Part shown: piece after piece, positions 1 through 64,000 of the stretch
Numbering within the stretch: position 1 is the stretch's first letter
Layout of the letters: each line of letters opens with the position of its first letter
From: Roseibacillus ishigakijimensis
GTDB taxonomy: Bacteria; Verrucomicrobiota; Verrucomicrobiia; Verrucomicrobiales; Akkermansiaceae
Direction of reading: 5' to 3'
DNA length: 64,000 nt
NCBI RefSeq assembly: GCF_016595415.1
Contig: NZ_JAENIO010000008.1
Span: 1-64,000 of the forward strand
Notes under the pieces: model-generated
Database searches by the model: none
What the model saw: only the letters and a program-made list of their open reading frames with translations
Told to the model about the DNA's origin: nothing
Program-made: the position numbers and the translations under genes

Positions 1-246
1 AGCGTGCGCTTGGGACTGCACAACGAGCAGGGAGACCTCCAGTCGACAGGCAATGTCACTGTTCCTACCAACCACGAGGTGCCGAGGGTCGGTTCTCTGG
101 TCGAGGTGCGCTACCTCTACGCCTTCCCGGATAGCCAAGTGATCTATCAGCCGGTCTATCTAGGAGAACGGACGGATATTGCCGTCTCTGACTGCCGGAC
201 TAACCAACTGAAGTTCAGACCTCCGAACATTCAAACGCCTCGGTAA
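1..246 (+). CDS. C-terminal end of a probable ATP-dependent DNA ligase (cut by the window edge)
   Basis: The frame is open at the left edge and ends with TAA, so only the last 81 residues are present. They match the pattern of the C-terminal OB-fold of small ATP-dependent DNA ligases found in phages and mobile elements: a segment reading VGSLVEVRYLYAF, then YQPVYLGERTDI and a final C-R-x-x-Q-L-K-F. The domain would clamp nicked duplex DNA during sealing; the catalytic nucleotidyltransferase domain lies outside the window. It sits on the mobile-element side of the tRNA-like attachment scar at 1677, 135 bp from the end of the integrase gene, so it is probably cargo of that element. An internal GTG at position 4 is not taken as a start. 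The ligase call rests on remembered family resemblance only. Confidence 0.55.
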   Translation, partial: SVRLGLHNEQGDLQSTGNVTVPTNHEVPRVGSLVEVRYLYAFPDSQVIYQPVYLGERTDIAVSDCRTNQLKFRPPNIQTPR

Positions 247-381
247 AGAAGGAACTATTCAGAAAAGCCCATAGTCTGCTTATCTCTGTGAGAAACAGGG
301 GTAAGCGGACAAGGTTTTTTTTAGCTGTGAAGAGGAGGGAAGCATCGAGAGCTTCCCCTGAAACCCGGTTTCGTGTCGCTT

Positions 382-1539
382 TTAGTCGAGTAGTGAGGGC
401 AGGGACGCAGAGGCTTTCTCCATAGCTTCGTCTCCAAGACGGACGTAGACCCGGTGAACGTCCACAGAGTCGTGTCCAACCCATTCCTGAACTATGGCCG
501 CCGGGATACCCTGAGCATGGAGAAATGAGACTGCTGTAACGCGGAGACTGTGGAATGAGAGTTTGGAGGCCTGTCTGATGTGATCACGACCGCTCTTGGT
601 GGCGCGGTGGCTGACCTTCTCTCGCAGTCCACAGTCAGCAAGAAGCGAGCTGAATTGGTTTGAGAGGGTTGAAGAACCGTGTTTCTCGTAGATGGCTCCT
701 AGGGTGGGATGAACAAATTCAGGGTGTGATCCCTGCTGTTCACGGATATTCGCCATGAGGTCAGGCGAGATCTTAATTCTCACTGCCCGAGAAGTCTTCC
801 GAGTGCGGATACTAAGAGTGGCGCTGGCGATGTCGATACAAGGCCAGCGTAGAGTGGCAAGATCGCCGAGACGCTGTCCCGTGTAGATGCCGAAGAGAAC
901 CATGCTCTTCCATTCTCCGTCGATGTTACGCAAGAGAAGCCTCAATTCGTCTTCGGTGAACGCACGCCTTTGATCTGCGTTCTTTGTGGATGCGGCTTTG
1001 CGCGAGAGTTTTAGGTTGGAGGTTGGCTCTTCCAAACACAGCCCATCTTTTTGAGCGGCCGTGAAGAAAGCCCTTAAAGCCTTGGTTTTGTTGGTTACTG
1101 TCGACTCTGCAACCCGTTCTCTCAGGTGGTTTCTGTAGCGCGCAATGTCGGAGCTGGTGACCTCAGAGAGGTCTTGGTCGGCTTGATCAGCAAGCCAGTC
1201 AATGAAGTCAGTGAGAGATTTCTTGTAGGCTCTGTAGGTGCCTTCACTGGTTTCACCGGATTTGCGCTCTAGAAACAAACTAAGATAGCGACGCACTGTC
1301 ATCGTGGGAATCTCGTCGCCGGTGAGCCGTTGATGAAGGTCGGAAATAACCCTCTTCATTTGCTTTGCTGACCGTCGCATTTTCGAGGCGTCCTCAAATT
1401 CTTCGGCAATCCGTTGAGCTTGGCGACGATTCTTCTGTTTCGCTTCCAGTTTGGTTGACCGCTCGCAGCGGGTCCCTGTCTCATCATACCAAGCGGCAAT
1501 GAAGTATTTGGAATTTGGTTTGGTTCGGAGGAAGGCCAT
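382..1539 (-). CDS. Site-specific tyrosine recombinase (integrase)
   Basis: This 385-residue protein should catalyse excision and integration of the element to its left. The order is an N-terminal arm-binding region (about 1-75), a SAM-like core-binding domain (about 80-180) and the catalytic domain (about 190-375). The catalytic set of the family is complete: R223 in a TGQRLGDL motif, a likely K248, H330 and R333 in HSLR, H356 in WVGH and nucleophile Y365. An in-frame TAG lies 27 nt upstream of the ATG, so the start is well constrained, but no clear ribosome-binding site is visible. The gene reads away from the tRNA 3'-end fragment at 1677-1704, the usual layout at one end of a tRNA-targeted element. 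No sign of decay is seen. Confidence 0.93.
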   Translation of the reverse strand: MAFLRTKPNSKYFIAAWYDETGTRCERSTKLEAKQKNRRQAQRIAEEFEDASKMRRSAKQMKRVISDLHQRLTGDEIPTMTVRRYLSLFLERKSGETSEGTYRAYKKSLTDFIDWLADQADQDLSEVTSSDIARYRNHLRERVAESTVTNKTKALRAFFTAAQKDGLCLEEPTSNLKLSRKAASTKNADQRRAFTEDELRLLLRNIDGEWKSMVLFGIYTGQRLGDLATLRWPCIDIASATLSIRTRKTSRAVRIKISPDLMANIREQQGSHPEFVHPTLGAIYEKHGSSTLSNQFSSLLADCGLREKVSHRATKSGRDHIRQASKLSFHSLRVTAVSFLHAQGIPAAIVQEWVGHDSVDVHRVYVRLGDEAMEKASASLPSLLD

Positions 1540-1560
1540 CGGAGGGTGGAGGGGATGCAG

Positions 1561-1584
1561 GTGACACTAAAAGTGACACTAAAA
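1561..1584. repeat. Perfect 12-bp tandem direct repeat beside the integrase gene
   Basis: GTGACACTAAAA occurs twice head to tail, 21 bp upstream of the integrase start codon and about 90 bp from the attachment scar. Short direct repeats in this place are typical arm-type binding sites for the integrase or an excisionase; that role is inferred. Confidence 0.6.
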
Positions 1585-1676
1585 GAACCCATTCGAGGAT
1601 GTCCGCACAAGCCCAAATATTGCGGTAACAAGGATATGAACGCGAGTGAACTAGGGCGAACGCAACTTTCTTTTTC

Positions 1677-1704
1677 GAGGGTTCGAATCCCTCCCGGTCC
1701 GCCA
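1677..1704 (+). other. Attachment scar: duplicated 3' end of a tRNA gene (tRNA-Ser-like)
   Basis: The sequence folds as a T arm (GAGGG, loop TTCGAAT, CCCTC), followed by the 3' acceptor strand CCGGTCC, discriminator G and CCA. The matching 5' acceptor strand GGACCGG is not found in the preceding 100 bases, and no D or anticodon arm exists, so this is a fragment and not a tRNA gene. The GAGGG T stem, G73 and CCGCCA end resemble bacterial tRNA-Ser. Tyrosine integrases commonly use tRNA 3' ends as att sites, and one lies 138 bp away. The intact tRNA should sit at the other end of the element, left of the window. Confidence 0.85.
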
Positions 1705-1728
1705 CCTTTCTTTTTAAGTGACTCAAGA

Positions 1729-1739
1729 GGGGGGGGGGG
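1729..1739 (+). repeat. Poly-G tract (11 G)
   Basis: An uninterrupted run of 11 G lies 25 bp past the attachment scar and about 200 bp upstream of the Tm-1-like gene. Such runs are prone to slippage in replication and in sequencing. It is not within a supported gene. Confidence 0.9.
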
Positions 1740-1937
1740 AGGTAATGGGATTGGCAGGATTTACCTTTGTCGCTCCGAGGTGGTTTTGCGATAGATTTTC
1801 GCCCTTTTTGGCCAAGGGAAGGAGATTGCAGGTTGCGAGCGGTGGGGTGAGAGTGTTTTGGCGAAACCGGTGTGCTAGGTCGGGTGGTGGCCTGTCACAT
1901 GAGGGCCGCTTTCGCGCGAGGCACTCAGAAGAAGATC

Positions 1938-3197
1938 ATGGCGACGATTGCAGTAGTAGGCACTTTGGATTCGAAGGGAAAAGAACACGCCTTCGTGGCG
2001 GAGGAGATCCGGCGCAGCGGGCAGACCCCCTTGCTCATCGATGTGGGGACTCTGGGAGAGCCCCAAGTGCGGCCGGACCGGACTCGCGAGGAGGTTCTCC
2101 AAGGGGCTGCTGCCGCTCTCCCCAAGGCTGAAGACCGGGGGGAAAGGGTGACCGCGATGGCGCAAGCCTTGCCCATCTATTTGCAGGCCTTGGTGGAAAA
2201 GGGCGAGATCGATGGCGTGATTTCTCTCGGAGGTGGTGGCGGCACTGCCATTGCCACGGCTGGGATGCGTGCTCTTCCTATCGGGTTTCCCAAATTGATG
2301 GTGAGCACTTTGGCCAGTGGAAACACCGCTCCCTATGTGGGAACGACCGATATCGTCATGTTTCCCAGTATCGTCGATGTTGCGGGGCTGAATCAAATTT
2401 CGCGCAGGCTTTTCTCGCGGGCGGCGGGGGCGATTTGTGGGATGGCGGAAAAAAGGGTGACCGAAGCGGATGGGGGGGAGAACGACAAGCCTCTCATTGT
2501 GGCCAGCATGTTTGGGAACTCAACGGATTGTGTCGATGCTGCGCGGGCCTTTTTGGAGGAGGAAGGCTACGAGGTGCTCGTTTTTCATTCCACGGGCACC
2601 GGGGGGCGCACCATGGAGTCGCTCATCGAGAGCGGGATGGTGGCCGGGGTTCTGGATGTCACCACCACCGAGTGGGCTGACGAGCTGGTGGGGGGCATTC
2701 TTTCTGCCGGTCCCCATCGCCTGGAGGCCGCAGGGAAGGCGGGACTCCCGGCCATCGTGGTGCCGGGTTGCCTCGATATGGTCAATTTCGGTGGCCGGGA
2801 TTCGGTTCCCGCCCAGTTTGAGGGAAGGACTTTTTACCAGCACAATCCGCAGGTGACTCTGATGCGGACCTCACCTGCCGAGAGTCGCGAGCTGGGAAGG
2901 ATTCTGGCCGAAAAGGTCAATGCTTACACCGGGCCAGTGTCGGTGCTGCTTCCTCTCGGTGGTCTCAGCCTCATTGGAGTGGCGGGCCAGCCGTTTCATG
3001 ATCCTGAGGCGGATGCCGCTCTCTTTGCCTCTTTGCGTGAGCACTTGGGACCTCAGGTCGAGCTTTGCGAGGTCGAAGCTCCCCTCAATGATCCCGAGTT
3101 TGCTTCTGCCTGTGCGCGTGCCCTCTTGCGTCATCTCACCTCACGGCGCAAGGAGAGTCTGTCGGATGGTGCAGAAGAAGGGCCCGCGCTCGCCTGA
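1938..3197 (+). CDS. Tm-1-like ATP-binding domain protein (UPF0261 family)
   Basis: This 419-residue protein matches the Tm-1/UPF0261 family over its full length: an N-terminal Rossmann-like lobe opening with IAVVGTLDSKGKEH, a glycine-rich segment SLGGGGGTAIATAGM, and a C-terminal lobe with VLLPLGGLS. Plant Tm-1 members bind ATP and inhibit a viral replicase; bacterial members have been linked to sugar-acid or lactone metabolism, but the reaction here is unknown. I place the start at the ATG at 1938, behind a purine-rich AGAAGAAG, because homology begins exactly there; an open frame continues 66 nt upstream. It is the first chromosomal gene after the attachment scar and converges with the BI-1 gene, 6 bp away. 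Confidence 0.85.
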   Translation: MATIAVVGTLDSKGKEHAFVAEEIRRSGQTPLLIDVGTLGEPQVRPDRTREEVLQGAAAALPKAEDRGERVTAMAQALPIYLQALVEKGEIDGVISLGGGGGTAIATAGMRALPIGFPKLMVSTLASGNTAPYVGTTDIVMFPSIVDVAGLNQISRRLFSRAAGAICGMAEKRVTEADGGENDKPLIVASMFGNSTDCVDAARAFLEEEGYEVLVFHSTGTGGRTMESLIESGMVAGVLDVTTTEWADELVGGILSAGPHRLEAAGKAGLPAIVVPGCLDMVNFGGRDSVPAQFEGRTFYQHNPQVTLMRTSPAESRELGRILAEKVNAYTGPVSVLLPLGGLSLIGVAGQPFHDPEADAALFASLREHLGPQVELCEVEAPLNDPEFASACARALLRHLTSRRKESLSDGAEEGPALA

Positions 3198-3203
3198 GTG
3201 GGA

Positions 3204-3896
3204 TTAGTCCCGGCTCATGAAAATCTGCAGAAGGTAGAAGAAGAGCAGGGCCACGCTGGCGAAGAGTCCCAGAGAAGCAGCCACATACTGGTCCGTGCGG
3301 TAGTGGTGAATTAGGTTGGAGGTGTTGTAGAGGATGGAACCTGCGGCCAGCCCTACCATCGCGACTGCGAAGACGAGGCCGAGATTGAAGCCGAAGATCA
3401 TTCCGGCCACGATGAGGCCAATGGCGATGAAGAAGCCAATTTTGAGAATACCGCCGAGAAAGCTGAAGTCCTTGCGGGTGGTGAAGGCCACGAAGGTGAG
3501 GGCGAGGAAGAGAGCAAGGGTGGCCAGACCGGCCTGCGCGATGGCATCGGGCGCGTAGAGACTGGCGATGACCATGATGGGGAGGAAGATGAGGGCTTCC
3601 GCCACAATGAAGAGCCCCAGGCCGAGGTATTGCTTTTTGAGCGAGGTGGCCGAGTGGGCCCATTTCTCCGCCAGCCAGGAGACGCCGATAAAGGCTCCCA
3701 TTACCAGGAGCCAGTTCATGCCTTGGGTCATGAGGCCCGCGAGCTGGACCATGGCGGGGAGTTGCAAGAAGGTTGCGAGGAGGATGGCAAAGACCCCCAC
3801 CGCGCCCGCGACGTGGAAGTAGGTTTTGCGAATGAATTCAGCCCGCTGGTCGACGGGAAGAGAACTGACGGCGTAGGGATTGGCTTGATCAAACAT
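3204..3896 (-). CDS. Bax inhibitor-1/YccA family membrane protein
   Basis: A 230-residue, strongly hydrophobic protein with about seven membrane segments, starting with a short polar N-terminus that includes QRAEFIRKTYFHVAGAV, typical of the BI-1/YccA (TMBIM) family. Members are pH-sensitive calcium leak channels or, as YccA, modulators of FtsH. The conserved region DxRxxFIRKTY is present, as is the late segment YNTSNLIHHY. It is transcribed alone on the minus strand and ends head-to-head with the Tm-1-like gene. The specific role in this organism cannot be told from the sequence. Confidence 0.9.
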   Translation of the reverse strand: MFDQANPYAVSSLPVDQRAEFIRKTYFHVAGAVGVFAILLATFLQLPAMVQLAGLMTQGMNWLLVMGAFIGVSWLAEKWAHSATSLKKQYLGLGLFIVAEALIFLPIMVIASLYAPDAIAQAGLATLALFLALTFVAFTTRKDFSFLGGILKIGFFIAIGLIVAGMIFGFNLGLVFAVAMVGLAAGSILYNTSNLIHHYRTDQYVAASLGLFASVALLFFYLLQIFMSRD

Positions 3897-4013
3897 AGCT
3901 TGGGTGAACGGGGAAAGGGTAGACCGAATGTGGCGGATGGCGAGGAGAAGAGAAAATTTTTCGAAATTTCGGTCCCGCTTGAGTTGGGGGAAAAAGAGGG
4001 TAATTTTCCGCCC

Positions 4014-4763
4014 ATGAATCTATTGTCGTTTATCGATGTGTGGGCGCAAGCTCCCCAAAGTTCCGGGTTTTTTGGCATTCCCATGATGTATTGGATCATC
4101 CTCGGGGGCTCGATGCTGGCGAGCTGGCTGGTTGGGCAGCAGTTGCAGAGCAAATTCCGGCAATATTCGCAGGAGCCGACCCGCGAGTCGGGTCGAGAGA
4201 TTGCCGAGCGCATGTTGCGGGAAAATGGCATCAGCGATGTGCGTGTGATCAGCACGCCGGGCCGTCTGACCGATCATTACAATCCGGCGGATAAAACGGT
4301 GAACCTGAGCGAGGCGGTCTATCATGAGCGCAATGTTGCGGCGGCGGCGGTTTCGGCTCACGAATGCGGTCACGCTATTCAGCACGCCAAGTCCTACGCC
4401 TTTTTGACCATGCGTTCCAAAATGGTCCCGGTGGTGGGATTGGCTTCGCAATTGATGGGCCCGTTGGCCATGATTTCCATCATGGGGGCGGCCGCGATGG
4501 GGATGCCGCAGTTGATGTGGATTTTTGTGGCGGCTCTGGGAGTGACCACGCTCTTTGCTTTTGTCACCTTGCCGGTGGAGTTTGATGCCAGCAAGCGGGC
4601 CTTGGCTTGGATTGATGCCAGTGGTTCGACGAATTCGATCGGTCATCAAAAGGCCAAGGACGCGCTCTTCTGGGCGGCCATGACCTATGTGGTGGCGGCT
4701 TTGGCTTCGCTGGCGCAGTTGGTTTACCACTTGTCCATGATTCTCGGTCGACGCGAAGAGTAG
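4014..4763 (+). CDS. Membrane-bound neutral zinc metallopeptidase (YugP family)
   Basis: The 249-residue product has an N-terminal membrane helix (about 24-42), a conserved segment on sequence-position 80-105 (STPGRLTDHYNPADKTVNLS), the zinc-binding motif HECGH at 116-120, and three further hydrophobic segments. This is the layout of the YugP/Peptidase_Zn family of membrane proteases. The open frame extends 384 nt further upstream, but that part is a translation antisense to the BI-1 gene and its promoter region. The ATG at 4014 gives the family length. No partner genes adjoin; the palindrome cluster follows directly after the stop. Confidence 0.9.
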   Translation: MNLLSFIDVWAQAPQSSGFFGIPMMYWIILGGSMLASWLVGQQLQSKFRQYSQEPTRESGREIAERMLRENGISDVRVISTPGRLTDHYNPADKTVNLSEAVYHERNVAAAAVSAHECGHAIQHAKSYAFLTMRSKMVPVVGLASQLMGPLAMISIMGAAAMGMPQLMWIFVAALGVTTLFAFVTLPVEFDASKRALAWIDASGSTNSIGHQKAKDALFWAAMTYVVAALASLAQLVYHLSMILGRREE

Positions 4764-5092
4764 GTCGTGGCAGTAGGATGTAGGGAGGTCTCGCCGAGAC
4801 CTCCGCGATTGAGAACGTGGGAGCAAGCCTCTGGCTTGGCTCAGGGTGGTCGCAAGCGTCCCGCTTGGCGATGGGTGAGAGACCTCTGCGAGAGGGGAAA
4901 GGCTGTGGAAGGGGGAAAGGGTGAATTCGGCGGATGCCTCGGCGAGGCATCCCTACCGGGAGGCATCCCTACCGGTAGGTTTTTCGACCAGAAGGCTCTG
5001 GGCCAAGCGAGACGCTTGGGCTCACGGAAACCCAAACTGGAAGTTTAGGCCACCTCTAGAGGTTCAGGCCACCTCTGAAGGCTTGATCGACC
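4764..5092. repeat. Cluster of short palindromes (REP-like) between the metallopeptidase gene and nuoN
   Basis: No gene is seen. At least eight inverted repeats are packed here: 4784-4804 (10-bp arms GGAGGTCTCG, 1-nt centre), 4824-4838 (CAAGCC TCT GGCTTG), 4853-4867 (CAAGCG TCC CGCTTG), 4883-4895 (CCTCT GCG AGAGG), 4932-4952 (10-bp arms GGATGCCTCG, 1-nt centre), 4952-4979 (8-bp arms CCTACCGG, 12-nt loop), 5003-5019 (CCAAGCG AGA CGCTTGG) and 5053-5062. AGGCCACCTCT is also directly repeated at 5047 and 5066. The block around 4925-4958 is nearly identical to 23514-23547. None is followed by a T run, so they are REP-like rather than simple terminators. Confidence 0.8.
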
Positions 5093-6580
5093 TTAGCTAT
5101 TCCCCAAGAGAGCGAGAATGGGGGCGGGGTAGACGCCGAGGAAAATGATGAGCGCGGCCGCAGGGAAGACCACAGTTTTTGCCAGGAGGCTCAGGCGGAT
5201 TTCGGCCCCATCGGTGGCGGGGTTCCAGAACATGGCGCGGATGGCCTTGAAGTAGTAGTAGAATCCGGCGGCGACGCCGATGAAGCCCATCGCGATGGCC
5301 CACCAGAGTTGGCCATTGGCCACGGCGGCTTGGAAGACGTAGAGCTTGCCGAAGAAGCCCACCGTGAGCGGAAGTCCGGCAAGGGCGGCGAAGATGATGG
5401 TCAGGGCCCAGGCGAGGCCCGGCTGGCTTTTGCCGAGGCCGTGCAGGGCCTTGAGTTGCTCGCTGCCGGTGCTCTGGCTGATCGATTGCAGGGCAAAGAG
5501 CGCGGCGACGGTCATGAGAAGGTAGGTGGCGAGGTAGAAGCCCACCACCTGATAGGTAGAGAGGGCGTTGGCGCTTTCCCCCCGCCAAGCGGCAACCGCG
5601 AGGAGGAGGAAGCCGGCATTGGCGATGGAGGAGTAAGCGAGGAGACGCTTGAGATTGTTCTGCGCGATGGCGGCCAGATTGCCCACCAGCAAGGTGGCGG
5701 CGGCCAGGATGCCGAGGATGAAGATGGTCTTGTCGCGGGTGATTTCGTTGCTCAGGAAGGGCTCCAGGATACGCACCGCGACGATGAAACCCGCCGCCTT
5801 GGAACCGACCGAGAGAAAGGTGGTGGTGGGTGTGGGGGCCCCCTGGTAGACGTCGGGAATCCAGATGTGCATGGGCACGGCACCGACCTTGAAGGCAAGG
5901 GCGATGAGGATGAGGGAGAGGCCGAAGAGCAGGGCGGTGGTGTTCTGGGCCAGCCCGTTTTCCAAGAGAGCGGTGGGGCTGAGGACGAGGTTGAGGGTCT
6001 CCAGATTCATGGTGCCGGTGATTCCGTAAATCCAGGCGATGCCGTAGACGAGGAAGCCGGTGGAGAGGGCACCGAGGATGAGGTATTTCACGCCCGCTTC
6101 GAGAGAGCCGACATTGCGGCGCATGAAGGCGACGAGGACGTAGAAGGTGATGGTGGTGAGCTCCAGCGCGACGAAGGCCATGACGAGGTCTTTGGCGGAG
6201 GCCATCCACATCAGGCCTGCGCAAGCGAAGAGGGGAAGGGAGTAGAACTCGCCGGTGCCGTCCTCGGACTGGGGATTCTCGGTGAAGCGGGTCAGAACCT
6301 TGCGGTAATCAATGCCCATCAGGATGACGAGAGCAGTGATGACGAGGGCGAAGCCCTTGAAGAAAACGGCGCTATTGTCCACCGCGTAGAAGCGCTCCAG
6401 TTCGGGGCCGCTCACTTCTTTTTTGGCAAAAATTAGGAGGATGAGGGTGACTACGAGTCCGCAGAAGGAGAGCCAGCCGAGCGGGGCTTTCTTTTTCAGC
6501 GGGAAAAAGGCCTCCGCCAGCAGGACGACGAGTCCGAGCGCGACGACGATGACTTCGAGATAGGGTAAAGGAAGGGACAT
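5093..6580 (-). CDS. nuoN: NADH-quinone oxidoreductase subunit N
   Basis: NuoN is one of the three antiporter-like membrane subunits of complex I that couple quinone reduction to proton pumping. The 495-residue product is almost entirely transmembrane and carries the Proton_antipo_M pattern, including the region FVALELTTITFYVLVAF with its membrane glutamate and lysines in the later discontinuous helices. Length fits the family. It is the last gene of the nuo cluster on the minus strand, 23 bp after nuoM; no intrinsic terminator is obvious, and the palindrome cluster follows. Like the other nuo genes here, it lacks an evident Shine-Dalgarno sequence. Confidence 0.96.
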   Translation of the reverse strand: MSLPLPYLEVIVVALGLVVLLAEAFFPLKKKAPLGWLSFCGLVVTLILLIFAKKEVSGPELERFYAVDNSAVFFKGFALVITALVILMGIDYRKVLTRFTENPQSEDGTGEFYSLPLFACAGLMWMASAKDLVMAFVALELTTITFYVLVAFMRRNVGSLEAGVKYLILGALSTGFLVYGIAWIYGITGTMNLETLNLVLSPTALLENGLAQNTTALLFGLSLILIALAFKVGAVPMHIWIPDVYQGAPTPTTTFLSVGSKAAGFIVAVRILEPFLSNEITRDKTIFILGILAAATLLVGNLAAIAQNNLKRLLAYSSIANAGFLLLAVAAWRGESANALSTYQVVGFYLATYLLMTVAALFALQSISQSTGSEQLKALHGLGKSQPGLAWALTIIFAALAGLPLTVGFFGKLYVFQAAVANGQLWWAIAMGFIGVAAGFYYYFKAIRAMFWNPATDGAEIRLSLLAKTVVFPAAALIIFLGVYPAPILALLGNS

Positions 6581-6603
6581 GGCAGTGGTGGGCGGCGGAG
6601 AAA

Positions 6604-8115
6604 TTACTGGTTAACAGAGGCGGTGACAGCGGGCTTGCTGGCTTCGACGGGCGTGTTGAAAAGATTGAAGAAGAGATTGGGGTAAAGGCCAATGACGAGG
6701 AGGGCAACAGCGAGAAGGAGGGCAGGAATCTGCTCCTCGCGGCTGAGGTCACTGCGGGAGGTGGTGAGCTTGCTCTCGGGACCGTGGAAGATGTTGCGAA
6801 TGGCGCGCAGCATGTAGATGGCGGAAATGACGACGCCGAAGATGGCGATGATAGTGCCGATTTGAACTGCGCCTAAGGGCTCGCCGGGGGTCCAGTTGCG
6901 GAAGCCGGAGAGGAAAACGGCGGCTTCTCCCGCGAAGTTGGCCAGTCCGGGCAGGCCGATGGAAGCCATGCCAGCGAGGCCAAAAAGGAAGGCGAGGACG
7001 GGAGCGGACTTGGCGAGGCCGCCGAGCTCTTCCATGCGCAGACTGCCGGTCTTGCTCTCGATGCGGTCCGAGAGGGCAAAGAGGAGGGCGATGGAGACCC
7101 CGTGACCGAACATCAGAATGACGGCGGCAGGGAGGGCAATGGCGTTGGCTTCGGTGGAGCCTGCCGCGATGAGGGCTGCGATAGCGAGGAAAACGTAGCC
7201 CATGTGCATCACCGAGGAATTGGCCAGCATGTTGTCGAGGCGCTTCTGGTTGATGGTGATGAATCCGACCCAGAGGATGTTACCGAGCAAGAGGACGATG
7301 AGGGCAACCAGCCAGTGCTGCATTCCTTCCGAAACGAGGGGGTAGAGGCGGAGGAGGCCGTAGAGACCGAATTTCTTGAGCACTCCGGCATGGAGCATGG
7401 AGACCGGGGTGGGGGCGGAGGCGTAGGCGGGGGCGGCCCAGGAGTGGAAGGGAAAGAGGGAAACGAGCACGCCGAAGCCCACCAGCAGGAGGGCGGCGAT
7501 GCCAATCTGGTCCTGGGGTTCGATGGAACCCGCGAGGATATCGCTGAAGAGGAAACTTTGCGCGTTGGTGGCGGCTACCAGCCAGAGGAGACCGGCGAGG
7601 AGGATGATGGAGCCAAAGGCGAGGTAAATGGTGATTTTCCAGGCCGCAGCCTTGCGATCGCCTTTGCCGAGAAGACCAATCATGAGGAAAGTCGGGATGA
7701 GGGCGAGCTCGTGGAAGGCGTAGAAAAAGAAGAGGTCGGTGGAAAGGAAGGCCCCGACGGCCCCGAGGGAGATGAGCAGGATGGAGGAGAACCAGAGGCG
7801 TTCGCGGCCTGCCGGGCACTTGCCGGCGAGAACGGCGGCGATGGTGACCAGGGTGGAGAGCAGGAGCATCACCACCGTCATGCCATCGGCGAGCCCGAGG
7901 GAGAGGGAGATGGCGGGTTTCTCCAGCACCGGCAGGGAGAAGGCGGCCAGCTGGGGGTCGCGGGTCTGGCCCCAGATGATGGAGGCCACCAGGGCGAGAC
8001 CGAAGTTGCCGATAGCGGCGAGGAGGGCGATGCTACGGGCGGGACCTCCGGCGATGATGGCCACCAAGCCTGCGAGAGGGATGCCGAGGAGAAAGATAAG
8101 GGTCTGGTCGATCAT
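6604..8115 (-). CDS. nuoM: NADH-quinone oxidoreductase subunit M
   Basis: NuoM is an antiporter-like proton-pumping subunit of complex I. The 503-residue product is polytopic throughout and shows the family core: YAFHELALIPTFLMIG with the conserved membrane glutamate, WKITIYLAFGS, and PFHSWAAPAYASAPTPVSM followed by GVLKKFGLYGLLRL with the conserved lysine. Start ATG at 8115 gives MIDQTLIF. It lies 34 bp after nuoL and 23 bp before nuoN, with no inverted-repeat element in either gap. Confidence 0.96.
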   Translation of the reverse strand: MIDQTLIFLLGIPLAGLVAIIAGGPARSIALLAAIGNFGLALVASIIWGQTRDPQLAAFSLPVLEKPAISLSLGLADGMTVVMLLLSTLVTIAAVLAGKCPAGRERLWFSSILLISLGAVGAFLSTDLFFFYAFHELALIPTFLMIGLLGKGDRKAAAWKITIYLAFGSIILLAGLLWLVAATNAQSFLFSDILAGSIEPQDQIGIAALLLVGFGVLVSLFPFHSWAAPAYASAPTPVSMLHAGVLKKFGLYGLLRLYPLVSEGMQHWLVALIVLLLGNILWVGFITINQKRLDNMLANSSVMHMGYVFLAIAALIAAGSTEANAIALPAAVILMFGHGVSIALLFALSDRIESKTGSLRMEELGGLAKSAPVLAFLFGLAGMASIGLPGLANFAGEAAVFLSGFRNWTPGEPLGAVQIGTIIAIFGVVISAIYMLRAIRNIFHGPESKLTTSRSDLSREEQIPALLLAVALLVIGLYPNLFFNLFNTPVEASKPAVTASVNQ

Positions 8116-8149
8116 GACGGGTGCGGAAAGGTTGGAAGAAGAAAAGGGC

Positions 8150-9964
8150 TTACTTCACAAAGACAGTGAGGAAAATGACGAGGACCACACCGACGCCCAT
8201 GAGGAGGGAGTAGGTCTGGAGGGAGCCGGATTGGGCGCGGTTGAAGAGTTGGCCGAGGACGGCGGAGCAGCGCACGAGGCCACCGACGAGAAGTCCGTTG
8301 ATGAGGAACTCGTCGAGAAACTCAATCACCGCCGCTTTGACATTGATGGCGTATTTGACCACGTAGCCGTAGCCTTCATCGACGTAGAAGCGGTTGGCGA
8401 AGAGCTTGGAGACGGGATTGTTGGCCAGGGGATCGCTCTTTTTGTTGAAATAGAAGACAAAGGCGGCAGCGGCACCAAGGAGGAAGGCCGCGACCGAGGC
8501 CCCCAGGGGCACGCCGAGCTCAATGAGATGCTTGGGTGCATAGTAAGCGGGCGAGAAGAGCTTGGCGATCTCGGGGTATCCGGCAAAGACGGATGGCACG
8601 GCCAGGATGACGAGAGGCACGAACATGAGGGGACCGACTTCCTTGGCCTCCTCGGAATGTTTGTCGCGGGCTTCGCCGAGGAAAACGACGATGAAGAGGC
8701 GGCCCATGTAGAAGGTGGTCATCGCCGCCACCGCAGCCACGAGTCCGAAGAGAACTTTGTTCTCGAGCCAGGTCTCGTGGAGAATCTGCTCCTTGGAGAA
8801 GAAGCCGGCGGTGAAGGGGAATCCGGCCAAGGCGAGCGTGCCCAGCGCGAAGGTGATGGCGGTGATGGGCATCTTTTTGAAGAGGCCGCCCATTTTCCAG
8901 ATGTTCTGCTCGTGGTGGCAGGCGTAGATGACGGCGCCGGAGCCGAGGAAGAGGAGGGCCTTGAACCAGGCGTGGGTGTAGAGGTGGAACATCGCTCCCT
9001 CGGTGGAGTGACCGTGGGCGATGCCGAGCATGAGCACCATGTAGCCGAGCTGGGAGAGGGTCGAGTAGGCGAGGATTTTCTTAATGTCCGACTGCTGGGT
9101 CGCCATCAGGGCGGCGATGAGAGAGGTGAATCCGCCGAGGTAGGCGATGGTGTCGGTGGACCATTGCGGGAAGCCCTCGAAGCCGACCGAGATGAAAACG
9201 CGGGCCATCATGTAGACCCCGGCCGCGACCATGGTAGCGGCGTGGATAAGGGCGGAAACCGGGGTGGGGCCTTCCATCGCGTCGGGCAACCAGACGTGGA
9301 GAGGGGCTTGCGCGGACTTACCAATGGCCCCGCAGAAGACGCAGAGCAGCGCGGCCCCGAGGATGCCGGCCGAGAGTCCGGTGGGCAGTTCCATTTCCCC
9401 AAAGGTCAGGGTGCCGGTGATGCCCCAGAGCATGAGGATGCCGACCATGAAGCCCCAGTCGCCGATGCGGTTGACGCAAAAGGCTTTCTTGGCCGCGTCG
9501 GCGGCGGACTCCTTGGTGAACCAGTGGCCGATGAGAAGATAGGAGGAGAGACCCACGAGTTCCCAGAAGATGAACATCATCAGGAAGTTGTCTGCCAGCA
9601 CGATGCCGGTCATGGAGAACATGAAGAGGGAAAGGCCACAGAAGTAGCGGGCCTTGGACTCATCCTTGGCCATGTAGGCTAGCGAGAAGACATGAACGAG
9701 GGTGCCCACTCCGGTGACCACCAGCATCATTTTGGTGGAGAGGGGGTCGAGGAGAAGGCCGATATTGACGTGGAAGTCACCAAAGCTGGCCCAGGCGAAA
9801 TGGGGGTTGGCTTCTTTACCGAGGAAGAGAAGAGTCAGAATGAGAGTCGCAACAGCTGAACCCGTGGAAACCAGGGAAGAGATGAAGGCATTCTTTTTGA
9901 GACCGAGATGAATCGCGGCCGCGCTGAGGAGAGGAAGGAGGAGGAGAAACCAGGCGAGATGCAT
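8150..9964 (-). CDS. nuoL: NADH-quinone oxidoreductase subunit L
   Basis: NuoL is the distal antiporter-like subunit of complex I and bears the long lateral amphipathic helix. The 604-residue protein has the N-terminal Proton_antipo_N region (FSLAYMAKDESKARYF), the core VGLSSYLLIGHWFTKE and PLHVWLPDAMEGPTPVSALIHAATMVAAGVYM, and a C-terminal polytopic tail. Its start codon lies 9 bp from the arm of the GxxExxY-bearing inverted-repeat element, which separates it from nuoK. Upstream of the ATG no Shine-Dalgarno sequence is seen. Confidence 0.97.
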   Translation of the reverse strand: MHLAWFLLLLPLLSAAAIHLGLKKNAFISSLVSTGSAVATLILTLLFLGKEANPHFAWASFGDFHVNIGLLLDPLSTKMMLVVTGVGTLVHVFSLAYMAKDESKARYFCGLSLFMFSMTGIVLADNFLMMFIFWELVGLSSYLLIGHWFTKESAADAAKKAFCVNRIGDWGFMVGILMLWGITGTLTFGEMELPTGLSAGILGAALLCVFCGAIGKSAQAPLHVWLPDAMEGPTPVSALIHAATMVAAGVYMMARVFISVGFEGFPQWSTDTIAYLGGFTSLIAALMATQQSDIKKILAYSTLSQLGYMVLMLGIAHGHSTEGAMFHLYTHAWFKALLFLGSGAVIYACHHEQNIWKMGGLFKKMPITAITFALGTLALAGFPFTAGFFSKEQILHETWLENKVLFGLVAAVAAMTTFYMGRLFIVVFLGEARDKHSEEAKEVGPLMFVPLVILAVPSVFAGYPEIAKLFSPAYYAPKHLIELGVPLGASVAAFLLGAAAAFVFYFNKKSDPLANNPVSKLFANRFYVDEGYGYVVKYAINVKAAVIEFLDEFLINGLLVGGLVRCSAVLGQLFNRAQSGSLQTYSLLMGVGVVLVIFLTVFVK

Positions 9965-9973
9965 GTGAGTTGG

Positions 9974-10008
9974 TTTTGGACAGAATTAACGGAATGAAAC
10001 AGAATTTT
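9974..10008 (+). repeat. Left 35-bp arm of the GxxExxY element
   Basis: Begins TTTTGGACAGAATTAACG and ends AACAGAATTTT. It differs at three positions from the inverted copy at 10410-10444. The TAA stop of the GxxExxY gene (9986-9988, read on the minus strand) falls inside this arm. Confidence 0.9.
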
Positions 10009-10408
10009 GCTCTGTGGAAGAGGGACGGTATTGGCGAAATTTTTTCTTAAACTGCAAACTTTGCGCTCCGAAATTGAGGAGGAGTCCTTCGTCGAGCTTG
10101 GTTGCCGTCAGGTAATTGACGAGTTGGACCTCATGGGCAGCAACGAGGTTCTGGACGGACTTCAATTCTACGATAAGTGTTTCTTCAACCACGATATCGG
10201 CTGTGAATTGTCCAGCAAGTTGGCGTTTATAGAAGACATCGAGATGCTTCTGCCGCTCGAACGAAATGCCGGCCATCTCGAGTTCAATGCAAAGAGAGTT
10301 TTCATACACGGACTCTAAAAATCCAGAGCCTAGTTCCGAATGAACAGACATGGCCAGACCGATAACCTTGCCTGCAAGGTCATATTGCTGCTCAGCTGGT
10401 CTGTTCAT
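9986..10408 (-). CDS. GxxExxY protein (PD-(D/E)XK nuclease-like)
   Basis: The 140-residue product carries the naming motif G-F-L-E-S-V-Y (GxxExxY) after an N-terminal helix, then a core with ADIVVEETLIVELKSV, which supplies the D...E-x-K residues of the PD-(D/E)XK nuclease superfamily (PDDEXK_3 group), and ends ...LLLNFGAQSLQFKK. Function of the family is not established; members are multicopy in some genomes and often sit in odd genomic contexts. I choose the ATG at 10408, just inside the right inverted-repeat arm. An upstream ATG at 10462 would force the arm itself to be translated as a TELTELN-type peptide. The gene interrupts nuoK-nuoL and is flanked by 35-bp inverted repeats. Confidence 0.88.
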   Translation of the reverse strand: MNRPAEQQYDLAGKVIGLAMSVHSELGSGFLESVYENSLCIELEMAGISFERQKHLDVFYKRQLAGQFTADIVVEETLIVELKSVQNLVAAHEVQLVNYLTATKLDEGLLLNFGAQSLQFKKKFRQYRPSSTEQNSVSFR

Positions 10409-10409
10409 A

Positions 10410-10444
10410 AAAATTCTGTTCAATTCGGTTAATTCTGTCCAAAA
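10410..10444 (-). repeat. Right 35-bp arm of the GxxExxY element
   Basis: Inverted copy of 9974-10008 with three mismatches. It ends 7 nt from the stop codon of the PLDc_N gene. Transcribed as part of the nuo message, the two arms could pair across the whole GxxExxY gene. Confidence 0.9.
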
Positions 10445-10451
10445 AAACAAG

Positions 10452-10679
10452 CTACCTTCCAATCTCGGCCTTGCGTTGGGGGCGGCGGACGAAGAGATAA
10501 ATCAGTGAGCCAACCCAGCCGGCGAGGGCGATGACCAGAATCCAGATGAGCTTGTCGTTTCCTTCCGAAGGCTCGTTTTGGGCACAATCGACGAGGCTCC
10601 AGACCCACAGTGCGAAGAGAGGGAGCGCAGTGAGTAAGATGAAGATGATGAAGAGTTCTTGGCCTCCGAAACTTAGCAT
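10452..10679 (-). CDS. Small PLDc_N-domain membrane protein
   Basis: A 75-residue protein with two membrane segments (about 8-30 and 44-64), separated by LVDCAQNEPSEGNDKLIW and closed by a basic tail. This is the PLDc_N (phospholipase D-nuclease N-terminal-like) pattern, in which two helices flank a short loop with conserved W-x-D. Members often occur alone, without any phospholipase domain; function is unknown. It lies between nuoK and the GxxExxY element in the same direction, so it is probably cotranscribed with nuo, though a weak terminator-like hairpin precedes it. It is not a known complex I subunit. Confidence 0.75.
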   Translation of the reverse strand: MLSFGGQELFIIFILLTALPLFALWVWSLVDCAQNEPSEGNDKLIWILVIALAGWVGSLIYLFVRRPQRKAEIGR

Positions 10680-10722
10680 GGCTAGTGGGCTGAATCGGTT
10701 TGGGATGGGTCGAGAGGGAGCA

Positions 10723-10746
10723 CGGATAAAAAAAATCTAGGATTTT
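10723..10746 (-). terminator. Weak terminator-like hairpin after nuoK
   Basis: On the minus strand AAAATC and GATTTT pair around a 3-nt loop right at the nuoK stop, followed by a T run (A run at 10728-10735 on the plus strand). The stem is only six A/T-rich pairs, so it may act as a partial attenuator within the operon at most. Confidence 0.35.
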
Positions 10747-11075
10747 CAGCCTCGCATGGACTTGAGGTCTTCGACGTTCACTGTCTGGCGGGCGCGGTAG
10801 AGAGCCACGATGATGGCGAGCCCGACCGCGACTTCGGCAGCGGCGACGGTGATGATGAAGAAGACGAGCACCTGGCCATCGTAGTCGGGCAGACCGTCGA
10901 AGGTGCTCAGGTTGTAGCGGGAAAAGGCAACGAGGGTCAGGTTGGCGGCGGCCAGCATCATTTCCAGACACATGAAAATGACGATGATGTTGCGGCGCAC
11001 AATCACGCCCGCCAGGCCGATGGCAAAGAGAATGCCGCTGACCATGAGGTATTCGTGGAGAGAAACAGGGTTCAC
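10746..11075 (-). CDS. nuoK: NADH-quinone oxidoreductase subunit K
   Basis: NuoK is a small three-helix membrane subunit of complex I in the proton path. The 109-residue protein has the conserved pattern [23 protein letters not shown] with the membrane glutamate, then LTLVAF and a second buried glutamate in [19 protein letters not shown] choose a GTG start at 11075, because the family begins with a short segment before the first helix and [14 protein letters not shown] matches it; the ATG at 11045 would trim ten residues. The longer open frame reaching 11246 overlaps nuoJ and is not credible. It follows nuoJ by 25 bp. Confidence 0.92.
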
Positions 11076-11100
11076 GATGAGAATTGTCCGGTGAGAGTTG

Positions 11101-11745
11101 TCAGTTGTTGGGGCTGCCTTTCTTGGAAAGAACGACCACGCCAATGGTGGCCACCACGAGGAGCACACCCATGATTTGGAGGGGTAGGTTGTGGCTGGTG
11201 CCGTGGCCATGACCGGCGAAGACGGTGCGGCCGATGAGGTGGACATCGGGCAGTTGCTTGGCTTCGAGGTTGGCTTGGATTTTGTTCACCGGCACATCCT
11301 CGGGCTTAAGCTCTTCGCCTTCCTTGAGAGTGTCCGCATAGCGGGCGGTGGCGAGTTCCTGTTGCTTGGTCGCAGCGGTGGCGAGGTCGAGTTCCTGATG
11401 CTCGGGAAGTTGGGCGGTCTGCAAGACCCCCAAGATCTGAAGGAGAAGAATGGCGGGCACGATGGCTCCGGCTGCCAGGTTGGCGGGCTTCCACACGCGC
11501 TTTTCTTCCGATTTGAGGTCGAGAAGCATGATGATGAAGATGAAGAGCACCATGATCGCGCCGGCATAGACCAGGATTTGCATGATGCCGACGAAGTAGG
11601 CGTTGAGGCCGATGAAGAGCGCGGCAAGTCCCACGAAAGCACCCACCATGGAGAGGGCGCTGGAGACCGGATTCTTGAAAATCACCATCAGGCAGGCCGA
11701 GGCGACGGCGAGGAGGCTGAAGAGGTAGAAGAAAATCTGAGGCAT
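11101..11745 (-). CDS. nuoJ: NADH-quinone oxidoreductase subunit J
   Basis: NuoJ is a membrane subunit with the distorted helix that links quinone chemistry to the proton channels. The 214-residue product has five membrane segments and the family hallmark [24 protein letters not shown]. Between helices 4 and 5 is a hydrophilic stretch of about 75 residues, longer than in many homologues, containing [15 protein letters not shown]. Start ATG at 11745. It is separated from nuoI by a short inverted-repeat element and from nuoK by 25 bp. Confidence 0.94.
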
Positions 11746-11763
11746 GGGAAAGTTCTTTGAATT

Positions 11764-11882
11764 GGGACAGAATTTACAAAATGAAACAGAATTGACGGAG
11801 AGTGTGCGGACTAGCTGTTGTGGGTTTTATGAGTTCCTTTTCAGGTTTTTAAGTTCTGTGCAATTCTGTGAATTCTGTCGGG
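11764..11882. mobile_element. Gene-free inverted-repeat element in the nuoI-nuoJ gap
   Basis: Arms at 11764-11793 and 11851-11882 are inverted copies (22 of 28 core positions match) and share the ACAGAATT-based sequence of the GxxExxY element. About 57 bp lie between them, with no coding content. On the transcribed minus strand the element starts 7 nt after the nuoI stop and ends 18 nt before the nuoJ start. It looks like an empty or internally deleted relative of the 9974-10444 element. Confidence 0.65.
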
Positions 11883-11889
11883 AAAGGTT

Positions 11890-12456
11890 TTATTTCAGCT
11901 CGTTCCACTTGTTGACGAGACCGACGCGTTTGCCGCCGATCTCGTAGAGCTTTTCCTTGTCGTGGACCATCTCGTCGCGGGAGAGGCCGGTGATGGCGTA
12001 GTCTTTGCGGAGGAAGATGGCTTGCTCGGGGCAGACTTCTTCGCACATGCCGCAGTAGATGCAGCGGATCATGTCGATATCGAACTCCTTGGGGCGTTTC
12101 TCGACCTTGGCCCACTCGTCGTCACTGGGGATTTCGCCCGGCACGATTTTGATGGCTTTGGGCGGACAAATAAACTCGCAGAGTTGGCAGGAGACACAGC
12201 GCTCGCGGTCCTGCTCGTCGGTGACGAGAGCGGGGGCCCCGCGGTAATACTCGGGCAACTGGTCGTCCCACTTGGTCTCGGGATATTGCATGGTGACCCC
12301 CAGTCCAGAGGACTTGAGGGTGTCGGCCCCGCGGGATTTGCCGGTGAGGGACTTCACGGCGTGGCCGAGGGTGACCATGAAGCCCTTGAAGATAGCGGGG
12401 AGGGTGAGCTTCTCGCTGGTGCTTAGTTTCGGGCGCTGGAGTTTGACGACGGACAT
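11890..12456 (-). CDS. nuoI: NADH-quinone oxidoreductase subunit I
   Basis: NuoI carries the two 4Fe-4S clusters (N6a and N6b) that pass electrons towards N2 in complex I. Both ferredoxin motifs are intact in the 188-residue product: CVSCQLCEFICPPKAI and CIYCGMCEEVCPEQAI, with the usual crossed CP ligands. The N-terminal amphipathic part (LTLPAIFKGFMVTLGH) anchors it to the membrane arm. It sits between nuoH and nuoJ, with an inverted-repeat element in each gap. Confidence 0.96.
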   Translation of the reverse strand: MSVVKLQRPKLSTSEKLTLPAIFKGFMVTLGHAVKSLTGKSRGADTLKSSGLGVTMQYPETKWDDQLPEYYRGAPALVTDEQDRERCVSCQLCEFICPPKAIKIVPGEIPSDDEWAKVEKRPKEFDIDMIRCIYCGMCEEVCPEQAIFLRKDYAITGLSRDEMVHDKEKLYEIGGKRVGLVNKWNELK

Positions 12457-12476
12457 AGGAAGATTATTTGGGAGAA

Positions 12477-12595
12477 GGACAGAATGGACAAAATTTAACA
12501 GAATTGACTAGAGGTGAGTTGCAAGGGATTGATTGGGCTTGGTCAATTGCTGAACGGGACCTTTGAATTCTGTTTCATTGGGTAAATTCTGTCTG
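12477..12595. mobile_element. Gene-free inverted-repeat element in the nuoH-nuoI gap
   Basis: Arms at 12477-12509 and 12565-12595 are inverted relatives built on the same ACAGAATT units as the element at 9974-10444. The 55-bp core differs from that of 11764-11882 and codes for nothing visible. It begins 4 nt after the nuoH stop and ends 20 nt before the nuoI start. In RNA it would form a roughly 30-bp imperfect stem. Confidence 0.62.
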
Positions 12596-12599
12596 AAAA

Positions 12600-13925
12600 T
12601 TAAACTTTGGCAGGTTCGCCTTTGGCTGGGGCGAGGCGTTTGCCGGGACCGACCTGGTTGTCGATGGTTTTGGCCAGGTAGAAAACAAAGGCGGAGAACA
12701 GGCCGAGAGCCACCAGCGAGCCGAGGAATTGCGGACCGCTCAGGATGGGGCGGGCGAGGAGGAGGGCGGTGAGGACGATGTTGATGAGGGCCAATTCGAA
12801 GAAGACCACCCAGCCGAGCTTCATGAGCTGGTCGTAGCGGAAACGGGGGATGGACCAGCGCACGAGGATGAAGAAGAGGATGAAGGCCACCACCTTGGTG
12901 AGGAAACAACCCATGTGGATGAGGGAGGAGACCCAGAAGGGGAAGGCGCCATTTTCGCCCTCGGCGAGCAATTTGGCATCGAGGCCGAAGGGCAGGGACC
13001 AGCCGCCGAGGAAGAGGGTGACAATGAGGGCGGAGCCGATGACCATGGCCGCGTATTCGCCGAGGAAAAAGAGGGCGAACTTCATGGAAGAATACTCGGT
13101 GTGGTAACCGCCGACGAGTTCAGTTTCGCATTCCGCGAGGTCGAAGGGGGTGCGGTTGGTCTCCGCGAAAATGGAGATGGTGAAGATGATGAAGGCCAGC
13201 ATCATGGGCACCCAGAGGACCCATTGCTGGAGGCCGCCGGCTTCCCAGTAAGCGCCACTCCAGATCATGCCGCCCTCGTTCCAGAGCGGGAGGAGGAGCC
13301 AGCCATTGACGGATTGCTCCATCACAATGCGGCCGAGGTTGAGTTCGCCAAAGACGAGGAGCACGGGGATGAGGGAAAGGCCGAGGGCGATTTCGTAGGA
13401 AATCATTTGCGCGGAAGCACGGATGCCGCCCATGAAGGGGAACTTGGAGTTGGAGGCCCAACCGGCGATGGTGATTCCGTAGACGGCGAGGGAGGAGATG
13501 GCGAAAATGAAGAGGGGGCCGACATTGACATCGGCGATGGCCATGGAGAGGGGCATGTCGCGTCCTTCCACCGCAATCGGGCTGGCAAAGGGGATGACCG
13601 CGATGGTGATCAGCGAGGGCACCATGGTCATGCAGGGAGCGAGCCAGAAGAAGCTCTTGCGCACATGACCGGGGGTGAAGTCTTCTTTGAGAATGAACTT
13701 GAGTCCATCGGCGATGGGCTGGGTGAGACCGCCGAGGGGGAGCTTGATGTCGTTCTTAAACCCAAGGATGGAAGTGGGAATCATGGTCCGGTTCGGTCCC
13801 ACGCGGTCCTGAATGATGGCGGAAAAACGGCGTTCGGCGTAGACCGAGTAAGCCACAAAGGTCAGCACGAGGCCAAAGTAGAGCCCCATCTTGATGAGGG
13901 TGGTGAGAAGGAAGACGGTGTCCAT
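12600..13925 (-). CDS. nuoH: NADH-quinone oxidoreductase subunit H
   Basis: NuoH holds the quinone-access chamber between the peripheral and membrane arms of complex I. The 441-residue product has conserved features: AERRFSAIIQDRVGPNR in the first loop, GLTQPIADGLKFILKEDFTP, and the acidic loop ETNRTPFDLAECETELVGGYHTEY (split here only for reading). It is about 100 residues longer than the classic form, mainly through an extra loop near residues 215-235 and a C-terminal helix with a Lys/Pro-rich tail. Start ATG at 13925. Confidence 0.95.
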   Translation of the reverse strand: MDTVFLLTTLIKMGLYFGLVLTFVAYSVYAERRFSAIIQDRVGPNRTMIPTSILGFKNDIKLPLGGLTQPIADGLKFILKEDFTPGHVRKSFFWLAPCMTMVPSLITIAVIPFASPIAVEGRDMPLSMAIADVNVGPLFIFAISSLAVYGITIAGWASNSKFPFMGGIRASAQMISYEIALGLSLIPVLLVFGELNLGRIVMEQSVNGWLLLPLWNEGGMIWSGAYWEAGGLQQWVLWVPMMLAFIIFTISIFAETNRTPFDLAECETELVGGYHTEYSSMKFALFFLGEYAAMVIGSALIVTLFLGGWSLPFGLDAKLLAEGENGAFPFWVSSLIHMGCFLTKVVAFILFFILVRWSIPRFRYDQLMKLGWVVFFELALINIVLTALLLARPILSGPQFLGSLVALGLFSAFVFYLAKTIDNQVGPGKRLAPAKGEPAKV

Positions 13926-13946
13926 TTTGTTTGGAAATAAATTGAG

Positions 13947-14048
13947 AACCGCTGATTAGCGCGGATGAACGCAGATTGCCGGTGCTTGAAGTGGAAAATT
14001 CAGAAGGGAAAATTGAAAATCGGCGTTCATCAGCGTTTATCTGCGGTC
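13947..14048. mobile_element. Inverted-repeat element of a second type in the nuoG-nuoH gap
   Basis: Arms at 13947-13977 and 14018-14048 are inverted copies (25 of 31 positions), with GCGGATGAACGCAGAT in one and the matching GATGAACGCCGAT on the opposite strand in the other. The 40-bp core is A-rich. The arm sequence is unlike the ACAGAATT family, but placement is the same: 6 nt after the nuoG stop and 21 nt before the nuoH start. Similar INADERR-coding repeats are familiar around GxxExxY genes in other genomes; that link is recalled, not tested. Confidence 0.6.
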
Positions 14049-14054
14049 GGGGCG

Positions 14055-15800
14055 TCAGCCCACAATTTCGCGGTTTTTGATGCGTTGGCGTTCTTTTTCG
14101 AGGAGAGGGATGGTTTCTCCGGTTTCGGTGATGGGGACTCCGAGGTCGCCGATGCTCTGCAGACTGTGATCGGCGAATTCTTTCACTTCGCTGGCGAGCA
14201 GGGTGAAGACATCCTGAATCATCTGCGGCTTGGGTGCGCCTCCGTCGAGTTTCTCCAAAAGGCCGGCGAGCAGTTCCCAGTCGGGAGAGGCGTCGCCGGG
14301 AGGGAGGATGGCGCGGTTGAGGCGCTGGAGGCGGCCGGTGATGTTGACCATGGAGCCGCGCTTTTCGGCAAAGCTTGCTCCGGGTAGGACGACGTCGGCT
14401 TCTCCGGCGGTGGGATTGGAAAGGATGTCGAGGACGACGAGATGCTCGAGTTTGGCGAGATCGGCCGTGGTGAATCCGTGCTCGGTGAGGTCTTCCCCGA
14501 TGACGAGAGCGGCTTTGATTTTGCCTGACGCGATGTCCTCTTTGACGGCATCGAAATTGGCGAAGAGTTTTTCGCCGAGAATGAGCTGGGCCCCGGTGGT
14601 ATTGGGGTTGCGGTCCGCGCTGATGAGTTTGCCATCGGATTCGCCCTTGCGCTCGACGAGGGCGAGATTTTCGGTGCCGAGGGCTTCCTTGATTTTTTTG
14701 ATGAGGAGAAGCTCTTCGTTGGTGGCGCGGGGAGAGGTGATGAGGGCCACTTCCTCGCCAGCGAGTCCCTGGAAGCCAGCGGCAGCTTGCGCGAGGGCGT
14801 CGGCCTGGGTGGTGGGCTGGTGTTGGCCGCCGTTCTTGACGAGGGCGGAGGTGAGGCGGCGGTCGGAGTGGATTTCGTGGAAAGCCAAGCGGTGGCTGTC
14901 GGGCATCCAAGCGGAATTGACCTCGTTGTTCTCGCGGGGGGTGATGCGGAAAATCTCGTTGCCCCGGGTCCAGATCGTGATGTTGCAGCCGGTGCCGCAG
15001 TTTACGTCGATGGAGGGGGTTTCTTTGAGGAACCAGACTCGCATTTGGAAGCGGAAGTCGTTGCTGGTGAGAGCTCCCACTGGGCAGATGTCTACGGTGT
15101 TGAGGCCGTAGTTGTTGTCCAGCTTGCGTCCGGGATGGACGGCAAGGGTGGTGTGGGTGCCACGATCGGTGAAGCCGAGAACGGGATCATCAGCGACTTC
15201 GTCCATGAAGCGGATGCAGCGGCTGCACATGATGCAACGCTCGTCGTCGAGGCGGATGCGGGGGCCGATGTCGACGTTCTTCGGCTTCTTGACCTTGTTT
15301 TCCTGAAAGCGGGAGAGGCCTTTGCCGTGTTCGACGGAGAATTCCTGCAAGGAGCATTCTCCGGCCTGGTCACAGATGGGGCAATCGAGAGGGTGGTTGA
15401 TGAGGAGAAACTCCATCACGCCCTCGCGGCATTTTTCCACCAGTTCGCCGCCGGTGCGGATGCCCATGTTTTCGGCCACGGTATTGGCGCAGGCGATGAC
15501 GGGGCGGGGCATCCAGCCGATTTCCTGATAGCCTTCCTCGTTGTATTCCGGGTCCTGGCCGGGGGCTAGGCGAGGGGGCATGCCCATCTGCACTAGGCAC
15601 ATGCGGCAGTTGCCGGGGGAGGAAAGTTTGGGGTGGTAGCAATAGTGCGGGACCTCTTTCTCAGCCTGCTTGCAGGCTTCGATCATGCGGGTTCCCTTCG
15701 GGACTTGAATCCAATGCCCGTCGATCTGGACGTTGACCAAGCCTTTCTCGGCGGCGAGGTCCTTGGGCAAAGTTGGGGTGGTCGTGGCAGAATCGCTCAT
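14055..15800 (-). CDS. nuoG: NADH-quinone oxidoreductase subunit G (short form)
   Basis: NuoG carries the iron-sulfur chain leading from NuoF into complex I. The 581-residue protein has an N-terminal 2Fe-2S ferredoxin domain (cysteines in YCYHPKLSSPGNCRMC), the His/Cys 4Fe-4S motif CDQAGECSLQ, the CIMCSRCIRF motif, and a shortened molybdopterin-oxidoreductase-like domain ending with a region like a partial catalytic fold. It lacks the long C-terminal part of the E. coli protein. It is the first gene of this cluster; nuoA-F must lie elsewhere. A CRP/FNR-type palindrome is 51 bp upstream of the ATG. Confidence 0.93.
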   Translation of the reverse strand: MSDSATTTPTLPKDLAAEKGLVNVQIDGHWIQVPKGTRMIEACKQAEKEVPHYCYHPKLSSPGNCRMCLVQMGMPPRLAPGQDPEYNEEGYQEIGWMPRPVIACANTVAENMGIRTGGELVEKCREGVMEFLLINHPLDCPICDQAGECSLQEFSVEHGKGLSRFQENKVKKPKNVDIGPRIRLDDERCIMCSRCIRFMDEVADDPVLGFTDRGTHTTLAVHPGRKLDNNYGLNTVDICPVGALTSNDFRFQMRVWFLKETPSIDVNCGTGCNITIWTRGNEIFRITPRENNEVNSAWMPDSHRLAFHEIHSDRRLTSALVKNGGQHQPTTQADALAQAAAGFQGLAGEEVALITSPRATNEELLLIKKIKEALGTENLALVERKGESDGKLISADRNPNTTGAQLILGEKLFANFDAVKEDIASGKIKAALVIGEDLTEHGFTTADLAKLEHLVVLDILSNPTAGEADVVLPGASFAEKRGSMVNITGRLQRLNRAILPPGDASPDWELLAGLLEKLDGGAPKPQMIQDVFTLLASEVKEFADHSLQSIGDLGVPITETGETIPLLEKERQRIKNREIVG

Positions 15801-15812
15801 CGAAATACAGCG

Positions 15813-15868
15813 CGACTATGAGCAACCAGCCTAGGGGGAGCAAGCGGACTTTGTGAAATTTTTCACAA
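15813..15868 (-). promoter_or_regulatory. Probable nuoG promoter region with a CRP/FNR-type operator
   Basis: TTGTGAAATTTTTCACAA (15851-15868) is a perfect palindrome of the form TGTGA-N6-TCACA, the consensus shape for CRP/FNR-family regulators. On the minus strand its right half is part of a possible -35 TTCACA, followed after 18 bp by TAGGCT as a weak -10 (about 15827-15832), about 27 bp before the nuoG ATG. The palindrome is directly seen; the promoter and the regulator are inferred. It could also serve the divergent side, although acyP reads the same way and ends upstream. Confidence 0.55.
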
Positions 15869-15906
15869 GGGGGGCGAACGGGGGCCGGAGAGCGGGGTTA
15901 AAGGGT

Positions 15907-16182
15907 TTATTTTAGAATGAGAAACCCGATCCGGTTCTCATCGACTTCCACAGGGGTGGTGAGGGAGCCTTTGATGTGGTGGGCAAGCGCGGATTCTTCG
16001 CTGAGGTCTTGGAGATATTCGTCAATTTCATGGGCTTCTCCCTGAAGAATCAGCCTCACTGTGCCATCGGGCAGGTTTTCCACGCTGCCGGTGAGGTCGT
16101 AGCCTTTGGCCAGTTCCTTGCAAGAGTAGCGGAAGCCGACACCCTGCACCCGTCCTTCAAAAATGGTCTGTCGCGCGATCAT
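15907..16182 (-). CDS. acyP: Acylphosphatase
   Basis: Acylphosphatases hydrolyse carboxyl-phosphate bonds in small molecules such as carbamoyl or acetyl phosphate in the cytosol. The 91-residue product has the whole fold, with the signature GRVQGVGFRY holding the catalytic arginine and VENLPDGTV with the catalytic asparagine. The length is that of the family. It is encoded upstream of nuoG on the same strand with a gap of 106 bp that carries the nuoG control region, and it is divergent from the first histidine kinase gene. Confidence 0.95.
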   Translation of the reverse strand: MIARQTIFEGRVQGVGFRYSCKELAKGYDLTGSVENLPDGTVRLILQGEAHEIDEYLQDLSEESALAHHIKGSLTTPVEVDENRIGFLILK

Positions 16183-16341
16183 GTTTCCCGGGTAGTGTGG
16201 GCTCTTGGGCGAGAGAGGGCAATCCCCGGTTGGGGGTCGACGGTAGTTATTTGCTAGTCAATTATCTATATGGTTTTTGTTGTTGCCTGTGCTCACGATG
16301 TTGGCTTTCTTAGTTGAGGGAACAAGCCAGCGGAGGTTTCA

Positions 16342-18765
16342 ATGAAAGATGTTAGATTAGTCGAGGGGGGACGGGTGAGGGATTGGCCGGATCTGTTGGA
16401 AGACATCCGTTTCTGCCAGTGGGAGTATTCGGTCAAGGAGAGGGTTCTTCGCTGCGGAGAGTTGCAGGGAGAGGTGGCAGCGGCAGAGGAAGAAGGAGGT
16501 TGGTTCCAGGCCTTGGTGCATCCTTCGGACCGCAAGCGGGTTTTACGGGTCTTGAGAAAAAGGCGGAAGGGGGGACAGAAATTCGAGGTGATTCTGAGGG
16601 TGAAGAGTCGACAACACCGGTGGGTATGGGTGCGGGTGATGGGGCGGACTACAGAGAGGGAGCCGTCCGGGAGGGTGAGCCGGTTTGAAGGTTGTCTTTG
16701 CTTGGTTGAGACCCGGCGACGGTCTCCTCGGAGCGAAGAGTCCCTGCGGCAACTCTACCGTGCTGCCTGCGGGATAGGCAAAGCGATTCGGGAGGCGGAG
16801 GACTTGCAGGAGGCCTTCCAATTGGCCTGTCGACTGGTGGTGGAAACGGCGGGCATGCGGATGGCCTGGATTAGCGAAATCGACTGGAAATCGGCCTATA
16901 TTTGCCCGGATGCGTGGGCGGGATACAGTGATGGCTATGCCGAAAATCTGAAGATTTCCATCGGATTCGTCGAGCTGGGGAAAGGCCCGGCGGGCAAGGC
17001 TTTTCGCAGCAAGGATATTTCCCTTTGCCGGGATGTCTCCGCCGAGCCGGATTTCACTCCTTGGAGGGAGGCCGCGCTGGAGCGTGGCTACCTCTCGTTG
17101 GTGGGAGTGCCCCTGCTCGACAGCCGGAATCAATGCTTGGGCTTGTTTCTGGTTTACTCCGGTCAAATCGATGGCTTTGGAGAAGATGAACTGAGTTTGC
17201 TTCGGGCGGTGGCCAATCACCTGATGCTGGCGATGGAAAGCGTTCATCGGGAGCGGTCTTTACAAGAAAGCCGCGATCAATTCGGGGAATTGGTCAATAA
17301 CATCGGAGAGGGATTTTTTGCCTATTGTCGGCTCACCGACCGCCTCATTTACTCAAGTCCGGAATATTGGGAAGTCCTTGGCTTGGACGAGCAGGAGGTG
17401 ACTCTCAAGGACTTTCACAATCTCGTTCATCCGGAGGATTCGGGCGGTTTTCTTGAGGTCGTGGAGAAGGCCATGTCGGGTCGGGAAACCGATCTGGAGT
17501 TTCGCATCATCCGGCCCAGTGGGGAAGTAGTTTGGATTCATGAGCACACCGCCTCTATCAAAGGAGACGACGGGGAGGTGGTGCGGGTGATTGGGGTCTT
17601 GCGTGACATTACTCGACACAAGGAGATGGAGGCCCAGCTCTACCGGACCCAGCGCTTGGAGAGTTTGGGCACGCTGGCGGGTGGCATCGCCCATGATCTC
17701 AATAATGTGCTGGCCCCCATCTCTCTCTCCATCGACTTGCTCAATGAGGAAAAAGATGACGAAAGAAGGCGGCAGATCATCGCCATGATTAAATCCAGTG
17801 CGTCTCGGGGATCAAATTTGGTGAAGCAGGTTCTCCTCTTTGCTCGGGGCGCGCAAGGTCCGCGGGAGACGCTTTGTCTGATGCCTCTGCTGGAAGAGGT
17901 GACTAGGATTGGCGCGGAGACTTTTCCAAAAAGCATCAGGATCGTCAGGGAGTTTGCCCCCGATTTGGGGCCGGTAAATGGAGATTCCACCCATTTGCAG
18001 CAGGTCTTCATCAATCTCTGTGTCAATGCCCGGGATTCCATGCCCCGGGGCGGGCGCCTGCTTTTCCGGGCCCGCAATCGGGCTTTCTCTCCAGCGGAAG
18101 CAAATGAACTCGGCCTGGGCGCGGCGGGCGAATATGTTGAATTGGAGGTGACTGATGAGGGGGAAGGGATGACAGCGGAGGTGCGGGACCGGATTTTCGA
18201 GCCCTTCTTCACCACCAAGGAGCTGGGGCAGGGCACGGGACTGGGCTTGTCCACTTGCCTCGCGATTGTCCGAAGTCATGGGGGACTTCTGCAAGTTGAC
18301 TCGACTCCGGGCCAAGGGAGCACCTTTCGTGTTCTTCTTCCTCAGACCGAAGGGGTTTGTCCAGTGACCCGGCCGGGACTTCTCCGGGCCAAAACGAAAG
18401 GGGAGGGGCGCAGTATTCTTGTCGTGGATGATGAGGAAATGGTGCGGGATATTCTTTGCCGCACTTTGGAAAGTCTCGGCTATCGGGTCTCTGCGCGGAG
18501 TGGTGCCCAAGAGGCCATCGAACGGCTCAGAACTGGTTCCCAAGTGGACTTGCTAGTGACCGATATGATGATGCCGGGTATGAACGGACCGGAACTGGTT
18601 GCTTGGATCCGGCGCGAAATGCCACAAATCAAGGTGGTCGGAACCAGTGGATTGAGTCGGGAGGAGTTCAAATGGGATGGCGAAGAATTGCAAGTGGATG
18701 GCTTCATTGATAAGCCTTTTGGTCGGGAGCAGCTTTCCAAGGTGGTTGCTTCAGTGTTGCCGTAG
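16342..18765 (+). CDS. Hybrid sensor histidine kinase (PAS-GAF-PAS-HisKA-HATPase-REC)
   Basis: The 807-residue cytosolic protein has no membrane segment. In order: an N-terminal PAS-like domain (about 20-125), a GAF domain (about 135-290), a PAS with PAC tail (about 305-430), a HisKA box with [14 protein letters not shown] and phospho-acceptor H451, a HATPase_c domain with N box [11 protein letters not shown] and G2 box GTGLGLS, and a C-terminal receiver with DD pair and phospho-acceptor D741 in TDMMMPGMNG. This is the NtrB-like HDLNN subtype. Autophosphorylation should pass internally to D741, but the protein has no output domain, so a separate phosphotransfer partner is needed. It is followed by a paralogue of the same build. 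Confidence 0.93.
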   Translation: MKDVRLVEGGRVRDWPDLLEDIRFCQWEYSVKERVLRCGELQGEVAAAEEEGGWFQALVHPSDRKRVLRVLRKRRKGGQKFEVILRVKSRQHRWVWVRVMGRTTEREPSGRVSRFEGCLCLVETRRRSPRSEESLRQLYRAACGIGKAIREAEDLQEAFQLACRLVVETAGMRMAWISEIDWKSAYICPDAWAGYSDGYAENLKISIGFVELGKGPAGKAFRSKDISLCRDVSAEPDFTPWREAALERGYLSLVGVPLLDSRNQCLGLFLVYSGQIDGFGEDELSLLRAVANHLMLAMESVHRERSLQESRDQFGELVNNIGEGFFAYCRLTDRLIYSSPEYWEVLGLDEQEVTLKDFHNLVHPEDSGGFLEVVEKAMSGRETDLEFRIIRPSGEVVWIHEHTASIKGDDGEVVRVIGVLRDITRHKEMEAQLYRTQRLESLGTLAGGIAHDLNNVLAPISLSIDLLNEEKDDERRRQIIAMIKSSASRGSNLVKQVLLFARGAQGPRETLCLMPLLEEVTRIGAETFPKSIRIVREFAPDLGPVNGDSTHLQQVFINLCVNARDSMPRGGRLLFRARNRAFSPAEANELGLGAAGEYVELEVTDEGEGMTAEVRDRIFEPFFTTKELGQGTGLGLSTCLAIVRSHGGLLQVDSTPGQGSTFRVLLPQTEGVCPVTRPGLLRAKTKGEGRSILVVDDEEMVRDILCRTLESLGYRVSARSGAQEAIERLRTGSQVDLLVTDMMMPGMNGPELVAWIRREMPQIKVVGTSGLSREEFKWDGEELQVDGFIDKPFGREQLSKVVASVLP

Positions 18766-18937
18766 GCGATAGTTGGGTAGGTGAACTTTGAGATGGCTTT
18801 CGGTTTATAAAAATTTCGCAATTTAATAGAAAATATCCGCCAACGTGTTAGTCTACGTGACCGTAATTCCTGGTGAACCCTTCAATGCTCTGGCACTGAG
18901 TTGTTGAGGGAATGTCGGGAGAGAGTTGTGTTCCTTG

Positions 18938-21397
18938 ATGAAAGAGAGTCTGAATAGCACCAAAGCACCACAAACCCGTGGATTGGGTAGATTGGCTGCA
19001 TCGAACCAATTTGGTTCTTGGACGTATTCGCTTCAGTATGATGAGCTGTTTTTGTCTTCCTTCTGGCGGGAAATGGCAGGCTATGAGGAGGGTGAGGGGC
19101 CTGTCGGTGAGGGAGGGTTGCTTTTCCAGCAGATTGTTCACCCGGAAGACCAACAGCGTGTGCTGACAGGGGTCAGGACCCGGCTTGAAAGTAGCGAGGC
19201 AGGTTTCGAACTGTTTCTTCGTCTCCGGCACAGCAGTGGCGAGTGGGTCTGGTTTTCGATCAAGGGAGAGACTCTGGATTGCGATAGTGAAGGGAGGCCG
19301 TTGGCCTTGCGAGGCAGTTATGGCCCGATTCGCACCCGGCAGCGGATGAATGCGGCTGGGGAAGTTCCTCCCGCGCTTTTTGAAGCTGCTTGCGAGGTGG
19401 GCCGTGCCATCTGTCGGGCCCGGGGACTGCGCGAGGCTTTTCAAGTCGTTTGCGAGCTATTGGTTGAAAAGGCTGGCTTCCGGATGGCTTGGGGGACGGA
19501 ACTCAAGCCTGGCGATCGCTTTCTACAGCCTCAGGTCTGGGCCGGGAGCAATGAGGGTTTTGCCGAACGGCTCCAGCTTTCCATTGATGATGTCGCCCTG
19601 GGCAAGGGGCCCATCGGGATGAGCTACCGTTCCAAGCAAATCTATGTTTGCCGCGATGTCTGGTCTGAACCTATTTTTCGGCCTTGGCGGGAAATTGCCA
19701 TGCGGCAGGGCTATGTTTCATGTGCGGCCGTGCCCTTGGTGGCTCGTAGCGACGAGGTGATGGGGGTGCTGGGACTTTACTATCCCGAGCGGGACGGCAT
19801 CGGGGAGGAGGAGGTGCAACTGTTGCAAGCTGTTTCGGCCAATTTGGCTCTCGCCATCGAGTCTTCCCGCCGGGAGGAAAGCTTGCGGGAGAGCAAGAAT
19901 CAGTTCACTGAACTGGCTGGCAACATTGGTGAAGGAGTTTTCAGTTATTGCTGTGTCACTCGTAAATTGCTCTATGTCAATCCTGTATACTGGACTCTGC
20001 TGGGTCTCCCGGAGTGCGACGTTACCTACGAGGTCTTACTTCAGCGCATTTATCCTCAGGATGTGGGCCTTTACCTGAGGCTCATTGAAAAGCGGTTGGC
20101 GGGGGAAGAGACCAACGAAGAATACCGTGTGGTGCACGATGGCGGCGAAGTCGTCTGGATCAATGAGCACACCATTTCGATCACGGATGATGCGGGGCGG
20201 GTCATCAAGATCAATGGGGTGTTGCGGGACATTACCAATCACAAGAAAATGGAAGCCCAGCTCTTGCGCACCCAGCGTATGGAAAGTCTGGGAACGATGG
20301 CCGGAGGGATTGCACACGATCTGAACAATGTTCTTGCTCCGATTTCGCTCTCCATTGATCTCCTCCGTTACACTGGGGACGAGCAGCGTCGCACGGAGAT
20401 TTTGGATATGATTAAATCCAGCGCCGAGCGAGGGGCCAATTTGGTCAAGCAGGTTCTCCTTTTTGCCCGGGGGGCGGAAGGGAAACGCGAGCAAGTGTCT
20501 TTACTTCCTCTGCTTAAAGAAATCCTCAAGTTTGTGGATGAGACTTTTCCAAAAGACATCAGTGTTTTTTCCCATCTGGAGGAGGGGCTCTGGGAAGTCA
20601 ATGGGGACCCGACCCACCTGCATCAGGTCCTCATGAATCTTTGCGTCAATGCTCGTGATGCCATGCCGAAGGGAGGCAAGCTCTCGCTCAGAGCTCGCAA
20701 TGTTTCGCTGGCTCAGGACCAGGCCGACCGGCTGGGGGCTTTGGCGGCGGGAAAATACGTGGAACTCACGGTGAGCGACAACGGCACCGGTATGTCCCGC
20801 GAGCTCATTGAGCGCATTTTCGAGCCCTTTTACTCCACCAAGGAAGTGGGCCGAGGCACCGGGCTGGGCCTGTCCACCAGCCTCGCCATCGTGCGCGGTC
20901 ATGGGGGCGCGATTGAGGTGGAGTCGGAGTTGGGCCGGGGAAGCTCCTTCCGTGTTTTTCTCCCGAGAGTCAAGCTCGCCGAACACCCGGCTCCCGAGCG
21001 CGCCCAGCCTGCCCTCCCTGCCGGCCGAGGCGAAACTGTGATGATCGTCGATGACGAGGATATGGTGCGCGATCTTCTGCACAAGACCTTGGAAAGCCGG
21101 GGATACCAGGTGGTGGCAGCAGTGGATGGAGTTGATGCCATCGAAAAGCTCAAGTCCCGGACCAAGGTTGATGTTCTCATCACCGATATGATGATGCCCC
21201 GCATGGGAGGGCGAGAGCTCATCAATTGGCTCAAACGAGAAAGGCCGGAGCTCAAGGTAATTGCCACCAGCGGGCTCGGGGGGGAAGAGTTGGGAAGGGG
21301 CGGAGAGGAGCGGGGGGTAGTTCGCTTTATTTCCAAACCCTACAATCGCACTCAGCTCTTCGAAGTGCTCGATGAGGTGCTTCACCCGGGTGATTGA
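18938..21397 (+). CDS. Hybrid sensor histidine kinase, tandem paralogue of the preceding gene
   Basis: This 819-residue product has the same domain order as its neighbour: PAS-like, GAF, PAS/PAC, HisKA (H460 in [14 protein letters not shown]), HATPase_c ([18 protein letters not shown]) and receiver (D750 in [10 protein letters not shown]). Catalytic regions are near-identical, while the N-terminal sensory regions have diverged, so the two probably read different signals and share downstream partners. I use the ATG at 18938; a TTG 12 nt upstream abuts a GGGAGAG and is possible. The gap after the first kinase is 172 bp, enough for its own promoter. Confidence 0.92.
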
Positions 21398-21648
21398 TGG
21401 CGAGGAGCCTTTCGCCCTTCTCCTGACACCCAAGAGAATCGGTCTCGCCCGCATTTCCGACCTCGTGGCAGCACTGCCGTAATCTCGTCCGGCTTTGGAG
21501 CAGATTCAGGATGCCGACTTCCAGCAAGAGGCGGAGGATTGGCGGTGTGATCGGGAGCGCCGACTGTAAATCAGGAGTGCCGCGATTTTTCCCTCTCCGG
21601 TGTTGCAGAAAGCCGCTGCAGGGGCGATGACTGCCGCGCGCAGTTTTC
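21398..21648. other. Gene-free gap between histidine kinase and glnS
   Basis: The 251 bases hold no supported gene. A GGAG(C/T)GCCG(A/C) motif occurs twice (near 21567 and 21581) followed by ATTTTT, but no clean hairpin forms. The glnS promoter should be here, though I cannot point to a convincing pair of boxes. Confidence 0.4.
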
Positions 21649-23316
21649 ATGAGCAAGAAACGGGATTTTATCAGAGACATTGTCGCGGCCGATTTGGCCT
21701 CGGGGAAGCACGAAACCGCGATCACGCGCTTTCCGCCCGAGCCCAATGGCTACCTGCACCTGGGGCACGCCCGGGCCATTTGCCTGAACTTCGGTCTCGC
21801 CCAGGAACATCAAGGGGCCCGCTGCCATCTGCGCTTCGACGACACCAATCCCGCCAAGGAGGAAGCCGAATACGTGGAGTCCATCAAGCGCGATGTCGCT
21901 TGGCTGGGCTTCGACTGGGGGGATCATCTCTACTTCGCCAGCGACTACTTCGACTTTTTCTACGACTGTGCCGTCCACTTGATTCGGGAAGGCAAGGCCT
22001 ATGTCGATGAGCAGAGCTTGGAAGAAATGCGCAAAAACCGGGGATCGGTGACCGAGCCTGGCACGCCTTCTCCCTTCCGCGACCGTTCGGTAGAGGACAA
22101 TCTCGCGCGCTTCGAGGACATGCGGGCGGGCAAATACGCCGATGGGGCGGCTGTTCTGCGGGCGAAGATCGACATGGCCGCGCCGAATATGAACATGCGC
22201 GACCCCGTGCTCTACCGCGTGCTCAAAGCTCCCCACCACAACACCGGCGATACGTGGAAAATTTACCCCATGTATGACTTTGCCCACCCCCTGGAGGATG
22301 CCAAGGAGCACATCACGCACTCTCTTTGCACGCTGGAGTTTGAAGACCATCGTCCGCTCTACAACTGGGTGGTGGAGAATTGTCCCGTGCCGGCTCAACC
22401 CCGTCAGATCGAGTTTTCCCGCCTCAACTTCACCTACACCGTGATGAGCAAGCGCAAGTTGCTGGAGCTGGTCAATGAAGGGGTGGTCGAGGGTTGGGAC
22501 GACCCCCGCATGCCCACTCTCAGCGGCGCGCGTCGTCGGGGCATTCCTCCGGAAGCCATTCGCGCTGTTTGTGAAGAAACGGGGATCACCAAACAAGTGG
22601 GCGTCACCGATGTGGCCTTGTTGGAGTTCGAAACCCGGAAAATTCTCAACAAGGAGGTCAATCGCCGCATGGCGGTGATGAATCCGCTCAAGGTCGTGCT
22701 CGTCAATTACGAGGAAGGGGCCAGCGAAACGGTCAAGGTGCCGAACAATCCCGAGGACGCTGGGGCCGGGGAGCGTGAGGTGGCCTTGGGTCGCGAAGTG
22801 TGGATCGAGCGCGAGGACTTCGAGCTCGACCCTCCGAAGAAGTATCACCGTCTCAAGCCCGGCGGCGCGGTCCGTTTGCGCGGAGGCTACATCATTCAAT
22901 ATGTGGGCCACGAAGTGGACGAGAACGGCGAAGTCACAGAGGTGCGCTGTGAATACCTCCCTGGCACCATTGGTCAGAATGCGCCCGAGGGCGTGGTTTG
23001 CAAGGCGGCGGTCCATTGGGTCAGTGTTGCCCATGCCCACGAAGCCGAGGTCCGGCTCTATGACCGGCTCTTCACGGCGGAAAATCCCGATGCCGCAGAG
23101 GGAGGATTCAAGTCGGTGCTCAATCCCGATTCTTTGCAAGTCGTTAGCGGGGTCAAAGTTGAAGCGGCGGCTGCGGAAATGGCTCCCGGCGAGCGTTGCC
23201 AGTTCGAGCGCGTGGGTTATTTCGTGGCCGACAGCGAAGAGCATCGTCCCGGTGAGAGGCTTGTCTTCAACCGCACCGTGGCCCTGCGCGATTCCTGGGG
23301 CGGCGGCAAGAAATAG
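21649..23316 (+). CDS. glnS: Glutaminyl-tRNA synthetase
   Basis: GlnRS charges tRNA-Gln directly with glutamine, so the organism need not rely only on the GatCAB route. The 555-residue product fits the family length. The class I signature appears as PPEPNGYLHLGHA near residue 30 and the KMSKS-type loop as VMSKRKL near residue 265. The C-terminal two-barrel anticodon-binding domain includes WIEREDFELDPPKKYHRL. The ATG at 21649 begins MSKKRDFI. The palindrome array follows 9 bp after its stop. Confidence 0.96.
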   Translation: MSKKRDFIRDIVAADLASGKHETAITRFPPEPNGYLHLGHARAICLNFGLAQEHQGARCHLRFDDTNPAKEEAEYVESIKRDVAWLGFDWGDHLYFASDYFDFFYDCAVHLIREGKAYVDEQSLEEMRKNRGSVTEPGTPSPFRDRSVEDNLARFEDMRAGKYADGAAVLRAKIDMAAPNMNMRDPVLYRVLKAPHHNTGDTWKIYPMYDFAHPLEDAKEHITHSLCTLEFEDHRPLYNWVVENCPVPAQPRQIEFSRLNFTYTVMSKRKLLELVNEGVVEGWDDPRMPTLSGARRRGIPPEAIRAVCEETGITKQVGVTDVALLEFETRKILNKEVNRRMAVMNPLKVVLVNYEEGASETVKVPNNPEDAGAGEREVALGREVWIEREDFELDPPKKYHRLKPGGAVRLRGGYIIQYVGHEVDENGEVTEVRCEYLPGTIGQNAPEGVVCKAAVHWVSVAHAHEAEVRLYDRLFTAENPDAAEGGFKSVLNPDSLQVVSGVKVEAAAAEMAPGERCQFERVGYFVADSEEHRPGERLVFNRTVALRDSWGGGKK

Positions 23317-23324
23317 GCCCGTCA

Positions 23325-23388
23325 CGGTAGGGATGTGATTCGGTAGGGATGTAATTCGGTAGGGATGTAATTCGGTAGGGATGTAATT
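23325..23388 (+). repeat. Four tandem 16-bp repeats after glnS
   Basis: The unit CGGTAGGGATGTAATT is repeated four times without spacers; the first copy has one change (GTGATT). A fifth copy starts the same way and then runs into the palindrome at 23389. There is no spacer pattern, so it is not a CRISPR array. Confidence 0.93.
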
Positions 23389-23421
23389 CGGTAGGGATGC
23401 CTCAGCGAGGCATCCCTACCG
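23389..23421. repeat. Perfect 15-bp palindrome with 3-nt loop
   Basis: Arms CGGTAGGGATGCCTC and GAGGCATCCCTACCG enclose AGC. The left arm continues the 16-bp tandem unit, which suggests the tandem repeats grew from this palindrome by slippage. The same core occurs at 4932-4952 and 23521-23541. Confidence 0.92.
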
Positions 23422-23590
23422 AGGCATCCGCAGGAGGGGGGCGGTGCCCGAAAAAGGGAATCGTGGTGTCCAGCAGGAAGACCGTCGTTGTTGGATGCGG
23501 TTGCGAGGGGGTGATTCGGCGGATGCCTCAGCGGGGCATCCCTACCGATCAAAGAGAGAAGGAACTCTGTGAAAGGGTCCTGCTGGCGGC
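23422..23590. repeat. Remainder of the palindrome array before the ABC-F gene
   Basis: A related palindrome at 23521-23541 has arms GGATGCCTC and GGGGCATCC (one wobble) around AGC, embedded in a 34-bp block nearly identical to 4925-4958. No gene is seen. The array separates two convergent genes, glnS and the ABC-F ATPase. Confidence 0.75.
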
Positions 23591-25591
23591 TTACTCGGAG
23601 GCCAGTTTGGCTTCGAGAGACTCAATCTCGGCGGTGAGGCCGTCCCAGCGAGAATAGGCTTTGTCGAGCTTATCGGTCAAGTTGGCGAGGGCGTGGGAGA
23701 TTTCCTGGAATTTGTCGCCATCGGCGGCCACTTCCGGTTTGGACAACTCGGCGGAAAGGGTGGCTTGGGCTCCTTCGATTTCCGCGATTTCTCCCTCCAG
23801 TTTTTCGAGATCGTTTTTGAGCGGTTTGAGCGCCTGGCGGGCGGCGGCCTCGGCCTTGCGCTGTTCCTTGCGATTGACGCCGGGCTGGGTTTTGGCGGGT
23901 TTGGGCTCCTCTTTTTTGGCTGCAGGCTTGGGAGGGAGAGCGGTTTTCTTGGCAGGGGCGGGTTGTGCGCTGGCTTGTTGTTCTTCCGCTGCCACTTTAT
24001 CGAGATAGTAGCTCAGGTTGCCGTGGAAGAGGCGCGGGTCGTGATTGGGGCGGAATTCAATAGTCTTGGAAATGATGGGATCGAGGAAAGCCCGGTTGTG
24101 GGAGACGATGAGGAGGGTGCCTTCGTAGTCGATGAGCGCCTGCTGCAAAATGTCCTGCGAGCGCATGTCGAGGTGGTTGGTGGGCTCATCGAGAATGAGA
24201 AAGTTGGCGGGCCGCACCAACATGCGCACGAGAGCCACGCGGGAGCGTTCTCCTCCGGAAAGGACGCCGATTTTTTTGAAAACGTCGTCGCCACGGAATA
24301 GGAAACAGCCGAGGATGTCGCGGGCGGAGAGGGCGTTGCCCCGGGCCGCGACTTTTTCCACCGTTTCCAGGATGGTCAGGTTGGGATCGAGCTCGTCGGC
24401 GTGGTTTTGGTTGAAAAAGCTGGGCAAAGTTTTCGCCCCCAGCTCGTGTTGACCATTCGAGGGTTCTTCTTCTCCGGTGATGAGGCGGCAGAAAGTGGAT
24501 TTTCCCGCGCCATTGGGGCCTACGATGGCGATCTTCTCCTTGCGCTCGATTTCGAAGTCGAAGTCTTTGAAAATGATTTGATCGCCGTAAGTTTTGCCCG
24601 CGCGCTCCAGCTTGGCCACCGATTGGGTGGTGGGCGGGGGATCGGGGAAGCGGAAGGAAACCTGCGATTCCTCGGCGTCGATCTCGATGCGTTCGATTTT
24701 TTCCAGCTGCTTGATGCGGGATTGCACGAGGGAGGCCTTGTTGGCTGAGGCCCGGAAGCGATTGATGAAGCGCTCCATTTGCTCAATCTCGCGATCCTGC
24801 GCTTTCTTCTGCTTGAGGCGGATTTCTTGCCGTTCGGCTAGCTGGACCTCGTAATCGGAGTAGTTGCCCTTGAACTCCTCGGCCCGGCCGTGGTGGAAGG
24901 CGATGGTGCGGGTAACGAGGGCATCCATCAGGGAGCGGTCGTGGGAAATGAGGGCGATGGCGCCGCGATAGTTGTGCAAGTAGCCCTCCATGAAGTTCTG
25001 TGCGGTGATGTCGAGGTGGTTGGTGGGCTCGTCGAGAAGGAGGATTTCGGGCTCGGCGAGGAAGAGCTTGGCCATCGCAATGCGCATCTGCCAGCCGCCG
25101 GAGAATTCCCCGCAATCGCGATCGAGGTCTTCGGGCTGGAAGCCGAGCCCGGCGAGAACGGACTGGATCTTCGGCCGGATGCGGGAGGGATCGAAGTGTT
25201 CGAGGGCGAGGTCGAGCTCGCCCATGCGCTCGAGAATCTTCGAGTAGGGGTCCGAGCGGGGGTCGTGTTTGTCCAGTTCGCCCTCCAGCTCATTGAGTTC
25301 GCGCTGCAATTCCTGCGCTTCGCCAAAGGCGGACTCGGTCTCTTCGTAGACGGTCTTGCCTTTGACGTGAATGCCTTCCTGCGGGAGGTAGCCGATGCGG
25401 TGGTGCTTGGGCTTGGTGATTTCGCCCCCGTTGGGAGGGAGAACCCCCGCAATGCACTTCATCAGGGTGGACTTGCCCGCGCCGTTGTGTCCCGCAAAGG
25501 CGATGCGCTCGCCGTCATTAATGGAAAAGGAGAGGTCAGCGAAGACCACGCGGGGGCCGAACTCGACGCGAAGGTTTTTGATGGAAAGCAC
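23591..25591 (-). CDS. ABC-F family ATPase (ribosome-associated type)
   Basis: ABC-F proteins have two fused ATPase domains and no membrane part; most act on the ribosome, rescuing stalled translation or giving resistance. The 666-residue product has both domains: Walker A GHNGAGKST and GPNGAGKST, signatures FSGGWQMR and LSGGERSR, and Walker B LLLDEPTNHLD and LILDEPTNHLD. A linker helix rich in charged residues (about 240-310) lies between them. After the second domain come an Ala/Lys/Pro-rich stretch and a C-terminal coiled coil (about 590-665), the Uup/YheS-like form. Which subtype it is cannot be settled by eye. Confidence 0.93.
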   Translation of the reverse strand: MLSIKNLRVEFGPRVVFADLSFSINDGERIAFAGHNGAGKSTLMKCIAGVLPPNGGEITKPKHHRIGYLPQEGIHVKGKTVYEETESAFGEAQELQRELNELEGELDKHDPRSDPYSKILERMGELDLALEHFDPSRIRPKIQSVLAGLGFQPEDLDRDCGEFSGGWQMRIAMAKLFLAEPEILLLDEPTNHLDITAQNFMEGYLHNYRGAIALISHDRSLMDALVTRTIAFHHGRAEEFKGNYSDYEVQLAERQEIRLKQKKAQDREIEQMERFINRFRASANKASLVQSRIKQLEKIERIEIDAEESQVSFRFPDPPPTTQSVAKLERAGKTYGDQIIFKDFDFEIERKEKIAIVGPNGAGKSTFCRLITGEEEPSNGQHELGAKTLPSFFNQNHADELDPNLTILETVEKVAARGNALSARDILGCFLFRGDDVFKKIGVLSGGERSRVALVRMLVRPANFLILDEPTNHLDMRSQDILQQALIDYEGTLLIVSHNRAFLDPIISKTIEFRPNHDPRLFHGNLSYYLDKVAAEEQQASAQPAPAKKTALPPKPAAKKEEPKPAKTQPGVNRKEQRKAEAAARQALKPLKNDLEKLEGEIAEIEGAQATLSAELSKPEVAADGDKFQEISHALANLTDKLDKAYSRWDGLTAEIESLEAKLASE

Positions 25592-25657
25592 GGGCCGTGC
25601 TTAGAGGGGCGCGAGGAGTTTTTCAACGCCGACTTGCGCAATTAGTCACTGATCAAC

Positions 25658-25920
25658 TCACGCAATCGCCGTGTGGGCTCCTCGCGGTCGAGTCGAGAGG
25701 CGGCGGAAGAGTTCGTTATTGGCGGCGATGAAGTTTTCGGCGGAAGAGGCTGCCTCGCTGGCTGAAATAGTGCCCTGATTGGTTAAGGTGGGCGCAGCTA
25801 AACAATCTGATCGCCCACCTCCAAACCGAGGGCGGCCAAGGTGGCTTCATCAAGAATGACGCCCTTGTGATCTCCGATTTGACGGATTTCTGTGATTATG
25901 AGGGGACTATGAGCTTGCTG
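25658..25920 (-). pseudogene. Relic of an AbrB/MazE-type antitoxin gene
   Basis: On the minus strand ITEIRQIGDHKGVILDEATL followed by AALGLEVGDQIV matches the swapped-hairpin DNA-binding domain of AbrB/MazE antitoxins, but a TAG at 25798-25800 ends it. One base out of frame, the reading continues through ASEAASSAENFIAANNELFRRL to a TGA at 25658, which resembles the C-terminal helix that binds the toxin. No Met or SD precedes the domain; upstream codons run into the tsf terminator. No toxin gene is adjacent. A single base change near 25800 would rejoin the two parts. The family call is by pattern only. Confidence 0.4.
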
Positions 25921-25990
25921 CGGGATCTTGTCAATTTCACTTGCGTTGCGGTGGAGTGGGAGCAGGACGATGAGGCGAGGGAGGGGCACG

Positions 25991-26019
25991 AAAAAAGGCA
26001 TCCCGCATAGGATGCCTTT
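25991..26019 (-). terminator. Intrinsic terminator of rpsB-tsf
   Basis: On the minus strand AAAGGCATCC pairs perfectly with GGATGCCTTT over 10 bp around a 6-nt loop, followed by a run of six T. It lies 28 bp past the tsf stop codon. Confidence 0.92.
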
Positions 26020-26046
26020 AGGGGAAAACCTTAAATTAAGGAGTCT

Positions 26047-26916
26047 TCAGCTACCGACCGCGAAGCGGGTGAAGCGGTTGATGGTGAGGGTGTCGCCGAG
26101 TTCCTTGCCCTTCTGCTCGAGGAGAGCGGAAATACTGATGTCGGGATCCTTCACGAAGCCTTGGTCCACGAGGCACTGCTCGCTGTAGAACTTGCCAAGC
26201 TTGCCTTCGATGATCTTTTCGAGGATTTCGGCGGGCTTGCCGCTGTTTTCCATCTGCTTGCGGAAGACTTCCTTCTCGGCTTCCACGAGTTCAGCAGGGA
26301 TGTCGCTGCGGTTGAGACCGGCGGGAGCGGCGGCGGCGATGTGCAGGGTGATGTCCTTGACGAGGTCCTTGAAGGCTTCCTGGGAAGGAGTTTCCTCTTT
26401 CTCACAGCTCACTTCGAGAAGGACGCCGACCTTGCCACCCATGTGGATGTAGGAGGCGATGGCACCAGCGCCAGCCACGTCGAAACGCTCGAAGCGGGAG
26501 AACTGGAGGTTCTCGCCGAGTTCGATGACCTTGGCCTTCACGGCTCCACCCACGGTGTCTTCACCCATGGGCACATTGAGTGCGGACTCCAGATCCTGGG
26601 CGTCGGTGGCGGCCACGGTTTCGGCAATCTCGGTGACGAAAGCGCCGAAGTTGTCGTTCTTGGCCACGAAGTCGGTTTCGCAGTTGATCTCCACCAGCAC
26701 GCCGGACTTGCCGTCGGCGGAAAGCTGGGCGGAGACGAGGCCTTCCTTGGCTTCGCGGTCCGCTTTTTTGGCAGCCTTCAAGCCGCTGCGCTCGCGCAGG
26801 ATCTTGATGGCTGCTTCCATGTCGCCATTGGTTTCGGTGAGGGCTTTCTTGCACTCCATCATCGCTACGTTGGTGCGTTCGCGGAGTTCTTTGACTTGGG
26901 ATGCGGTGATTGCCAT
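26047..26916 (-). CDS. tsf: Translation elongation factor Ts
   Basis: EF-Ts is the nucleotide-exchange factor of EF-Tu in the cytosol. The 289-residue product begins MAITASQVKELRERTNVAMM, the UBA-like N-terminal domain, then CKKALTETNGDMEAAIKILRE and the two-lobed core with NCETDFVAKND, followed by the late motif EQCLVDQGFVKD. Length and order are standard. It follows rpsB by 41 bp, the classic rpsB-tsf pair, and is closed by a strong terminator. Confidence 0.98.
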   Translation of the reverse strand: MAITASQVKELRERTNVAMMECKKALTETNGDMEAAIKILRERSGLKAAKKADREAKEGLVSAQLSADGKSGVLVEINCETDFVAKNDNFGAFVTEIAETVAATDAQDLESALNVPMGEDTVGGAVKAKVIELGENLQFSRFERFDVAGAGAIASYIHMGGKVGVLLEVSCEKEETPSQEAFKDLVKDITLHIAAAAPAGLNRSDIPAELVEAEKEVFRKQMENSGKPAEILEKIIEGKLGKFYSEQCLVDQGFVKDPDISISALLEQKGKELGDTLTINRFTRFAVGS

Positions 26917-26957
26917 GTCGTTAAATCGGTTGTTTGCTTAGGTTTCGGGTGAGTCGT

Positions 26958-27641
26958 TTACTGCTTGCCAGCCGCGAGGTAGGAGTCGACGAGGTTCTGC
27001 AGGATCAGGCGGATGGAGCGCATGGAGTCGTCGTTGGCCGGGATGGGGTAGTCGACCACGGAGGGGTCGGCATTGGTGTCCACGATGCCGATGATGGGCA
27101 CCTTGAGGCGGCGGGCTTCGGCGACCGCGATGGACTCACGGGCGGTGTCGACCACCACGATGGCGTCGGGCTTTTTCTCCATGTTGCGGATCCCGTGCAG
27201 GTTGCGCTGGAGTTTTTCCTTCTCCCGGTTCAAAGCCGCCAATTCCTTCTTGGACATGTTCTTATACTCCGGCTGCTTCTCGATGTTCTCGAGGTAGCGC
27301 AGGCGTTCCACGGACTGGCGGATGGTGGTGAGGTTGGTCATCATGCCACCGAGCCAGCGGTGGTTGACGTAGAACTGCTCGGTGGCTTCGGCGGCCTCTT
27401 GCACCGCCTTCTGGGCCTGGTGCTTGCAGCCGACGAAGAGCACTTTCTTATTCTTGCCTGCCAGTTCGGCGAGGAAGTCGGAAGCTTTGTCGAGCTGACG
27501 GACGGTTTCCTCGAGGTTGATGATGAAGATGCCGCCTTTGTCCTTCATGAGGTAGGGCTTCATCTTGGGGTTCCACTTACGGGTCTGGTGTCCGTAGTGA
27601 ACGCCAGCCTCTACCATCTCTTTCAATAGGTCATTTACCAT
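26958..27641 (-). CDS. rpsB: 30S ribosomal protein S2 (uS2)
   Basis: Protein S2 sits at the head-body junction of the small subunit. The 227-residue product shows the family signatures LLKEMVEAGVHYGHQTRKWNP near the N-terminus and PDAIVVVDTARESIAVAEAR in the core, and ends LILQNLVDSYLAAGKQ. Start ATG at 27641. It is preceded by a roughly 105-nt structured leader and a strong sigma-70-type promoter and is followed by tsf. Confidence 0.98.
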   Translation of the reverse strand: MVNDLLKEMVEAGVHYGHQTRKWNPKMKPYLMKDKGGIFIINLEETVRQLDKASDFLAELAGKNKKVLFVGCKHQAQKAVQEAAEATEQFYVNHRWLGGMMTNLTTIRQSVERLRYLENIEKQPEYKNMSKKELAALNREKEKLQRNLHGIRNMEKKPDAIVVVDTARESIAVAEARRLKVPIIGIVDTNADPSVVDYPIPANDDSMRSIRLILQNLVDSYLAAGKQ

Positions 27642-27688
27642 AATTTCGGGTCCCGTGTTAAAGCACAGCGGGCGCTTGTGGATGTCCG

Positions 27689-27757
27689 GCCGCCTTTGCC
27701 CTTCGGGGAGTCATCCATTGTTGATAAAGCGGCACCAAATAGCCGAAGGGGCGGCGG
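27689..27757 (-). promoter_or_regulatory. Structured rpsB leader
   Basis: Between promoter and rpsB, the segments 27743-27757 and 27689-27706 are complementary (CCGAAGGG plus GGCGG against the opposite strand blocks), giving a long stem with a small internal bulge around a 36-nt loop. Ribosomal protein operons are often autoregulated through such leaders, and rpsB leaders bound by S2 are known; that function is inferred. Confidence 0.45.
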
Positions 27758-27785
27758 TGTTACGGGGGAAAGGATGATTTGTCAA
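27757..27785 (-). promoter_or_regulatory. Promoter of rpsB-tsf
   Basis: On the minus strand a perfect -35 TTGACA (27780-27785) and -10 TAACAC (27757-27762) are 17 bp apart. Transcription would begin about 110 nt before the rpsB start. Confidence 0.7.
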
Positions 27786-27795
27786 TGAGAGGGTG

Positions 27796-27819
27796 AAAAA
27801 TCTTCCCCCGCAGTGGGGA
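27796..27819 (-). terminator. Terminator directly after the ArsC-type gene
   Basis: On the minus strand TCCCC and GGGGA pair around six bases immediately past the stop codon and are followed after a few bases by TTTTT. It insulates this gene from the rpsB promoter just downstream. The stem is short. Confidence 0.5.
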
Positions 27820-28266
27820 TTAGAGCGATTCCTTGAGGCCCTCGGCGTAGGCGGAGAAGACCAGTTCCACTTGGTCGCGCACGTTGCGGAAGACGGCGAG
27901 CACTTCCTCCTCGGTGCCTTTAGCGTGGGCGGGATCGAGGAAGCCCCAGTGGTGGCGATGGACTTGACCGGGAAAGAGGGGGCAGGCCTCGGCGGCATCT
28001 CCGCAGACCGTGATCACGGTGTCGACGCCATTCTCGAGGAATTCATCCCATTTTTTGGATTGGTGTTGGGAGATGTCGACCCCGGCTTCTTTCATCACTT
28101 GGATGGCCAGGGGGTGGACGTAGCCGGAGGGGTGGGAGCCCGCGCTGGAGACTTTGGCCAGATCACCCAGTTCGCGCCGGAGAAAGCCTTCGGCCATATG
28201 GCTGCGGCAGGAGTTGCCGGTGCAGAGGATGAGGATGTGGCGGCGGTGTTTTTCGGGAAGGTTCAT
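27820..28266 (-). CDS. Arsenate reductase ArsC / low-molecular-weight phosphatase family
   Basis: The 148-residue protein has the low-molecular-weight phosphatase P loop CTGNSCRS (CX5R) near the N-terminus. It also has the downstream cysteines in CGDAAEACPLFPG used by thioredoxin-coupled arsenate reductases, and ends with LVFSAYAEGL. The expected reaction is reduction of arsenate to arsenite. The start is the ATG at 28266, where homology begins; a longer frame reaching 28572 is antisense to xseA. No arsR, arsB or arsM gene is next to it, so a general tyrosine-phosphatase role is a possible alternative. It is divergent from xseA. Confidence 0.85.
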   Translation of the reverse strand: MNLPEKHRRHILILCTGNSCRSHMAEGFLRRELGDLAKVSSAGSHPSGYVHPLAIQVMKEAGVDISQHQSKKWDEFLENGVDTVITVCGDAAEACPLFPGQVHRHHWGFLDPAHAKGTEEEVLAVFRNVRDQVELVFSAYAEGLKESL

Positions 28267-28393
28267 GGATGTGGTCAGCCCGACGGGCTCGGGGAGCTTA
28301 GGGGGAAGCGGCGGAAATTGACCAGTGACGAAATTGTCACCGCAGGACGAAAAAACAGTTTTGCCTCGCGGGTGGCCATGCCAGCGTTGGGGC

Positions 28394-29770
28394 GTGAACC
28401 TTTTCACCGACTTTCCCTCCGATCGCGAAGAGAAGCGTGAGGCCTTGCCCGTCTCCCGTCTCTTGCGCCGCATGCGTAATTTGTTGGAGATCGAGATTGG
28501 TGAGGTCTGGGTGGAGGGTGAGGTCTCCAATCTCCGGAAGCAAAAGAGTGGGCACTGGTATTTCACGCTCAAGGACGATCAGGGGCAGATTGCCTGCGCC
28601 ATGTTCGGGGCCCGCCGTCGCAATGGGAATGAGGTTTTGGAAGACGGGGCCAAGGTGCGCGTCTTTGGTGAAGTGACCATTTACGAAGCCCGTGGCACCG
28701 CACAATTGGTGGTGAAAGAGGCGGAGGCCGTGGGGGAAGGCGGGCTGCAAGCGCGCTTTGAGGCATTGAAGCGCAAACTCGACGCGGAAGGACTCTTTGC
28801 CGCCGGGAGGAAAAAGCCTTTGCCCAAGCATCCCACCCGTCTGGCGTTGGTGACTTCCGGCTCGGGGGCGGCCCTGCAGGACATGCTCAATGTCCTCTCG
28901 CGGCGGGCTCCTTGGGTGACGGTTTACCTTGCCGATGTGCAGGTGCAGGGGAAGGGGGCGGAACAGGGAATTGCCCGGGCCATCGAGCGATTGGGCAACT
29001 GGCAGGCGGAGGGGTGGCCGGAGTGCGAGGTGATCATTGTGGCCCGGGGGGGAGGTTCGCTGGAGGATTTGTGGAATTTCAATGAAGAGGTGGTGGCGCG
29101 GGCGATTGCGGCTTGCCCCCTCCCGGTGGTCAGTGCGGTGGGCCACGAGATCGACTTCACTATCGCGGACTTTGTGGCTGATCTGCGGGCTCCCACTCCC
29201 AGTGCGGCAGCTGAGCTGGTGGTGCCGGATCAGAAGGAGCTGGCTACCCAGTTGGAGGCCTTGCAGGGGCGCTTGCGGCGGCGCTTGCGGGAGGAGCTGC
29301 AGCGGCGGCAGGAAACCCTGCGTCACCTTCGTCGCACGGGCGTGGCCGTGTCGCCTGAAAAAATACTACGCGAGCCCGTCCGGCGCCTGGATGAGGCGGC
29401 GGCGGGCTTGGAGCGAGCGGCGGAGGGAAGCTTGCGTCGTCGTCGGGATCTGTTGCATCATCTGCGGCGTCGCTGGCAGGTGCACCACCCGCGACTCGTC
29501 ATGGCTCGTCGCCGCGAGCGTCTGGAGCGCTTGCAACGTCGCCTGGACTTGCTCGGGCCGGGGGAGATTCAGCGCCGTCGGGATTTTCTTACCCGTTTGG
29601 AGTCGGTTCTTCGTGCTCTTGGACCGGATTCTGCATTCGAGCGCGGTTTTTCCATCACCCGCACGCAGGAAGGAAAGATTCTCCATCATCCCGGTGAGGC
29701 GGCCCCCGGAGAGCTCATTGAGACGGTTTTCAAGGACGGAAGTTTGCTGAGCCGGGTGGAGAAAGAGTGA
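28394..29770 (+). CDS. xseA: Exodeoxyribonuclease VII large subunit
   Basis: XseA with XseB degrades single-stranded DNA from either end. The 458-residue product has the N-terminal OB-fold (LLEIEIGEVWVEGEVSNLR, then a DDQGQIACAMFGAR region), the catalytic core with GRGGGSLEDLWNFN and SAVGHEIDFTIADF, an Arg-rich coiled-coil region (about 300-410), and the conserved LRALGPDSAFERGFSIT near the end. I choose the GTG at 28394; a longer frame from 28325 lies in the divergent promoter area. No xseB is seen next to it in this window. Confidence 0.93.
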   Translation: MNLFTDFPSDREEKREALPVSRLLRRMRNLLEIEIGEVWVEGEVSNLRKQKSGHWYFTLKDDQGQIACAMFGARRRNGNEVLEDGAKVRVFGEVTIYEARGTAQLVVKEAEAVGEGGLQARFEALKRKLDAEGLFAAGRKKPLPKHPTRLALVTSGSGAALQDMLNVLSRRAPWVTVYLADVQVQGKGAEQGIARAIERLGNWQAEGWPECEVIIVARGGGSLEDLWNFNEEVVARAIAACPLPVVSAVGHEIDFTIADFVADLRAPTPSAAAELVVPDQKELATQLEALQGRLRRRLREELQRRQETLRHLRRTGVAVSPEKILREPVRRLDEAAAGLERAAEGSLRRRRDLLHHLRRRWQVHHPRLVMARRRERLERLQRRLDLLGPGEIQRRRDFLTRLESVLRALGPDSAFERGFSITRTQEGKILHHPGEAAPGELIETVFKDGSLLSRVEKE

Positions 29771-29828
29771 GGGACACATTTGCTGAAAACCCCTCGTCAA
29801 GGCCTCTTCGCTGTGGCAGAGATGGGGA

Positions 29829-31982
29829 ATGCGACGTTTTCTTCTCTCTTTTGTCTTCAGTGCCGGTCTCCTCTGCTGGTTGGGGGCGGCCGAGCCCTTC
29901 GCCGCGCTGGCAGAAGAAATCCGGGTGGAATATGGCGAGCCGGGGGCGGAGGATTTCGCCTTTTTGGTCAGCTACATGCCCCCGGCCGATTTGGAGTCGG
30001 TTTCTGCCGAACTCCTGCAGCGCAATGTGGAGCTGGCCTTCCGGGCGCGGGAGGAATTCCCGTGGTCGGCGAAGGTGCCACGAGACCTCTTTCGCAATGA
30101 AGTTCTTCCCTACGCCTTACTCGACGAGAAGCGGGAGGATTGGCGGCCGCGGTTTTATGAGATCTGCCGGGAGCTGGTGCGGGGGTGTGCGACTGCCAGC
30201 GAGGCGGCGCAAGTGCTCAATCGCGATTTGTTCAACAAGCTGAACGTTCACTATCACACCGGGCGGAAGAAGCCGAACCAGAGCCCGTCTGAATCGATGG
30301 CCAGCGGGAAGGCGACCTGCACGGGCTTGAGCATTATCCTCGCCTATGGCTGCCGCTCGGTGGGGATTCCGGCACGGGTGGCGGGGACGGCAATGTGGTC
30401 CGACAAGAGCGGGAACCATACTTGGGTCGAGATCTGGGATGGGGAGTGGAAGTTCCTGGGGGCGGACGAATACGATGAGCAGGGGCTCAATCGTGCTTGG
30501 TTCACCGATCGGGCCGCCAAGGCGGTGGCTGGCGATCCTCTGCATGCGATCTGGGCCTCCTCCTGGCAGACGGCCGACGGCATTTTTCCACTGGTCTGGG
30601 ATCGGGAGAACGAGACCGTGTTTGCGAAGAACGTCACCTCCCGCTATGCCCGCGACGTGGCCGAGGCTCGCCAGGATGTGGCGGTGCGGGTTTTTTCTCC
30701 GGGAGGAAAGGAGCGGGTGGTGGCCGAGGTCTCGCAATTGGATGCTGCAGGGCAAATCGTGAACTCTGTTTTCACCAAAGCGGGCCGAGCGGACCTCAAT
30801 GATGTGGCTTCTCTTCCTCTGACTGGCGAGGGGCCTTGGTCCTTGCAAGTCTTGGCGAGAGAGGGACGGCGGGAGTTGACTTTGCAGGAGCTTCCGGAGG
30901 GGACTCTCGATCTTGTCCTGGAGGAAAAGAAAGAGCGCCCGCGCTGGGATTTCTCACCCCTCGTGGAAGGGTGGCGGGCCGAGGGCCGGGCCGACCGTGA
31001 GCAAGAGCTGACGGCGAAAGTGGTGCGGGCGGCCGGAAAGGAGATGAAGTTTCTTGAGAAGCGGTTTGGCGAAGCGCCCGCCGCCGGGCATTCGCTCTGG
31101 ATTTCGCTGCACGGGGGAGGGAATGCTCCGGCGAGAGTGAACGACCGCCAGTGGCAGAATCAAATCCAGCTCTATCAGCCGGAGGAGGGCTACTACGTGG
31201 CTCCCCGGGCCCCCACCGATACCTGGAATTTGTGGCATGAGGCTCACATTGACGAGTTGCTGGACCGGCTCATCTCCAACTACGTGGTGTGCCGGGGAGT
31301 GGACCCCAATCGGGTCTATTTGCTGGGCTACTCGGCGGGGGGAGACGGGGTTTACCAGTTGGCTCCCCGGATGGCGGATCGCTTTGCCGCCGCTGCCATG
31401 ATGGCGGGTCATCCCAATGAGGCCCGGCCCGATGGTCTGCGGAATCTGCCCTTCGAGATTTTCATGGGCGAAAGGGACGGCGCTTATGACCGGAACAAGA
31501 TTGCCGCCCAATGGAAAGAGCTCCTCGGGACCGCGCGGGAGGAAGAACAAGGTGAGGGCTATCCCCATCGGGTCACCATTTACCCCGGACTGGGGCATTG
31601 GATGGAGGGCAAGGATGCGGAAGTGATTTCCCGGATGGCCACTGAGTCCCGTGTGGAATGGCCCCGCAAGGTCGTTTGGCTTCAGGACGACGTCACCCAC
31701 GAGCGGCTCTACTGGCTGGGGGTGGATGCCGAGGGGGCGCGCAAGGGACGCAAGTTGATCGCGGAAGTGAACGGGCAGACCATCACCGTGGAGGGCGAGG
31801 ATGTCAGCGGCTTGCGGTTCTGGCTCAGTGACGAGTTGCTCGACCTCGAGGAGGAAATCGTTGTGATCGCCAATGGGGAGGAGGTCTTTCGCGGTCAAGT
31901 CCGCCGTCAGCCGAGTGTGGCCGCGCGGTCCTTGCGCCAGCGCTGTGGCATAATGGCGACGGCTTTGCTTGAGCTGGAGTGA
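29829..31982 (+). CDS. Secreted fusion: transglutaminase-like domain plus alpha/beta-hydrolase
   Basis: The 717-residue protein starts with a signal peptide (RRFLLSFVFSAGLLCWLGAA). Residues about 60-250 form a transglutaminase-like fold with cysteine in SGKATCTGLS, histidine in GNHTWVEIW and aspartate in FLGADEYDE. After a beta-rich linker (about 280-370), residues about 400-620 are an alpha/beta-hydrolase of the PHB-depolymerase/LpqC kind: LWISLHGGG oxyanion region, nucleophile in GYSAGGDGVY, and histidine near GLGHWMEG. A small C-terminal beta domain follows. It may cut or transfer acyl groups on proteins or polymers outside the cytoplasm; the substrate is unknown. ATG at 29829 follows a GGGGA. 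It converges with the GT39 gene, leaving one base between stops. Confidence 0.8.
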   Translation: MRRFLLSFVFSAGLLCWLGAAEPFAALAEEIRVEYGEPGAEDFAFLVSYMPPADLESVSAELLQRNVELAFRAREEFPWSAKVPRDLFRNEVLPYALLDEKREDWRPRFYEICRELVRGCATASEAAQVLNRDLFNKLNVHYHTGRKKPNQSPSESMASGKATCTGLSIILAYGCRSVGIPARVAGTAMWSDKSGNHTWVEIWDGEWKFLGADEYDEQGLNRAWFTDRAAKAVAGDPLHAIWASSWQTADGIFPLVWDRENETVFAKNVTSRYARDVAEARQDVAVRVFSPGGKERVVAEVSQLDAAGQIVNSVFTKAGRADLNDVASLPLTGEGPWSLQVLAREGRRELTLQELPEGTLDLVLEEKKERPRWDFSPLVEGWRAEGRADREQELTAKVVRAAGKEMKFLEKRFGEAPAAGHSLWISLHGGGNAPARVNDRQWQNQIQLYQPEEGYYVAPRAPTDTWNLWHEAHIDELLDRLISNYVVCRGVDPNRVYLLGYSAGGDGVYQLAPRMADRFAAAAMMAGHPNEARPDGLRNLPFEIFMGERDGAYDRNKIAAQWKELLGTAREEEQGEGYPHRVTIYPGLGHWMEGKDAEVISRMATESRVEWPRKVVWLQDDVTHERLYWLGVDAEGARKGRKLIAEVNGQTITVEGEDVSGLRFWLSDELLDLEEEIVVIANGEEVFRGQVRRQPSVAARSLRQRCGIMATALLELE

Positions 31983-31983
31983 G

Positions 31984-33708
31984 CTATTGGGGGCGCAGCA
32001 CGATGGCCTCGACCCAGGAAGAAGTCGCGGGCGACCAGCCGGACACTCGTTCGGCGGCGGCGATGCGCTCGGCGCCATAGAGTGCGGCTAATTCCGCACG
32101 ATTGTCGTCCGCCAGGGGAACGTCTTTTTGCAAGGTCAGTAGCGGCCACCAGCTTTCGTCGTCGATGCGCCAGCGGCGGGTGACGGCGATGGTAAGGGCG
32201 TCCTCGTCGGGAGTGAGGGACTCCGACGGACGAAAGTCCCAGATGCCGCGTTTGTCGGGATCGGTGAAGTCGTCGAAATACCAGACCAGCGAGGGCTCTT
32301 TGTAACCGCTGGCTACCAGGGTGCCGGAGGGGATTCCGGTGGCATTGCGCAAGCGCAGCGTCAGATGGCTGTGACGGGCCACGGCGGTGGCGAGGAGGAG
32401 GAAGACGCTGAAGGAAAGGAAAGCGGAAACCGTGGCCACGCGGGCCATTTTCTCCCGGCGCAGAAGGGCTGCACCCACGATGGCGAGGGAAAGCATCACT
32501 CCGCCCAGTAGCGTGACCAAGAGGGCCAGGTCGAGAGCCTCTCTGCCCCGTTGGGTTTGGGTCAGACCGATGATGAGGAGTAGGAGGCCGAGGACGGCGG
32601 GCAGAAGGAGGGCCAGGGTGCGCACAATGCGGCCTAGGCGGCCCAGCTCCACACGCTGGCGGAAGGTGAAGGCGAGGAGAAGGAAGAAGGCGGGATAGCC
32701 GGGTAGGATGTAGTGAGGCAGCTGGGTGGCGTAGAAGGAAAAGACGAGAAAGGGAGCCACGAACCAGGCCAGCAAAAAGCGGGTGTCCAAGTCTCCCTGA
32801 CGCCAACTCTTCTTTAGCGTGCCGGGGAGATGTGCCGTCCATGGGAGGAGAAAGGGAATGATGATGAGGAGGTAATAAATACCGGGAATGAAGAAGCGCT
32901 CGTTCATCGCTCCGGTGCCGCGTTCCACCACGTGCTTGCCGATGCCGATGCCAAAGTAGGCTCCCTGAGTATCAATCAAGGCCGGGATGCCCCAAAGGGC
33001 AACGAGGGCGAGGGAAGGGAGGAGAGTGATGAGAACGGCCTTTTGAGCCTGCCAAACTTGTGTTCTTTGTTGGCGGAGTTCCTGGGTTTCCTCCGCGCCT
33101 GCCTTTCGCCCTTTCCACCAGAAAAAGCCGAAAAGGACGAGGAGGGCGGTCTGGGGAATGGCGTAGGCGAGGGGCCCCTTGGCCAGAAAACCGAGAGCGA
33201 ACCACAAGGTGAGAAGCAGCAAGTTGAGCCCCCGCTGTCCTTGCCCGTGCATCACGCGGTGGAGCTGGCTCATGGCGAGCACGATGAAGAGAATGAGCGG
33301 CATATCGGCCACCGCCAGGCGGGAGTGGATGAGCACTTGGAGGGCCGTCAACCAGCCTGCGCCGGCCAGAAAGGCCATTTTCCGATCCAGGCCTAGCCGC
33401 CGGGCGAAGAAGAAGAGGAGGATGGCCACCAGCCAGGAGGAGAGGGCCGAATGGAGGCGGGCCCCGAACTCGTTGATGCCGAGAACTTCGAAATTGGCCC
33501 GCATCCACCAATAGGTCAGCGGGGGCTTGTCGAAACGATACTCGTCGTTGAAATAAGGCACCGCCCATTCCCCGCGGTCCATCATTTCCACCGTGGCGTG
33601 GGAGAAGCGGGGCTCATCGCGATCGACCAAAGGCAGCACCCAGATTCCGGGCAGGAGCGCCACGACAGCGAGGAGAGTGAGGCCAAGGGGCGAAAGCAGT
33701 TTGTTCAC
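31984..33708 (-). CDS. Glycosyltransferase family 39 (ArnT/PMT-like) membrane protein
   Basis: The 574-residue protein has about 12 membrane helices and the ArnT-type first periplasmic loop with VDRDEPRFSHATVEMM, including the acidic pair that binds the metal and the lipid-linked sugar, then YFNDEYRFDKPPLTYWW. A soluble periplasmic domain forms the last 130 residues. Relatives transfer a sugar from undecaprenyl or dolichyl phosphate to lipid A, a protein or a polymer at the outer face of the inner membrane. The acceptor here cannot be told, and no lipid A-modifying genes adjoin. Confidence 0.9.
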   Translation of the reverse strand: MNKLLSPLGLTLLAVVALLPGIWVLPLVDRDEPRFSHATVEMMDRGEWAVPYFNDEYRFDKPPLTYWWMRANFEVLGINEFGARLHSALSSWLVAILLFFFARRLGLDRKMAFLAGAGWLTALQVLIHSRLAVADMPLILFIVLAMSQLHRVMHGQGQRGLNLLLLTLWFALGFLAKGPLAYAIPQTALLVLFGFFWWKGRKAGAEETQELRQQRTQVWQAQKAVLITLLPSLALVALWGIPALIDTQGAYFGIGIGKHVVERGTGAMNERFFIPGIYYLLIIIPFLLPWTAHLPGTLKKSWRQGDLDTRFLLAWFVAPFLVFSFYATQLPHYILPGYPAFFLLLAFTFRQRVELGRLGRIVRTLALLLPAVLGLLLLIIGLTQTQRGREALDLALLVTLLGGVMLSLAIVGAALLRREKMARVATVSAFLSFSVFLLLATAVARHSHLTLRLRNATGIPSGTLVASGYKEPSLVWYFDDFTDPDKRGIWDFRPSESLTPDEDALTIAVTRRWRIDDESWWPLLTLQKDVPLADDNRAELAALYGAERIAAAERVSGWSPATSSWVEAIVLRPQ

Positions 33709-33878
33709 GACCGGAAGCAGGCACCAGAGACTTCGGGAGTTTCAAGGATATTTTCGTTTTTCAGCGACTCCGCTTGGCGATGGGGGAGGAAGTGGGAGTT
33801 CTTTTTCTTGAGAAAAGTGCTTTCGCACTCGGATTGAACGAGCCTGTCAGCGACTGGTGGTGTAGAGAGAGTTTTGCC

Positions 33879-34319
33879 ATGTGCGTTTTAAGAATAGTGA
33901 GTCCGTCATGTTCTTTTCGTGACCGGCCTGAGCTGGAAATGCTGCCAGTGGTGGATATCTGTGAAAAAGGGGACGCTCGTTTTGGAAAGTCCAGGCGGCC
34001 TGCTTCGCAGTTTTCTGTGACGGTAGAAGTTTCGAATGCAGAGTGGGATGAGCTGCCAAGCCAATTTGATGACGCGTGTGAGTTTCTCCAAAACTATTGG
34101 GAAGAGCTTCGTTCTTTGCTGGACTTGGTGGCTGATGGAAAAGGATGCCTTGATTTTCCGTGTTGGTCTCGATTGTCAGAGGGTGTTCTCATGCAGAGCG
34201 ATGTGTTGCCTGCAAACCTGATCTCCTTGGCGGGTCGGCTTGGCTTGGAGATTGAGTTGTCTTGTTATCAAAAATCGTTTTTTGATGAAGTGGATGAGCC
34301 AGACAAAAATTTTGATTGA
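33879..34319 (+). CDS. Conserved small protein of unknown function
   Basis: I do not know the function of this 146-residue acidic cytosolic protein. It begins MCVLRIVSP and has a variable polar stretch, then EVSNAEWDELPSQFDDACEF and LQNYWEELRSLLDLV, predicted helical. It ends with a conserved-looking block LPANLISLAGRLGLEIELS. I recall similar stand-alone proteins in many phyla starting MC-x-L-R-V and ending LAG-x-LG-x-x-IELS; some resemble immunity proteins, but this is unproven. The ATG at 33879 fits that pattern, while the open frame reaches back to 33774. Base composition is less GC-rich than that of its neighbours, which hints at transfer. Confidence 0.65.
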   Translation: MCVLRIVSPSCSFRDRPELEMLPVVDICEKGDARFGKSRRPASQFSVTVEVSNAEWDELPSQFDDACEFLQNYWEELRSLLDLVADGKGCLDFPCWSRLSEGVLMQSDVLPANLISLAGRLGLEIELSCYQKSFFDEVDEPDKNFD

Positions 34320-34432
34320 GCAGAGGCAGTTGCTTTGACCGTGACTGTGGACTGATCCTCGTCTTCAAAAATTCTGGGAAGGTCACCCTTTCCTGTTTTC
34401 ACCCGGGTTGATTTGCAACAGGCTCGTTGCAA

Positions 34433-35845
34433 ATGGCGCGGACATCGAAAGCGGAAAACTGGACTCTGGCGGATTTGGCTGACTTCGAGACTCTTCTCGC
34501 GGAGGAAGAGGCCTTGCAAGGGGCGCGGCGTATTTACCGGGATTCCGTAGCCCCGCATCTCTCGCGTGATTTGGACGAGGGCGAGCGCCGGAGACAGGGC
34601 TTGCGATTGTGGTTGGAAGCCAAACGGGAGGAGGTGCACACCGGGGAGCGGATTGAGTCCGGGCTTCGTCTGGCCGGGATGGTGGTGGTGGCGGGCGCGC
34701 TCTTGGCGGGGATGGGGCTCTCGCGGGGGGTGTTGCAGGAGATGCCTCTGGGCGAAGGGCGGGGCTACAATGTGTGGCTCTTCCTCGGGCTGGGCTTGGG
34801 ATTGCAATGGCTCTTCCTGCTTGGCGGCGGTCTCACCTGGCTTCTTCTCCGGAAGAAGAATCGTCTCAGTTGGAGCCAGGAGCTCTTGGCTCTGCTGGGC
34901 CGGAAGTTCGCGGGCAGCCGGGTAGGGCCGGTCTGGGCACGTTTGCAGAATATGCGCAGCGAGGGCTATGGCTCGGTGCTGGGGTGGCGTCTTGCCCGTC
35001 TGAGCCAGGTTGGGGCGGTGTGGTTCAACTTCGGCATTATCGTCAGTTTCCTCGCCTGCTTGCTTTTTCTCAAAGTGAATTTCTATTGGGAATCAACGTT
35101 GGCGAGCCTGAGCGAGAGCCAGTTGGTGGGCTTGACCCAAGGTCTGTCCCTTCCGTGGTCCTGGTTGGGGGAGCAGTGGCGGCCGGGTCCTTACGGGGTG
35201 GCGCAGACTCAATTGGAGGCGCTGGGTGAGAGTGGGGCGGGCGAGGCCGTCAATCGCGTCTGGATGCGTTTCTTCGTGCTTTCCCTGCTGGTCTGGGGTG
35301 TGCTTCCCCGTCTGATTTTGTCGTTTTATGCCCGTAGCCAGGAGAAGCAGGTGTTGGCAGCCCTGGATTTTCAGGAAAGCCGTCATCGCAATCTTTGGCG
35401 GGAGATGGCCAAGGTCGAGCGCGCGGTGGTGAAGACCAGCCAGGCCGATGGGGTGGTGCTGCTCGATGTCGGGGGAGCCGGTCTCCCGGTGGAGGCGGTG
35501 CGGCCCTTTTTACTCCAGCAAATGCGAGTCAATCCCGCCTCGGTGCACCAGACCGGGGTGCTGGATGCCACCAAGGAGAAAGCGGCCGAGGAGGCGATGC
35601 GCGAGGCTGAGCTGGGCGTGGTGCTGGCAGTGGAGGGATGGAGCCTCTCCGGGCCGCAGATGACGCGGAACTACGAAAAAGTGCGCGCCGTCATCGGGGA
35701 CAAGAAGCCCATCCGCTTTTTGGTCATTGGCACGGTGAAAGGGGAGCAGGTGACGGAGGCTGATGACACTGAGATGGCGGAGTGGATCAAGTTCGTCGAC
35801 GGGCTGCGTGATCCGGCGGTGGAGGTCGTCAAGTTCGAGGTTTGA
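34433..35845 (+). CDS. DUF2868 family membrane protein
   Basis: A 470-residue protein with four hydrophobic segments (about 80-100, 115-140, 195-215 and 285-305), an N-terminal polar region with TLADLADFETLLAEEEAL, and a C-terminal cytosolic domain that ends ...FVDGLRDPAVEVVKFEV. This matches my memory of DUF2868, usually paired with a DUF3482 GTPase gene in proteobacteria. No GTPase gene follows here, and the C-terminal domain (about 330-470) contains VVLLDVGGAGLPVEAVRPF, so it may work alone. The ATG at 34433 is chosen over a TTG two codons upstream. Confidence 0.7.
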   Translation: MARTSKAENWTLADLADFETLLAEEEALQGARRIYRDSVAPHLSRDLDEGERRRQGLRLWLEAKREEVHTGERIESGLRLAGMVVVAGALLAGMGLSRGVLQEMPLGEGRGYNVWLFLGLGLGLQWLFLLGGGLTWLLLRKKNRLSWSQELLALLGRKFAGSRVGPVWARLQNMRSEGYGSVLGWRLARLSQVGAVWFNFGIIVSFLACLLFLKVNFYWESTLASLSESQLVGLTQGLSLPWSWLGEQWRPGPYGVAQTQLEALGESGAGEAVNRVWMRFFVLSLLVWGVLPRLILSFYARSQEKQVLAALDFQESRHRNLWREMAKVERAVVKTSQADGVVLLDVGGAGLPVEAVRPFLLQQMRVNPASVHQTGVLDATKEKAAEEAMREAELGVVLAVEGWSLSGPQMTRNYEKVRAVIGDKKPIRFLVIGTVKGEQVTEADDTEMAEWIKFVDGLRDPAVEVVKFEV

Positions 35846-36011
35846 GAGCGCCGGGGCGAGAATTCCCGCTCTTGGAATGGCCATTTGGCTTGCATGATGA
35901 ACCCGTGGGGTTCAGAACGGCGCTGCTCCATACGGACGCGTTCTGACAAGCAGGCGACTCCCCGGCTGGAGTTGAACCCTTAGTGGCCTTTTATCGGGCA
36001 AACGGCAGAAC
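35846..36011. other. Gene-free leader before the aminotransferase gene
   Basis: The 166 bases hold no gene. GAGCG at 35847 and CGCTC at 35867 could form a short stem after the preceding gene. A stretch near 35955-35985 looks superficially like a tRNA T arm on the minus strand but does not pair. I see no clear promoter or riboswitch. Confidence 0.35.
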
Positions 36012-37181
36012 ATGGATAGTCTTTCAAATCGAGTGCAGGCGGTCACCCCATCGGTGACTTTGGCGGTGACCAATCAGGCGAAGGCCTTGCGGGCCCAGGG
36101 AGAAGAGGTTTACGGACTCGCTGGTGGCGAGCCCGATATGGATACTCCGGACCACATCAAAGAAGCGGCCATCAAGGCCCTGCAAGACGGCAAGACCAAA
36201 TACACTCCTGCCGCCGGCCTCCCCGAGCTGCGCGAAGGCATTGCCAAGAAGTTGCTCGACGACAATCAAATCGAGGTGGAGAGCAAAGGCGTCTGCGTGA
36301 CCAGTGGGGGCAAGCAAGCGTGCTACAATGCCATTCTGGCCGTGGTGGAAGAAGGGGACGAGGTCATCATCCCTTCCCCCTACTGGGTGAGCTACCCCGA
36401 GATGGTGCGCCTCGCGGGTGGCGTGCCGGTGATGATCGAGACCACGGCTGAGAACGGCTGGAAGATCACTCCCGAGCAATTCGAGGCGGCCATGACTCCG
36501 GCCACCAAGATGATCATTCTCAATTCGCCCGGCAACCCCACTGGCACCATGTATACTCCTGAGGAGCTGGCAGCTTTGGGCGAAGTAGCGAGCTACGAGG
36601 ACATCATCATCATGTCCGACGAGATTTACGAAAAGCTCATCTACGGCGACAAGAAGCACGTTTCCATCGCTTCCATCAGCGAGGAGCTGGCCCAATTGAC
36701 CGTAGTGGTGGGAGGCTTTTCCAAGGCCTATTCCATGACCGGCTGGCGTCTCGGCTACACGGCCACTGCCAATGCCGCTATCGCCCAGGCTCTTTCCAAG
36801 ATTCAGGGCCACACCTCGTCCAATGCCACCACTTTCGCCCAATACGGCGCCCTCGCCGCTCTCGAAGGTCCCCAGGATTTCATCGAGGACATGAAGCAGG
36901 AATACGATGTCCGTCGCCAGTTCGTGGCCGGACGCCTGAAATCGATCCCGAATGTTTCCTTCGTGGAGCCGGAGGGCGCTTTCTACTACTTCGTGGACTG
37001 CACCGACATGGGGCTCAAGTCCCAGAATCTCTGCGACAAATTGCTCAATCGCTACAAGGTCGCCATGGTGCCGGGCATCGCCTTCGGTCACGATGCCTCC
37101 GTGCGTCTGAGCTACTGCACCACCCTCGACGTCATTGCCGAGGGCTTGAGCCGCTTCGAGGAGTTTTGCGATAGCCACTAA
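36012..37181 (+). CDS. Class I pyridoxal-phosphate aminotransferase (aspartate type)
   Basis: The 389-residue protein is a fold-type I aminotransferase of the bacterial aspartate aminotransferase Ib subgroup. Features include YGLAGGEPDMDTPDHIKEAA near the N-terminus, SGGKQACYNA, NSPGNPTG with the cofactor-binding asparagine, SDEIYEKLIY with the aspartate that contacts the pyridine nitrogen, and the Schiff-base lysine in GGFSKAYSMTGWRLGY. The likely reaction is transamination of aspartate, possibly also of prephenate or glutamate. It precedes cysQ by 12 bp and may share its message. Confidence 0.92.
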   Translation: MDSLSNRVQAVTPSVTLAVTNQAKALRAQGEEVYGLAGGEPDMDTPDHIKEAAIKALQDGKTKYTPAAGLPELREGIAKKLLDDNQIEVESKGVCVTSGGKQACYNAILAVVEEGDEVIIPSPYWVSYPEMVRLAGGVPVMIETTAENGWKITPEQFEAAMTPATKMIILNSPGNPTGTMYTPEELAALGEVASYEDIIIMSDEIYEKLIYGDKKHVSIASISEELAQLTVVVGGFSKAYSMTGWRLGYTATANAAIAQALSKIQGHTSSNATTFAQYGALAALEGPQDFIEDMKQEYDVRRQFVAGRLKSIPNVSFVEPEGAFYYFVDCTDMGLKSQNLCDKLLNRYKVAMVPGIAFGHDASVRLSYCTTLDVIAEGLSRFEEFCDSH

Positions 37182-37193
37182 ATTTCAAGAGCG

Positions 37194-37976
37194 ATGATTA
37201 AGACAGCCTACGGTATCGATGTGCCGGCTCTGCTCGCGGCGACCAAACGCGCGGGAGAAGTGATCCTCGAGGTGTATGCCCGCGACTTTGAAGTGGAATA
37301 CAAGGGAGACGACTCCCCGCTCACTGAGGCCGACCAGAAAGGCAATGCGGTCCTGATGGAATTTCTCCGTGGGGCCCACCCGGAGATTCCCATCATTTCC
37401 GAGGAAAACAAAACCGTTGACTACGAGGAACGTCGTCACTGGGAGCGGTTCTGGCTGGTCGATCCGCTGGACGGCACCAAGGAGTTCATCAAAAAGAATG
37501 GTGAGTTCACGGTCAATGTCGCCCTCATCGAAAAAGGCGTGCCCGTGTTGGGGGTGGTTTACCGGCCCACCACCGGCACCTTCCACCTTGGGGTGGTGGG
37601 AGAAGGAGCTTGGCGCATCACCGGAGAAGAGGAAGTTCAGCTCCAGTCCCAGCCGCATTACCAGACTTTGGAAAAAGTGCGGGTGGTGGCCAGCCGTTCT
37701 CATCTCACTCCCGAAGTCGAGCAGTTCGTGGCTGACCTCAAGGCTGCGGGCAAAGAGGTGGAATTCCTGTCTGCCGGGAGCTCGCTGAAGCTCTGCCTCG
37801 TCGCCGAGGGAGAGGCCGATGTCTATCCGCGCTTCGGCCCCACCATGGAATGGGACACCGGAGCAGCCCACGCCGTCGCTCTGGCTGCGGGCCGTCAGGT
37901 CAATAGCCGCGAGACGGGAGAGGCCTTGGCTTACAATAAGGAAAATTTGCTCAATCCTTATTTCCTCGTGGAGTAA
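37194..37976 (+). CDS. cysQ: 3'(2'),5'-bisphosphate nucleotidase CysQ
   Basis: CysQ removes phosphate from adenosine 3',5'-bisphosphate, the by-product of sulfate assimilation. The 260-residue protein has the inositol-monophosphatase fold and its metal-binding motifs: ISEEN, DPLDGTKEFIKKNGEFTVN and GPTMEWDTGAAHAVA. The length matches CysQ. It lies between the aminotransferase gene and the glycerate kinase gene on one strand with short gaps, but no sulfate-reduction gene is near. Confidence 0.94.
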   Translation: MIKTAYGIDVPALLAATKRAGEVILEVYARDFEVEYKGDDSPLTEADQKGNAVLMEFLRGAHPEIPIISEENKTVDYEERRHWERFWLVDPLDGTKEFIKKNGEFTVNVALIEKGVPVLGVVYRPTTGTFHLGVVGEGAWRITGEEEVQLQSQPHYQTLEKVRVVASRSHLTPEVEQFVADLKAAGKEVEFLSAGSSLKLCLVAEGEADVYPRFGPTMEWDTGAAHAVALAAGRQVNSRETGEALAYNKENLLNPYFLVE

Positions 37977-37995
37977 TTTCTGCAATGAGTGGGCC

Positions 37996-39090
37996 ATGAA
38001 CGTGCTCATCGCTTGCGACAAATTCAAAGGGTCACTCTCCGCGCGGGAAGTGGCCCTTGCTATTGAAAAAGGCCTTGGCTCCGGCTTTCACGTCGAGCTC
38101 TGCCCCATTGCCGATGGCGGGGAGGGCTTTGTCGAAGCCATGCTCTCGGCCCTTGGGGGAGAGTTCCGCCAGTGTGAGGCCTCCGACGCCCTCGGGCGTG
38201 CGGTGTCGGCGCGTTATGGTTTGTGCGGGAAAACGGCTTTTATCGAAATGGCGGAAGCCTCCGGCCTCTGGCGGATCGGGGAGGAAGAACGGGACGTCCT
38301 GGCCGCCTCCACTTATGGCACGGGAGAGATGATGCGCGATGCCATGGCCCAGGGCGCGGAAAAGATTTTGCTCGGAGTGGGGGGGAGTGCCACGAATGAC
38401 GGTGGGGCCGGCATGGCTGCCGCCCTCGGTTGGCGCTTCCTCGATGAAGAGGGTGAGGAACTGGCGGTCAATCCCCGCGCTCTCGCGGACCTGGCGTTCC
38501 TGGATGGCTCCGCTGTGCCACCCTTGCCCCGCATTGAGGTCGCCTGTGATGTGGAAAATCCCCTCCTCGGCACCCGGGGTGCGACCGCTATTTTCGGTCC
38601 CCAGAAGGGAGCAGGACCGGCGGAACGCGAGTATTTGGAAGAGTATCTCGCCCATCTCTCCGCAGTCAGTGACGGGGAGCATCTGGCGGCCGTTCCGGGA
38701 GCGGGTGCGGCCGGGGGCTTGGCCTGGGGTCTGATGAAATTTGCGCAGGCGACCCTGCGGCCGGGCTTCGATATCGTGGCCGACGCGGTGGATCTCTCCG
38801 CCCGAATCGCCCGCGCCGATTTGGTCATCACCGGTGAAGGGTCGCTGGACGCGCAATCTTTGGAGGGCAAGGGACCCATCGGAGTCATTCGCCTCGCCCG
38901 TGAGCAAGGAAAGAAAACCGCCGCCATCGCGGGGCAGATTGCCCCCGAAGTGCGGGCCAGCGGGCTCCTCGATTATGGTTATGCCCTAGCTGATACCGGC
39001 TTGCCGCTTGCAGAATTGATCCAAAACGCCGCCTCGCTTGTGGAAGCGGAGGCGGCGCGTATGGGGGTCGCTGTCGTTGGGAAATCTTAG
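37996..39090 (+). CDS. Glycerate kinase (GlxK family)
   Basis: The 364-residue product starts MNVLIACDKFKGSLSAREVA and contains PIADGGEGF, LLGVGGSATNDGGAGMAAALG, PQKGA and VITGEGSLDAQSLEGKGPIGV, all landmarks of the glycerate kinase family that phosphorylates D-glycerate, usually to 2-phosphoglycerate. The start is the ATG at 37996, 20 bp after cysQ; the longer open frame overlaps cysQ. It converges with the first VPEP protease gene, with six bases between the stop codons. Confidence 0.94.
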   Translation: MNVLIACDKFKGSLSAREVALAIEKGLGSGFHVELCPIADGGEGFVEAMLSALGGEFRQCEASDALGRAVSARYGLCGKTAFIEMAEASGLWRIGEEERDVLAASTYGTGEMMRDAMAQGAEKILLGVGGSATNDGGAGMAAALGWRFLDEEGEELAVNPRALADLAFLDGSAVPPLPRIEVACDVENPLLGTRGATAIFGPQKGAGPAEREYLEEYLAHLSAVSDGEHLAAVPGAGAAGGLAWGLMKFAQATLRPGFDIVADAVDLSARIARADLVITGEGSLDAQSLEGKGPIGVIRLAREQGKKTAAIAGQIAPEVRASGLLDYGYALADTGLPLAELIQNAASLVEAEAARMGVAVVGKS

Positions 39091-39096
39091 GCCCTC

Positions 39097-39939
39097 TTAG
39101 CGGCGGCGGCGTAGAAGTGTCGCAGTGGCGAGGAAGGTCAGGACTGCCGTCCCGGGTTCGGGCACCGTATTGGCGTCGATGATGCTCTGAATCGCCGCTT
39201 GTTCTTGGCTGAGCACAGTGAATCCGCTGACGTCGGTGCCTCCGACTGTTCCGACGAACCAGTTGGTTCCATTGAGGATCAGCTCACCTGTGAGGCCGTC
39301 TTCCACGAAAAGCGGCCCTCCTGAGTCTCCAGTTTGCACAAGGGATTCGTGCTCCACGTAGGGAGGGAGCGGTCCGTTGTCATAATTGGCAATGAGGGCG
39401 TCGCCGCTTGCTCCGGATACCGCCTGGCCAGAGAGGACGCTGGTGAGGATATTGCGACCGACTTTCATATTGTCGGAAGAACGATCGCTGGAGGGATTGA
39501 GTCCGAAGAGGTAGGCATTGGAGCCAAGGTTGGGGCTACTAGCGATGGAGTAGGAGGTGTAGCCAGCCGGAACGGGGCTCTCCAATATTCCGGCCCATAT
39601 GTCGGTGTCGCCGATGCGTTGACCACTGGCGACATCGATCGTGATCGAGCTTCCCAGCGGATCGTTGCTGGCAAAAAAGGTCACGGAGGCGTTGATGCCG
39701 GGATGAAAGTGGTTGGCGCTGAGAAAAACATTCTCGCTTACCAAGGTAGCCCACCGGCCATCCGAGGAACGACCCACTCCGCTGAGATCGAAGCCGCCCA
39801 TGATGAAACCGGCATCGTTGGCGAAGCGGTCATTGCTCGCTGCCGTATAATCGTCTATCTGGATAGCGGCTAGGGGGAGGCTGGAAAGGGTGAGGCTGGA
39901 AAGGGTGAGGGTCAGGATGAGGCGAGGTGTGGATTTCAT
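39097..39939 (-). CDS. Secreted trypsin-like serine protease with PEP-CTERM (VPEP) tail, copy 1
   Basis: The 280-residue precursor has a signal peptide with a duplicated LTLSS element, then a chymotrypsin-fold domain with the probable triad His in LSANHFHP, Asp in IGDTDIWAG and Ser in QTGDSGGPLF. It ends with VPEPGTAVLTFLATATLLRR plus Arg: the VPEP motif, a hydrophobic helix and a basic tail, the signal for exosortase-dependent sorting to the surface. The ATG at 39939 is preferred over the TTG at 39948. It is a paralogue of the next gene. No exosortase gene is in this window. Confidence 0.88.
   Translation of the reverse strand: MKSTPRLILTLTLSSLTLSSLPLAAIQIDDYTAASNDRFANDAGFIMGGFDLSGVGRSSDGRWATLVSENVFLSANHFHPGINASVTFFASNDPLGSSITIDVASGQRIGDTDIWAGILESPVPAGYTSYSIASSPNLGSNAYLFGLNPSSDRSSDNMKVGRNILTSVLSGQAVSGASGDALIANYDNGPLPPYVEHESLVQTGDSGGPLFVEDGLTGELILNGTNWFVGTVGGTDVSGFTVLSQEQAAIQSIIDANTVPEPGTAVLTFLATATLLRRRR
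39879..39908. repeat. Two in-frame 15-bp tandem repeats in the signal peptide of protease copy 1
   Basis: GGCTGGAAAGGGTGA occurs twice head to tail and encodes the doubled Leu/Ser/Thr segment of the signal peptide. Loss or gain of a unit keeps the frame and only changes the length of the hydrophobic core. Confidence 0.85.
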
Positions 39940-40282
39940 GGGTATCAAGTGATATGGGGCAATCTTGCGGGCGGAAATGATTTGTTTGAAAGTCAGTTTG
40001 GTCTTTTGGGGTGGTCGGATCTGCTTGGAGAAGAGTTGGGTAGAATCTTTTCGCCCTTAGTTGCATGGCTTCGTGATCCGCTACCTACTGTGCCGTGATT
40101 CAGCAGGAACTTGCGGAGCTTTACCCGGAGTAGCCCACCGAATCTCCATTTTCCTTGGGTCACTGATGATTGGGGTTCCGTCGATTTCATCGGGAGAGGT
40201 AGGGAAATGGTGCTCATTGGGTTTTTCTACTATATTCAAAGTAATTCTTACAAGGTATTTCTTATTTTTGCTTATAAAAATT
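39940..40282. other. Gene-free region between the two VPEP protease genes
   Basis: The 343 bases contain no supported gene. The part near 40220-40290 is AT-rich and holds a TATAGT on the minus strand (40229-40234), the same -10 form as the promoter of copy 2, but without a good -35 box and 290 bp from the copy 1 start. The short frames here lack homology to anything I know. The region could carry a long leader for copy 1. Confidence 0.4.
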
Positions 40283-41170
40283 TCATTTACGGACCCGAAA
40301 AGAGAGAGCCATCCCCACAGCGCTGCAAAGAAGAAAGGCTGAGCTGGGCTCGGGGACATTGAGTCCGGTGCTGGAACTTCCCAAGAGTCCGTTGGTGAGC
40401 GGAGGGGAGGAAGCTCGGTTGTCTTCAACGATACGCAGAATCTCTCTTTCGTAATCACTGAGCTTGGTGGCGGCGGAGAACTCGCCCACGGCGAAGAAGC
40501 TCCCTTTCAGCCAGTTGGTTCCCGCTAGGGTCAATTCTCCGCTGATGGGGTCTTGTAGGAAAAGAGGTGCGCCAGAATCGCCGTTTTGTACGAGAGCTTC
40601 ATGGGCAAGAGCATTGGCTCCCTTGTCGTAAATGGAATAGAGGGCGTTTCCTTCGGAACCAGCGCCATTCATTTTCAGGCTGCCAGAGAGTGAGTTTTCT
40701 CCGACCGCAACGTCGGTGAGAGAAGGAAGTTTGGAAGGCGAGCGCCCAAGGAGATAGGTAGTTTCTCCAGCAAAGGGCTCACTTGCGATGGTGTAGGTCG
40801 CATAGTCTGAAGGAGCCGAACTCTCAAGAATACCGACCCAGACGTCGGAATTCCCGATGCGCTGGCCATCCGTTACCGGGATGGTGACCGTTTGGCCGTT
40901 CGCGTTGTTGGAGGCATGAAAGGTGACCGTTTGGCCGATGGCGGGATGGTAGTGGTTGGAGCTTACAAAAACGTTGCTGCTCACAAGGGTGGCCCAAGTG
41001 TTGTTGGTGGCGCGTCCCACTCCGGAGAGATCGCTTTCTGCCAGAACAAAAGGGTCTCTGTTGGCAAAGCGGTTGTTCGTGCTGTGGGAAAAGTTCTGCA
41101 CCGTTAAAGCCGAGAGGGGAGTTGCGGCTAACAGGAAAAGGATTGCGGGGTTTTTGAAGAAGGTAGACAT
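40283..41170 (-). CDS. Secreted trypsin-like serine protease with PEP-CTERM (VPEP) tail, copy 2
   Basis: The 295-residue precursor parallels copy 1 throughout: signal peptide (ILFLLAATPLSAL), His in VSSNHYHP, Asp in IGNSDVWVG, Ser in QNGDSGAPLF, then a C-terminal VPEPSSAFLLCSAVGMALS helix and the basic tail FRVRK. It has a 20-residue serine-rich linker before VPEP that copy 1 lacks. The GDSGAP variant keeps the nucleophile but has Ala in place of the second Gly. A sigma-70-type promoter lies about 37 bp upstream. Head-to-tail order suggests a local duplication. Confidence 0.88.
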   Translation of the reverse strand: MSTFFKNPAILFLLAATPLSALTVQNFSHSTNNRFANRDPFVLAESDLSGVGRATNNTWATLVSSNVFVSSNHYHPAIGQTVTFHASNNANGQTVTIPVTDGQRIGNSDVWVGILESSAPSDYATYTIASEPFAGETTYLLGRSPSKLPSLTDVAVGENSLSGSLKMNGAGSEGNALYSIYDKGANALAHEALVQNGDSGAPLFLQDPISGELTLAGTNWLKGSFFAVGEFSAATKLSDYEREILRIVEDNRASSPPLTNGLLGSSSTGLNVPEPSSAFLLCSAVGMALSFRVRK

Positions 41171-41206
41171 AATTTTTATAGTTCTCTGGGGGTTTTGGTG
41201 AGGCGG

Positions 41207-41235
41207 ACTATATTGAGAGGATGGATTATTGTCTA
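41207..41235 (-). promoter_or_regulatory. Promoter of VPEP protease copy 2
   Basis: On the minus strand TAGACA (41230-41235) and TATAGT (41207-41212) are separated by exactly 17 bp. Transcription would start near 41200, giving a leader of about 30 nt. Confidence 0.65.
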
Positions 41236-41331
41236 CATGTTTTTTGGTCTTTTTTATTAAAAAGAATCCTGAAAATTGTTTATCGTTTGTTTTGAATTGC
41301 TTTCGCGGAAAGAAAAATGGAGGGAGAGCAC

Positions 41332-41358
41332 AAAAAAAGAGCCCCGGGAAGGGGCTCT
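41332..41358 (-). terminator. Intrinsic terminator of the EF-hand gene
   Basis: On the minus strand AGAGCCCC pairs with GGGGCTCT over 8 bp around a 5-nt loop, followed by seven T. It lies 42 bp past the stop codon of the EF-hand gene. Confidence 0.9.
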
Positions 41359-41400
41359 GCGGAATGGGGGGCTTGTGGGGAACTTTCTTAGCGGAGAGTG

Positions 41401-41865
41401 TTAGTCTTGCTCCTTGCGGGGGCCGCGACCTTCACCGCCTTTGCCTTCGCCGCGAGGAGCCCGGCCTTCCCGGCCTTCTCCACGACCCCGGGGGGGCGCT
41501 GCTTTGCGAGCCTCTTCTTTTTCGGCGTCGCTCAGTTCACCGTCTCCGTCTTTGTCGAAGCGGGCCAGCATGGCCGCTTTCCGCTCTTCCTGACTCAGCT
41601 TGCCGTCTTTGTCGGTATCGAATTTCTCGAGCATTTCGGCGCGACGTTTTTCGAATTCCGCGCGGCGGGCTTCGCGGGCAGCCTTGCGCTCCTCTTCGTT
41701 GAGTTTTCCGTCGCCATCGGTGTCGAATTTGGCGATCACTTCGGCAGGGAGTTCCCGGGGGGCACGGTCGCCACGGGGGCCGCGGCGTTCTTTTTCAGTT
41801 TCCTCTTGAGCTTGCAGGGCGAAGGGAATGAGAGCCAGGGAGGCGATCAGGATAGTTTTTTTCAT
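41401..41865 (-). CDS. Secreted EF-hand calcium-binding protein
   Basis: The 154-residue product starts with a signal peptide (MKKTILIASLALIPFALQA) and then carries three EF-hand loops: DTDGDGKLNEEE, DTDKDGKLSQEE and DKDGDGELSDAE, separated by Lys/Arg/Glu-rich helices, and a Gly/Arg/Pro-rich tail. Such proteins bind calcium in the periplasm or outside the cell; the partner is unknown. The ATG at 41865 is chosen because the signal peptide begins there, although an in-frame ATG exists at 41892. The gene has its own terminator. Confidence 0.88.
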   Translation of the reverse strand: MKKTILIASLALIPFALQAQEETEKERRGPRGDRAPRELPAEVIAKFDTDGDGKLNEEERKAAREARRAEFEKRRAEMLEKFDTDKDGKLSQEERKAAMLARFDKDGDGELSDAEKEEARKAAPPRGRGEGREGRAPRGEGKGGEGRGPRKEQD

Positions 41866-42072
41866 AGATAATTCGGGTTGAGAGTTTTTCACTCGGAACG
41901 TTTGCCGTTCGAGACATCAAACCGGACCCTCGGGGGAAAGTTGCAAAGGTGGTGATTTTTTTCCCTGAGGGCTGGGAGGGGAGGGAAAAATGGAGAGCGA
42001 AAAGCAGAGAAGTGGATTCCGTCACGCTTTGGCGTTGCGGGGTGGCCTTGGGTAAGGTGGACTGGGGTTGAG

Positions 42073-42957
42073 GTGTCTGACGATAAGAAAAAAGAAACCA
42101 AGGGTCGCGTTTTCGGCGCACGCTTAATGAGCACGCTGGTCATTTGGGCGGCGGTGATTGCCGTTTTCGTGAGTGCCAATGCCATGGCTGTAGGCGTGGC
42201 TATTGCCTTGTTGGCAGTGCTCGGTCTCTTGGAATGGCGCAAACTTTGGAAAGGGCACGCCGATGACTGGTGCCTGTGGTGGATGATTCTCGTCGGAGCG
42301 GGCTACTTGGGCTGGTGGGTTTACTCGCTGGGCAGCAATGAGCATGTCGCCGAGGATGCGGAGTGGATAGCGATTCTGCTCGTGGTGATGGGGAGCTTCG
42401 GGGTGCGGTTTCGTCGACCTATTGAGGGAAGCGAGGCTATTGTCTCGGTTTCGGTGGCGGTGCTGGGCCTGATTTTTCTGGGTCTCATGTTTGGGGGCGG
42501 GTTGATGCGTTTGGCAAATTCGGGACCGGAGACCGCGCGGCAGGGTCAGTGGTTCATGCTGATGGTGATCGCGGCCACCAAGTTCACCGATATGGGCGCC
42601 TATGCGGTGGGCAGTCTGGTCGGCAAGACCAAGATGATAGCCCACATCAGTCCCGGTAAAACTTGGGAAGGATTTCTCGGTGCCCTCGTCGTCTCGCAGG
42701 CCGGCATTTGGCTGGTGCGCTGGGCCGGGGCGGAGCACTTGACCTGGCTGCCGGGCGGGTGGGTGCTGGCTCTCCTCGGCCTTGTCATTGCGCTGGGTGC
42801 GGTGGCGGGAGATTTGGCAGAGTCTCTCCTCAAGCGTAGCCTCGCGGCCAAGGATTCCGGGCACGTGCTCCCCGGAATCGGCGGCGTGCTCGATTTGATC
42901 GACAGCATTGCTTTCACCGGTCCGCTGGCGTGGTTTTTCCTCAAACTGGTTTCCTGA
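42073..42957 (+). CDS. cdsA: Phosphatidate cytidylyltransferase
   Basis: CdsA makes CDP-diacylglycerol from phosphatidate and CTP in the inner membrane, the entry to phospholipid synthesis. The 294-residue product has about eight membrane helices and the family signature near the C-terminus, with LKRSLAAKDSGHVLPGIGG followed by VLDLIDS. ISPGKTWEG precedes it. A GTG at 42073 is the most plausible start, because homology begins with the polar N-terminus; an ATG at 42127 would cut into the first helix. The TGA stop is immediately followed by the ATG of dxr. Confidence 0.94.
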   Translation: MSDDKKKETKGRVFGARLMSTLVIWAAVIAVFVSANAMAVGVAIALLAVLGLLEWRKLWKGHADDWCLWWMILVGAGYLGWWVYSLGSNEHVAEDAEWIAILLVVMGSFGVRFRRPIEGSEAIVSVSVAVLGLIFLGLMFGGGLMRLANSGPETARQGQWFMLMVIAATKFTDMGAYAVGSLVGKTKMIAHISPGKTWEGFLGALVVSQAGIWLVRWAGAEHLTWLPGGWVLALLGLVIALGAVAGDLAESLLKRSLAAKDSGHVLPGIGGVLDLIDSIAFTGPLAWFFLKLVS

Positions 42958-44121
42958 ATGAAAGTTTTGGCAGGTAAGAAAGTGGTCATCCTGGGGTCGA
43001 CTGGCTCCATCGGGGAGAGCGCGCTCAAGGTGGCTCGTGAACTGGGTGGCGATAAAATGCAAGTGGTCGGCCTCGCCGCCGGGACCCGGCATGAGCAGCT
43101 GGCGGCCCAAGCTCGCGAGTTTGGCGTTCAGGATCTCTGCATCTACGATGAGTCCCGCGCGCCGGAGCTGAAGGTGCTGGTGCCCGGGGCCCGGGTGCGG
43201 GCGGGAGCCGAAGGCTTGCGCGAGCTGGCTACCCTCACCGAGGCCGATATGATTCTTGTCTCCATCGTCGGCACGGCCGGCCTCCAGCCCACCCTCGCTG
43301 CCATTGAGGCAGGTAAGGATTTGGCGATTGCGAGTAAGGAGATTCTCGTCATGGCCGGGGACATCGTGATGACTGCCGCTCGCGAGAAAGGGGTCGCGGT
43401 GCTGCCGGTCGATAGCGAACACAATGCGATTTTCCAATGTCTGGCCGGGCAAAGGGCGGATGCGGTGAGTCGACTTATCCTCACCGCTTCGGGCGGGCCT
43501 TTCCGCCAATGGGAGAAAGAGAAGCTCTCCAGCGTCACTCTGGCGCAAGCCCTCAAGCATCCCACTTGGACCATGGGGCAGAAGATCACCATCGATTCGG
43601 CCACCATGTTCAACAAGGGCTTGGAAATGATCGAGGCCCGCTGGCTTTTTGGAGTGGGCATGGAGCGGGTGGACGTGATTGTCCATCCCCAGAGTATTGT
43701 GCACTCCATGGTGGAATTCCTCGATGGCAGCGTCCTGGCCCAGCTCAGCACGACCGACATGTGCTTTCCCATTCAGTATGCCGTCACTTGGCCAGAGCGT
43801 TGTCCCACCGGGCTCAAGCCTCTTGATTTTGCCGAATTGGCGAAGCTCGAATTTGAAGCCGTGCGCGAGGATGCCTTTCCCGCAGTGAGGTTGGCGCGGG
43901 AAGCGGGGCTCGCGGGTGGTTGTCTGCCCGCGGTGTTGAATGCAGCCAATGAAGTGGCGGTAGCGGCCTTTGTGGAGGGTCGACTGGGCTTCACCGCCAT
44001 CGCCGGAGTGGTGGAAGCCACCATGGACCAGCTCGCTGACCACGCGGGGGAGACCTTGCCGGAAATCCTCGCTGCTGATGCGCGGGCTCGCGAAGAGGCT
44101 CAGGCGCGCTTGCCGCACTGA
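42958..44121 (+). CDS. dxr: 1-deoxy-D-xylulose 5-phosphate reductoisomerase
   Basis: Dxr (IspC) carries out the NADPH-dependent second step of the MEP isoprenoid pathway. The 387-residue protein has the nucleotide motif GSTGSIGESAL at the N-terminus, LAIASKEILVMAG, the metal and substrate residues in PVDSEHNAIFQ, and SGGPFR and WTMGQKITIDSATMFNKGLE. Length and order are standard. It directly follows cdsA, as in many bacteria; rseP, a common next gene, is absent and a terminator follows. Confidence 0.97.
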   Translation: MKVLAGKKVVILGSTGSIGESALKVARELGGDKMQVVGLAAGTRHEQLAAQAREFGVQDLCIYDESRAPELKVLVPGARVRAGAEGLRELATLTEADMILVSIVGTAGLQPTLAAIEAGKDLAIASKEILVMAGDIVMTAAREKGVAVLPVDSEHNAIFQCLAGQRADAVSRLILTASGGPFRQWEKEKLSSVTLAQALKHPTWTMGQKITIDSATMFNKGLEMIEARWLFGVGMERVDVIVHPQSIVHSMVEFLDGSVLAQLSTTDMCFPIQYAVTWPERCPTGLKPLDFAELAKLEFEAVREDAFPAVRLAREAGLAGGCLPAVLNAANEVAVAAFVEGRLGFTAIAGVVEATMDQLADHAGETLPEILAADARAREEAQARLPH

Positions 44122-44142
44122 CGGTTCTCCGGCCGTTAGCCA

Positions 44143-44176
44143 GTGCCCTTGCAAAGTGCAGGGCGCTGCCGTTTTT
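44143..44176 (+). terminator. Terminator after dxr
   Basis: GTGCCCTTGCA and TGCAGGGCGC pair around AAG with one bulged T, and TTTTT follows after five bases. It lies about 20 bp past the dxr stop. Confidence 0.65.
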
Positions 44177-44357
44177 GCCCAGCCGCTTTGCACGGTGCGG
44201 GGATTTTGGCGAGGAGAAGGTGCTCCAAGGGAAGAGGAGGGGGCTCCTTTTTGTTGGCTCACGGTCAGATGGTTGTGTTTTTCTCGGGCTGTTTTCGGTA
44301 GGAGATGGCATAGCGGAAGCAATAGGGATTTCACCAATCATGAATGTCCCTTTTGCT

Positions 44358-44573
44358 ATGAAACAGCATCCTCTTCTTTCCCTCCCCGCAGTCGCTATCC
44401 TGAGCACTCTTGTCTTCGCCTCATGCTCTACTATGAGCGACCCGGAGGCTGACGAAGCCTCACCCGCGACGGTCATGGTTTCCCCCGAGCCTGCGGTTGC
44501 TCCCGAAACCTTGCCGGCCCCGAGCACCCCGGCGGGCACGACCAAAAGCACCACCACCACTTACGAACGTTAA
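44358..44573 (+). CDS. Small lipoprotein upstream of the VWA gene
   Basis: A 71-residue protein starting MKQHPLLSLPAVAILSTLVF and a lipobox ending ASC, so it should be lipidated at that cysteine and membrane-anchored. The rest is Pro/Ser/Thr/Ala-rich and unstructured, ending in a Thr run. An ATG 18 nt earlier is possible. It sits 36 bp before the VWA-protein gene on the same strand and may be cotranscribed. No function can be given. Confidence 0.7.
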   Translation: MKQHPLLSLPAVAILSTLVFASCSTMSDPEADEASPATVMVSPEPAVAPETLPAPSTPAGTTKSTTTTYER

Positions 44574-44609
44574 TTTCTTTCGCGAAAAAAACCTAAAACC
44601 CGAAACAAC

Positions 44610-46289
44610 ATGAAAGCAAAATTCTTCCTCAACCCATCGCTTCCTCTTGGTTTGGTCACCTTCGCGGCTGGCTGCCTGAGCGCCTTCGCGGCCACTCTGA
44701 AAGCCCCCGCTACGGCTGTGATCGGAGAAGAGGTCCTCGTCGAATACTCTGGAGAAGGGCCCGACAATGGACGCCTGACCTTGGGCGATCCCAACGGGCA
44801 ACCCTTGCGGGGGGCCAATCCGGCGGAACTCTCGGGCGAAGAAACAGGCTCGGTCGATCTCCTCATGCCGGACAGCCCCGGCACTTACACCATTCTCTAC
44901 TATGCGGGGGACGAGCTGCTGACTAGTCGCGAAATTGTCGTCACCCCGGTCACCGTCACCTTGCAAGCTGCGCGTAAAGCGGCCCCTGCGCAACCTCTGC
45001 CTGTGAAGTGGGTGGGTCCCAACGACGAGGGGGACGAGCTTGCCTTGCGCGATGGCGATGGCGCCATCGTGACCCGGAAGCCGTTGGAAGGAGAGGGCAA
45101 GCGCGGATCTCTTTCGCTGCCCATGCCCGCCGAGCCTGGTATCTACGAACTGGTTTACCTCTCCCAAGATGATTTCCTTGGCCACCTGCCCATCGAAATC
45201 ACCCCGGAGGTGGCCGTGACTCCCGACACCGCCCCTCCCAAAGCGACCTTGCAGACCCCTGCCACGGTTGCGGGAGGCTACGACTTTGAAGTGGTTTGGA
45301 AAGGCCCGGCAGCGTGGGATGACCGCCTTGTTCTCGTCACCTCAGAGGACCCGGAAGAAGTTTTGGAATACACTTTCCTCAACCCCGCCACCTCCCGCGC
45401 CGTGCTCTCCGCCCCCGTGCAACCGGGAAGCTATCAGGTGCAATACCGCGATGCGGCCGGCCTTGTCTTGGTGGAGCAGACCCTGCAAGTGACCGATCCC
45501 CCCGGGGACCTGACCGAGGTCATGGTGCGGGCGCAGGACACTCTGACCTTTGCCGAAGAATCCTCGGTGCATGTTATTCTTGACGCCTCGGGGAGCATGC
45601 TAAAAGGCGAGGGAGACGAAGAGCGCATTGATTTGGCAAAAGAGACCCTCATTTCCTTCATGGAGGAGAATGTCCCGGCCGGCACTCTCTTTTCGCTCCG
45701 GGTCTTTGGCCACTTGGAAAAAGGCAGTTGCGAAAGTGAACTGATCATCCCTCCCGCTCCCTTGGACGTGACTGGAATGAAGCCACTGGTGGAGGAAATC
45801 GAAGCCATCAATCTGGCCAAAACCCCTCTCGCGGCGTCCTTGACCAAAGTGCCTCAGGATTTGGCCGGAGTGAGCGGAGCCCGCACCGTGATTCTACTCA
45901 CTGACGGGGAAGAAACCTGCGAGGGAGACCCGGCGGCCGTTATCCGCGAATTGCGTTCGGAGGGCACGGATGTGCGCGTCAACATCGTGGGCTACGGCAT
46001 TGAGGAACGCGAAGTGCGGGAGAATTTCGAAAGCTGGGCCGCCATTGGGGATGGTCGCTACTTTGATGCTCCCGAGCCGGTGGAACTCTCCGGCGCTCTT
46101 CAGGGAGCGGTGGCCGTGCCCTATGCCATTTATTCCGGAGAAAACCTTGTCGCCAGCGGAGTCTCCGGCCGCACCCGGCTCGAGCTGGCTCCTGGCGAAT
46201 ACGAAGTGGTCTGGACCGGTCCCACCGGCGAAGTGCGCAAAGGCTTTGCCGTGGTCGCCGGGGAAGCCACCGAGATTCTCATTCCCTAA
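44610..46289 (+). CDS. Secreted von Willebrand factor A protein with repeated beta domains
   Basis: The 559-residue protein has a signal peptide ending near the AFAA of LGLVTFAAGCLSAFAA. Three similar beta-sandwich repeats of 80-95 residues follow (about 28-115, 116-205, 210-305), each opening with L(K/Q)AP-like segments and ending with PG-x-Y-x-(V/I)-x-Y. A VWA domain (about 318-500) has the metal-ion adhesion motif DASGSM at D325 and LLTDGEETCEGD. A last short domain repeats the PGEYEVVW pattern. Such proteins bind ligands outside the cytoplasm via Mg2+. It is probably paired with the preceding lipoprotein. Confidence 0.85.
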   Translation: MKAKFFLNPSLPLGLVTFAAGCLSAFAATLKAPATAVIGEEVLVEYSGEGPDNGRLTLGDPNGQPLRGANPAELSGEETGSVDLLMPDSPGTYTILYYAGDELLTSREIVVTPVTVTLQAARKAAPAQPLPVKWVGPNDEGDELALRDGDGAIVTRKPLEGEGKRGSLSLPMPAEPGIYELVYLSQDDFLGHLPIEITPEVAVTPDTAPPKATLQTPATVAGGYDFEVVWKGPAAWDDRLVLVTSEDPEEVLEYTFLNPATSRAVLSAPVQPGSYQVQYRDAAGLVLVEQTLQVTDPPGDLTEVMVRAQDTLTFAEESSVHVILDASGSMLKGEGDEERIDLAKETLISFMEENVPAGTLFSLRVFGHLEKGSCESELIIPPAPLDVTGMKPLVEEIEAINLAKTPLAASLTKVPQDLAGVSGARTVILLTDGEETCEGDPAAVIRELRSEGTDVRVNIVGYGIEEREVRENFESWAAIGDGRYFDAPEPVELSGALQGAVAVPYAIYSGENLVASGVSGRTRLELAPGEYEVVWTGPTGEVRKGFAVVAGEATEILIP

Positions 46290-46315
46290 TTTCTTTCCAA
46301 GCGTGTGTTGTATGG

Positions 46316-46343
46316 GCCCGGACTTGCGTGAGCAGGTCCGGGC
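46316..46343. terminator. Hairpin between the convergent VWA and rarA genes
   Basis: A 12-bp stem (46316-46327 with 46332-46343, one G-T pair) closed by a GTGA tetraloop lies between convergent stop codons. The T-rich stretch after it (TTGCTTGCTTTC) is imperfect. It probably terminates one or both genes. Confidence 0.65.
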
Positions 46344-46353
46344 TTGCTTGCTT

Positions 46354-47703
46354 TCAGGCCTCGGGGCGCTGCTGGGATCGCCAGTAGTCGAGGCGCTCCG
46401 CGATGCGCTTTTCCATGCCGTTTTTACTGGGTTCGTAGTATGTCCGGCCTTCCGGGAGATAGGCTTGGGGGGTGAAGTTCCCTTCGTAGTCGTGGGAGTA
46501 GAGATAGTTCATCGCGGCGGTGTCGGCCCCCGACAAGGTGGCGATTTTTTTGCGGAAGCGGGTTTGCAAGTGAGCGGGGACGGCCAGGGTCTTGTTGGCG
46601 GCGACATCGGCCAGGGCGGCACCCAAAGCGGCGTAAGCCGAGTTCGACTTGGGGGCGGTGGCCAGATGCACGGTGGCGTGGGCGAGGGGAATGCGCCCCT
46701 CCGGCATGCCGACGAATTCCAGCGCTTGCTGGGCGGCGATGGCGACTTGCAGGGCGCTGGAGTCCGCCAGTCCGATATCTTCCGAGGCGGCGATGACCAG
46801 ACGGCGCGCAATGAAGCGCGGGTCCTCTCCGGCAGTCAGCATCTTGGCCAGCCAATAAAGGGCCGCGTCGGGGTCGGAACCACGGATGGATTTGATGAAG
46901 GCTGAAATGGTGTCGTAGTGTTGATCGCCATCGGCGTCGTAGAGGACCGCTTTTTGTTGGATGGATTCTTCCGCCACTGCGAGATCGAGGAGAATTTTTT
47001 CCTCTTGCGGGGAAGAGAGGACCGCCAGTTCCAGGGCCGTGAGAGCCTTGCGGGCATCGCCATCGGCTTTTTCGGCCAAGTGGCGGAGGGCGTCCTCCTG
47101 GGCTTCGATTTCATAGTGCCCGAGCCCGCGTTCCGCATCGGCAATCGCAGTGCGCAGGAGATCGACGATGTCTGCCGTGCTGAGGTGTTCGAGCTGGAAA
47201 ACTTGCGAGCGGGAGACCAGCGGTGAGTTAATGTAAAAGTAAGGATTGTGGGTGGTGGCTCCGATGAAGCGCACCGTGCCCCGCTCAAGATGGGGGAGGA
47301 GCACGTCCTGCTGGGCTTTGTTGAAACGATGGATCTCGTCGATGAAGAGAATCGTCGTTTCATTGCGCAGCTTCTGCCAAGAGGCCGCTTGCTCGATTTT
47401 GGCTCGAATCTCCGCCACATTGGATTCCACCCCGTTCAGCGCCTCGAAGCGGGAGCCCGTGCTGCGGGCGATGACGGTGGCCAGAGTGGTCTTGCCCGTG
47501 CCGGGAGGGCCGTAGAAAATCAGGGAGGAAAAGCGGTCGGACTCAATGGCGCGGCGAAGCAATTTTCCTTCCGCGAGGATGTGGTCCTGCCCACGCACCT
47601 CGGCCAGGCTGCGTGGTCTCATGCGGGCTGCCAGAGGCTGATGAGGGTCAACCGCATGGGAGGGCGGTGGAGAGTGGCTATCGCTGCCAAAGAGGTCGGA
47701 CAT
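46354..47703 (-). CDS. rarA: Replication-associated recombination protein A (RarA/MgsA, AAA ATPase)
   Basis: RarA acts at stalled replication forks with SSB and clamp-loader-like chemistry. The 449-residue product begins MSDLFGSD, then PLAARMRPRSLAEVRGQDHI, the Walker A FYGPPGTGKTTLA, Walker B LFIDEIHRFNKAQQD, sensor 1 region GATTHNPYF, and the C-terminal tetramerization domain with EDIGLADSSALQVA. The start is the ATG at 47703; the longer frame towards 48111 is antisense to the ACT gene. It is divergent from the ACT-domain gene with an 88-bp gap. Confidence 0.95.
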   Translation of the reverse strand: MSDLFGSDSHSPPPSHAVDPHQPLAARMRPRSLAEVRGQDHILAEGKLLRRAIESDRFSSLIFYGPPGTGKTTLATVIARSTGSRFEALNGVESNVAEIRAKIEQAASWQKLRNETTILFIDEIHRFNKAQQDVLLPHLERGTVRFIGATTHNPYFYINSPLVSRSQVFQLEHLSTADIVDLLRTAIADAERGLGHYEIEAQEDALRHLAEKADGDARKALTALELAVLSSPQEEKILLDLAVAEESIQQKAVLYDADGDQHYDTISAFIKSIRGSDPDAALYWLAKMLTAGEDPRFIARRLVIAASEDIGLADSSALQVAIAAQQALEFVGMPEGRIPLAHATVHLATAPKSNSAYAALGAALADVAANKTLAVPAHLQTRFRKKIATLSGADTAAMNYLYSHDYEGNFTPQAYLPEGRTYYEPSKNGMEKRIAERLDYWRSQQRPEA

Positions 47704-47791
47704 GGGGCCAGTCTGCACCGAACTGAGGCCGGGGCCAATCGCGAAGGGGGCTGGTATTTGTCGTCCCTCTGTTCTAGAACGTCCCCCGACA

Positions 47792-48253
47792 ATGGTGGTG
47801 AAACAAGAGACGCTGCGTCCGGGCGAGCCCGTGCGACAATTTTCCGTTTTATTGGCGAACCGTGCGGGAGCTCTGGTTTCCCTAACCCATCTCCTCAAGC
47901 GCGAGCACATTGAGTTGCTGGGAATCAGTGTGCAAGACTCGCGCGATGCCACCGTGGCCCGCCTGGTATTGAGCGATCCCGATGGCGCGGAGGCTCTTTT
48001 CATGGAAAAAGGCATCCCCCACACCGTCAGCGAGCTGGTGGTGGTGGGCTTCCGGGAAGTGGGGGAGGACTTGCTCAAGTGCCTCGACACCCTGCGCCTT
48101 GCCGAGGTCAATATCGACTTTGCCTACGGTCTTCTTCCCCATCCCAAGGGGTTGACCCTGATGGCTTTTCATCTCGATGACGGCGACTTCGCGGCGAATG
48201 TGCTGCACTCCGCCGGCTTCAAGGTCCTGAATCAACAAGAGCTCAGCCGATAG
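47792..48253 (+). CDS. Double ACT-domain protein
   Basis: The 153-residue protein consists of two ACT-like units: residues about 14-80 with VLLANRAGALVSLTHLLKRE and about 85-150 with the segment LRLAEVNIDFAYGLLPHPKG. ACT domains bind small ligands, often amino acids. There is no catalytic domain, so it is a stand-alone sensor-type protein. The ATG at 47792 marks the start of homology. The genes around it (rarA, ADP-ribosylglycohydrolase fusion) give no clue to the ligand. Confidence 0.8.
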   Translation: MVVKQETLRPGEPVRQFSVLLANRAGALVSLTHLLKREHIELLGISVQDSRDATVARLVLSDPDGAEALFMEKGIPHTVSELVVVGFREVGEDLLKCLDTLRLAEVNIDFAYGLLPHPKGLTLMAFHLDDGDFAANVLHSAGFKVLNQQELSR

Positions 48254-48277
48254 CGGAGGCAGGGTGATTCGGGTGGC

Positions 48278-49954
48278 CTAGAGGCGCACCCAACTGGCGA
48301 TGAATTGGGCCGCTTGCCGTGCTTCTTCGGCGTCGGTGAGGAGGTGATCGGCTCGGTCGAGGGAGAGAAAGGATTTGGGGTGCTTGGCCGCCGAGTAGAT
48401 TTCGCCCGCGTTTTCCAAGCCCACAATCTCATCCATGGGCGAGTGCATCACCAGGAGGCGGCGCCCCAGCCGGGCAATGCGCTGCTCTTGGTCATGACCT
48501 TCCAGATCGGTGAGAAAACGGCTGCCGATGCGGAAGTTGCGCCCGGCTAGAGTCACCTCTGCTTCTCCTTTGCTCTCGATTTCACTCAAATCCATCTCGA
48601 AGAGGTGGGTCACGTGACCCGGATCGAAAGGAGCTCCAATGGTCGCGACGTGGGTGCACTCGGGCACCTCGCCAGCGGCAGCCAGCACGGCCGCTCCCCC
48701 CAGGGAGTGGCCGATGAGCAGGGCCGGGGCCATGAAGTGCTCGCGAAGGTGGTTGGCCGCCGCGACCAGATCTTCGACATTGGAAAGGAAGGAGGTGTTG
48801 GCAAAGTCGCCCTCCGATTGACCGAGACCGGTGAAGTCAAAGCGTAAGGTGGCGATGCCCCGGGCCGCCAAGGCGCGGGAAATGGCGGTGGCCGCGCGGG
48901 AGGATTTGCCGCAGGTGAAACAGTGCGCGAAGAGGGCGTAGCCTCGGGGTTGTTCTCCGGGCAGCTCCAGCCGGGCATCCAGGGAGTCGCCATTGGCTCC
49001 GGTGAAGGTCACTTTGCGGGCGCTGGTTTTGGGGGCCAGAATGAGTTGCTCCAGAGCAGAGAGGGTTTCGTGGGCCTCCAGCCGGTTCCAGAGATCGAGG
49101 GGAATCTCGCACCCGGCGGCAGTCAGCAAGAGCGCTTGGGGAATGGCCCGCGCGGAGTTGTCGCCTCCGGCCAGAATGTTCTCCGACAGGCTGGCGAGAA
49201 AGCCCTCTGCACTGGGGTCGGCCCCTTGCTGGTGCCAGCGCAAGGCAAAGTAGAGGGTGGCCGGGAAGGCTTCTGGGATGTGGCAGGTGAGCCCGAAGTC
49301 CGCCGCCACTTGGGAGGGGTCTTCACTGCTGAGAGCTCCCCGGGCTTTTTGCAGCCACTCGCGGGCCGGGAGATCGGCGTAGTCGCTGGCGGCTGCTTTC
49401 TCCAGGGCTGCGGGCAGATCCGCGCCCTCTTGCAGCGCGGTGACCGCGCGCACAAAAAATTCGGCGGAATCCACCACCGAGCCATCGCCGTGGGTGAGAG
49501 CGGTTTGCTCGCGGGCGGCCTGGATGCGGTCTTCCAAGGAGCCCTTGCCGGCGAAAAGCGCAGGCACAAAGCGGGAAGCTCCCGCTAGATCATTGGAGTC
49601 AGAGGCTGGCTTTTCCGCCCCGGCGGCCATGTTTTCGAGAGTGCCTTTGGTCGCTCCATCCACATAGCCATCGTAGTCGCTCATCCCGGCCTGCCACAGG
49701 GCGTGAAAGACCGGGAGCGACCATTGGGGCGTGGCCACCACGGCCTGTGCCACCATCACCATCTGGTCCCCGTAGTGGGTGAACTGGCCTTTCTTACGAT
49801 TGGGGTGGTAATTGGAGCGGGGGTCGTCGAAGTCGCGCACCCCCTCGGGATAGAGCCGGGCTACTTTGCCCTGATTGTAGATCCAGTGGGAGCCGAGGGA
49901 GAGCGCGTCGGCCAGAAAAGCGGAACGGAAAATGTTAGAAGAGAACGGAATCAT
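48278..49954 (-). CDS. Fusion of an ADP-ribosylglycohydrolase-like domain and an alpha/beta-hydrolase
   Basis: The 558-residue product has two enzymes in one chain. Residues about 5-280 resemble ADP-ribosylglycohydrolases: [15 protein letters not shown] replaces the usual GDALG start, [12 protein letters not shown] follows, and [13 protein letters not shown] is in the place of the metal-binding GGDTDT motif. Residues about 300-555 are an alpha/beta-hydrolase: HCFTCGKSS oxyanion part, [12 protein letters not shown], nucleophile in IGHSLGGAA, acid in MDEIVG, and histidine in DRADHLL. The first half may remove ADP-ribose and the second an ester or peptide; the substrates are unknown. The ATG at 49954 fits homology. 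It is divergent from the prepilin peptidase gene. Confidence 0.82.
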
Positions 49955-50059
49955 AGCGGAACGTATCATTCCCAACTTTGCGGCGAGCGCAACCTGATTT
50001 CGTGTGAACGAAGATCGCGCTGGGGTTGACCGGGGCTTTTGCCCTAGGCTGCCCGCGCA

Positions 50060-51199
50060 ATGATGGCTTGGGACGGCGTTTTCTGGTGGTCGGTGGTGAT
50101 TCTGGTCGGAGCCTGTGTGGGCTCGTTCCTCAATGTGGTGATTTATCGCGTTCCGCGCGGCCTCTCGGTCAATCAACCCAAGCGGTCCTATTGCCCGGGT
50201 TGTGAGAAGCCCATCCCCTGGTTCCGCAATTTGCCCCTCGTGACTTGGCTTTGGCAGCGGGGGAAATGCGCGGAGTGCGGGATGCGCATTCCCTTCCGCT
50301 ACTTTCTAGTTGAGCTGCTCACCGTTGCTCTGTGGGCGCTCGCCTGGAAGTTGGTGGGGGCGGCCGGTTACCCCGGGGAAGCCTTCCTTCTAATTGTTTT
50401 TCTCACCCTGCTCATCGCCATTTCCTTCATTGATGCCGAGCACTACATCATCCCGGTCCTCATGACCTGGGTGGGCTCCGCGATAGCCATTGCAGGGGCG
50501 GTCTTTTTTCCCGAGTTGGTGACCCTGGCCAAGGGAATCCGGGTGTGGCCGCAGGGTTGGCAGGAGGCCCTGCTCGGCTTTGCCGCTGGCTATGCCATCC
50601 TGCAGCTGGTCGTCTGGGGCGGCAAGCTGGCCTTCGGGCGCCAGCGTTTCACCTACGACAAACCCGTGGCGTGGCATCTGCGCGAACCTCTAGACGAGGA
50701 GGCTCTCGAAACTCCCGAGGGACAGCTGTGCTTTGTGGTCGAGGGGGAGCCCTACACTTGGGGAGAGATGTTTTATCGTCCCACCGATAAGCTGCTGGTG
50801 ACGGGTGGGGACTTCCTCGTCGATGGCAAAGAGGTCGCTGGTGAAAGTCTCGTCATTCGCGAGGATCGGGTCGAGATTGGGAGCGAGACTTATCTCATCG
50901 AAGACCTGTTCTCTTTGTCTGGGATGACCACCGAGGTGGTGCGTCCCCGGGAAGCGATGGGTGGGGGAGATCCGCCCTTGTTGGCGATGATTGGGGCCTT
51001 CCTCGGCTGGCCTGCGGTGCTCTTCACTCTCTTTTGTTCTTCTCTCTACGCCCTTGTGGCCGCTCTCCTGCTGCGGGTGGGTTTGGGCAAACCTCTTCCC
51101 TTCGGTCCCTTTCTTGCCCTCGCCGGTCTGACCTGGGCCTTTGGGGGCTGGCAACTTTGGGAATGGTATCTGGGCTTGATGTCCTTCGGTCGCTCTTGA
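50060..51199 (+). CDS. Prepilin peptidase / N-methyltransferase (A24 family) with a large insert
   Basis: The 379-residue protein should cleave and methylate type IV pilin-like precursors at the inner membrane. It has the N-terminal domain with [14 protein letters not shown] and the zinc cysteines [11 protein letters not shown] and [11 protein letters not shown]. The first catalytic aspartate is in [11 protein letters not shown] and the second in [17 protein letters not shown]. Between them, residues about 190-285 form a hydrophilic, beta-rich insert ([20 protein letters not shown]) not found in the compact enzyme. The second motif reads GGGDPP and not GxGDxK. Start ATG at 50060 or 50063. No pilus gene adjoins. 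Confidence 0.88.
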
Positions 51200-51302
51200 C
51201 CAACCGGATGGGTGGAGTTTTTGGGCTGGAAAGCGAGTTGGAAGAGAATTTTTCTCGCCAGGGGAGCCCGGGGGTTTTAGGAGGCGGGTAATCAGATAGA
51301 GA

Positions 51303-52223
51303 ATGCTTGCGATTATCTTTGGAATGGTGCTCCTTTATTTTGGGGCCGAGGGACTTGTCAGAGGAAGTGCCCGCCTTGCGGCTCGCTTTGGGATCCCGCC
51401 TCTCATCATCGGTTTGACCATTGTGGCTTTTGGCACCAGTGCACCCGAATTAACCGTTAGTCTCTCCGCCGCCTTGCGCGGAGCAGGGGATGTGGCGGTG
51501 GGAAATGCCTTGGGTTCGAATATCTTTAATATTGCGGTCATTCTCGGTCTGACGGCGCTCATTCAGCCCCCTCGCGTTCATCAGGACCTGATCCGGCGGG
51601 AAATCCCTTTTCTCATCGTGGTGACCCTGTTGGCTTGTGGTTTGGTGGCAGGAGGGGGGATTTCCCGCCTTGCCGGGGGGCTTCTTTTCCTTCTTCTCTG
51701 CGCCTACACCGCTTTTTCCATCCGCCAAGGCAGACGCTCGGGCGAGGAGGAGGAAGGGAGTGGTCCTGCCGAGCGCACGCCCTTGTGGCAATGCGCACTC
51801 TTCATCGTGCTGGGCCTGGCCGTGCTGGTCGCAGGCTCCCATCTCTTCGTGCTGGGGGCGGTGGAGGTGGCCCGCGGCTTCGGGGTCTCGGAGGCGGTCA
51901 TCGGCTTGACCATTGTCGCCGCCGGAACCAGTTTGCCCGAGCTGGCCACCAGCGTGGTGGCCGCCGTCAAAAAGGAGGCCGATGTCGCCATTGGCAATAT
52001 CGTGGGCTCCAATATCTTCAATATCCTCTGCATTCTCGGCCTCACCGCAGTGGTGAGCCCGCTGGAGGTGGTCGGCATCGGTCTGCGCGATGCCCTCGTG
52101 ATGCTGGCCTTCAGCGTGGTGTTGCTTCCCTTTGCCTGGAGCCAAAAGTCAATTTCCCGCTGGGAAGGTGGCTTTTTCCTTCTCGCCTACGGGGGCTACC
52201 TCGCGCTTTTGTGGCCGCGATGA
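51303..52223 (+). CDS. Calcium/sodium antiporter (CaCA family, YrbG-like)
   Basis: The 306-residue inner-membrane protein has ten helices in two inverted halves. Each half contains an alpha-repeat with the ion-binding acidic residue: GTSAPELTVSLSAALRG with GNALGSNIFNIAVILG, and GTSLPELATSVVAAVKK with GNIVGSNIFNILCILG. It exchanges Ca2+ for Na+ or H+. Start ATG at 51303, 103 bp after the prepilin peptidase gene. It is followed 47 bp later by the BamD-like lipoprotein gene, an arrangement reminiscent of yrbG next to lipopolysaccharide genes. Confidence 0.95.
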   Translation: MLAIIFGMVLLYFGAEGLVRGSARLAARFGIPPLIIGLTIVAFGTSAPELTVSLSAALRGAGDVAVGNALGSNIFNIAVILGLTALIQPPRVHQDLIRREIPFLIVVTLLACGLVAGGGISRLAGGLLFLLLCAYTAFSIRQGRRSGEEEEGSGPAERTPLWQCALFIVLGLAVLVAGSHLFVLGAVEVARGFGVSEAVIGLTIVAAGTSLPELATSVVAAVKKEADVAIGNIVGSNIFNILCILGLTAVVSPLEVVGIGLRDALVMLAFSVVLLPFAWSQKSISRWEGGFFLLAYGGYLALLWPR

Positions 52224-52270
52224 TGGTTTTCCCGCTTGGAAGGGAGGCCGATTGCCTCCATGTTCGGGGC

Positions 52271-53194
52271 ATGAAATTCTGCGCCCTTCTTCTCGGTCTG
52301 GCCTTCCTGACGGCTTGTTCGTCCTTCCGTGGCGATGCTCCGCCCTTGCAGGGGACGGTGCGCGGGGACAATCCGAGAGCGGCGACCCTCTATCAAAATG
52401 GGGCTGGCTGGGAGGCGGCGGGCGATTATAAGAAGGCCCTCAAAAGCTACCGCACCCTGTTGAAGGATTTTCCCGCCGACAAGCGCGCGGCCGAGGCTCG
52501 TTTTCGTGAGGCCACCATTTTGACTGCTCTCGGCGAAGAGCGTGATGCCTTCGATGCCTACCAGCTTTTCATTGAGCGTCACCCCGGCAATGCCCTTTAT
52601 CCCCAGGCGGTCAGCCAACAGGAGGCCGTCGCCCATGCCGCTGCTTCCGGCGACATCCGCACCAGCTTTCTCGGCCTGAAGTCCCGTCTTGATCGCAAGA
52701 CCATTGTTTCCATGCTGGAGAAGGTGCGCGACAATGCTCCCCATGCAGCCTCCGCTCCCCGGGCCCAGTATATGATCGGGCAGGTGAACGAATCGCGAAA
52801 AAAGGCTGATGAGGCTATCGCTGCCTATGGCAAGCTGGTGGACGACTACCCGAACTCCAGCAATGCGCCCGATGCCCAGTTCCGCATTGGCGAAATTCTC
52901 TTGAAGCAGGCCCGTGATGGCAATCAGGATCAAGCCAACCTCGAGCGTGCCCGCAGTGCCTACAACGACCTCTTGCTCGCTTATCCCGGCTCCTCCTTCG
53001 CCCCCCAGGCCAAGCAGCGTATCGCCACCATTGGTTCGCGCGATTTGCAGGCCTCTTATGATGTGGCGGAATTCTATCGCAAAAAAGGGGAACTCGACTC
53101 CGCCGCCTATTATTATCAGGAAGTCATTGATGGCGCCGCTCCCGGAGAATTGCGCAATCGCGCCGCAGCCCGGCTGGCCGCCCTCAAGCAGTAA
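52271..53194 (+). CDS. BamD-like TPR lipoprotein
   Basis: The 307-residue precursor has a lipoprotein signal (MKFCALLLGLAFLTAC, lipidation at Cys16) and then tetratricopeptide-type repeats in BamD style, e.g. ALKSYRTLLKDFPADKRAAEA, DAYQLFIERHPGN and AIAAYGKLVDDYPNSSNAPDA. BamD helps the BAM complex insert outer-membrane proteins. Here the repeat region is longer than in E. coli BamD, and the last repeat reads AAYYYQEVIDGAA. The adjacent LptE-like gene supports an envelope role. The open frame extends far upstream over the antiporter gene in another phase and is rejected. Confidence 0.8.
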   Translation: MKFCALLLGLAFLTACSSFRGDAPPLQGTVRGDNPRAATLYQNGAGWEAAGDYKKALKSYRTLLKDFPADKRAAEARFREATILTALGEERDAFDAYQLFIERHPGNALYPQAVSQQEAVAHAAASGDIRTSFLGLKSRLDRKTIVSMLEKVRDNAPHAASAPRAQYMIGQVNESRKKADEAIAAYGKLVDDYPNSSNAPDAQFRIGEILLKQARDGNQDQANLERARSAYNDLLLAYPGSSFAPQAKQRIATIGSRDLQASYDVAEFYRKKGELDSAAYYYQEVIDGAAPGELRNRAAARLAALKQ

Positions 53195-53206
53195 GCTTCG
53201 CTTCGG

Positions 53207-53722
53207 ATGAAATTTCTCTCTGCTTTCTCTTCTCTGCTGCTCATTTTGAGCCTGTTCGCTTGTGCGGGTTACCAGCTGGGGGGCACCAAGCCCACCGCCC
53301 TGGCTCACGTCGACCGCTTGCAGGTGCCTTTGGCTAAAAATTCCACCCAGATTCCCCGGGCCGCCGCCTTCGTCACCAATGGAGTGGTCGATGCCCTTGT
53401 GCGCGATGGCACTTACCGTCTTGGCACGGCCGACAGTGCCCAAGCCCGCTTGGAAGTGGAATTCCATGAAGTCAACTTCCGAGCCTTGCGCACCGATCGG
53501 GAGAACCGCCTGCGCCCGGAGGAACTCTCCATGACCATCAGGCTGCGCTGGAAAGTGGTCGATTCCGCCGACCCGCTCAAGGTGCTCGATTCCGGAGTTT
53601 CCACTGGGCGGACCACTTATTTCGCGGACGCCAATTTGCAAACCGCTCAACAAGCGGCGTTGAACGATGCCATCCAGCGGGCGGCGGTCTCGCTGGTCGC
53701 GCGTCTGGCTGATGGCTTTTAG
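53207..53722 (+). CDS. LptE-like lipopolysaccharide assembly lipoprotein
   Basis: The 171-residue precursor has a lipobox (LLLILSLFAC) and then GYQLGGTKP, the usual opening of LptE-like proteins in non-proteobacteria. It continues with VPLAKNSTQIPRAAAFVTNGVVDALVRDG and a C-terminal helix with QQAALNDAIQRAAVSLVARLADGF (quoted in part). LptE plugs the LptD barrel in the outer membrane and aids lipopolysaccharide export. It lies 12 bp after the BamD-like gene and 16 bp before rsmI. Confidence 0.82.
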   Translation: MKFLSAFSSLLLILSLFACAGYQLGGTKPTALAHVDRLQVPLAKNSTQIPRAAAFVTNGVVDALVRDGTYRLGTADSAQARLEVEFHEVNFRALRTDRENRLRPEELSMTIRLRWKVVDSADPLKVLDSGVSTGRTTYFADANLQTAQQAALNDAIQRAAVSLVARLADGF

Positions 53723-53738
53723 AGCGGAGAAGAAGAGC

Positions 53739-54410
53739 ATGCTGACCATCGTTCCCACTCCCATAGGCAATCTGGCCGACATCACCTTGCGCGCCCTGGA
53801 GGTGCTGCGCAGTGCCGATTGGATTGCTTGCGAAGACACCCGCCACACCCGCCGTTTGCTCGATCACTACGAGATTTCCGGTCGTCTCATGGCCCTGCAC
53901 GACCACAATGAGGACCGCCAGATACCGGAAGTGCTCGCCAAGCTGGCAGCGGGAGAATCACTCGCCCTGGTTTCCGATGCCGGCATGCCCCTGGTCTCCG
54001 ACCCCGGCTTTCGCGTGCTGCGGGCCGTGCGCGAAGCTGGTCACCCGGTGACCGTTTTGCCCGGAGCATCCGCCCCCGTCACGGCCCTCGTGGCCTCCGG
54101 TCTGCCGCCCTATCCTCATCGCTTTGGGGGCTTCCTGCCGGTGAAAAAAGGCAAGCGCCGCAAGGAGCTCGCCGCCGCACTAGACAAGGCGGAAACCGCT
54201 CTCTACTTCGAGTCTCCCCATCGCCTGATGTCTACCCTCGAGATTCTTGCCGAACTCGCCCCCCAACAAGGGGTGGTGGTCGCCCGCGAGCTCACCAAGA
54301 AGTTCGAGACCATCCATGCGGCATCGGCGAAAGAGCTTTTTGAACACTTCCGTAGCCATCAGGCCAAGGGCGAAATCGTCCTCTTGTTTCATCCCGAATC
54401 AGCGCAATAG
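53739..54410 (+). CDS. rsmI: 16S rRNA (cytidine(1402)-2'-O)-methyltransferase RsmI
   Basis: RsmI methylates the ribose of C1402 in 16S rRNA. The 223-residue product begins MLTIVPTPIGNLADITLRAL and contains CEDTRHTRRLL, ALVSDAGMPLVSDPGF, VLPGASAPVTALVASGLP and FESPHRL, all family hallmarks of the SAM-dependent tetrapyrrole-methylase fold. The length is short because the C-terminal extra domain is missing. I choose the ATG at 53739 behind AGAAGAG; upstream frame overlaps lptE. Confidence 0.96.
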   Translation: MLTIVPTPIGNLADITLRALEVLRSADWIACEDTRHTRRLLDHYEISGRLMALHDHNEDRQIPEVLAKLAAGESLALVSDAGMPLVSDPGFRVLRAVREAGHPVTVLPGASAPVTALVASGLPPYPHRFGGFLPVKKGKRRKELAAALDKAETALYFESPHRLMSTLEILAELAPQQGVVVARELTKKFETIHAASAKELFEHFRSHQAKGEIVLLFHPESAQ

Positions 54411-54416
54411 TTTTTC

Positions 54417-55214
54417 ATGAATTACATCGAACCTCACGCCCACATGGTCAGCCGCACGACCGCCGATTACCAAGCGATTGTGCAAGCCGGTTGTCTCGCC
54501 CTTTGCGAACCCGCCTTCTGGGCCGGCTATGATCGGGCTTCGGTGGAGGGCTTCTACGACTACTATCGCCAGTTGACCGAGTATGAACCCGCCCGCGCGG
54601 CCAAGTTCGGTCTTCCGCACTACACTTGGCTGTGCATCAATCCCAAGGAGGCGGAGGACGCCGGCTTTGCCCGTGAGGTGATGGCTCTCATCCCCGATTT
54701 CCTCGACAAGCCTAATGTCCTCGGCATTGGCGAGATCGGGCTCAATAAAAACACTCGTAACGAGTTGGCCATCTTTGAAGAGCATGTCGAAATCGCCAAG
54801 AAATACGATCTGCCCATTCTCATCCATACTCCTCATCTGGAAGACAAGCTCAAGGGCACCAAGCTCATTCTCGATGCCTTGAAAAATGCCCGGGTGGATC
54901 CCGATCGAGTCATCATCGACCACGTCGAGGAGCACACTGCCGGTTTAGTCCTCGATGCAGGCTTCTGGGCCGGGATGACTCTTTACCCCGAGTCCAAGTG
55001 CACCGCCGCGCGGGCGATTGATATTTTGGAAACCTTTGGCATGGAGCGCATTTGGATGAACTCGGCCTGCGACTGGGGCATTTCCGATCCCCTGGCCGTC
55101 ATCAAGTGCGCGGTGGAGATGCGCAAGCGCCAGCATGCCCAGCAGATTATCGACAAGGTCATTTACGACAATCCCCGCGCCTTCCTCAGCCAGAGCCCGA
55201 ACTTCAAACTCTAA
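54417..55214 (+). CDS. TatD-family metal-dependent hydrolase (EboB-like)
   Basis: The 265-residue TIM-barrel protein shows the TatD metal ligands: EPHAHM at the N-terminus, GEIGLNKN, ILIHTPH, IIDHVEEHT and a late aspartate in SACDWG. TatD relatives are deoxyribonucleases or esterases, but this divergent type with PHAHMVSRTT and a following EboE/EboC pair matches the EboB member of the Ebo (eustigmatophyte-bacterial operon) cluster. It starts 6 bp after rsmI and is followed by eboE after 42 bp. Confidence 0.85.
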   Translation: MNYIEPHAHMVSRTTADYQAIVQAGCLALCEPAFWAGYDRASVEGFYDYYRQLTEYEPARAAKFGLPHYTWLCINPKEAEDAGFAREVMALIPDFLDKPNVLGIGEIGLNKNTRNELAIFEEHVEIAKKYDLPILIHTPHLEDKLKGTKLILDALKNARVDPDRVIIDHVEEHTAGLVLDAGFWAGMTLYPESKCTAARAIDILETFGMERIWMNSACDWGISDPLAVIKCAVEMRKRQHAQQIIDKVIYDNPRAFLSQSPNFKL

Positions 55215-55256
55215 GCCCCGGCAGGTTTTTCCCTCACCCCCTGCCTTCTCTTTGCC

Positions 55257-56414
55257 ATGAAATGGACTGATCAGAATCATCTCGCTTATTGCACCAATAT
55301 CCACCCGGCGGAAGATTGGGAAGACACCTTCCGAGTGCTGCGCACCGACGTTCTGGCAGTGCGGGATCGGCTGGCCGCAGAAGGGACCCACGAGGGGGCC
55401 TTCGCCATCGGGCTCCGTCTTTCCGCCCGTGCGGCCGGGGAACTGTTGGTGGGCGAACGACTGGCTGAGTTCGCTGCCTGGCTGGAGGAGGAGAATTGCT
55501 ATGTTTTCACCATCAACGGGTTTCCCTACGGCGACTTCCATGGCACCCGGGTCAAGGAGAAGGTCTTCCAACCCGATTGGACCACTCCCGAACGCCTGCG
55601 TTACACTCAGGATCTCTTTCGCATCGTGGCGGCTTTGGCTCCGGCCGAGATCGGGGGCTCGGTCTCCACTTTGCCTGGTTCGCACAAGGAGTTTGCTGCT
55701 GATGAGGAGTTGATTTTCAAACATTTGGAGGAGTGTGCTCTCTTCGTGGAAGCCCTGGCGGAGGAGTGCGGGAAGGACCTTCATCTGGGCTTGGAGCCCG
55801 AGCCGCTGGGGCATTTTGAGAACACCGAGGAGACGATTGCCTTTTTCGACCGCCTACTCGCCCGCGTGGAGGACCCGGCGGTCATCCGACGCCGCATTGG
55901 CTTGAACTACGATTGCTGCCACTTTGCCCTCGAGTTCGATGAGTGCCGCCCCTCTCTGGAAGCTCTCGCTGCTGCCGGAGTGCGCATTTCCAAAGTTCAC
56001 CTTTCGTCCGCGCTCAAGTTTTTCCCTTGTGATGCCAGCTCCCTGGCCGCGCTGAAGCAGTTCGACGAGCCCACCTACTTTCACCAGGTTCTCCTGCGGG
56101 GGAAGGAGGGCATCCAACGAGTGCGGGATTTGCCCGAATTCTTCCGGGCCCTCGATTCCGGCCGCTGGCATCCCGACACTTGCGACGAGGCCCGCTGCCA
56201 CTTTCACGTCCCCTTGTTTGCGGAGGCCGCCACTCCTCTGGGCACCACGCAGGACTTCGTGCTCGAGATGCTGGCCTACCGCCGTGAGAACCCCTCCTTC
56301 TGCCACCACTTTGAGATTGAGACCTACACTTGGGCGGTGTTGCCGGACAGTTTGCAAAGTGACCTGACCGGGCAGATCGTGCGCGAGTTCCAATGGGTAT
56401 TGGCTCAGGACTGA
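55257..56414 (+). CDS. eboE: EboE-like TIM-barrel protein (metabolite traffic protein)
   Basis: The 385-residue protein belongs to the xylose-isomerase-like TIM-barrel group named EboE: HLAYCTNIHPAEDWEDTF at the start, NGFPYGDFHG, KVFQPDW, LGLEPEPLG, NYDCCHFALEFD, KVHLSSAL, HFHVPLF and HFEIETYTWAVLP near the end. The Ebo cluster is required for exporting the scytonemin monomer to the periplasm in a cyanobacterium and occurs in many phyla with unknown cargo. Histidines and acidic residues suitable for a metal site are kept. The eboC gene follows after 3 bp. Confidence 0.9.
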   Translation: MKWTDQNHLAYCTNIHPAEDWEDTFRVLRTDVLAVRDRLAAEGTHEGAFAIGLRLSARAAGELLVGERLAEFAAWLEEENCYVFTINGFPYGDFHGTRVKEKVFQPDWTTPERLRYTQDLFRIVAALAPAEIGGSVSTLPGSHKEFAADEELIFKHLEECALFVEALAEECGKDLHLGLEPEPLGHFENTEETIAFFDRLLARVEDPAVIRRRIGLNYDCCHFALEFDECRPSLEALAAAGVRISKVHLSSALKFFPCDASSLAALKQFDEPTYFHQVLLRGKEGIQRVRDLPEFFRALDSGRWHPDTCDEARCHFHVPLFAEAATPLGTTQDFVLEMLAYRRENPSFCHHFEIETYTWAVLPDSLQSDLTGQIVREFQWVLAQD

Positions 56415-56417
56415 ACC

Positions 56418-57332
56418 ATGAAGCGCCAGCTCCTCATCGACCTCCTCGCCGCCGGGCGGGTGGCCAATCTTCCTTCCGTCGTCAGCAATGTCCTGCTGGG
56501 CTGCGGCCTCGGCTGGCTTCTGGTAGCGCCAGGTTCTCTCGCCATTCTTTTTCCGGTGCTCGCCGGGTGTTGTCTCTACGTGGGCGGGTGTTTTCTCAAT
56601 GATTGGGCGGACCGCTTCTGGGATGCCGCCCACCGTCCCGAGCGTCCCTTGCCCGCCCGCCGGATTTCTCCCGAGTTTTTAAGGAATGCCGCTTTTGCCC
56701 TGATGGCTGTGGGATGCCTCCTTGCCGCCTTCTCCGGGTGGCCCGCGCTTCTCGTCGCGGTGATGATTGCGGGGGCCATTGCCCTCTACACCTGGATTCA
56801 CAAGAAAACCGCTTGGGGGGTCGTGCCCATGGGCCTTTGCCGGGGCTTGCTTTATCTTTTGGGATTCGTTGCCCAGGGGGGGGCCGGGTTCTCATCCGGA
56901 GGCCTTGTGTTGCTCATGGCAGGCGGGCTCCTTTTTTACGTGGGTGGTTTGTCGCTTTTTGCCCGGTCCGAAGCCCAGGCTGTGGTGCCCAGGGTCAACC
57001 GTATGCTGGGGCTCCTCATGATGACCCTGGTTGCCTTCACTCATGCCGCCTATTGGTTCACCTTGTCCTTCGGAGCCGCTCTTGTCGCGCTGCTGGCCTT
57101 GGCTCCCTATTCCTGGCTGCTTCGCCGGGGGATTGGGGCCATCAAAAGCTCCATCGGGAAAGGGGTCTCCCATCTCCTGGCCAATATCTGCCTCGTCGAT
57201 CTGGTCGCGATGCTCCCTCTCGCCGTGGTCTTGGCGGGGGGAGGGCACTGGCTGGCCCTCCTCCTGCCCCTGGTCTCGGGGGGAGCCTATTTCCTCGCTG
57301 TTCTGCTGCAAAAAGTGGCTCCGGCGACCTAG
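56418..57332 (+). CDS. eboC: UbiA-family prenyltransferase (EboC-like)
   Basis: The 304-residue protein has about eight membrane helices and the first Asp-rich motif of UbiA enzymes in LNDWADRFWDAAHRPERPLP (NDxxDxxxD). The second Asp-rich motif is replaced by SLFARSEAQ, as remembered for EboC proteins. It would move a prenyl group onto an unknown acceptor in the inner membrane. It follows eboE by 3 bp, so they are surely cotranscribed. Its stop codon overlaps that of the convergent LAB_N gene. eboA, eboD and eboF are not found here. Confidence 0.86.
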   Translation: MKRQLLIDLLAAGRVANLPSVVSNVLLGCGLGWLLVAPGSLAILFPVLAGCCLYVGGCFLNDWADRFWDAAHRPERPLPARRISPEFLRNAAFALMAVGCLLAAFSGWPALLVAVMIAGAIALYTWIHKKTAWGVVPMGLCRGLLYLLGFVAQGGAGFSSGGLVLLMAGGLLFYVGGLSLFARSEAQAVVPRVNRMLGLLMMTLVAFTHAAYWFTLSFGAALVALLALAPYSWLLRRGIGAIKSSIGKGVSHLLANICLVDLVAMLPLAVVLAGGGHWLALLLPLVSGGAYFLAVLLQKVAPAT

Positions 57333-57724
57333 TCGATAGCATCCTCCTTGGCTGCCGGTCCGTTCTTGAGATCCAAAACCAGATTGTAAAGGCCTACGAA
57401 AGAAGGAAACAGGTTGGAGAGCACTCCCACCGAGTCGATTTTTCCAAAGGTGAAGTAGCTCAGCAGTGAGATGGAGCCGAGCACAGACATGATCCAGAAG
57501 ATGCGGGGCATCCTGACTTGCTTCGCCTTTTTGGAAGCAAGCAGCTGGGGAATCCAGCGTCCCGCAAACATGGTCACCCCGAAGTAGCCGATGATTTTCC
57601 AAGGGTAGAGCACGATGGGGCGCCCGAAGAGAGAGCCCTCGAAGAAAACCTGGTGCATCCAGCCCGTGGCCTCGGGAATTTTGGGAGCGGTTTCGTGAGC
57701 GAGGATGAGAAGAGAGTCGATCAT
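57329..57724 (-). CDS. LAB_N-domain membrane protein (lipid-A-disaccharide synthase N-terminal-like)
   Basis: The 131-residue protein has three or four membrane helices and the LAB_N pattern: YPWKIIGYFGVTMFAGRWIP, PRIFWIMSVLGSISLLSYF and NLFPSFVGLYNLVLDL. LAB_N occurs alone or joined to glycosyltransferases of lipid A or polyprenyl-phosphate sugar synthesis. It is stand-alone here. The ATG at 57724 marks the homologous start, after a short N-terminus predicted outside the membrane. It is divergent from cdaA. Confidence 0.8.
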   Translation of the reverse strand: MIDSLLILAHETAPKIPEATGWMHQVFFEGSLFGRPIVLYPWKIIGYFGVTMFAGRWIPQLLASKKAKQVRMPRIFWIMSVLGSISLLSYFTFGKIDSVGVLSNLFPSFVGLYNLVLDLKNGPAAKEDAID

Positions 57725-57915
57725 GGATAGAGGCGGTTCGCGCGCAGCACCAGAAGCGGGCTGGTTGCGCTTTGTTCCCAAAGCCTGCGACGAAAAGCGA
57801 GCGCTTTTTACCGCCATTCCAGGCCGCGCCCTCGGTCAGAGTTCATTGGGAAAAAATCGAGTCACAAGCGATCATTGCACTTTCGGGCTTAGCGGGTGGG
57901 TGTTAGCTTCGCCTC

Positions 57916-58719
57916 TTGTCTTGGGACGCATTCCAGAATCTTTGGCAGAATCACTGGCGTGACGGGGTGGAAATCCTCGTCCTTTGGCTGGTGATCTATC
58001 AGCTCTATCGGGCTTTCCGCGCCACTCGGGGCGCGCGCATTTTGGTGGGCTTGGCGACCGTCCTGATCGGTTTTATCCTGATCTCCAGTTTGCTGGAGCT
58101 TCCGGTGCTGGGCTGGATTTTGCGCCAGGCAGTCTTTGTGCTCGCCTTTGCCCTGCTCATCATCTTCCAACCCGAGATCCGGAGTGCGCTCGCCAAGATT
58201 GGCAGTTCCCGCTTCTTGTCCTTCAATTCCGGCCAACGGAAATTTCTGAATCTTCTGGAGGATGCGGTGGTGCAGCTTTCCAAGAAGCGTTATGGCGCTC
58301 TCTTTGCCCTCGAACGCAGTATTTCTCTCAAGGAAATCGAGCAAACGGGAGTGGAGATGGGGAGCGAGCTTTCCGTGGAACTGGCCCTGACTCTCTTCTT
58401 TCCCAAGACGGCTCTTCACGATGGGGGAGTGGTATTGGATGAAGAAAGAATCGCCGCCGCCGCCTGTGTCTTTCCCGTCACCCAGCGCGATATGAAGGAT
58501 CGCTCTTTGGGCCTGCGCCACCGGGCTGCCATTGGCTTGACCGAAGAGACCGATGCCGTGGCGGTGGTGGTGAGCGAAGAGACTGGCACGATCTCCATCG
58601 CGGTGGACGGCAAGCTGGAGCGGTTTAAGGACGAGAACGAGTTTCGCGAGCGGCTGGAGGCAATTTTCTTACACAATGAGCAGCAGAAGAACAGTTCGAG
58701 CGAGGAATCTGATCGCTAA
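57916..58719 (+). CDS. cdaA: Diadenylate cyclase CdaA
   Basis: CdaA makes cyclic di-AMP from two ATP. The 267-residue product has three N-terminal membrane helices (about 15-85), a linker PEIRSALAKIGSSRF, and the DAC domain with the catalytic DGG in TALHDGGVV and the RHRAA motif that binds phosphate. Only a TTG at 57916 gives the family's short segment before the first helix; no ATG or GTG is well placed. The next small gene overlaps its end by 44 nt. Confidence 0.93.
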   Translation: MSWDAFQNLWQNHWRDGVEILVLWLVIYQLYRAFRATRGARILVGLATVLIGFILISSLLELPVLGWILRQAVFVLAFALLIIFQPEIRSALAKIGSSRFLSFNSGQRKFLNLLEDAVVQLSKKRYGALFALERSISLKEIEQTGVEMGSELSVELALTLFFPKTALHDGGVVLDEERIAAAACVFPVTQRDMKDRSLGLRHRAAIGLTEETDAVAVVVSEETGTISIAVDGKLERFKDENEFRERLEAIFLHNEQQKNSSSEESDR

Positions 58720-58909
58720 AGTGGCTTCCCTCTTTCTGGCGGTGATTGTGTGGTTTCTCATCAAGGACCTCCTCACCAATCAGGGGCCGTTGAGCGATTC
58801 TCCCGAGGATTCGCTCCTCGGAACTTCGGACTTGAGTGATGTCGTGCCCGGGCCGCCGCAACCTCGCCAGGAGGAAAAGGCTCCCAAAGAGGAGACGACG
58901 CTGCATTGA
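58676..58909 (+). CDS. Small single-helix protein overlapping cdaA (CdaR/YbbR N-terminus-like)
   Basis: The 77-residue protein has a basic N-terminus (SSRRTVRARN), one membrane helix (LIAKVASLFLAVIVWFLI) and a short polar tail rich in Pro and Glu. CdaR (YbbR), usually encoded right after cdaA, begins with an N-terminal helix of just this form (N-x-x-x-K-x-x-S-L-x-L-A-x-x-x-W) and then has several YbbR domains; those are absent here. The 44-nt overlap suggests translational coupling. It may be a minimal CdaA regulator; this is inference. Confidence 0.65.
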   Translation: MSSRRTVRARNLIAKVASLFLAVIVWFLIKDLLTNQGPLSDSPEDSLLGTSDLSDVVPGPPQPRQEEKAPKEETTLH

Positions 58910-58917
58910 AGGAAGCT

Positions 58918-59565
58918 ATGGCAGAAAGCGTGATTGTGACCGGTACGGATACCGGATGTGGAAAGACTTGGTTCAGTTGGCTCCTCGTGCGCGCCCTGCG
59001 CGCCCGCGGCATCGATGCGGTGGGATGGAAGCCTTTCTGTTGCGGCGATCGGGAAGATGCCTATGCGCTGGCCGACGCCAATGAGGGGATTCTCACTCTC
59101 GATGAAGTGAATCCGGTTTGGTTCCGCACCCCCATCGCGCCTTACCCCGCCGCCGAGCTGGAGGGAGGGGAGGTGGATCTGGAAAAAGTGCGGGCTCTCG
59201 GCTGGGAGCTGGCGGCGCGGCATGAGATGGTGATCTGCGAGGGAGTCGGGGGCTGGGAAGTCCCCCTCACCGCGCAAGCGAATTTTTCCACCTGGGCGAA
59301 GACCTTGGGCTGGCCCGTGCTGCTGGTCATCGGCAATCGCCTGGGAGCTCTCAATCACACCTTTCTCACCGCTCGCGCCATCCAGGAGCAGGGATGCGCT
59401 TTGCAGGCCGCCGTTCTCAATCAGGTCATTGAGGAGCAGGATGTCGCCGGAGTGACCAATCGCGGCGTGATCGAACAGCGATTGCCCGGTCAGTTGCTGG
59501 GCGAGGTCATGCACGGGGCGGAGGTCCTGGAGGACGACCTTCTGGAGGCTTTTCTCCAGCGCTAA
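58918..59565 (+). CDS. bioD: Dethiobiotin synthetase
   Basis: BioD closes the ureido ring of dethiobiotin from DAPA, CO2 and ATP. The 215-residue product starts with VIVTGTDTGCGKTWFSWLL (P-loop variant) and has KPFCCGDREDA with the lysine that binds the carbamate, EGVGGWEVPL and VIGNRLGALNHTFLT. The ATG at 58918 is preferred over a TTG four codons upstream. It follows the small CdaR-like gene by 8 bp. No other biotin gene is in the window. Confidence 0.93.
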   Translation: MAESVIVTGTDTGCGKTWFSWLLVRALRARGIDAVGWKPFCCGDREDAYALADANEGILTLDEVNPVWFRTPIAPYPAAELEGGEVDLEKVRALGWELAARHEMVICEGVGGWEVPLTAQANFSTWAKTLGWPVLLVIGNRLGALNHTFLTARAIQEQGCALQAAVLNQVIEEQDVAGVTNRGVIEQRLPGQLLGEVMHGAEVLEDDLLEAFLQR

Positions 59566-59684
59566 AGCGGGGTTCGCAGGGTGCAGAGGGAGGGTTCTCT
59601 GCGGGGGCGAACGTATTTTGAGAAGCGTTTTCTTGCCATGCCCCTTTGAATTGTCATCATGGCGGGAGCACACTTAAAACATTC

Positions 59685-61106
59685 ATGGAAGAAGCTACCG
59701 GAGAGAACGCATTCCGCGAGATCAGCGTTGCGGATTTGGAACCCTCGATTCAGGGGTATTGGAAAAAGGCGCAAGAGTCTTTGCAGATCGATAATCACAA
59801 GTATGCCGTCACCTTGCTGCAGGCGATTCTGAAGGAAGCCCCTGGCTTTCTGGAAGGTCGTAAAGCCCTGCGCATGGCCGAGGACAAACTGACGGGGGGA
59901 CCCAAGAAAAAGCGCGGCCTTTTCGGCACCAGCGTGGGTGCCAACAGCCCTTCGGTCTCCAAGAAATATTTGGCGCAAGCCGACAAAGACGGCAATGCCG
60001 CTTTGCAGGCGGTTGAGAAGGAGCTGGAAAAGGACCCCTTCAATGCCTCCTTCAACGATGCTCTGCACGATGTCGCGGCCAAGTTGGGGATGACTGATAC
60101 TGCCGCTTTCGCCCTCGAGACCGTGCGCAAGGCCTTTCCGGAGGAAGGCAAGCTGATGCACAAGCTGGCCGAATTCTACCTCTCGGTGGAGCGCCCCCTC
60201 GATGCCGCTGCCGTCTACGAGGACATCGTGAAGGCCAACCCTGGCGATATCGATGCCGTTAAAAAGGCCAAGGATTGCACCGCCCGGGCCTCCATGCTGT
60301 CCAACCGCAGTGAAAGCGGGGAGCTGGTTCTGCAGAAAAAAGATGCCGAGGAAACCCTCGCGCTTGAGAAGGCCTCCCGCTCCGCTCTCACCAAAGAGCA
60401 GATGGAAGAAAAACGCGACAACCTCGCGGCCCAGTATGCGGCGGACCAGAACAACCTGAACGTGGTGCGCGATCTGGCGGCAGTCTACGAAAACCTCGAG
60501 GACTGGGACAATGCCTACGCTTTCTACGATTGGGGCTTCCAAATCAGCAACAACGACGTAGCCCTGAAGAACAAAGCCGGCAAAATGAAGGACAAGGCCG
60601 CCGAGGTGAAACTTTCCAACCTCAAGAAGGCGGTGGAAGCCAATCCCGACGATGCCGAAGCGGCCCGGGAGCTGGAGGAATTCCGCAGTGCCCTCAGTGC
60701 CGAGCAAGTGGAAGAGCGCAAGAAGCGGGTGGAAGAAAACCCTACCGATCCTTCCCTGCGCTTTTCTCTGGGCGAAGCCCTTTTCCACGCCGGACAATAC
60801 AAGGAAGCCATCCAGCACTTGCAGCAAGCTACCCGCAACCCGCATATTCGCACCAAGGTGCTTATCCTGCTGGGCCGCACCTTTGACAAGATGGGCATGG
60901 TCGATATGGCTGTGAACCGCTTCGAGGAGGCCAATGCTGAACTGAAGCAGATGGATGCCACCAAGAAGGAAGTGCTCTACGAATTGGGCCTCATCTTTGA
61001 GAAGCAGTCCGAGAAGGAAAAGGCCATCGACTCCTTCAAGCAGATCTACGAGGTCGATTACGGCTACCGCGACGTGGCCGAGCGCGTGGAGTCCGCTTAC
61101 CAATAA
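59685..61106 (+). CDS. Tetratricopeptide repeat protein
   Basis: The 473-residue protein has no signal peptide and is helical throughout. It starts with a single TPR-like pair (YWKKAQESLQIDNHKYAVTL), has a Lys/Gly-rich linker (GGPKKKRGLFGTS), then several TPRs (about 105-190 and 260-330), and ends with clear TPRs such as LGEALFHAGQYKEAIQHLQQA and LGLIFEKQSEKEKAIDSFKQI. Between them are long charged helices with NLKKAVEANPDDAEAA. It probably scaffolds other proteins. Highly codon-biased sequence suggests good expression. The start at 59685 gives MEEATGENAF; a bidirectional terminator follows. Confidence 0.85.
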   Translation: MEEATGENAFREISVADLEPSIQGYWKKAQESLQIDNHKYAVTLLQAILKEAPGFLEGRKALRMAEDKLTGGPKKKRGLFGTSVGANSPSVSKKYLAQADKDGNAALQAVEKELEKDPFNASFNDALHDVAAKLGMTDTAAFALETVRKAFPEEGKLMHKLAEFYLSVERPLDAAAVYEDIVKANPGDIDAVKKAKDCTARASMLSNRSESGELVLQKKDAEETLALEKASRSALTKEQMEEKRDNLAAQYAADQNNLNVVRDLAAVYENLEDWDNAYAFYDWGFQISNNDVALKNKAGKMKDKAAEVKLSNLKKAVEANPDDAEAARELEEFRSALSAEQVEERKKRVEENPTDPSLRFSLGEALFHAGQYKEAIQHLQQATRNPHIRTKVLILLGRTFDKMGMVDMAVNRFEEANAELKQMDATKKEVLYELGLIFEKQSEKEKAIDSFKQIYEVDYGYRDVAERVESAYQ

Positions 61107-61145
61107 AGATCAACCGGCCCTCCCCGGGAGGGATTCAAATTCACG

Positions 61146-61180
61146 AAAAAAGGGCTTCGCAGTTGCGAGGCCCTTTTTTT
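61146..61180. terminator. Bidirectional terminator between the TPR gene and hemQ
   Basis: A stem of about 15 bp (61146-61160 with 61165-61179, one G-T pair) with AGTT loop has six A on the left and seven T on the right, so it can stop transcription from both sides. The flanking genes converge. Confidence 0.92.
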
Positions 61181-61240
61181 ATGAGGATTCTTAGGGGAAA
61201 TTGGGGAGCGGGGAAAGTTCTGCTCCCGGGATGCTGCGGC

Positions 61241-62077
61241 CTAGAGACAGATGCGGCGGAACAGTTCGTCGAGGGGAAGCTGCAGGCCGATGTAGAAATC
61301 GCCAAATTCGCCATAGCGGGCAGAGACGTCGTCGAAACGCATCTCGTAGACGATGGATTTGACCTGATAGGTGTCATGTGCCAGCAGGGTGACCCCCCAT
61401 TCATGCTCGTCGAGACCGGTGGAGCCGGTGATGAGCTGGAGAATCTTGCCGGAGTATTTGCGACCTGTGCGGGCGTGGCCCATCATGAGCTCGCGGCGAC
61501 TCTCGAAGCCGGTCTCATACCAGTTGTAGTCAGGGTGCGCATTGCGGCGCTTGGACATGGGGTAGAAGCAAACCACTGGCCAATCGGGCAAGACCGGGTA
61601 GAGGCGGTGCTGGCTGTATTTTGCCATGCGTTCGTCGAATTCCTGCAAGGCTTCGTTGTAGTCCTTGCTGCCCTCCGCCATTCCTTTTTCCACCACCAGG
61701 GTTTCGCGAGCGTATTGGTCGCGGGTGGTGGTGTATTCCGAGCGCTCCGTTTGGGAGAGGTAGGAATAGGTGGGGGCGAGGATGTCAGGCCCCAAGGAGA
61801 GAGTGAGACGCTTTTCGAACTGGGTGGCGGTGACCAGGTCCGGGGTGAGGAGCATGAAGCCGAGGTCGGCCTTGGGGGTCGCGATGGCAAAGGTGAGGAG
61901 TTGGGTGTCCGGGGTGGAGCGGATTTCCTGCACCAGCTCGGTCAGGCGGGTCTTGGCCTCCCGTTTTTCATCCCGGCTCAGGGTGGACCACTGGCCGTGG
62001 TCGATGTGGTAATAGAGGTGGAGAACATGCCAGCCTTCTTCCGGGCTGACTTTGATGGTGGATGCTTCGTCGGTCAT
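61241..62077 (-). CDS. hemQ: HemQ / coproheme decarboxylase (chlorite-dismutase family)
   Basis: HemQ (ChdC) oxidatively decarboxylates coproheme to haem b in the coproporphyrin-dependent route. The 278-residue product keeps the family core: FYPMSKRRN, YNWYETGFESRRELMMGHARTG, GKILQLITGSTGLDEHEWGV with histidine near the haem, and YEMRFDDVSARYGEFGDFYIG. The tyrosine in YNWY is at the place of the catalytic radical tyrosine. It is translated with the preceding gene through an ATGA overlap (62074-62077). Other haem genes are outside the window. Confidence 0.92.
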   Translation of the reverse strand: MTDEASTIKVSPEEGWHVLHLYYHIDHGQWSTLSRDEKREAKTRLTELVQEIRSTPDTQLLTFAIATPKADLGFMLLTPDLVTATQFEKRLTLSLGPDILAPTYSYLSQTERSEYTTTRDQYARETLVVEKGMAEGSKDYNEALQEFDERMAKYSQHRLYPVLPDWPVVCFYPMSKRRNAHPDYNWYETGFESRRELMMGHARTGRKYSGKILQLITGSTGLDEHEWGVTLLAHDTYQVKSIVYEMRFDDVSARYGEFGDFYIGLQLPLDELFRRICL

Positions 62078-63291
62078 TGTGCGTTTTTGCGTTTTGCGGA
62101 AATGGGAATGGCCATGAATTCCTCAAAGTTCTGACCGTCGGCCGATTCCATGAGAACGAATTCCCAAGTGAAATTGTCGTCCGCGAGGTAGGAGATGAGG
62201 TCGCCTTCTTGCTTGAAGCCCGTGGTGGCCCGGATGGTGGCGGTCGAGCCGGCCGTGACTGCAGTGGGGGACGTGGAGAGGGCAAAAGTGGAGCCCGTCA
62301 GTGTCAAAGTGGTGGGGTCCCCGGCGAAGCGGCCTTCTTCGTCGCGGAAGAGAAGTCGCAGAGCCTTGGCCTGGGAATTATCTCCCAAGGTGAGCTTCAC
62401 TTCCGGGATCAGTTCGATGGTTCGGGAGACGCCCTCATCGCGATTGGCTCCCTCTCGCACGGGGTTGCGCCAGTAGGTCTCCGCATTGGCGACGACGAGG
62501 CTTTTGCCCTCTAGGGGAAACTTCAGCCGGGATGCTTCCACGGGGGGAGTGAAGTGCTGCGAGAGGGTGATGCGGGTGGCGATGATCCCTCCCAGCAGGG
62601 CAATCAGGAAGAGGCCGCAGAGAATCTTTTCCAAGGGGGAAAAGGCCGCGAGCCATTTGCCGCCAGGCTGGGCCGGAGGAGGAGTCTGGCTGTCGCTCTT
62701 GGACGAGGCGGTCTTTTCTTCCGCTGCGGCAGCAGGGGTCTGGTCCTCTGGGGTCTCGGGTTCGGGGCTCATGGACTCGGGTGAAGGCGGGGCTGTTTCC
62801 TCCGGGGCAGAGGCGGCAGGAGCAGGTGTTTCGCGCTTTGCGCTGGGTTTGGCTGTGACGCGCACCTGCGGGGAGAGGGGCTTTTTGGCATCGCGGGGAA
62901 CAGGGTTGATGGCGGGTTTGCCCTTGTTTTCTTGTTCGTCCAGGTCTCCCAGCTCGTCCTTGCGGGCCGCTGGTTGCACCCCGCGCTTGGTGAGGTTGGG
63001 GCGGGCGATGGGCTCCATTTCCAGCGGTTTGCCGGGCTCGATATCTCCCTCGGATACGAGGGGGGGCTGCGGGCGATCCTCCGGGGGGGGGAGCCGTTGC
63101 CGGGGCTGGGAGATCACCTCGCGCGCCGGACGTTGCGTCCGTGGCGCGGCTTTCTTTTCGCCCGCCGCAGGAGGGGCTTCCTCAAAATCGTCATCTAAAT
63201 CGTGCGCCAACTCGTCCTTCAGCGGGGAAGGTTGGGGGAGTGGGGCCTCCGATGGGTTCGGGGCGTCGGGGGAGGACTCGTCTTCCTGCAT
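62074..63291 (-). CDS. Proline-rich single-pass membrane protein upstream of hemQ
   Basis: I do not recognise this 405-residue protein. Residues 1-215 are low-complexity, rich in Pro, Glu, Ala and Lys, with no cysteine and probably disordered. A membrane helix (about 220-240; EKILCGLFLIALLGGIIA) follows, then a 165-residue domain with beta-strand character (FPLEGKSLVVANAETYWRNP, VKLTLGDNSQAKALRLLF). The topology is likely cytosolic N-terminus and outer C-terminal domain. Its stop overlaps the hemQ start by 4 nt, so the two are coupled. A link with haem delivery is possible but untested. Confidence 0.75.
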   Translation of the reverse strand: MQEDESSPDAPNPSEAPLPQPSPLKDELAHDLDDDFEEAPPAAGEKKAAPRTQRPAREVISQPRQRLPPPEDRPQPPLVSEGDIEPGKPLEMEPIARPNLTKRGVQPAARKDELGDLDEQENKGKPAINPVPRDAKKPLSPQVRVTAKPSAKRETPAPAASAPEETAPPSPESMSPEPETPEDQTPAAAAEEKTASSKSDSQTPPPAQPGGKWLAAFSPLEKILCGLFLIALLGGIIATRITLSQHFTPPVEASRLKFPLEGKSLVVANAETYWRNPVREGANRDEGVSRTIELIPEVKLTLGDNSQAKALRLLFRDEEGRFAGDPTTLTLTGSTFALSTSPTAVTAGSTATIRATTGFKQEGDLISYLADDNFTWEFVLMESADGQNFEEFMAIPISAKRKNAQ

Positions 63292-63490
63292 AGCTGATGA
63301 TAAGGTTTGGAATTGGGGCCGCTTTCAGGACGACCGGAAGGAGGGTAGAAAGGCTCGCTTGGCTTGGCCAGTCCGGAAATCTGGAAAGGTGCTCCCAGGC
63401 TGTCAATGGCGGGAATCGCTAAAAAAAACTGTTGCAAGGCTCCCTCGCTTGGCTGACACCTTCCGCAACAATCAGCCCCACCCGAACGCA

Positions 63491-63724
63491 ATGGCAGACA
63501 AAGACGACAAACACGAAGAAAACATTCCCGGAGCTTATTACGTGGACATGCAGTGCATCGACTGCGATCTCTGTCGTGAAACCGCCCCTGCAAACTTCAC
63601 CCGCCAGGAAGACGAAGGCTATTCCTACGTCTACAAGCAGCCGGAGAGTGAGGAAGAGCGCGAGCAGTGCGAAGAGGCCATGGAAGGTTGCCCCGTGGAG
63701 GCAATCGGCAACGATGGCGAATGA
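63491..63724 (+). CDS. Small 4Fe-4S ferredoxin
   Basis: The 77-residue protein has the ligand set of a single-cluster ferredoxin: CIDCDLC and a remote cysteine in EGCPVEAIG. It is very acidic (EESEEEREQ-type stretches), which suits a soluble electron carrier. The ATG at 63491 follows a short leader; a much longer frame in this phase runs antisense over the proline-rich gene and is rejected. Its TGA overlaps the ATG of the next gene (ATGA). Confidence 0.88.
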   Translation: MADKDDKHEENIPGAYYVDMQCIDCDLCRETAPANFTRQEDEGYSYVYKQPESEEEREQCEEAMEGCPVEAIGNDGE

Positions 63725-64000
63725 GAAAGCGGAGCCAGTCCCGCCGGGTGCATGTGACCCGGGCGGTGGTTCGTGATTGGCAAGGGGGGGAGACTCCCAT
63801 GCCAACCCGGAAAAACTGTTCCCAGGCCAAGGATTGGCTGGAGGCGATCCTTTCCCAAATGCCGGTCGATGGCTTGGAAGAGGAGCGCATCCGCGAGAGT
63901 TGGCGCAGTGTGGTCGGCGATTTCGTCGCTTCTCAAACGGAGGTCGTTTCCCTGCGCCATCGTGTCCTTCTCCTCCGCGTGCTGCAGCCGGCCATGCGCT
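63721..64000 (+). CDS. DUF721/DciA-family protein (5' part, runs off the window)
   Basis: The frame starts with ATG at 63721, overlapping the ferredoxin stop, and stays open to the right edge. The first 93 residues have a basic start (MRKRSQSRRVHVTR), then LEAILSQMPVDGLEEERIRE, SWRSVVGDFVASQTEVVSLR and HRVLLLRVLQPAMR. This is the DUF721 fold: W-x-x-x-V-G-x-x-x-x-x-x-T-x-x-x-x-x-x-x-x-L. DciA members load the replicative helicase. The C-terminal part is outside the window, so the length cannot be checked. Confidence 0.82.
   Translation, partial: MRKRSQSRRVHVTRAVVRDWQGGETPMPTRKNCSQAKDWLEAILSQMPVDGLEEERIRESWRSVVGDFVASQTEVVSLRHRVLLLRVLQPAMR

Follow-up and report, generated by a model that had tools for sequence, protein, structure and literature searches.

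The GxxExxY gene that lies between two inverted arms in the nuo operon of Roseibacillus ishigakijimensis forms with them a unit that has the appearance of a very small mobile element, of a kind not described before. Most GxxExxY genes that we sampled are bounded in this way, gene-free copies of the unit exist, the same nuo gaps have been occupied repeatedly, the protein and its arms change together and the catalytic residues are conserved. The window referred to below is the whole stretch of DNA analyzed, 64,000 nucleotides from one end of contig NZ_JAENIO010000008.1.

An arm-bounded gene and gene-free arm pairs in one operon

The host operon, nuoN-M-L-K-J-I-H-G, occupies positions 5093..15800 of the window on the minus strand (ORFs; tblastn against 60 relatives) and holds four elements, E1-E4, in its gaps. 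E1 (9974..10444, minus strand) is a complete unit of arm, GxxExxY gene and arm in the nuoK/nuoL gap, 471 bp in length. The arm at the 3′ end of the gene (9974..10008; TTTTGGACAGAATTAACGGAATGAAACAGAATTTT) has three ACRGAAT-type words, which recur inverted in the arm at the 5′ end (10410..10444); the arms, each of 35 nt and spaced by 401 nt, pair at 32 of 35 positions (91%). The sole ORF within E1 is the GxxExxY coding sequence (9986..10408, minus strand; 140 aa; TIGR04256, PF13366; PD-(D/E)XK), with its ATG (10408, minus strand) 2 bp inside one arm and its TAA (9986-9988) within the other. The local inverted-repeat score was 29, and none of 186 shifted control intervals from related loci reached a score of 20. 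The arm coordinates, codon positions and control scores confirm an earlier note on this DNA, which had described the gene and its 35-bp inverted repeats as one 471-bp unit; its phrase 'fitted exactly' holds for E1, and elsewhere the matched gene domain usually lies 10-130 nt from the arms. E1 has no DDE transposase of the kind that marks a classical insertion sequence, and no known RNA family matched the site near a gathering score.

The window protein matched the TIGR04256 (GxxExxY) model at 138.3 bits (cut-off 35) and PF13366 (PDDEXK_3) at 133.7 (cut-off 22). Its domain carries the motifs G19xxE22xxY25, D61, E71xK73 and Q85xxxY89; in an alignment of 42 sequences E22, D61, K73, Q85 and Y89 were invariant and E71 was conserved in at least 90%. 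The solved fold nearest to its AF2 model (pLDDT 96) was Cas4 SSO0001 (Foldseek; VIA Z 9.9), followed by AddAB, lambda exonuclease and Holliday junction resolvases. Judged by motifs and modelled fold, both of RecB/Cas4 type, the protein is a predicted PD-(D/E)XK nuclease, in agreement with the fold given in the earlier note. It is not a Cas4: there is a single Cys in its 140 aa, its locus is the nuo operon and the PADLOC Cas4 models matched it only at E values of at least 0.012. Purifying selection was strong (dN 0.07 vs. dS 0.68 in the closest pair; dN/dS about 0.1 in pairs with unsaturated dS).

The three other elements, absent from the earlier note, are gene-free arm pairs. E2, in the nuoI/nuoJ gap (11766..11879; arms 11766-11793 and 11852-11879), and E3, in the nuoH/nuoI gap (12478..12593; arms 12478-12505 and 12566-12593), bear E1-type words as inverted pairs, of which shuffles predict none. 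E4, in the nuoG/nuoH gap (13948..14047), has other words (CGCTGAT/CGCGGAT/CGCAGAT), and CGCAGAT arms flank a GxxExxY gene in a congener (G001). E2 and E3 are MITE-like, being gene-free copies with matching ends in a genome that also holds the gene. Their loops were also considered as remnants of a GxxExxY gene, with similarity that did not go beyond shuffles (p 0.995 and 0.25).

The matching gene-free copies that the earlier note had proposed to look for do therefore exist, and they follow the gene: arm matches occurred in 16 of 98 genomes, 12 of which hold a gene of the same clade, vs. 21 of the 98 overall (Fisher p=4e-7). In the genome of the window (G000), 23 arm matches accompany one clade gene, and there are 14 in G051; G014 has 12 without a close clade gene. 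Outside nuo in G000, solo arms of the window type form head-to-tail arrays about 45-110 bp apart rather than inverted pairs (C44:40596-40780, C77:42602-42761, C110:7710-7781, C148:95140-95322, C11:39480-39562 and C115:50515-50590), some of which alternate ACAGGAT-type with ACAGAAT-type units. A separate inverted repeat, TCGGTAGGGATGCCTCAGCGAGGCATCC, lies at 23388-23548 of the window, with 105 nt between arms that are partly palindromic themselves.

Distribution of the units and occupation of nuo gaps

All four GxxExxY genes in the genome of the window have flanking inverted repeats, with words that differ from gene to gene (CGCAAAGAC..., CGCAGAGAC..., CGCAAAAAGGACG...). One of these genes (L004, C22:72744-73088) is decaying, with an internal TAG between arms that are still visible, and its homologue in congener G001 (L106, C5:178143-178487; 87% identity) has an open frame. 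Among 98 relatives, 70 have a GxxExxY gene. In the layout test, a locus passed if its best inverted repeat with one arm on either side of the gene scored at least 16; arms were found around 85% of 95 GxxExxY genes from related genomes vs. 1.6% of 186 control intervals shifted by 900 bp. A wider scan of 84,980 species genomes, queried with close homologues of the window protein since the 42-protein alignment was too divergent, gave 80 loci from about ten phyla by record title (Verrucomicrobia, Acidobacteria, Planctomycetes, Bacteroidetes, Proteobacteria, KSB1, Hydrogenedentes, Sumerlaeota, Chloroflexi, Nitrospirae and others). Here, 88% of 76 usable loci passed vs. 1.4% of 140 controls, and most loci had ACAGGAT- or ACAGAAT-type arms. 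The expectation that most GxxExxY genes would have flanking inverted repeats was borne out in both samples; a majority of genes without repeats, which the earlier note took to speak against its idea, was seen in neither. Close homologues were rare on plasmids (8 of 72,556), and a search for phage or viral carriage turned up neither a phage record nor, in IMG/VR, any relative of the query clade.

At five loci (L021, L061, L085, L101 and L243) a complete gene-free hairpin stands on each side of the GxxExxY gene, so that the arms are nested two deep. At others, in G051 (L280, L296, L306, L028), G014 (L279, L295), G057 (L285) and G043 (L282), a second shared palindromic stretch, GCCTGCGGCGC / GCGCCGCAGGC, prolongs the arms, and the units look as though they sat inside another repeat.

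We read the nuo operon in 61 genomes with HMMs built from an earlier locus set, in which some loci were not oriented; direction-dependent tests were made on oriented locus sets, and inverted-repeat detection is independent of orientation. In or upstream of nuo there were 14 GxxExxY genes and 21 genes for four-helix-bundle proteins, distributed over six internal gaps and the position before nuoG, and all 35 coding elements pointed in the operon direction. The 33 elements nearest nuo, 27 of them with clear inverted repeats, were spread over 21 genomes. The nuoK/nuoL gap, short in most genomes surveyed, holds GxxExxY units of ACAGAAT or ACAGGAT type in G000 and G001 and of CACGGAT or CACTGAT type in G036 and G058; in G016 and G067 its occupant is a four-helix-bundle unit, and in G022 it is a gene-free pair. 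In G051 (L171) the same gap has another palindromic repeat, GGAGTGCGGTGGCTCGACACCGC, and a similar stretch occurs in G001 (L284).

Differences were also found within the genus. In G003 the nuoH/nuoI and nuoI/nuoJ gaps are both empty. G001 likewise has no element in nuoH/nuoI and has a four-helix-bundle unit in nuoI/nuoJ, and in G000 the two gaps contain E3 and E2, respectively. The nuoK/nuoL units of G000 and G001 are likely to be separate insertions or a replacement, because their GxxExxY proteins are 58% identical and the NuoI proteins 91% identical. Since orthologous nuo gaps in relatives are empty, or have other elements or gene-free arms, insertion into these gaps is, on this comparison of genomes, recurrent. 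A strong hairpin was present in 12 of 230 gene-free gaps vs. none of 230 control segments inside genes.

The units lie between stop and start codons. Throughout the collinear gaps, they were co-directed rather than opposed to their neighbours in a ratio of 100:11, by a rough rule of ORF length, and 47 of 170 units had one neighbour gene read in the opposite direction. If the arms are read as DNA, co-direction would reflect selection for read-through expression or an insertion bias inseparable from it.

Decay was seen in G032, whose copy of the G040 element has lost 120 bp by internal deletion; these two genomes had been considered as a filled and empty site pair, and the difference turned out to be this deletion. 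With one genome per species, no near-identical pair with and without an element was found, nor any transposition event or excision product; in the Akkermansia-like group (g3) all species have the four-helix-bundle locus, and hence no empty site. There was no consistent excess of 2-10 bp direct repeats outside 59 anchored arm pairs that would indicate target duplication (best z 2.5 over many tests).

Arm words and the proteins between the arms

Each GxxExxY arm consists of a word of 8-10 nt, repeated imperfectly in a row of about three copies, the commonest shift within an arm being 9 nt and most shifts 8-10 nt. Word periodicity set 34 of 60 and 39 of 52 arms apart from their own shuffles (p<=0.05), and agreement between words within an arm was above chance (56 arms observed vs. 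26 expected, with a maximum of 37 in 1000 shuffles). The outer edges often read TTTTR-GACAG. A single arm consists of direct words and is not self-complementary; it pairs only with the other arm. We considered an RNA hairpin as the form in which the arms are kept, and found that differences between the two arms of a unit had no bias to G-U-compatible changes, either in GxxExxY units (54 vs. 86 and 50 vs. 48) or in four-helix-bundle units (25 vs. 48). Because the arm differences have no G-U preference, the arms are probably recognized as DNA rather than kept as an RNA hairpin.

Over 70 loci, protein identity rose with the similarity of the arms (r=0.457, 0 of 2000 permutations), and the correlation remained without the pairs that have homologous flanks (r=0.373, 0 of 2000 permutations). 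The association was sharpest at domain residue 2. Among the 41 loci of the ACARRAT family, T or S at this residue goes with G before the AT of the word (25 loci) and A, C or P with A (16 loci), with zero exceptions. Residue 2 was also the best column in 57 loci with other words, with T or S in 37 of 40 G-words and A or C in 10 of 17 A-words, and over all 98 loci it reached z=26, the median for all columns being 0.6. A held-out count by stricter rules came to 36 vs. 3 and 4 vs. 8 (Fisher p=1e-4). The word letter changes 16 times on a tree from which the residue-2 column was omitted, and in 7 independent pairs on supported branches residue 2 moves with the letter in 4.9 and in the opposite sense in 0.1. 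Residue 88 also gave strong counts against the last word letter, an association that is confounded by descent because the tree has only 2 changes.

Because residue 2 predicts the word letter in two separate word families, the GxxExxY protein probably reads its own arms. The link is a correlation and not a contact map, but if the protein did not read the words it would be difficult to account for. The earlier note had suggested that the protein might act on its own terminal hairpin; action on the terminal repeat fits the covariation of arm and protein, and the RNA hairpin as the form acted upon does not fit the lack of G-U preference among the excess arm mismatches.

The four-helix-bundle genes share the layout. 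Their proteins (TIGR02436) are the S23 family of 23S rRNA intervening sequences (PMC4990558). In the related genomes, 77% of 30 four-helix-bundle loci are arm-bounded vs. 0% of 56 controls, the arms have a period of 7 in 17 of 17 cases, and protein and arms are again correlated (r=0.62, 0 of 2000). Inspection of four-helix-bundle loci L108-L137 and nuo operons L138-L197 showed units that are mostly arm-bounded, with 7-nt words, in protein-coding gaps. The earlier note had remarked on a likeness to 23S intervening sequences, which is strengthened by this arm-bounded family in the same genomes; none of 40 related loci scanned lies in an rRNA.

A proposed mobile cassette and its alternatives

Several known systems resemble the GxxExxY units in part. 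REPtrons and TIRtrons, in which RAYT and TIR-associated tyrosine transposases go with REP or TIR repeats (PMC3116915, PMC3733652), likewise have one small nuclease gene between inverted repeats, numerous extragenic repeats without a gene, a gene type that matches the repeat type and movement inferred mainly by comparison. Their enzyme is, however, an HUH tyrosine enzyme, and the REP itself is a small hairpin with a GTAG tag, whereas E1 has a PD-(D/E)XK protein and arms of three direct words that form no hairpin of their own, which places it outside this class. E1 shares with the 23S intervening sequences (PMC4990558) a unit of 400-500 bp, terminal inverted repeats and a single small ORF that fills it, but GxxExxY units lie in mRNA operons rather than in 23S rRNA, encode another protein fold and have arms apparently kept as DNA words, not as an RNA stem. 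With the Cas4/RecB nucleases (SSO0001, AddAB, lambda exonuclease) the protein has in common the fold and the motif order GxxE, D, ExK, QxxxY; in contrast to them it is a domain of about 113 residues alone, lacks the Fe-S cysteine set and has no CRISPR or recombination partner adjoining its gene. A PD-(D/E)XK mobilizer of inverted-repeat elements, rather than a DDE or HUH enzyme, has been suggested for Thiomargarita MITEs with the PD-(D/E)XK_2 protein 'YhgA' (PMC4853749), although this is another PD-(D/E)XK family and the MITEs have 10-bp direct repeats, none of which were detected for GxxExxY units. Finally, the Beggiatoaceae TAACTGA heptamers (PMC4679880) occur in intergenic gaps as short direct words immediately before start codons, with period 7 as in four-helix-bundle arms, but they are direct repeats with no linked gene and would be related to the four-helix-bundle family at most.

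We lean towards the explanation that E1 is an autonomous member, and E2-E4 gene-free members, of a minimal mobile cassette family, each cassette being one gene between two inverted arms with about three copies of a short word per arm. The Cas4/RecB-like PD-(D/E)XK nuclease would recognize the arm words as DNA, as the arm-protein covariation and residue-letter correlation suggest, and would cut at or near the arms. Host repair or replication would then place a copy of the unit or, in trans, of a gene-free arm pair in a new gap between cistrons. Cassettes landing in the operon direction would be kept and expressed by read-through, in keeping with their co-direction, and internal deletion, of which one decayed pair is an example, may leave the gene-free arm pairs behind. 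We infer these steps, insertion chemistry included. Against this reading stand the E2 and E3 loops without gene homology, the solo arms of G000 that are not inverted pairs outside nuo, the absence of close homologues from phage records and IMG/VR and their rarity on plasmids, and the fact that neither movement nor target duplication was seen. Our confidence in the mechanism is not higher mainly because the four-helix-bundle family uses the same layout, and we know of no nuclease activity for its protein; nuclease action may for that reason not be the common principle of the cassettes.

Binding of the arms would suffice for both the covariation and the residue-letter correlation, and solo arms and head-to-tail arrays adjoin other genes in G000. 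These observations would suit a protein that binds its arms as operators and controls its own gene and the neighbours of solo arms, the units not being self-moving and the nuclease fold serving for binding or rare cleavage. We consider this unlikely, as it accounts neither for an inverted arm at each end of the gene nor for the recurrent unrelated insertions in the same nuo gaps, the wide phylogenetic scatter or the invariant catalytic residues. Two unrelated proteins in one architecture would be in line with a shared mover or a homing-like role, and the units could be mobilized by another enzyme while the GxxExxY or four-helix-bundle protein is a protective or stabilizing cargo that, for example, cuts arm-free alleles. 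The lack of a transposase-type target duplication is compatible with this, but a cargo need not track the arm word residue by residue, and there is no other gene inside the units; we think it quite unlikely. Slightly less likely still, in our judgement, is an RNA reading, in which the two arms would pair into a long RNA stem that encloses the message and is cleaved by RNase III or the GxxExxY protein; the unit would be a tolerated mRNA insert that may spread through RNA. The layout shared with the family of the 23S intervening sequences (PMC4990558), the strict co-direction with the operon and the location between stop and start codons would all agree with an RNA stem, but the arm differences lack the G-U bias, over a quarter of the units have an oppositely read neighbour, the closest folds are DNA nucleases and the loci scanned were outside rRNA.

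As a tentative extension of the mobile cassette reading, bacterial chromosomes may contain a broad class of selfish cassettes: small proteins unrelated to one another (the GxxExxY nuclease, the four-helix-bundle S23 family) would each lie between inverted arms of periodic words, read the words by a residue-letter code and spread into intercistronic gaps with no transposase, target duplication or phage carrier; we would regard this as possible rather than probable. No earlier description of arm-bounded GxxExxY units or of the arm words was found in the literature searched, which excluded bioRxiv and took in few subscription papers; two papers name GxxExxY, at least one of them in passing.

GxxExxY (PF13366/TIGR04256) is, to our knowledge, a large family to which no function has been assigned. 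That function becomes directly testable through a cognate DNA site, a candidate specificity residue and the structure of the cassette. The nature of the 23S intervening sequences is a long-standing puzzle, which the arm-bounded four-helix-bundle genes may explain: through this link, the intervening sequences would be one branch of a family of arm-bounded cassettes that lie mostly between protein-coding cistrons.
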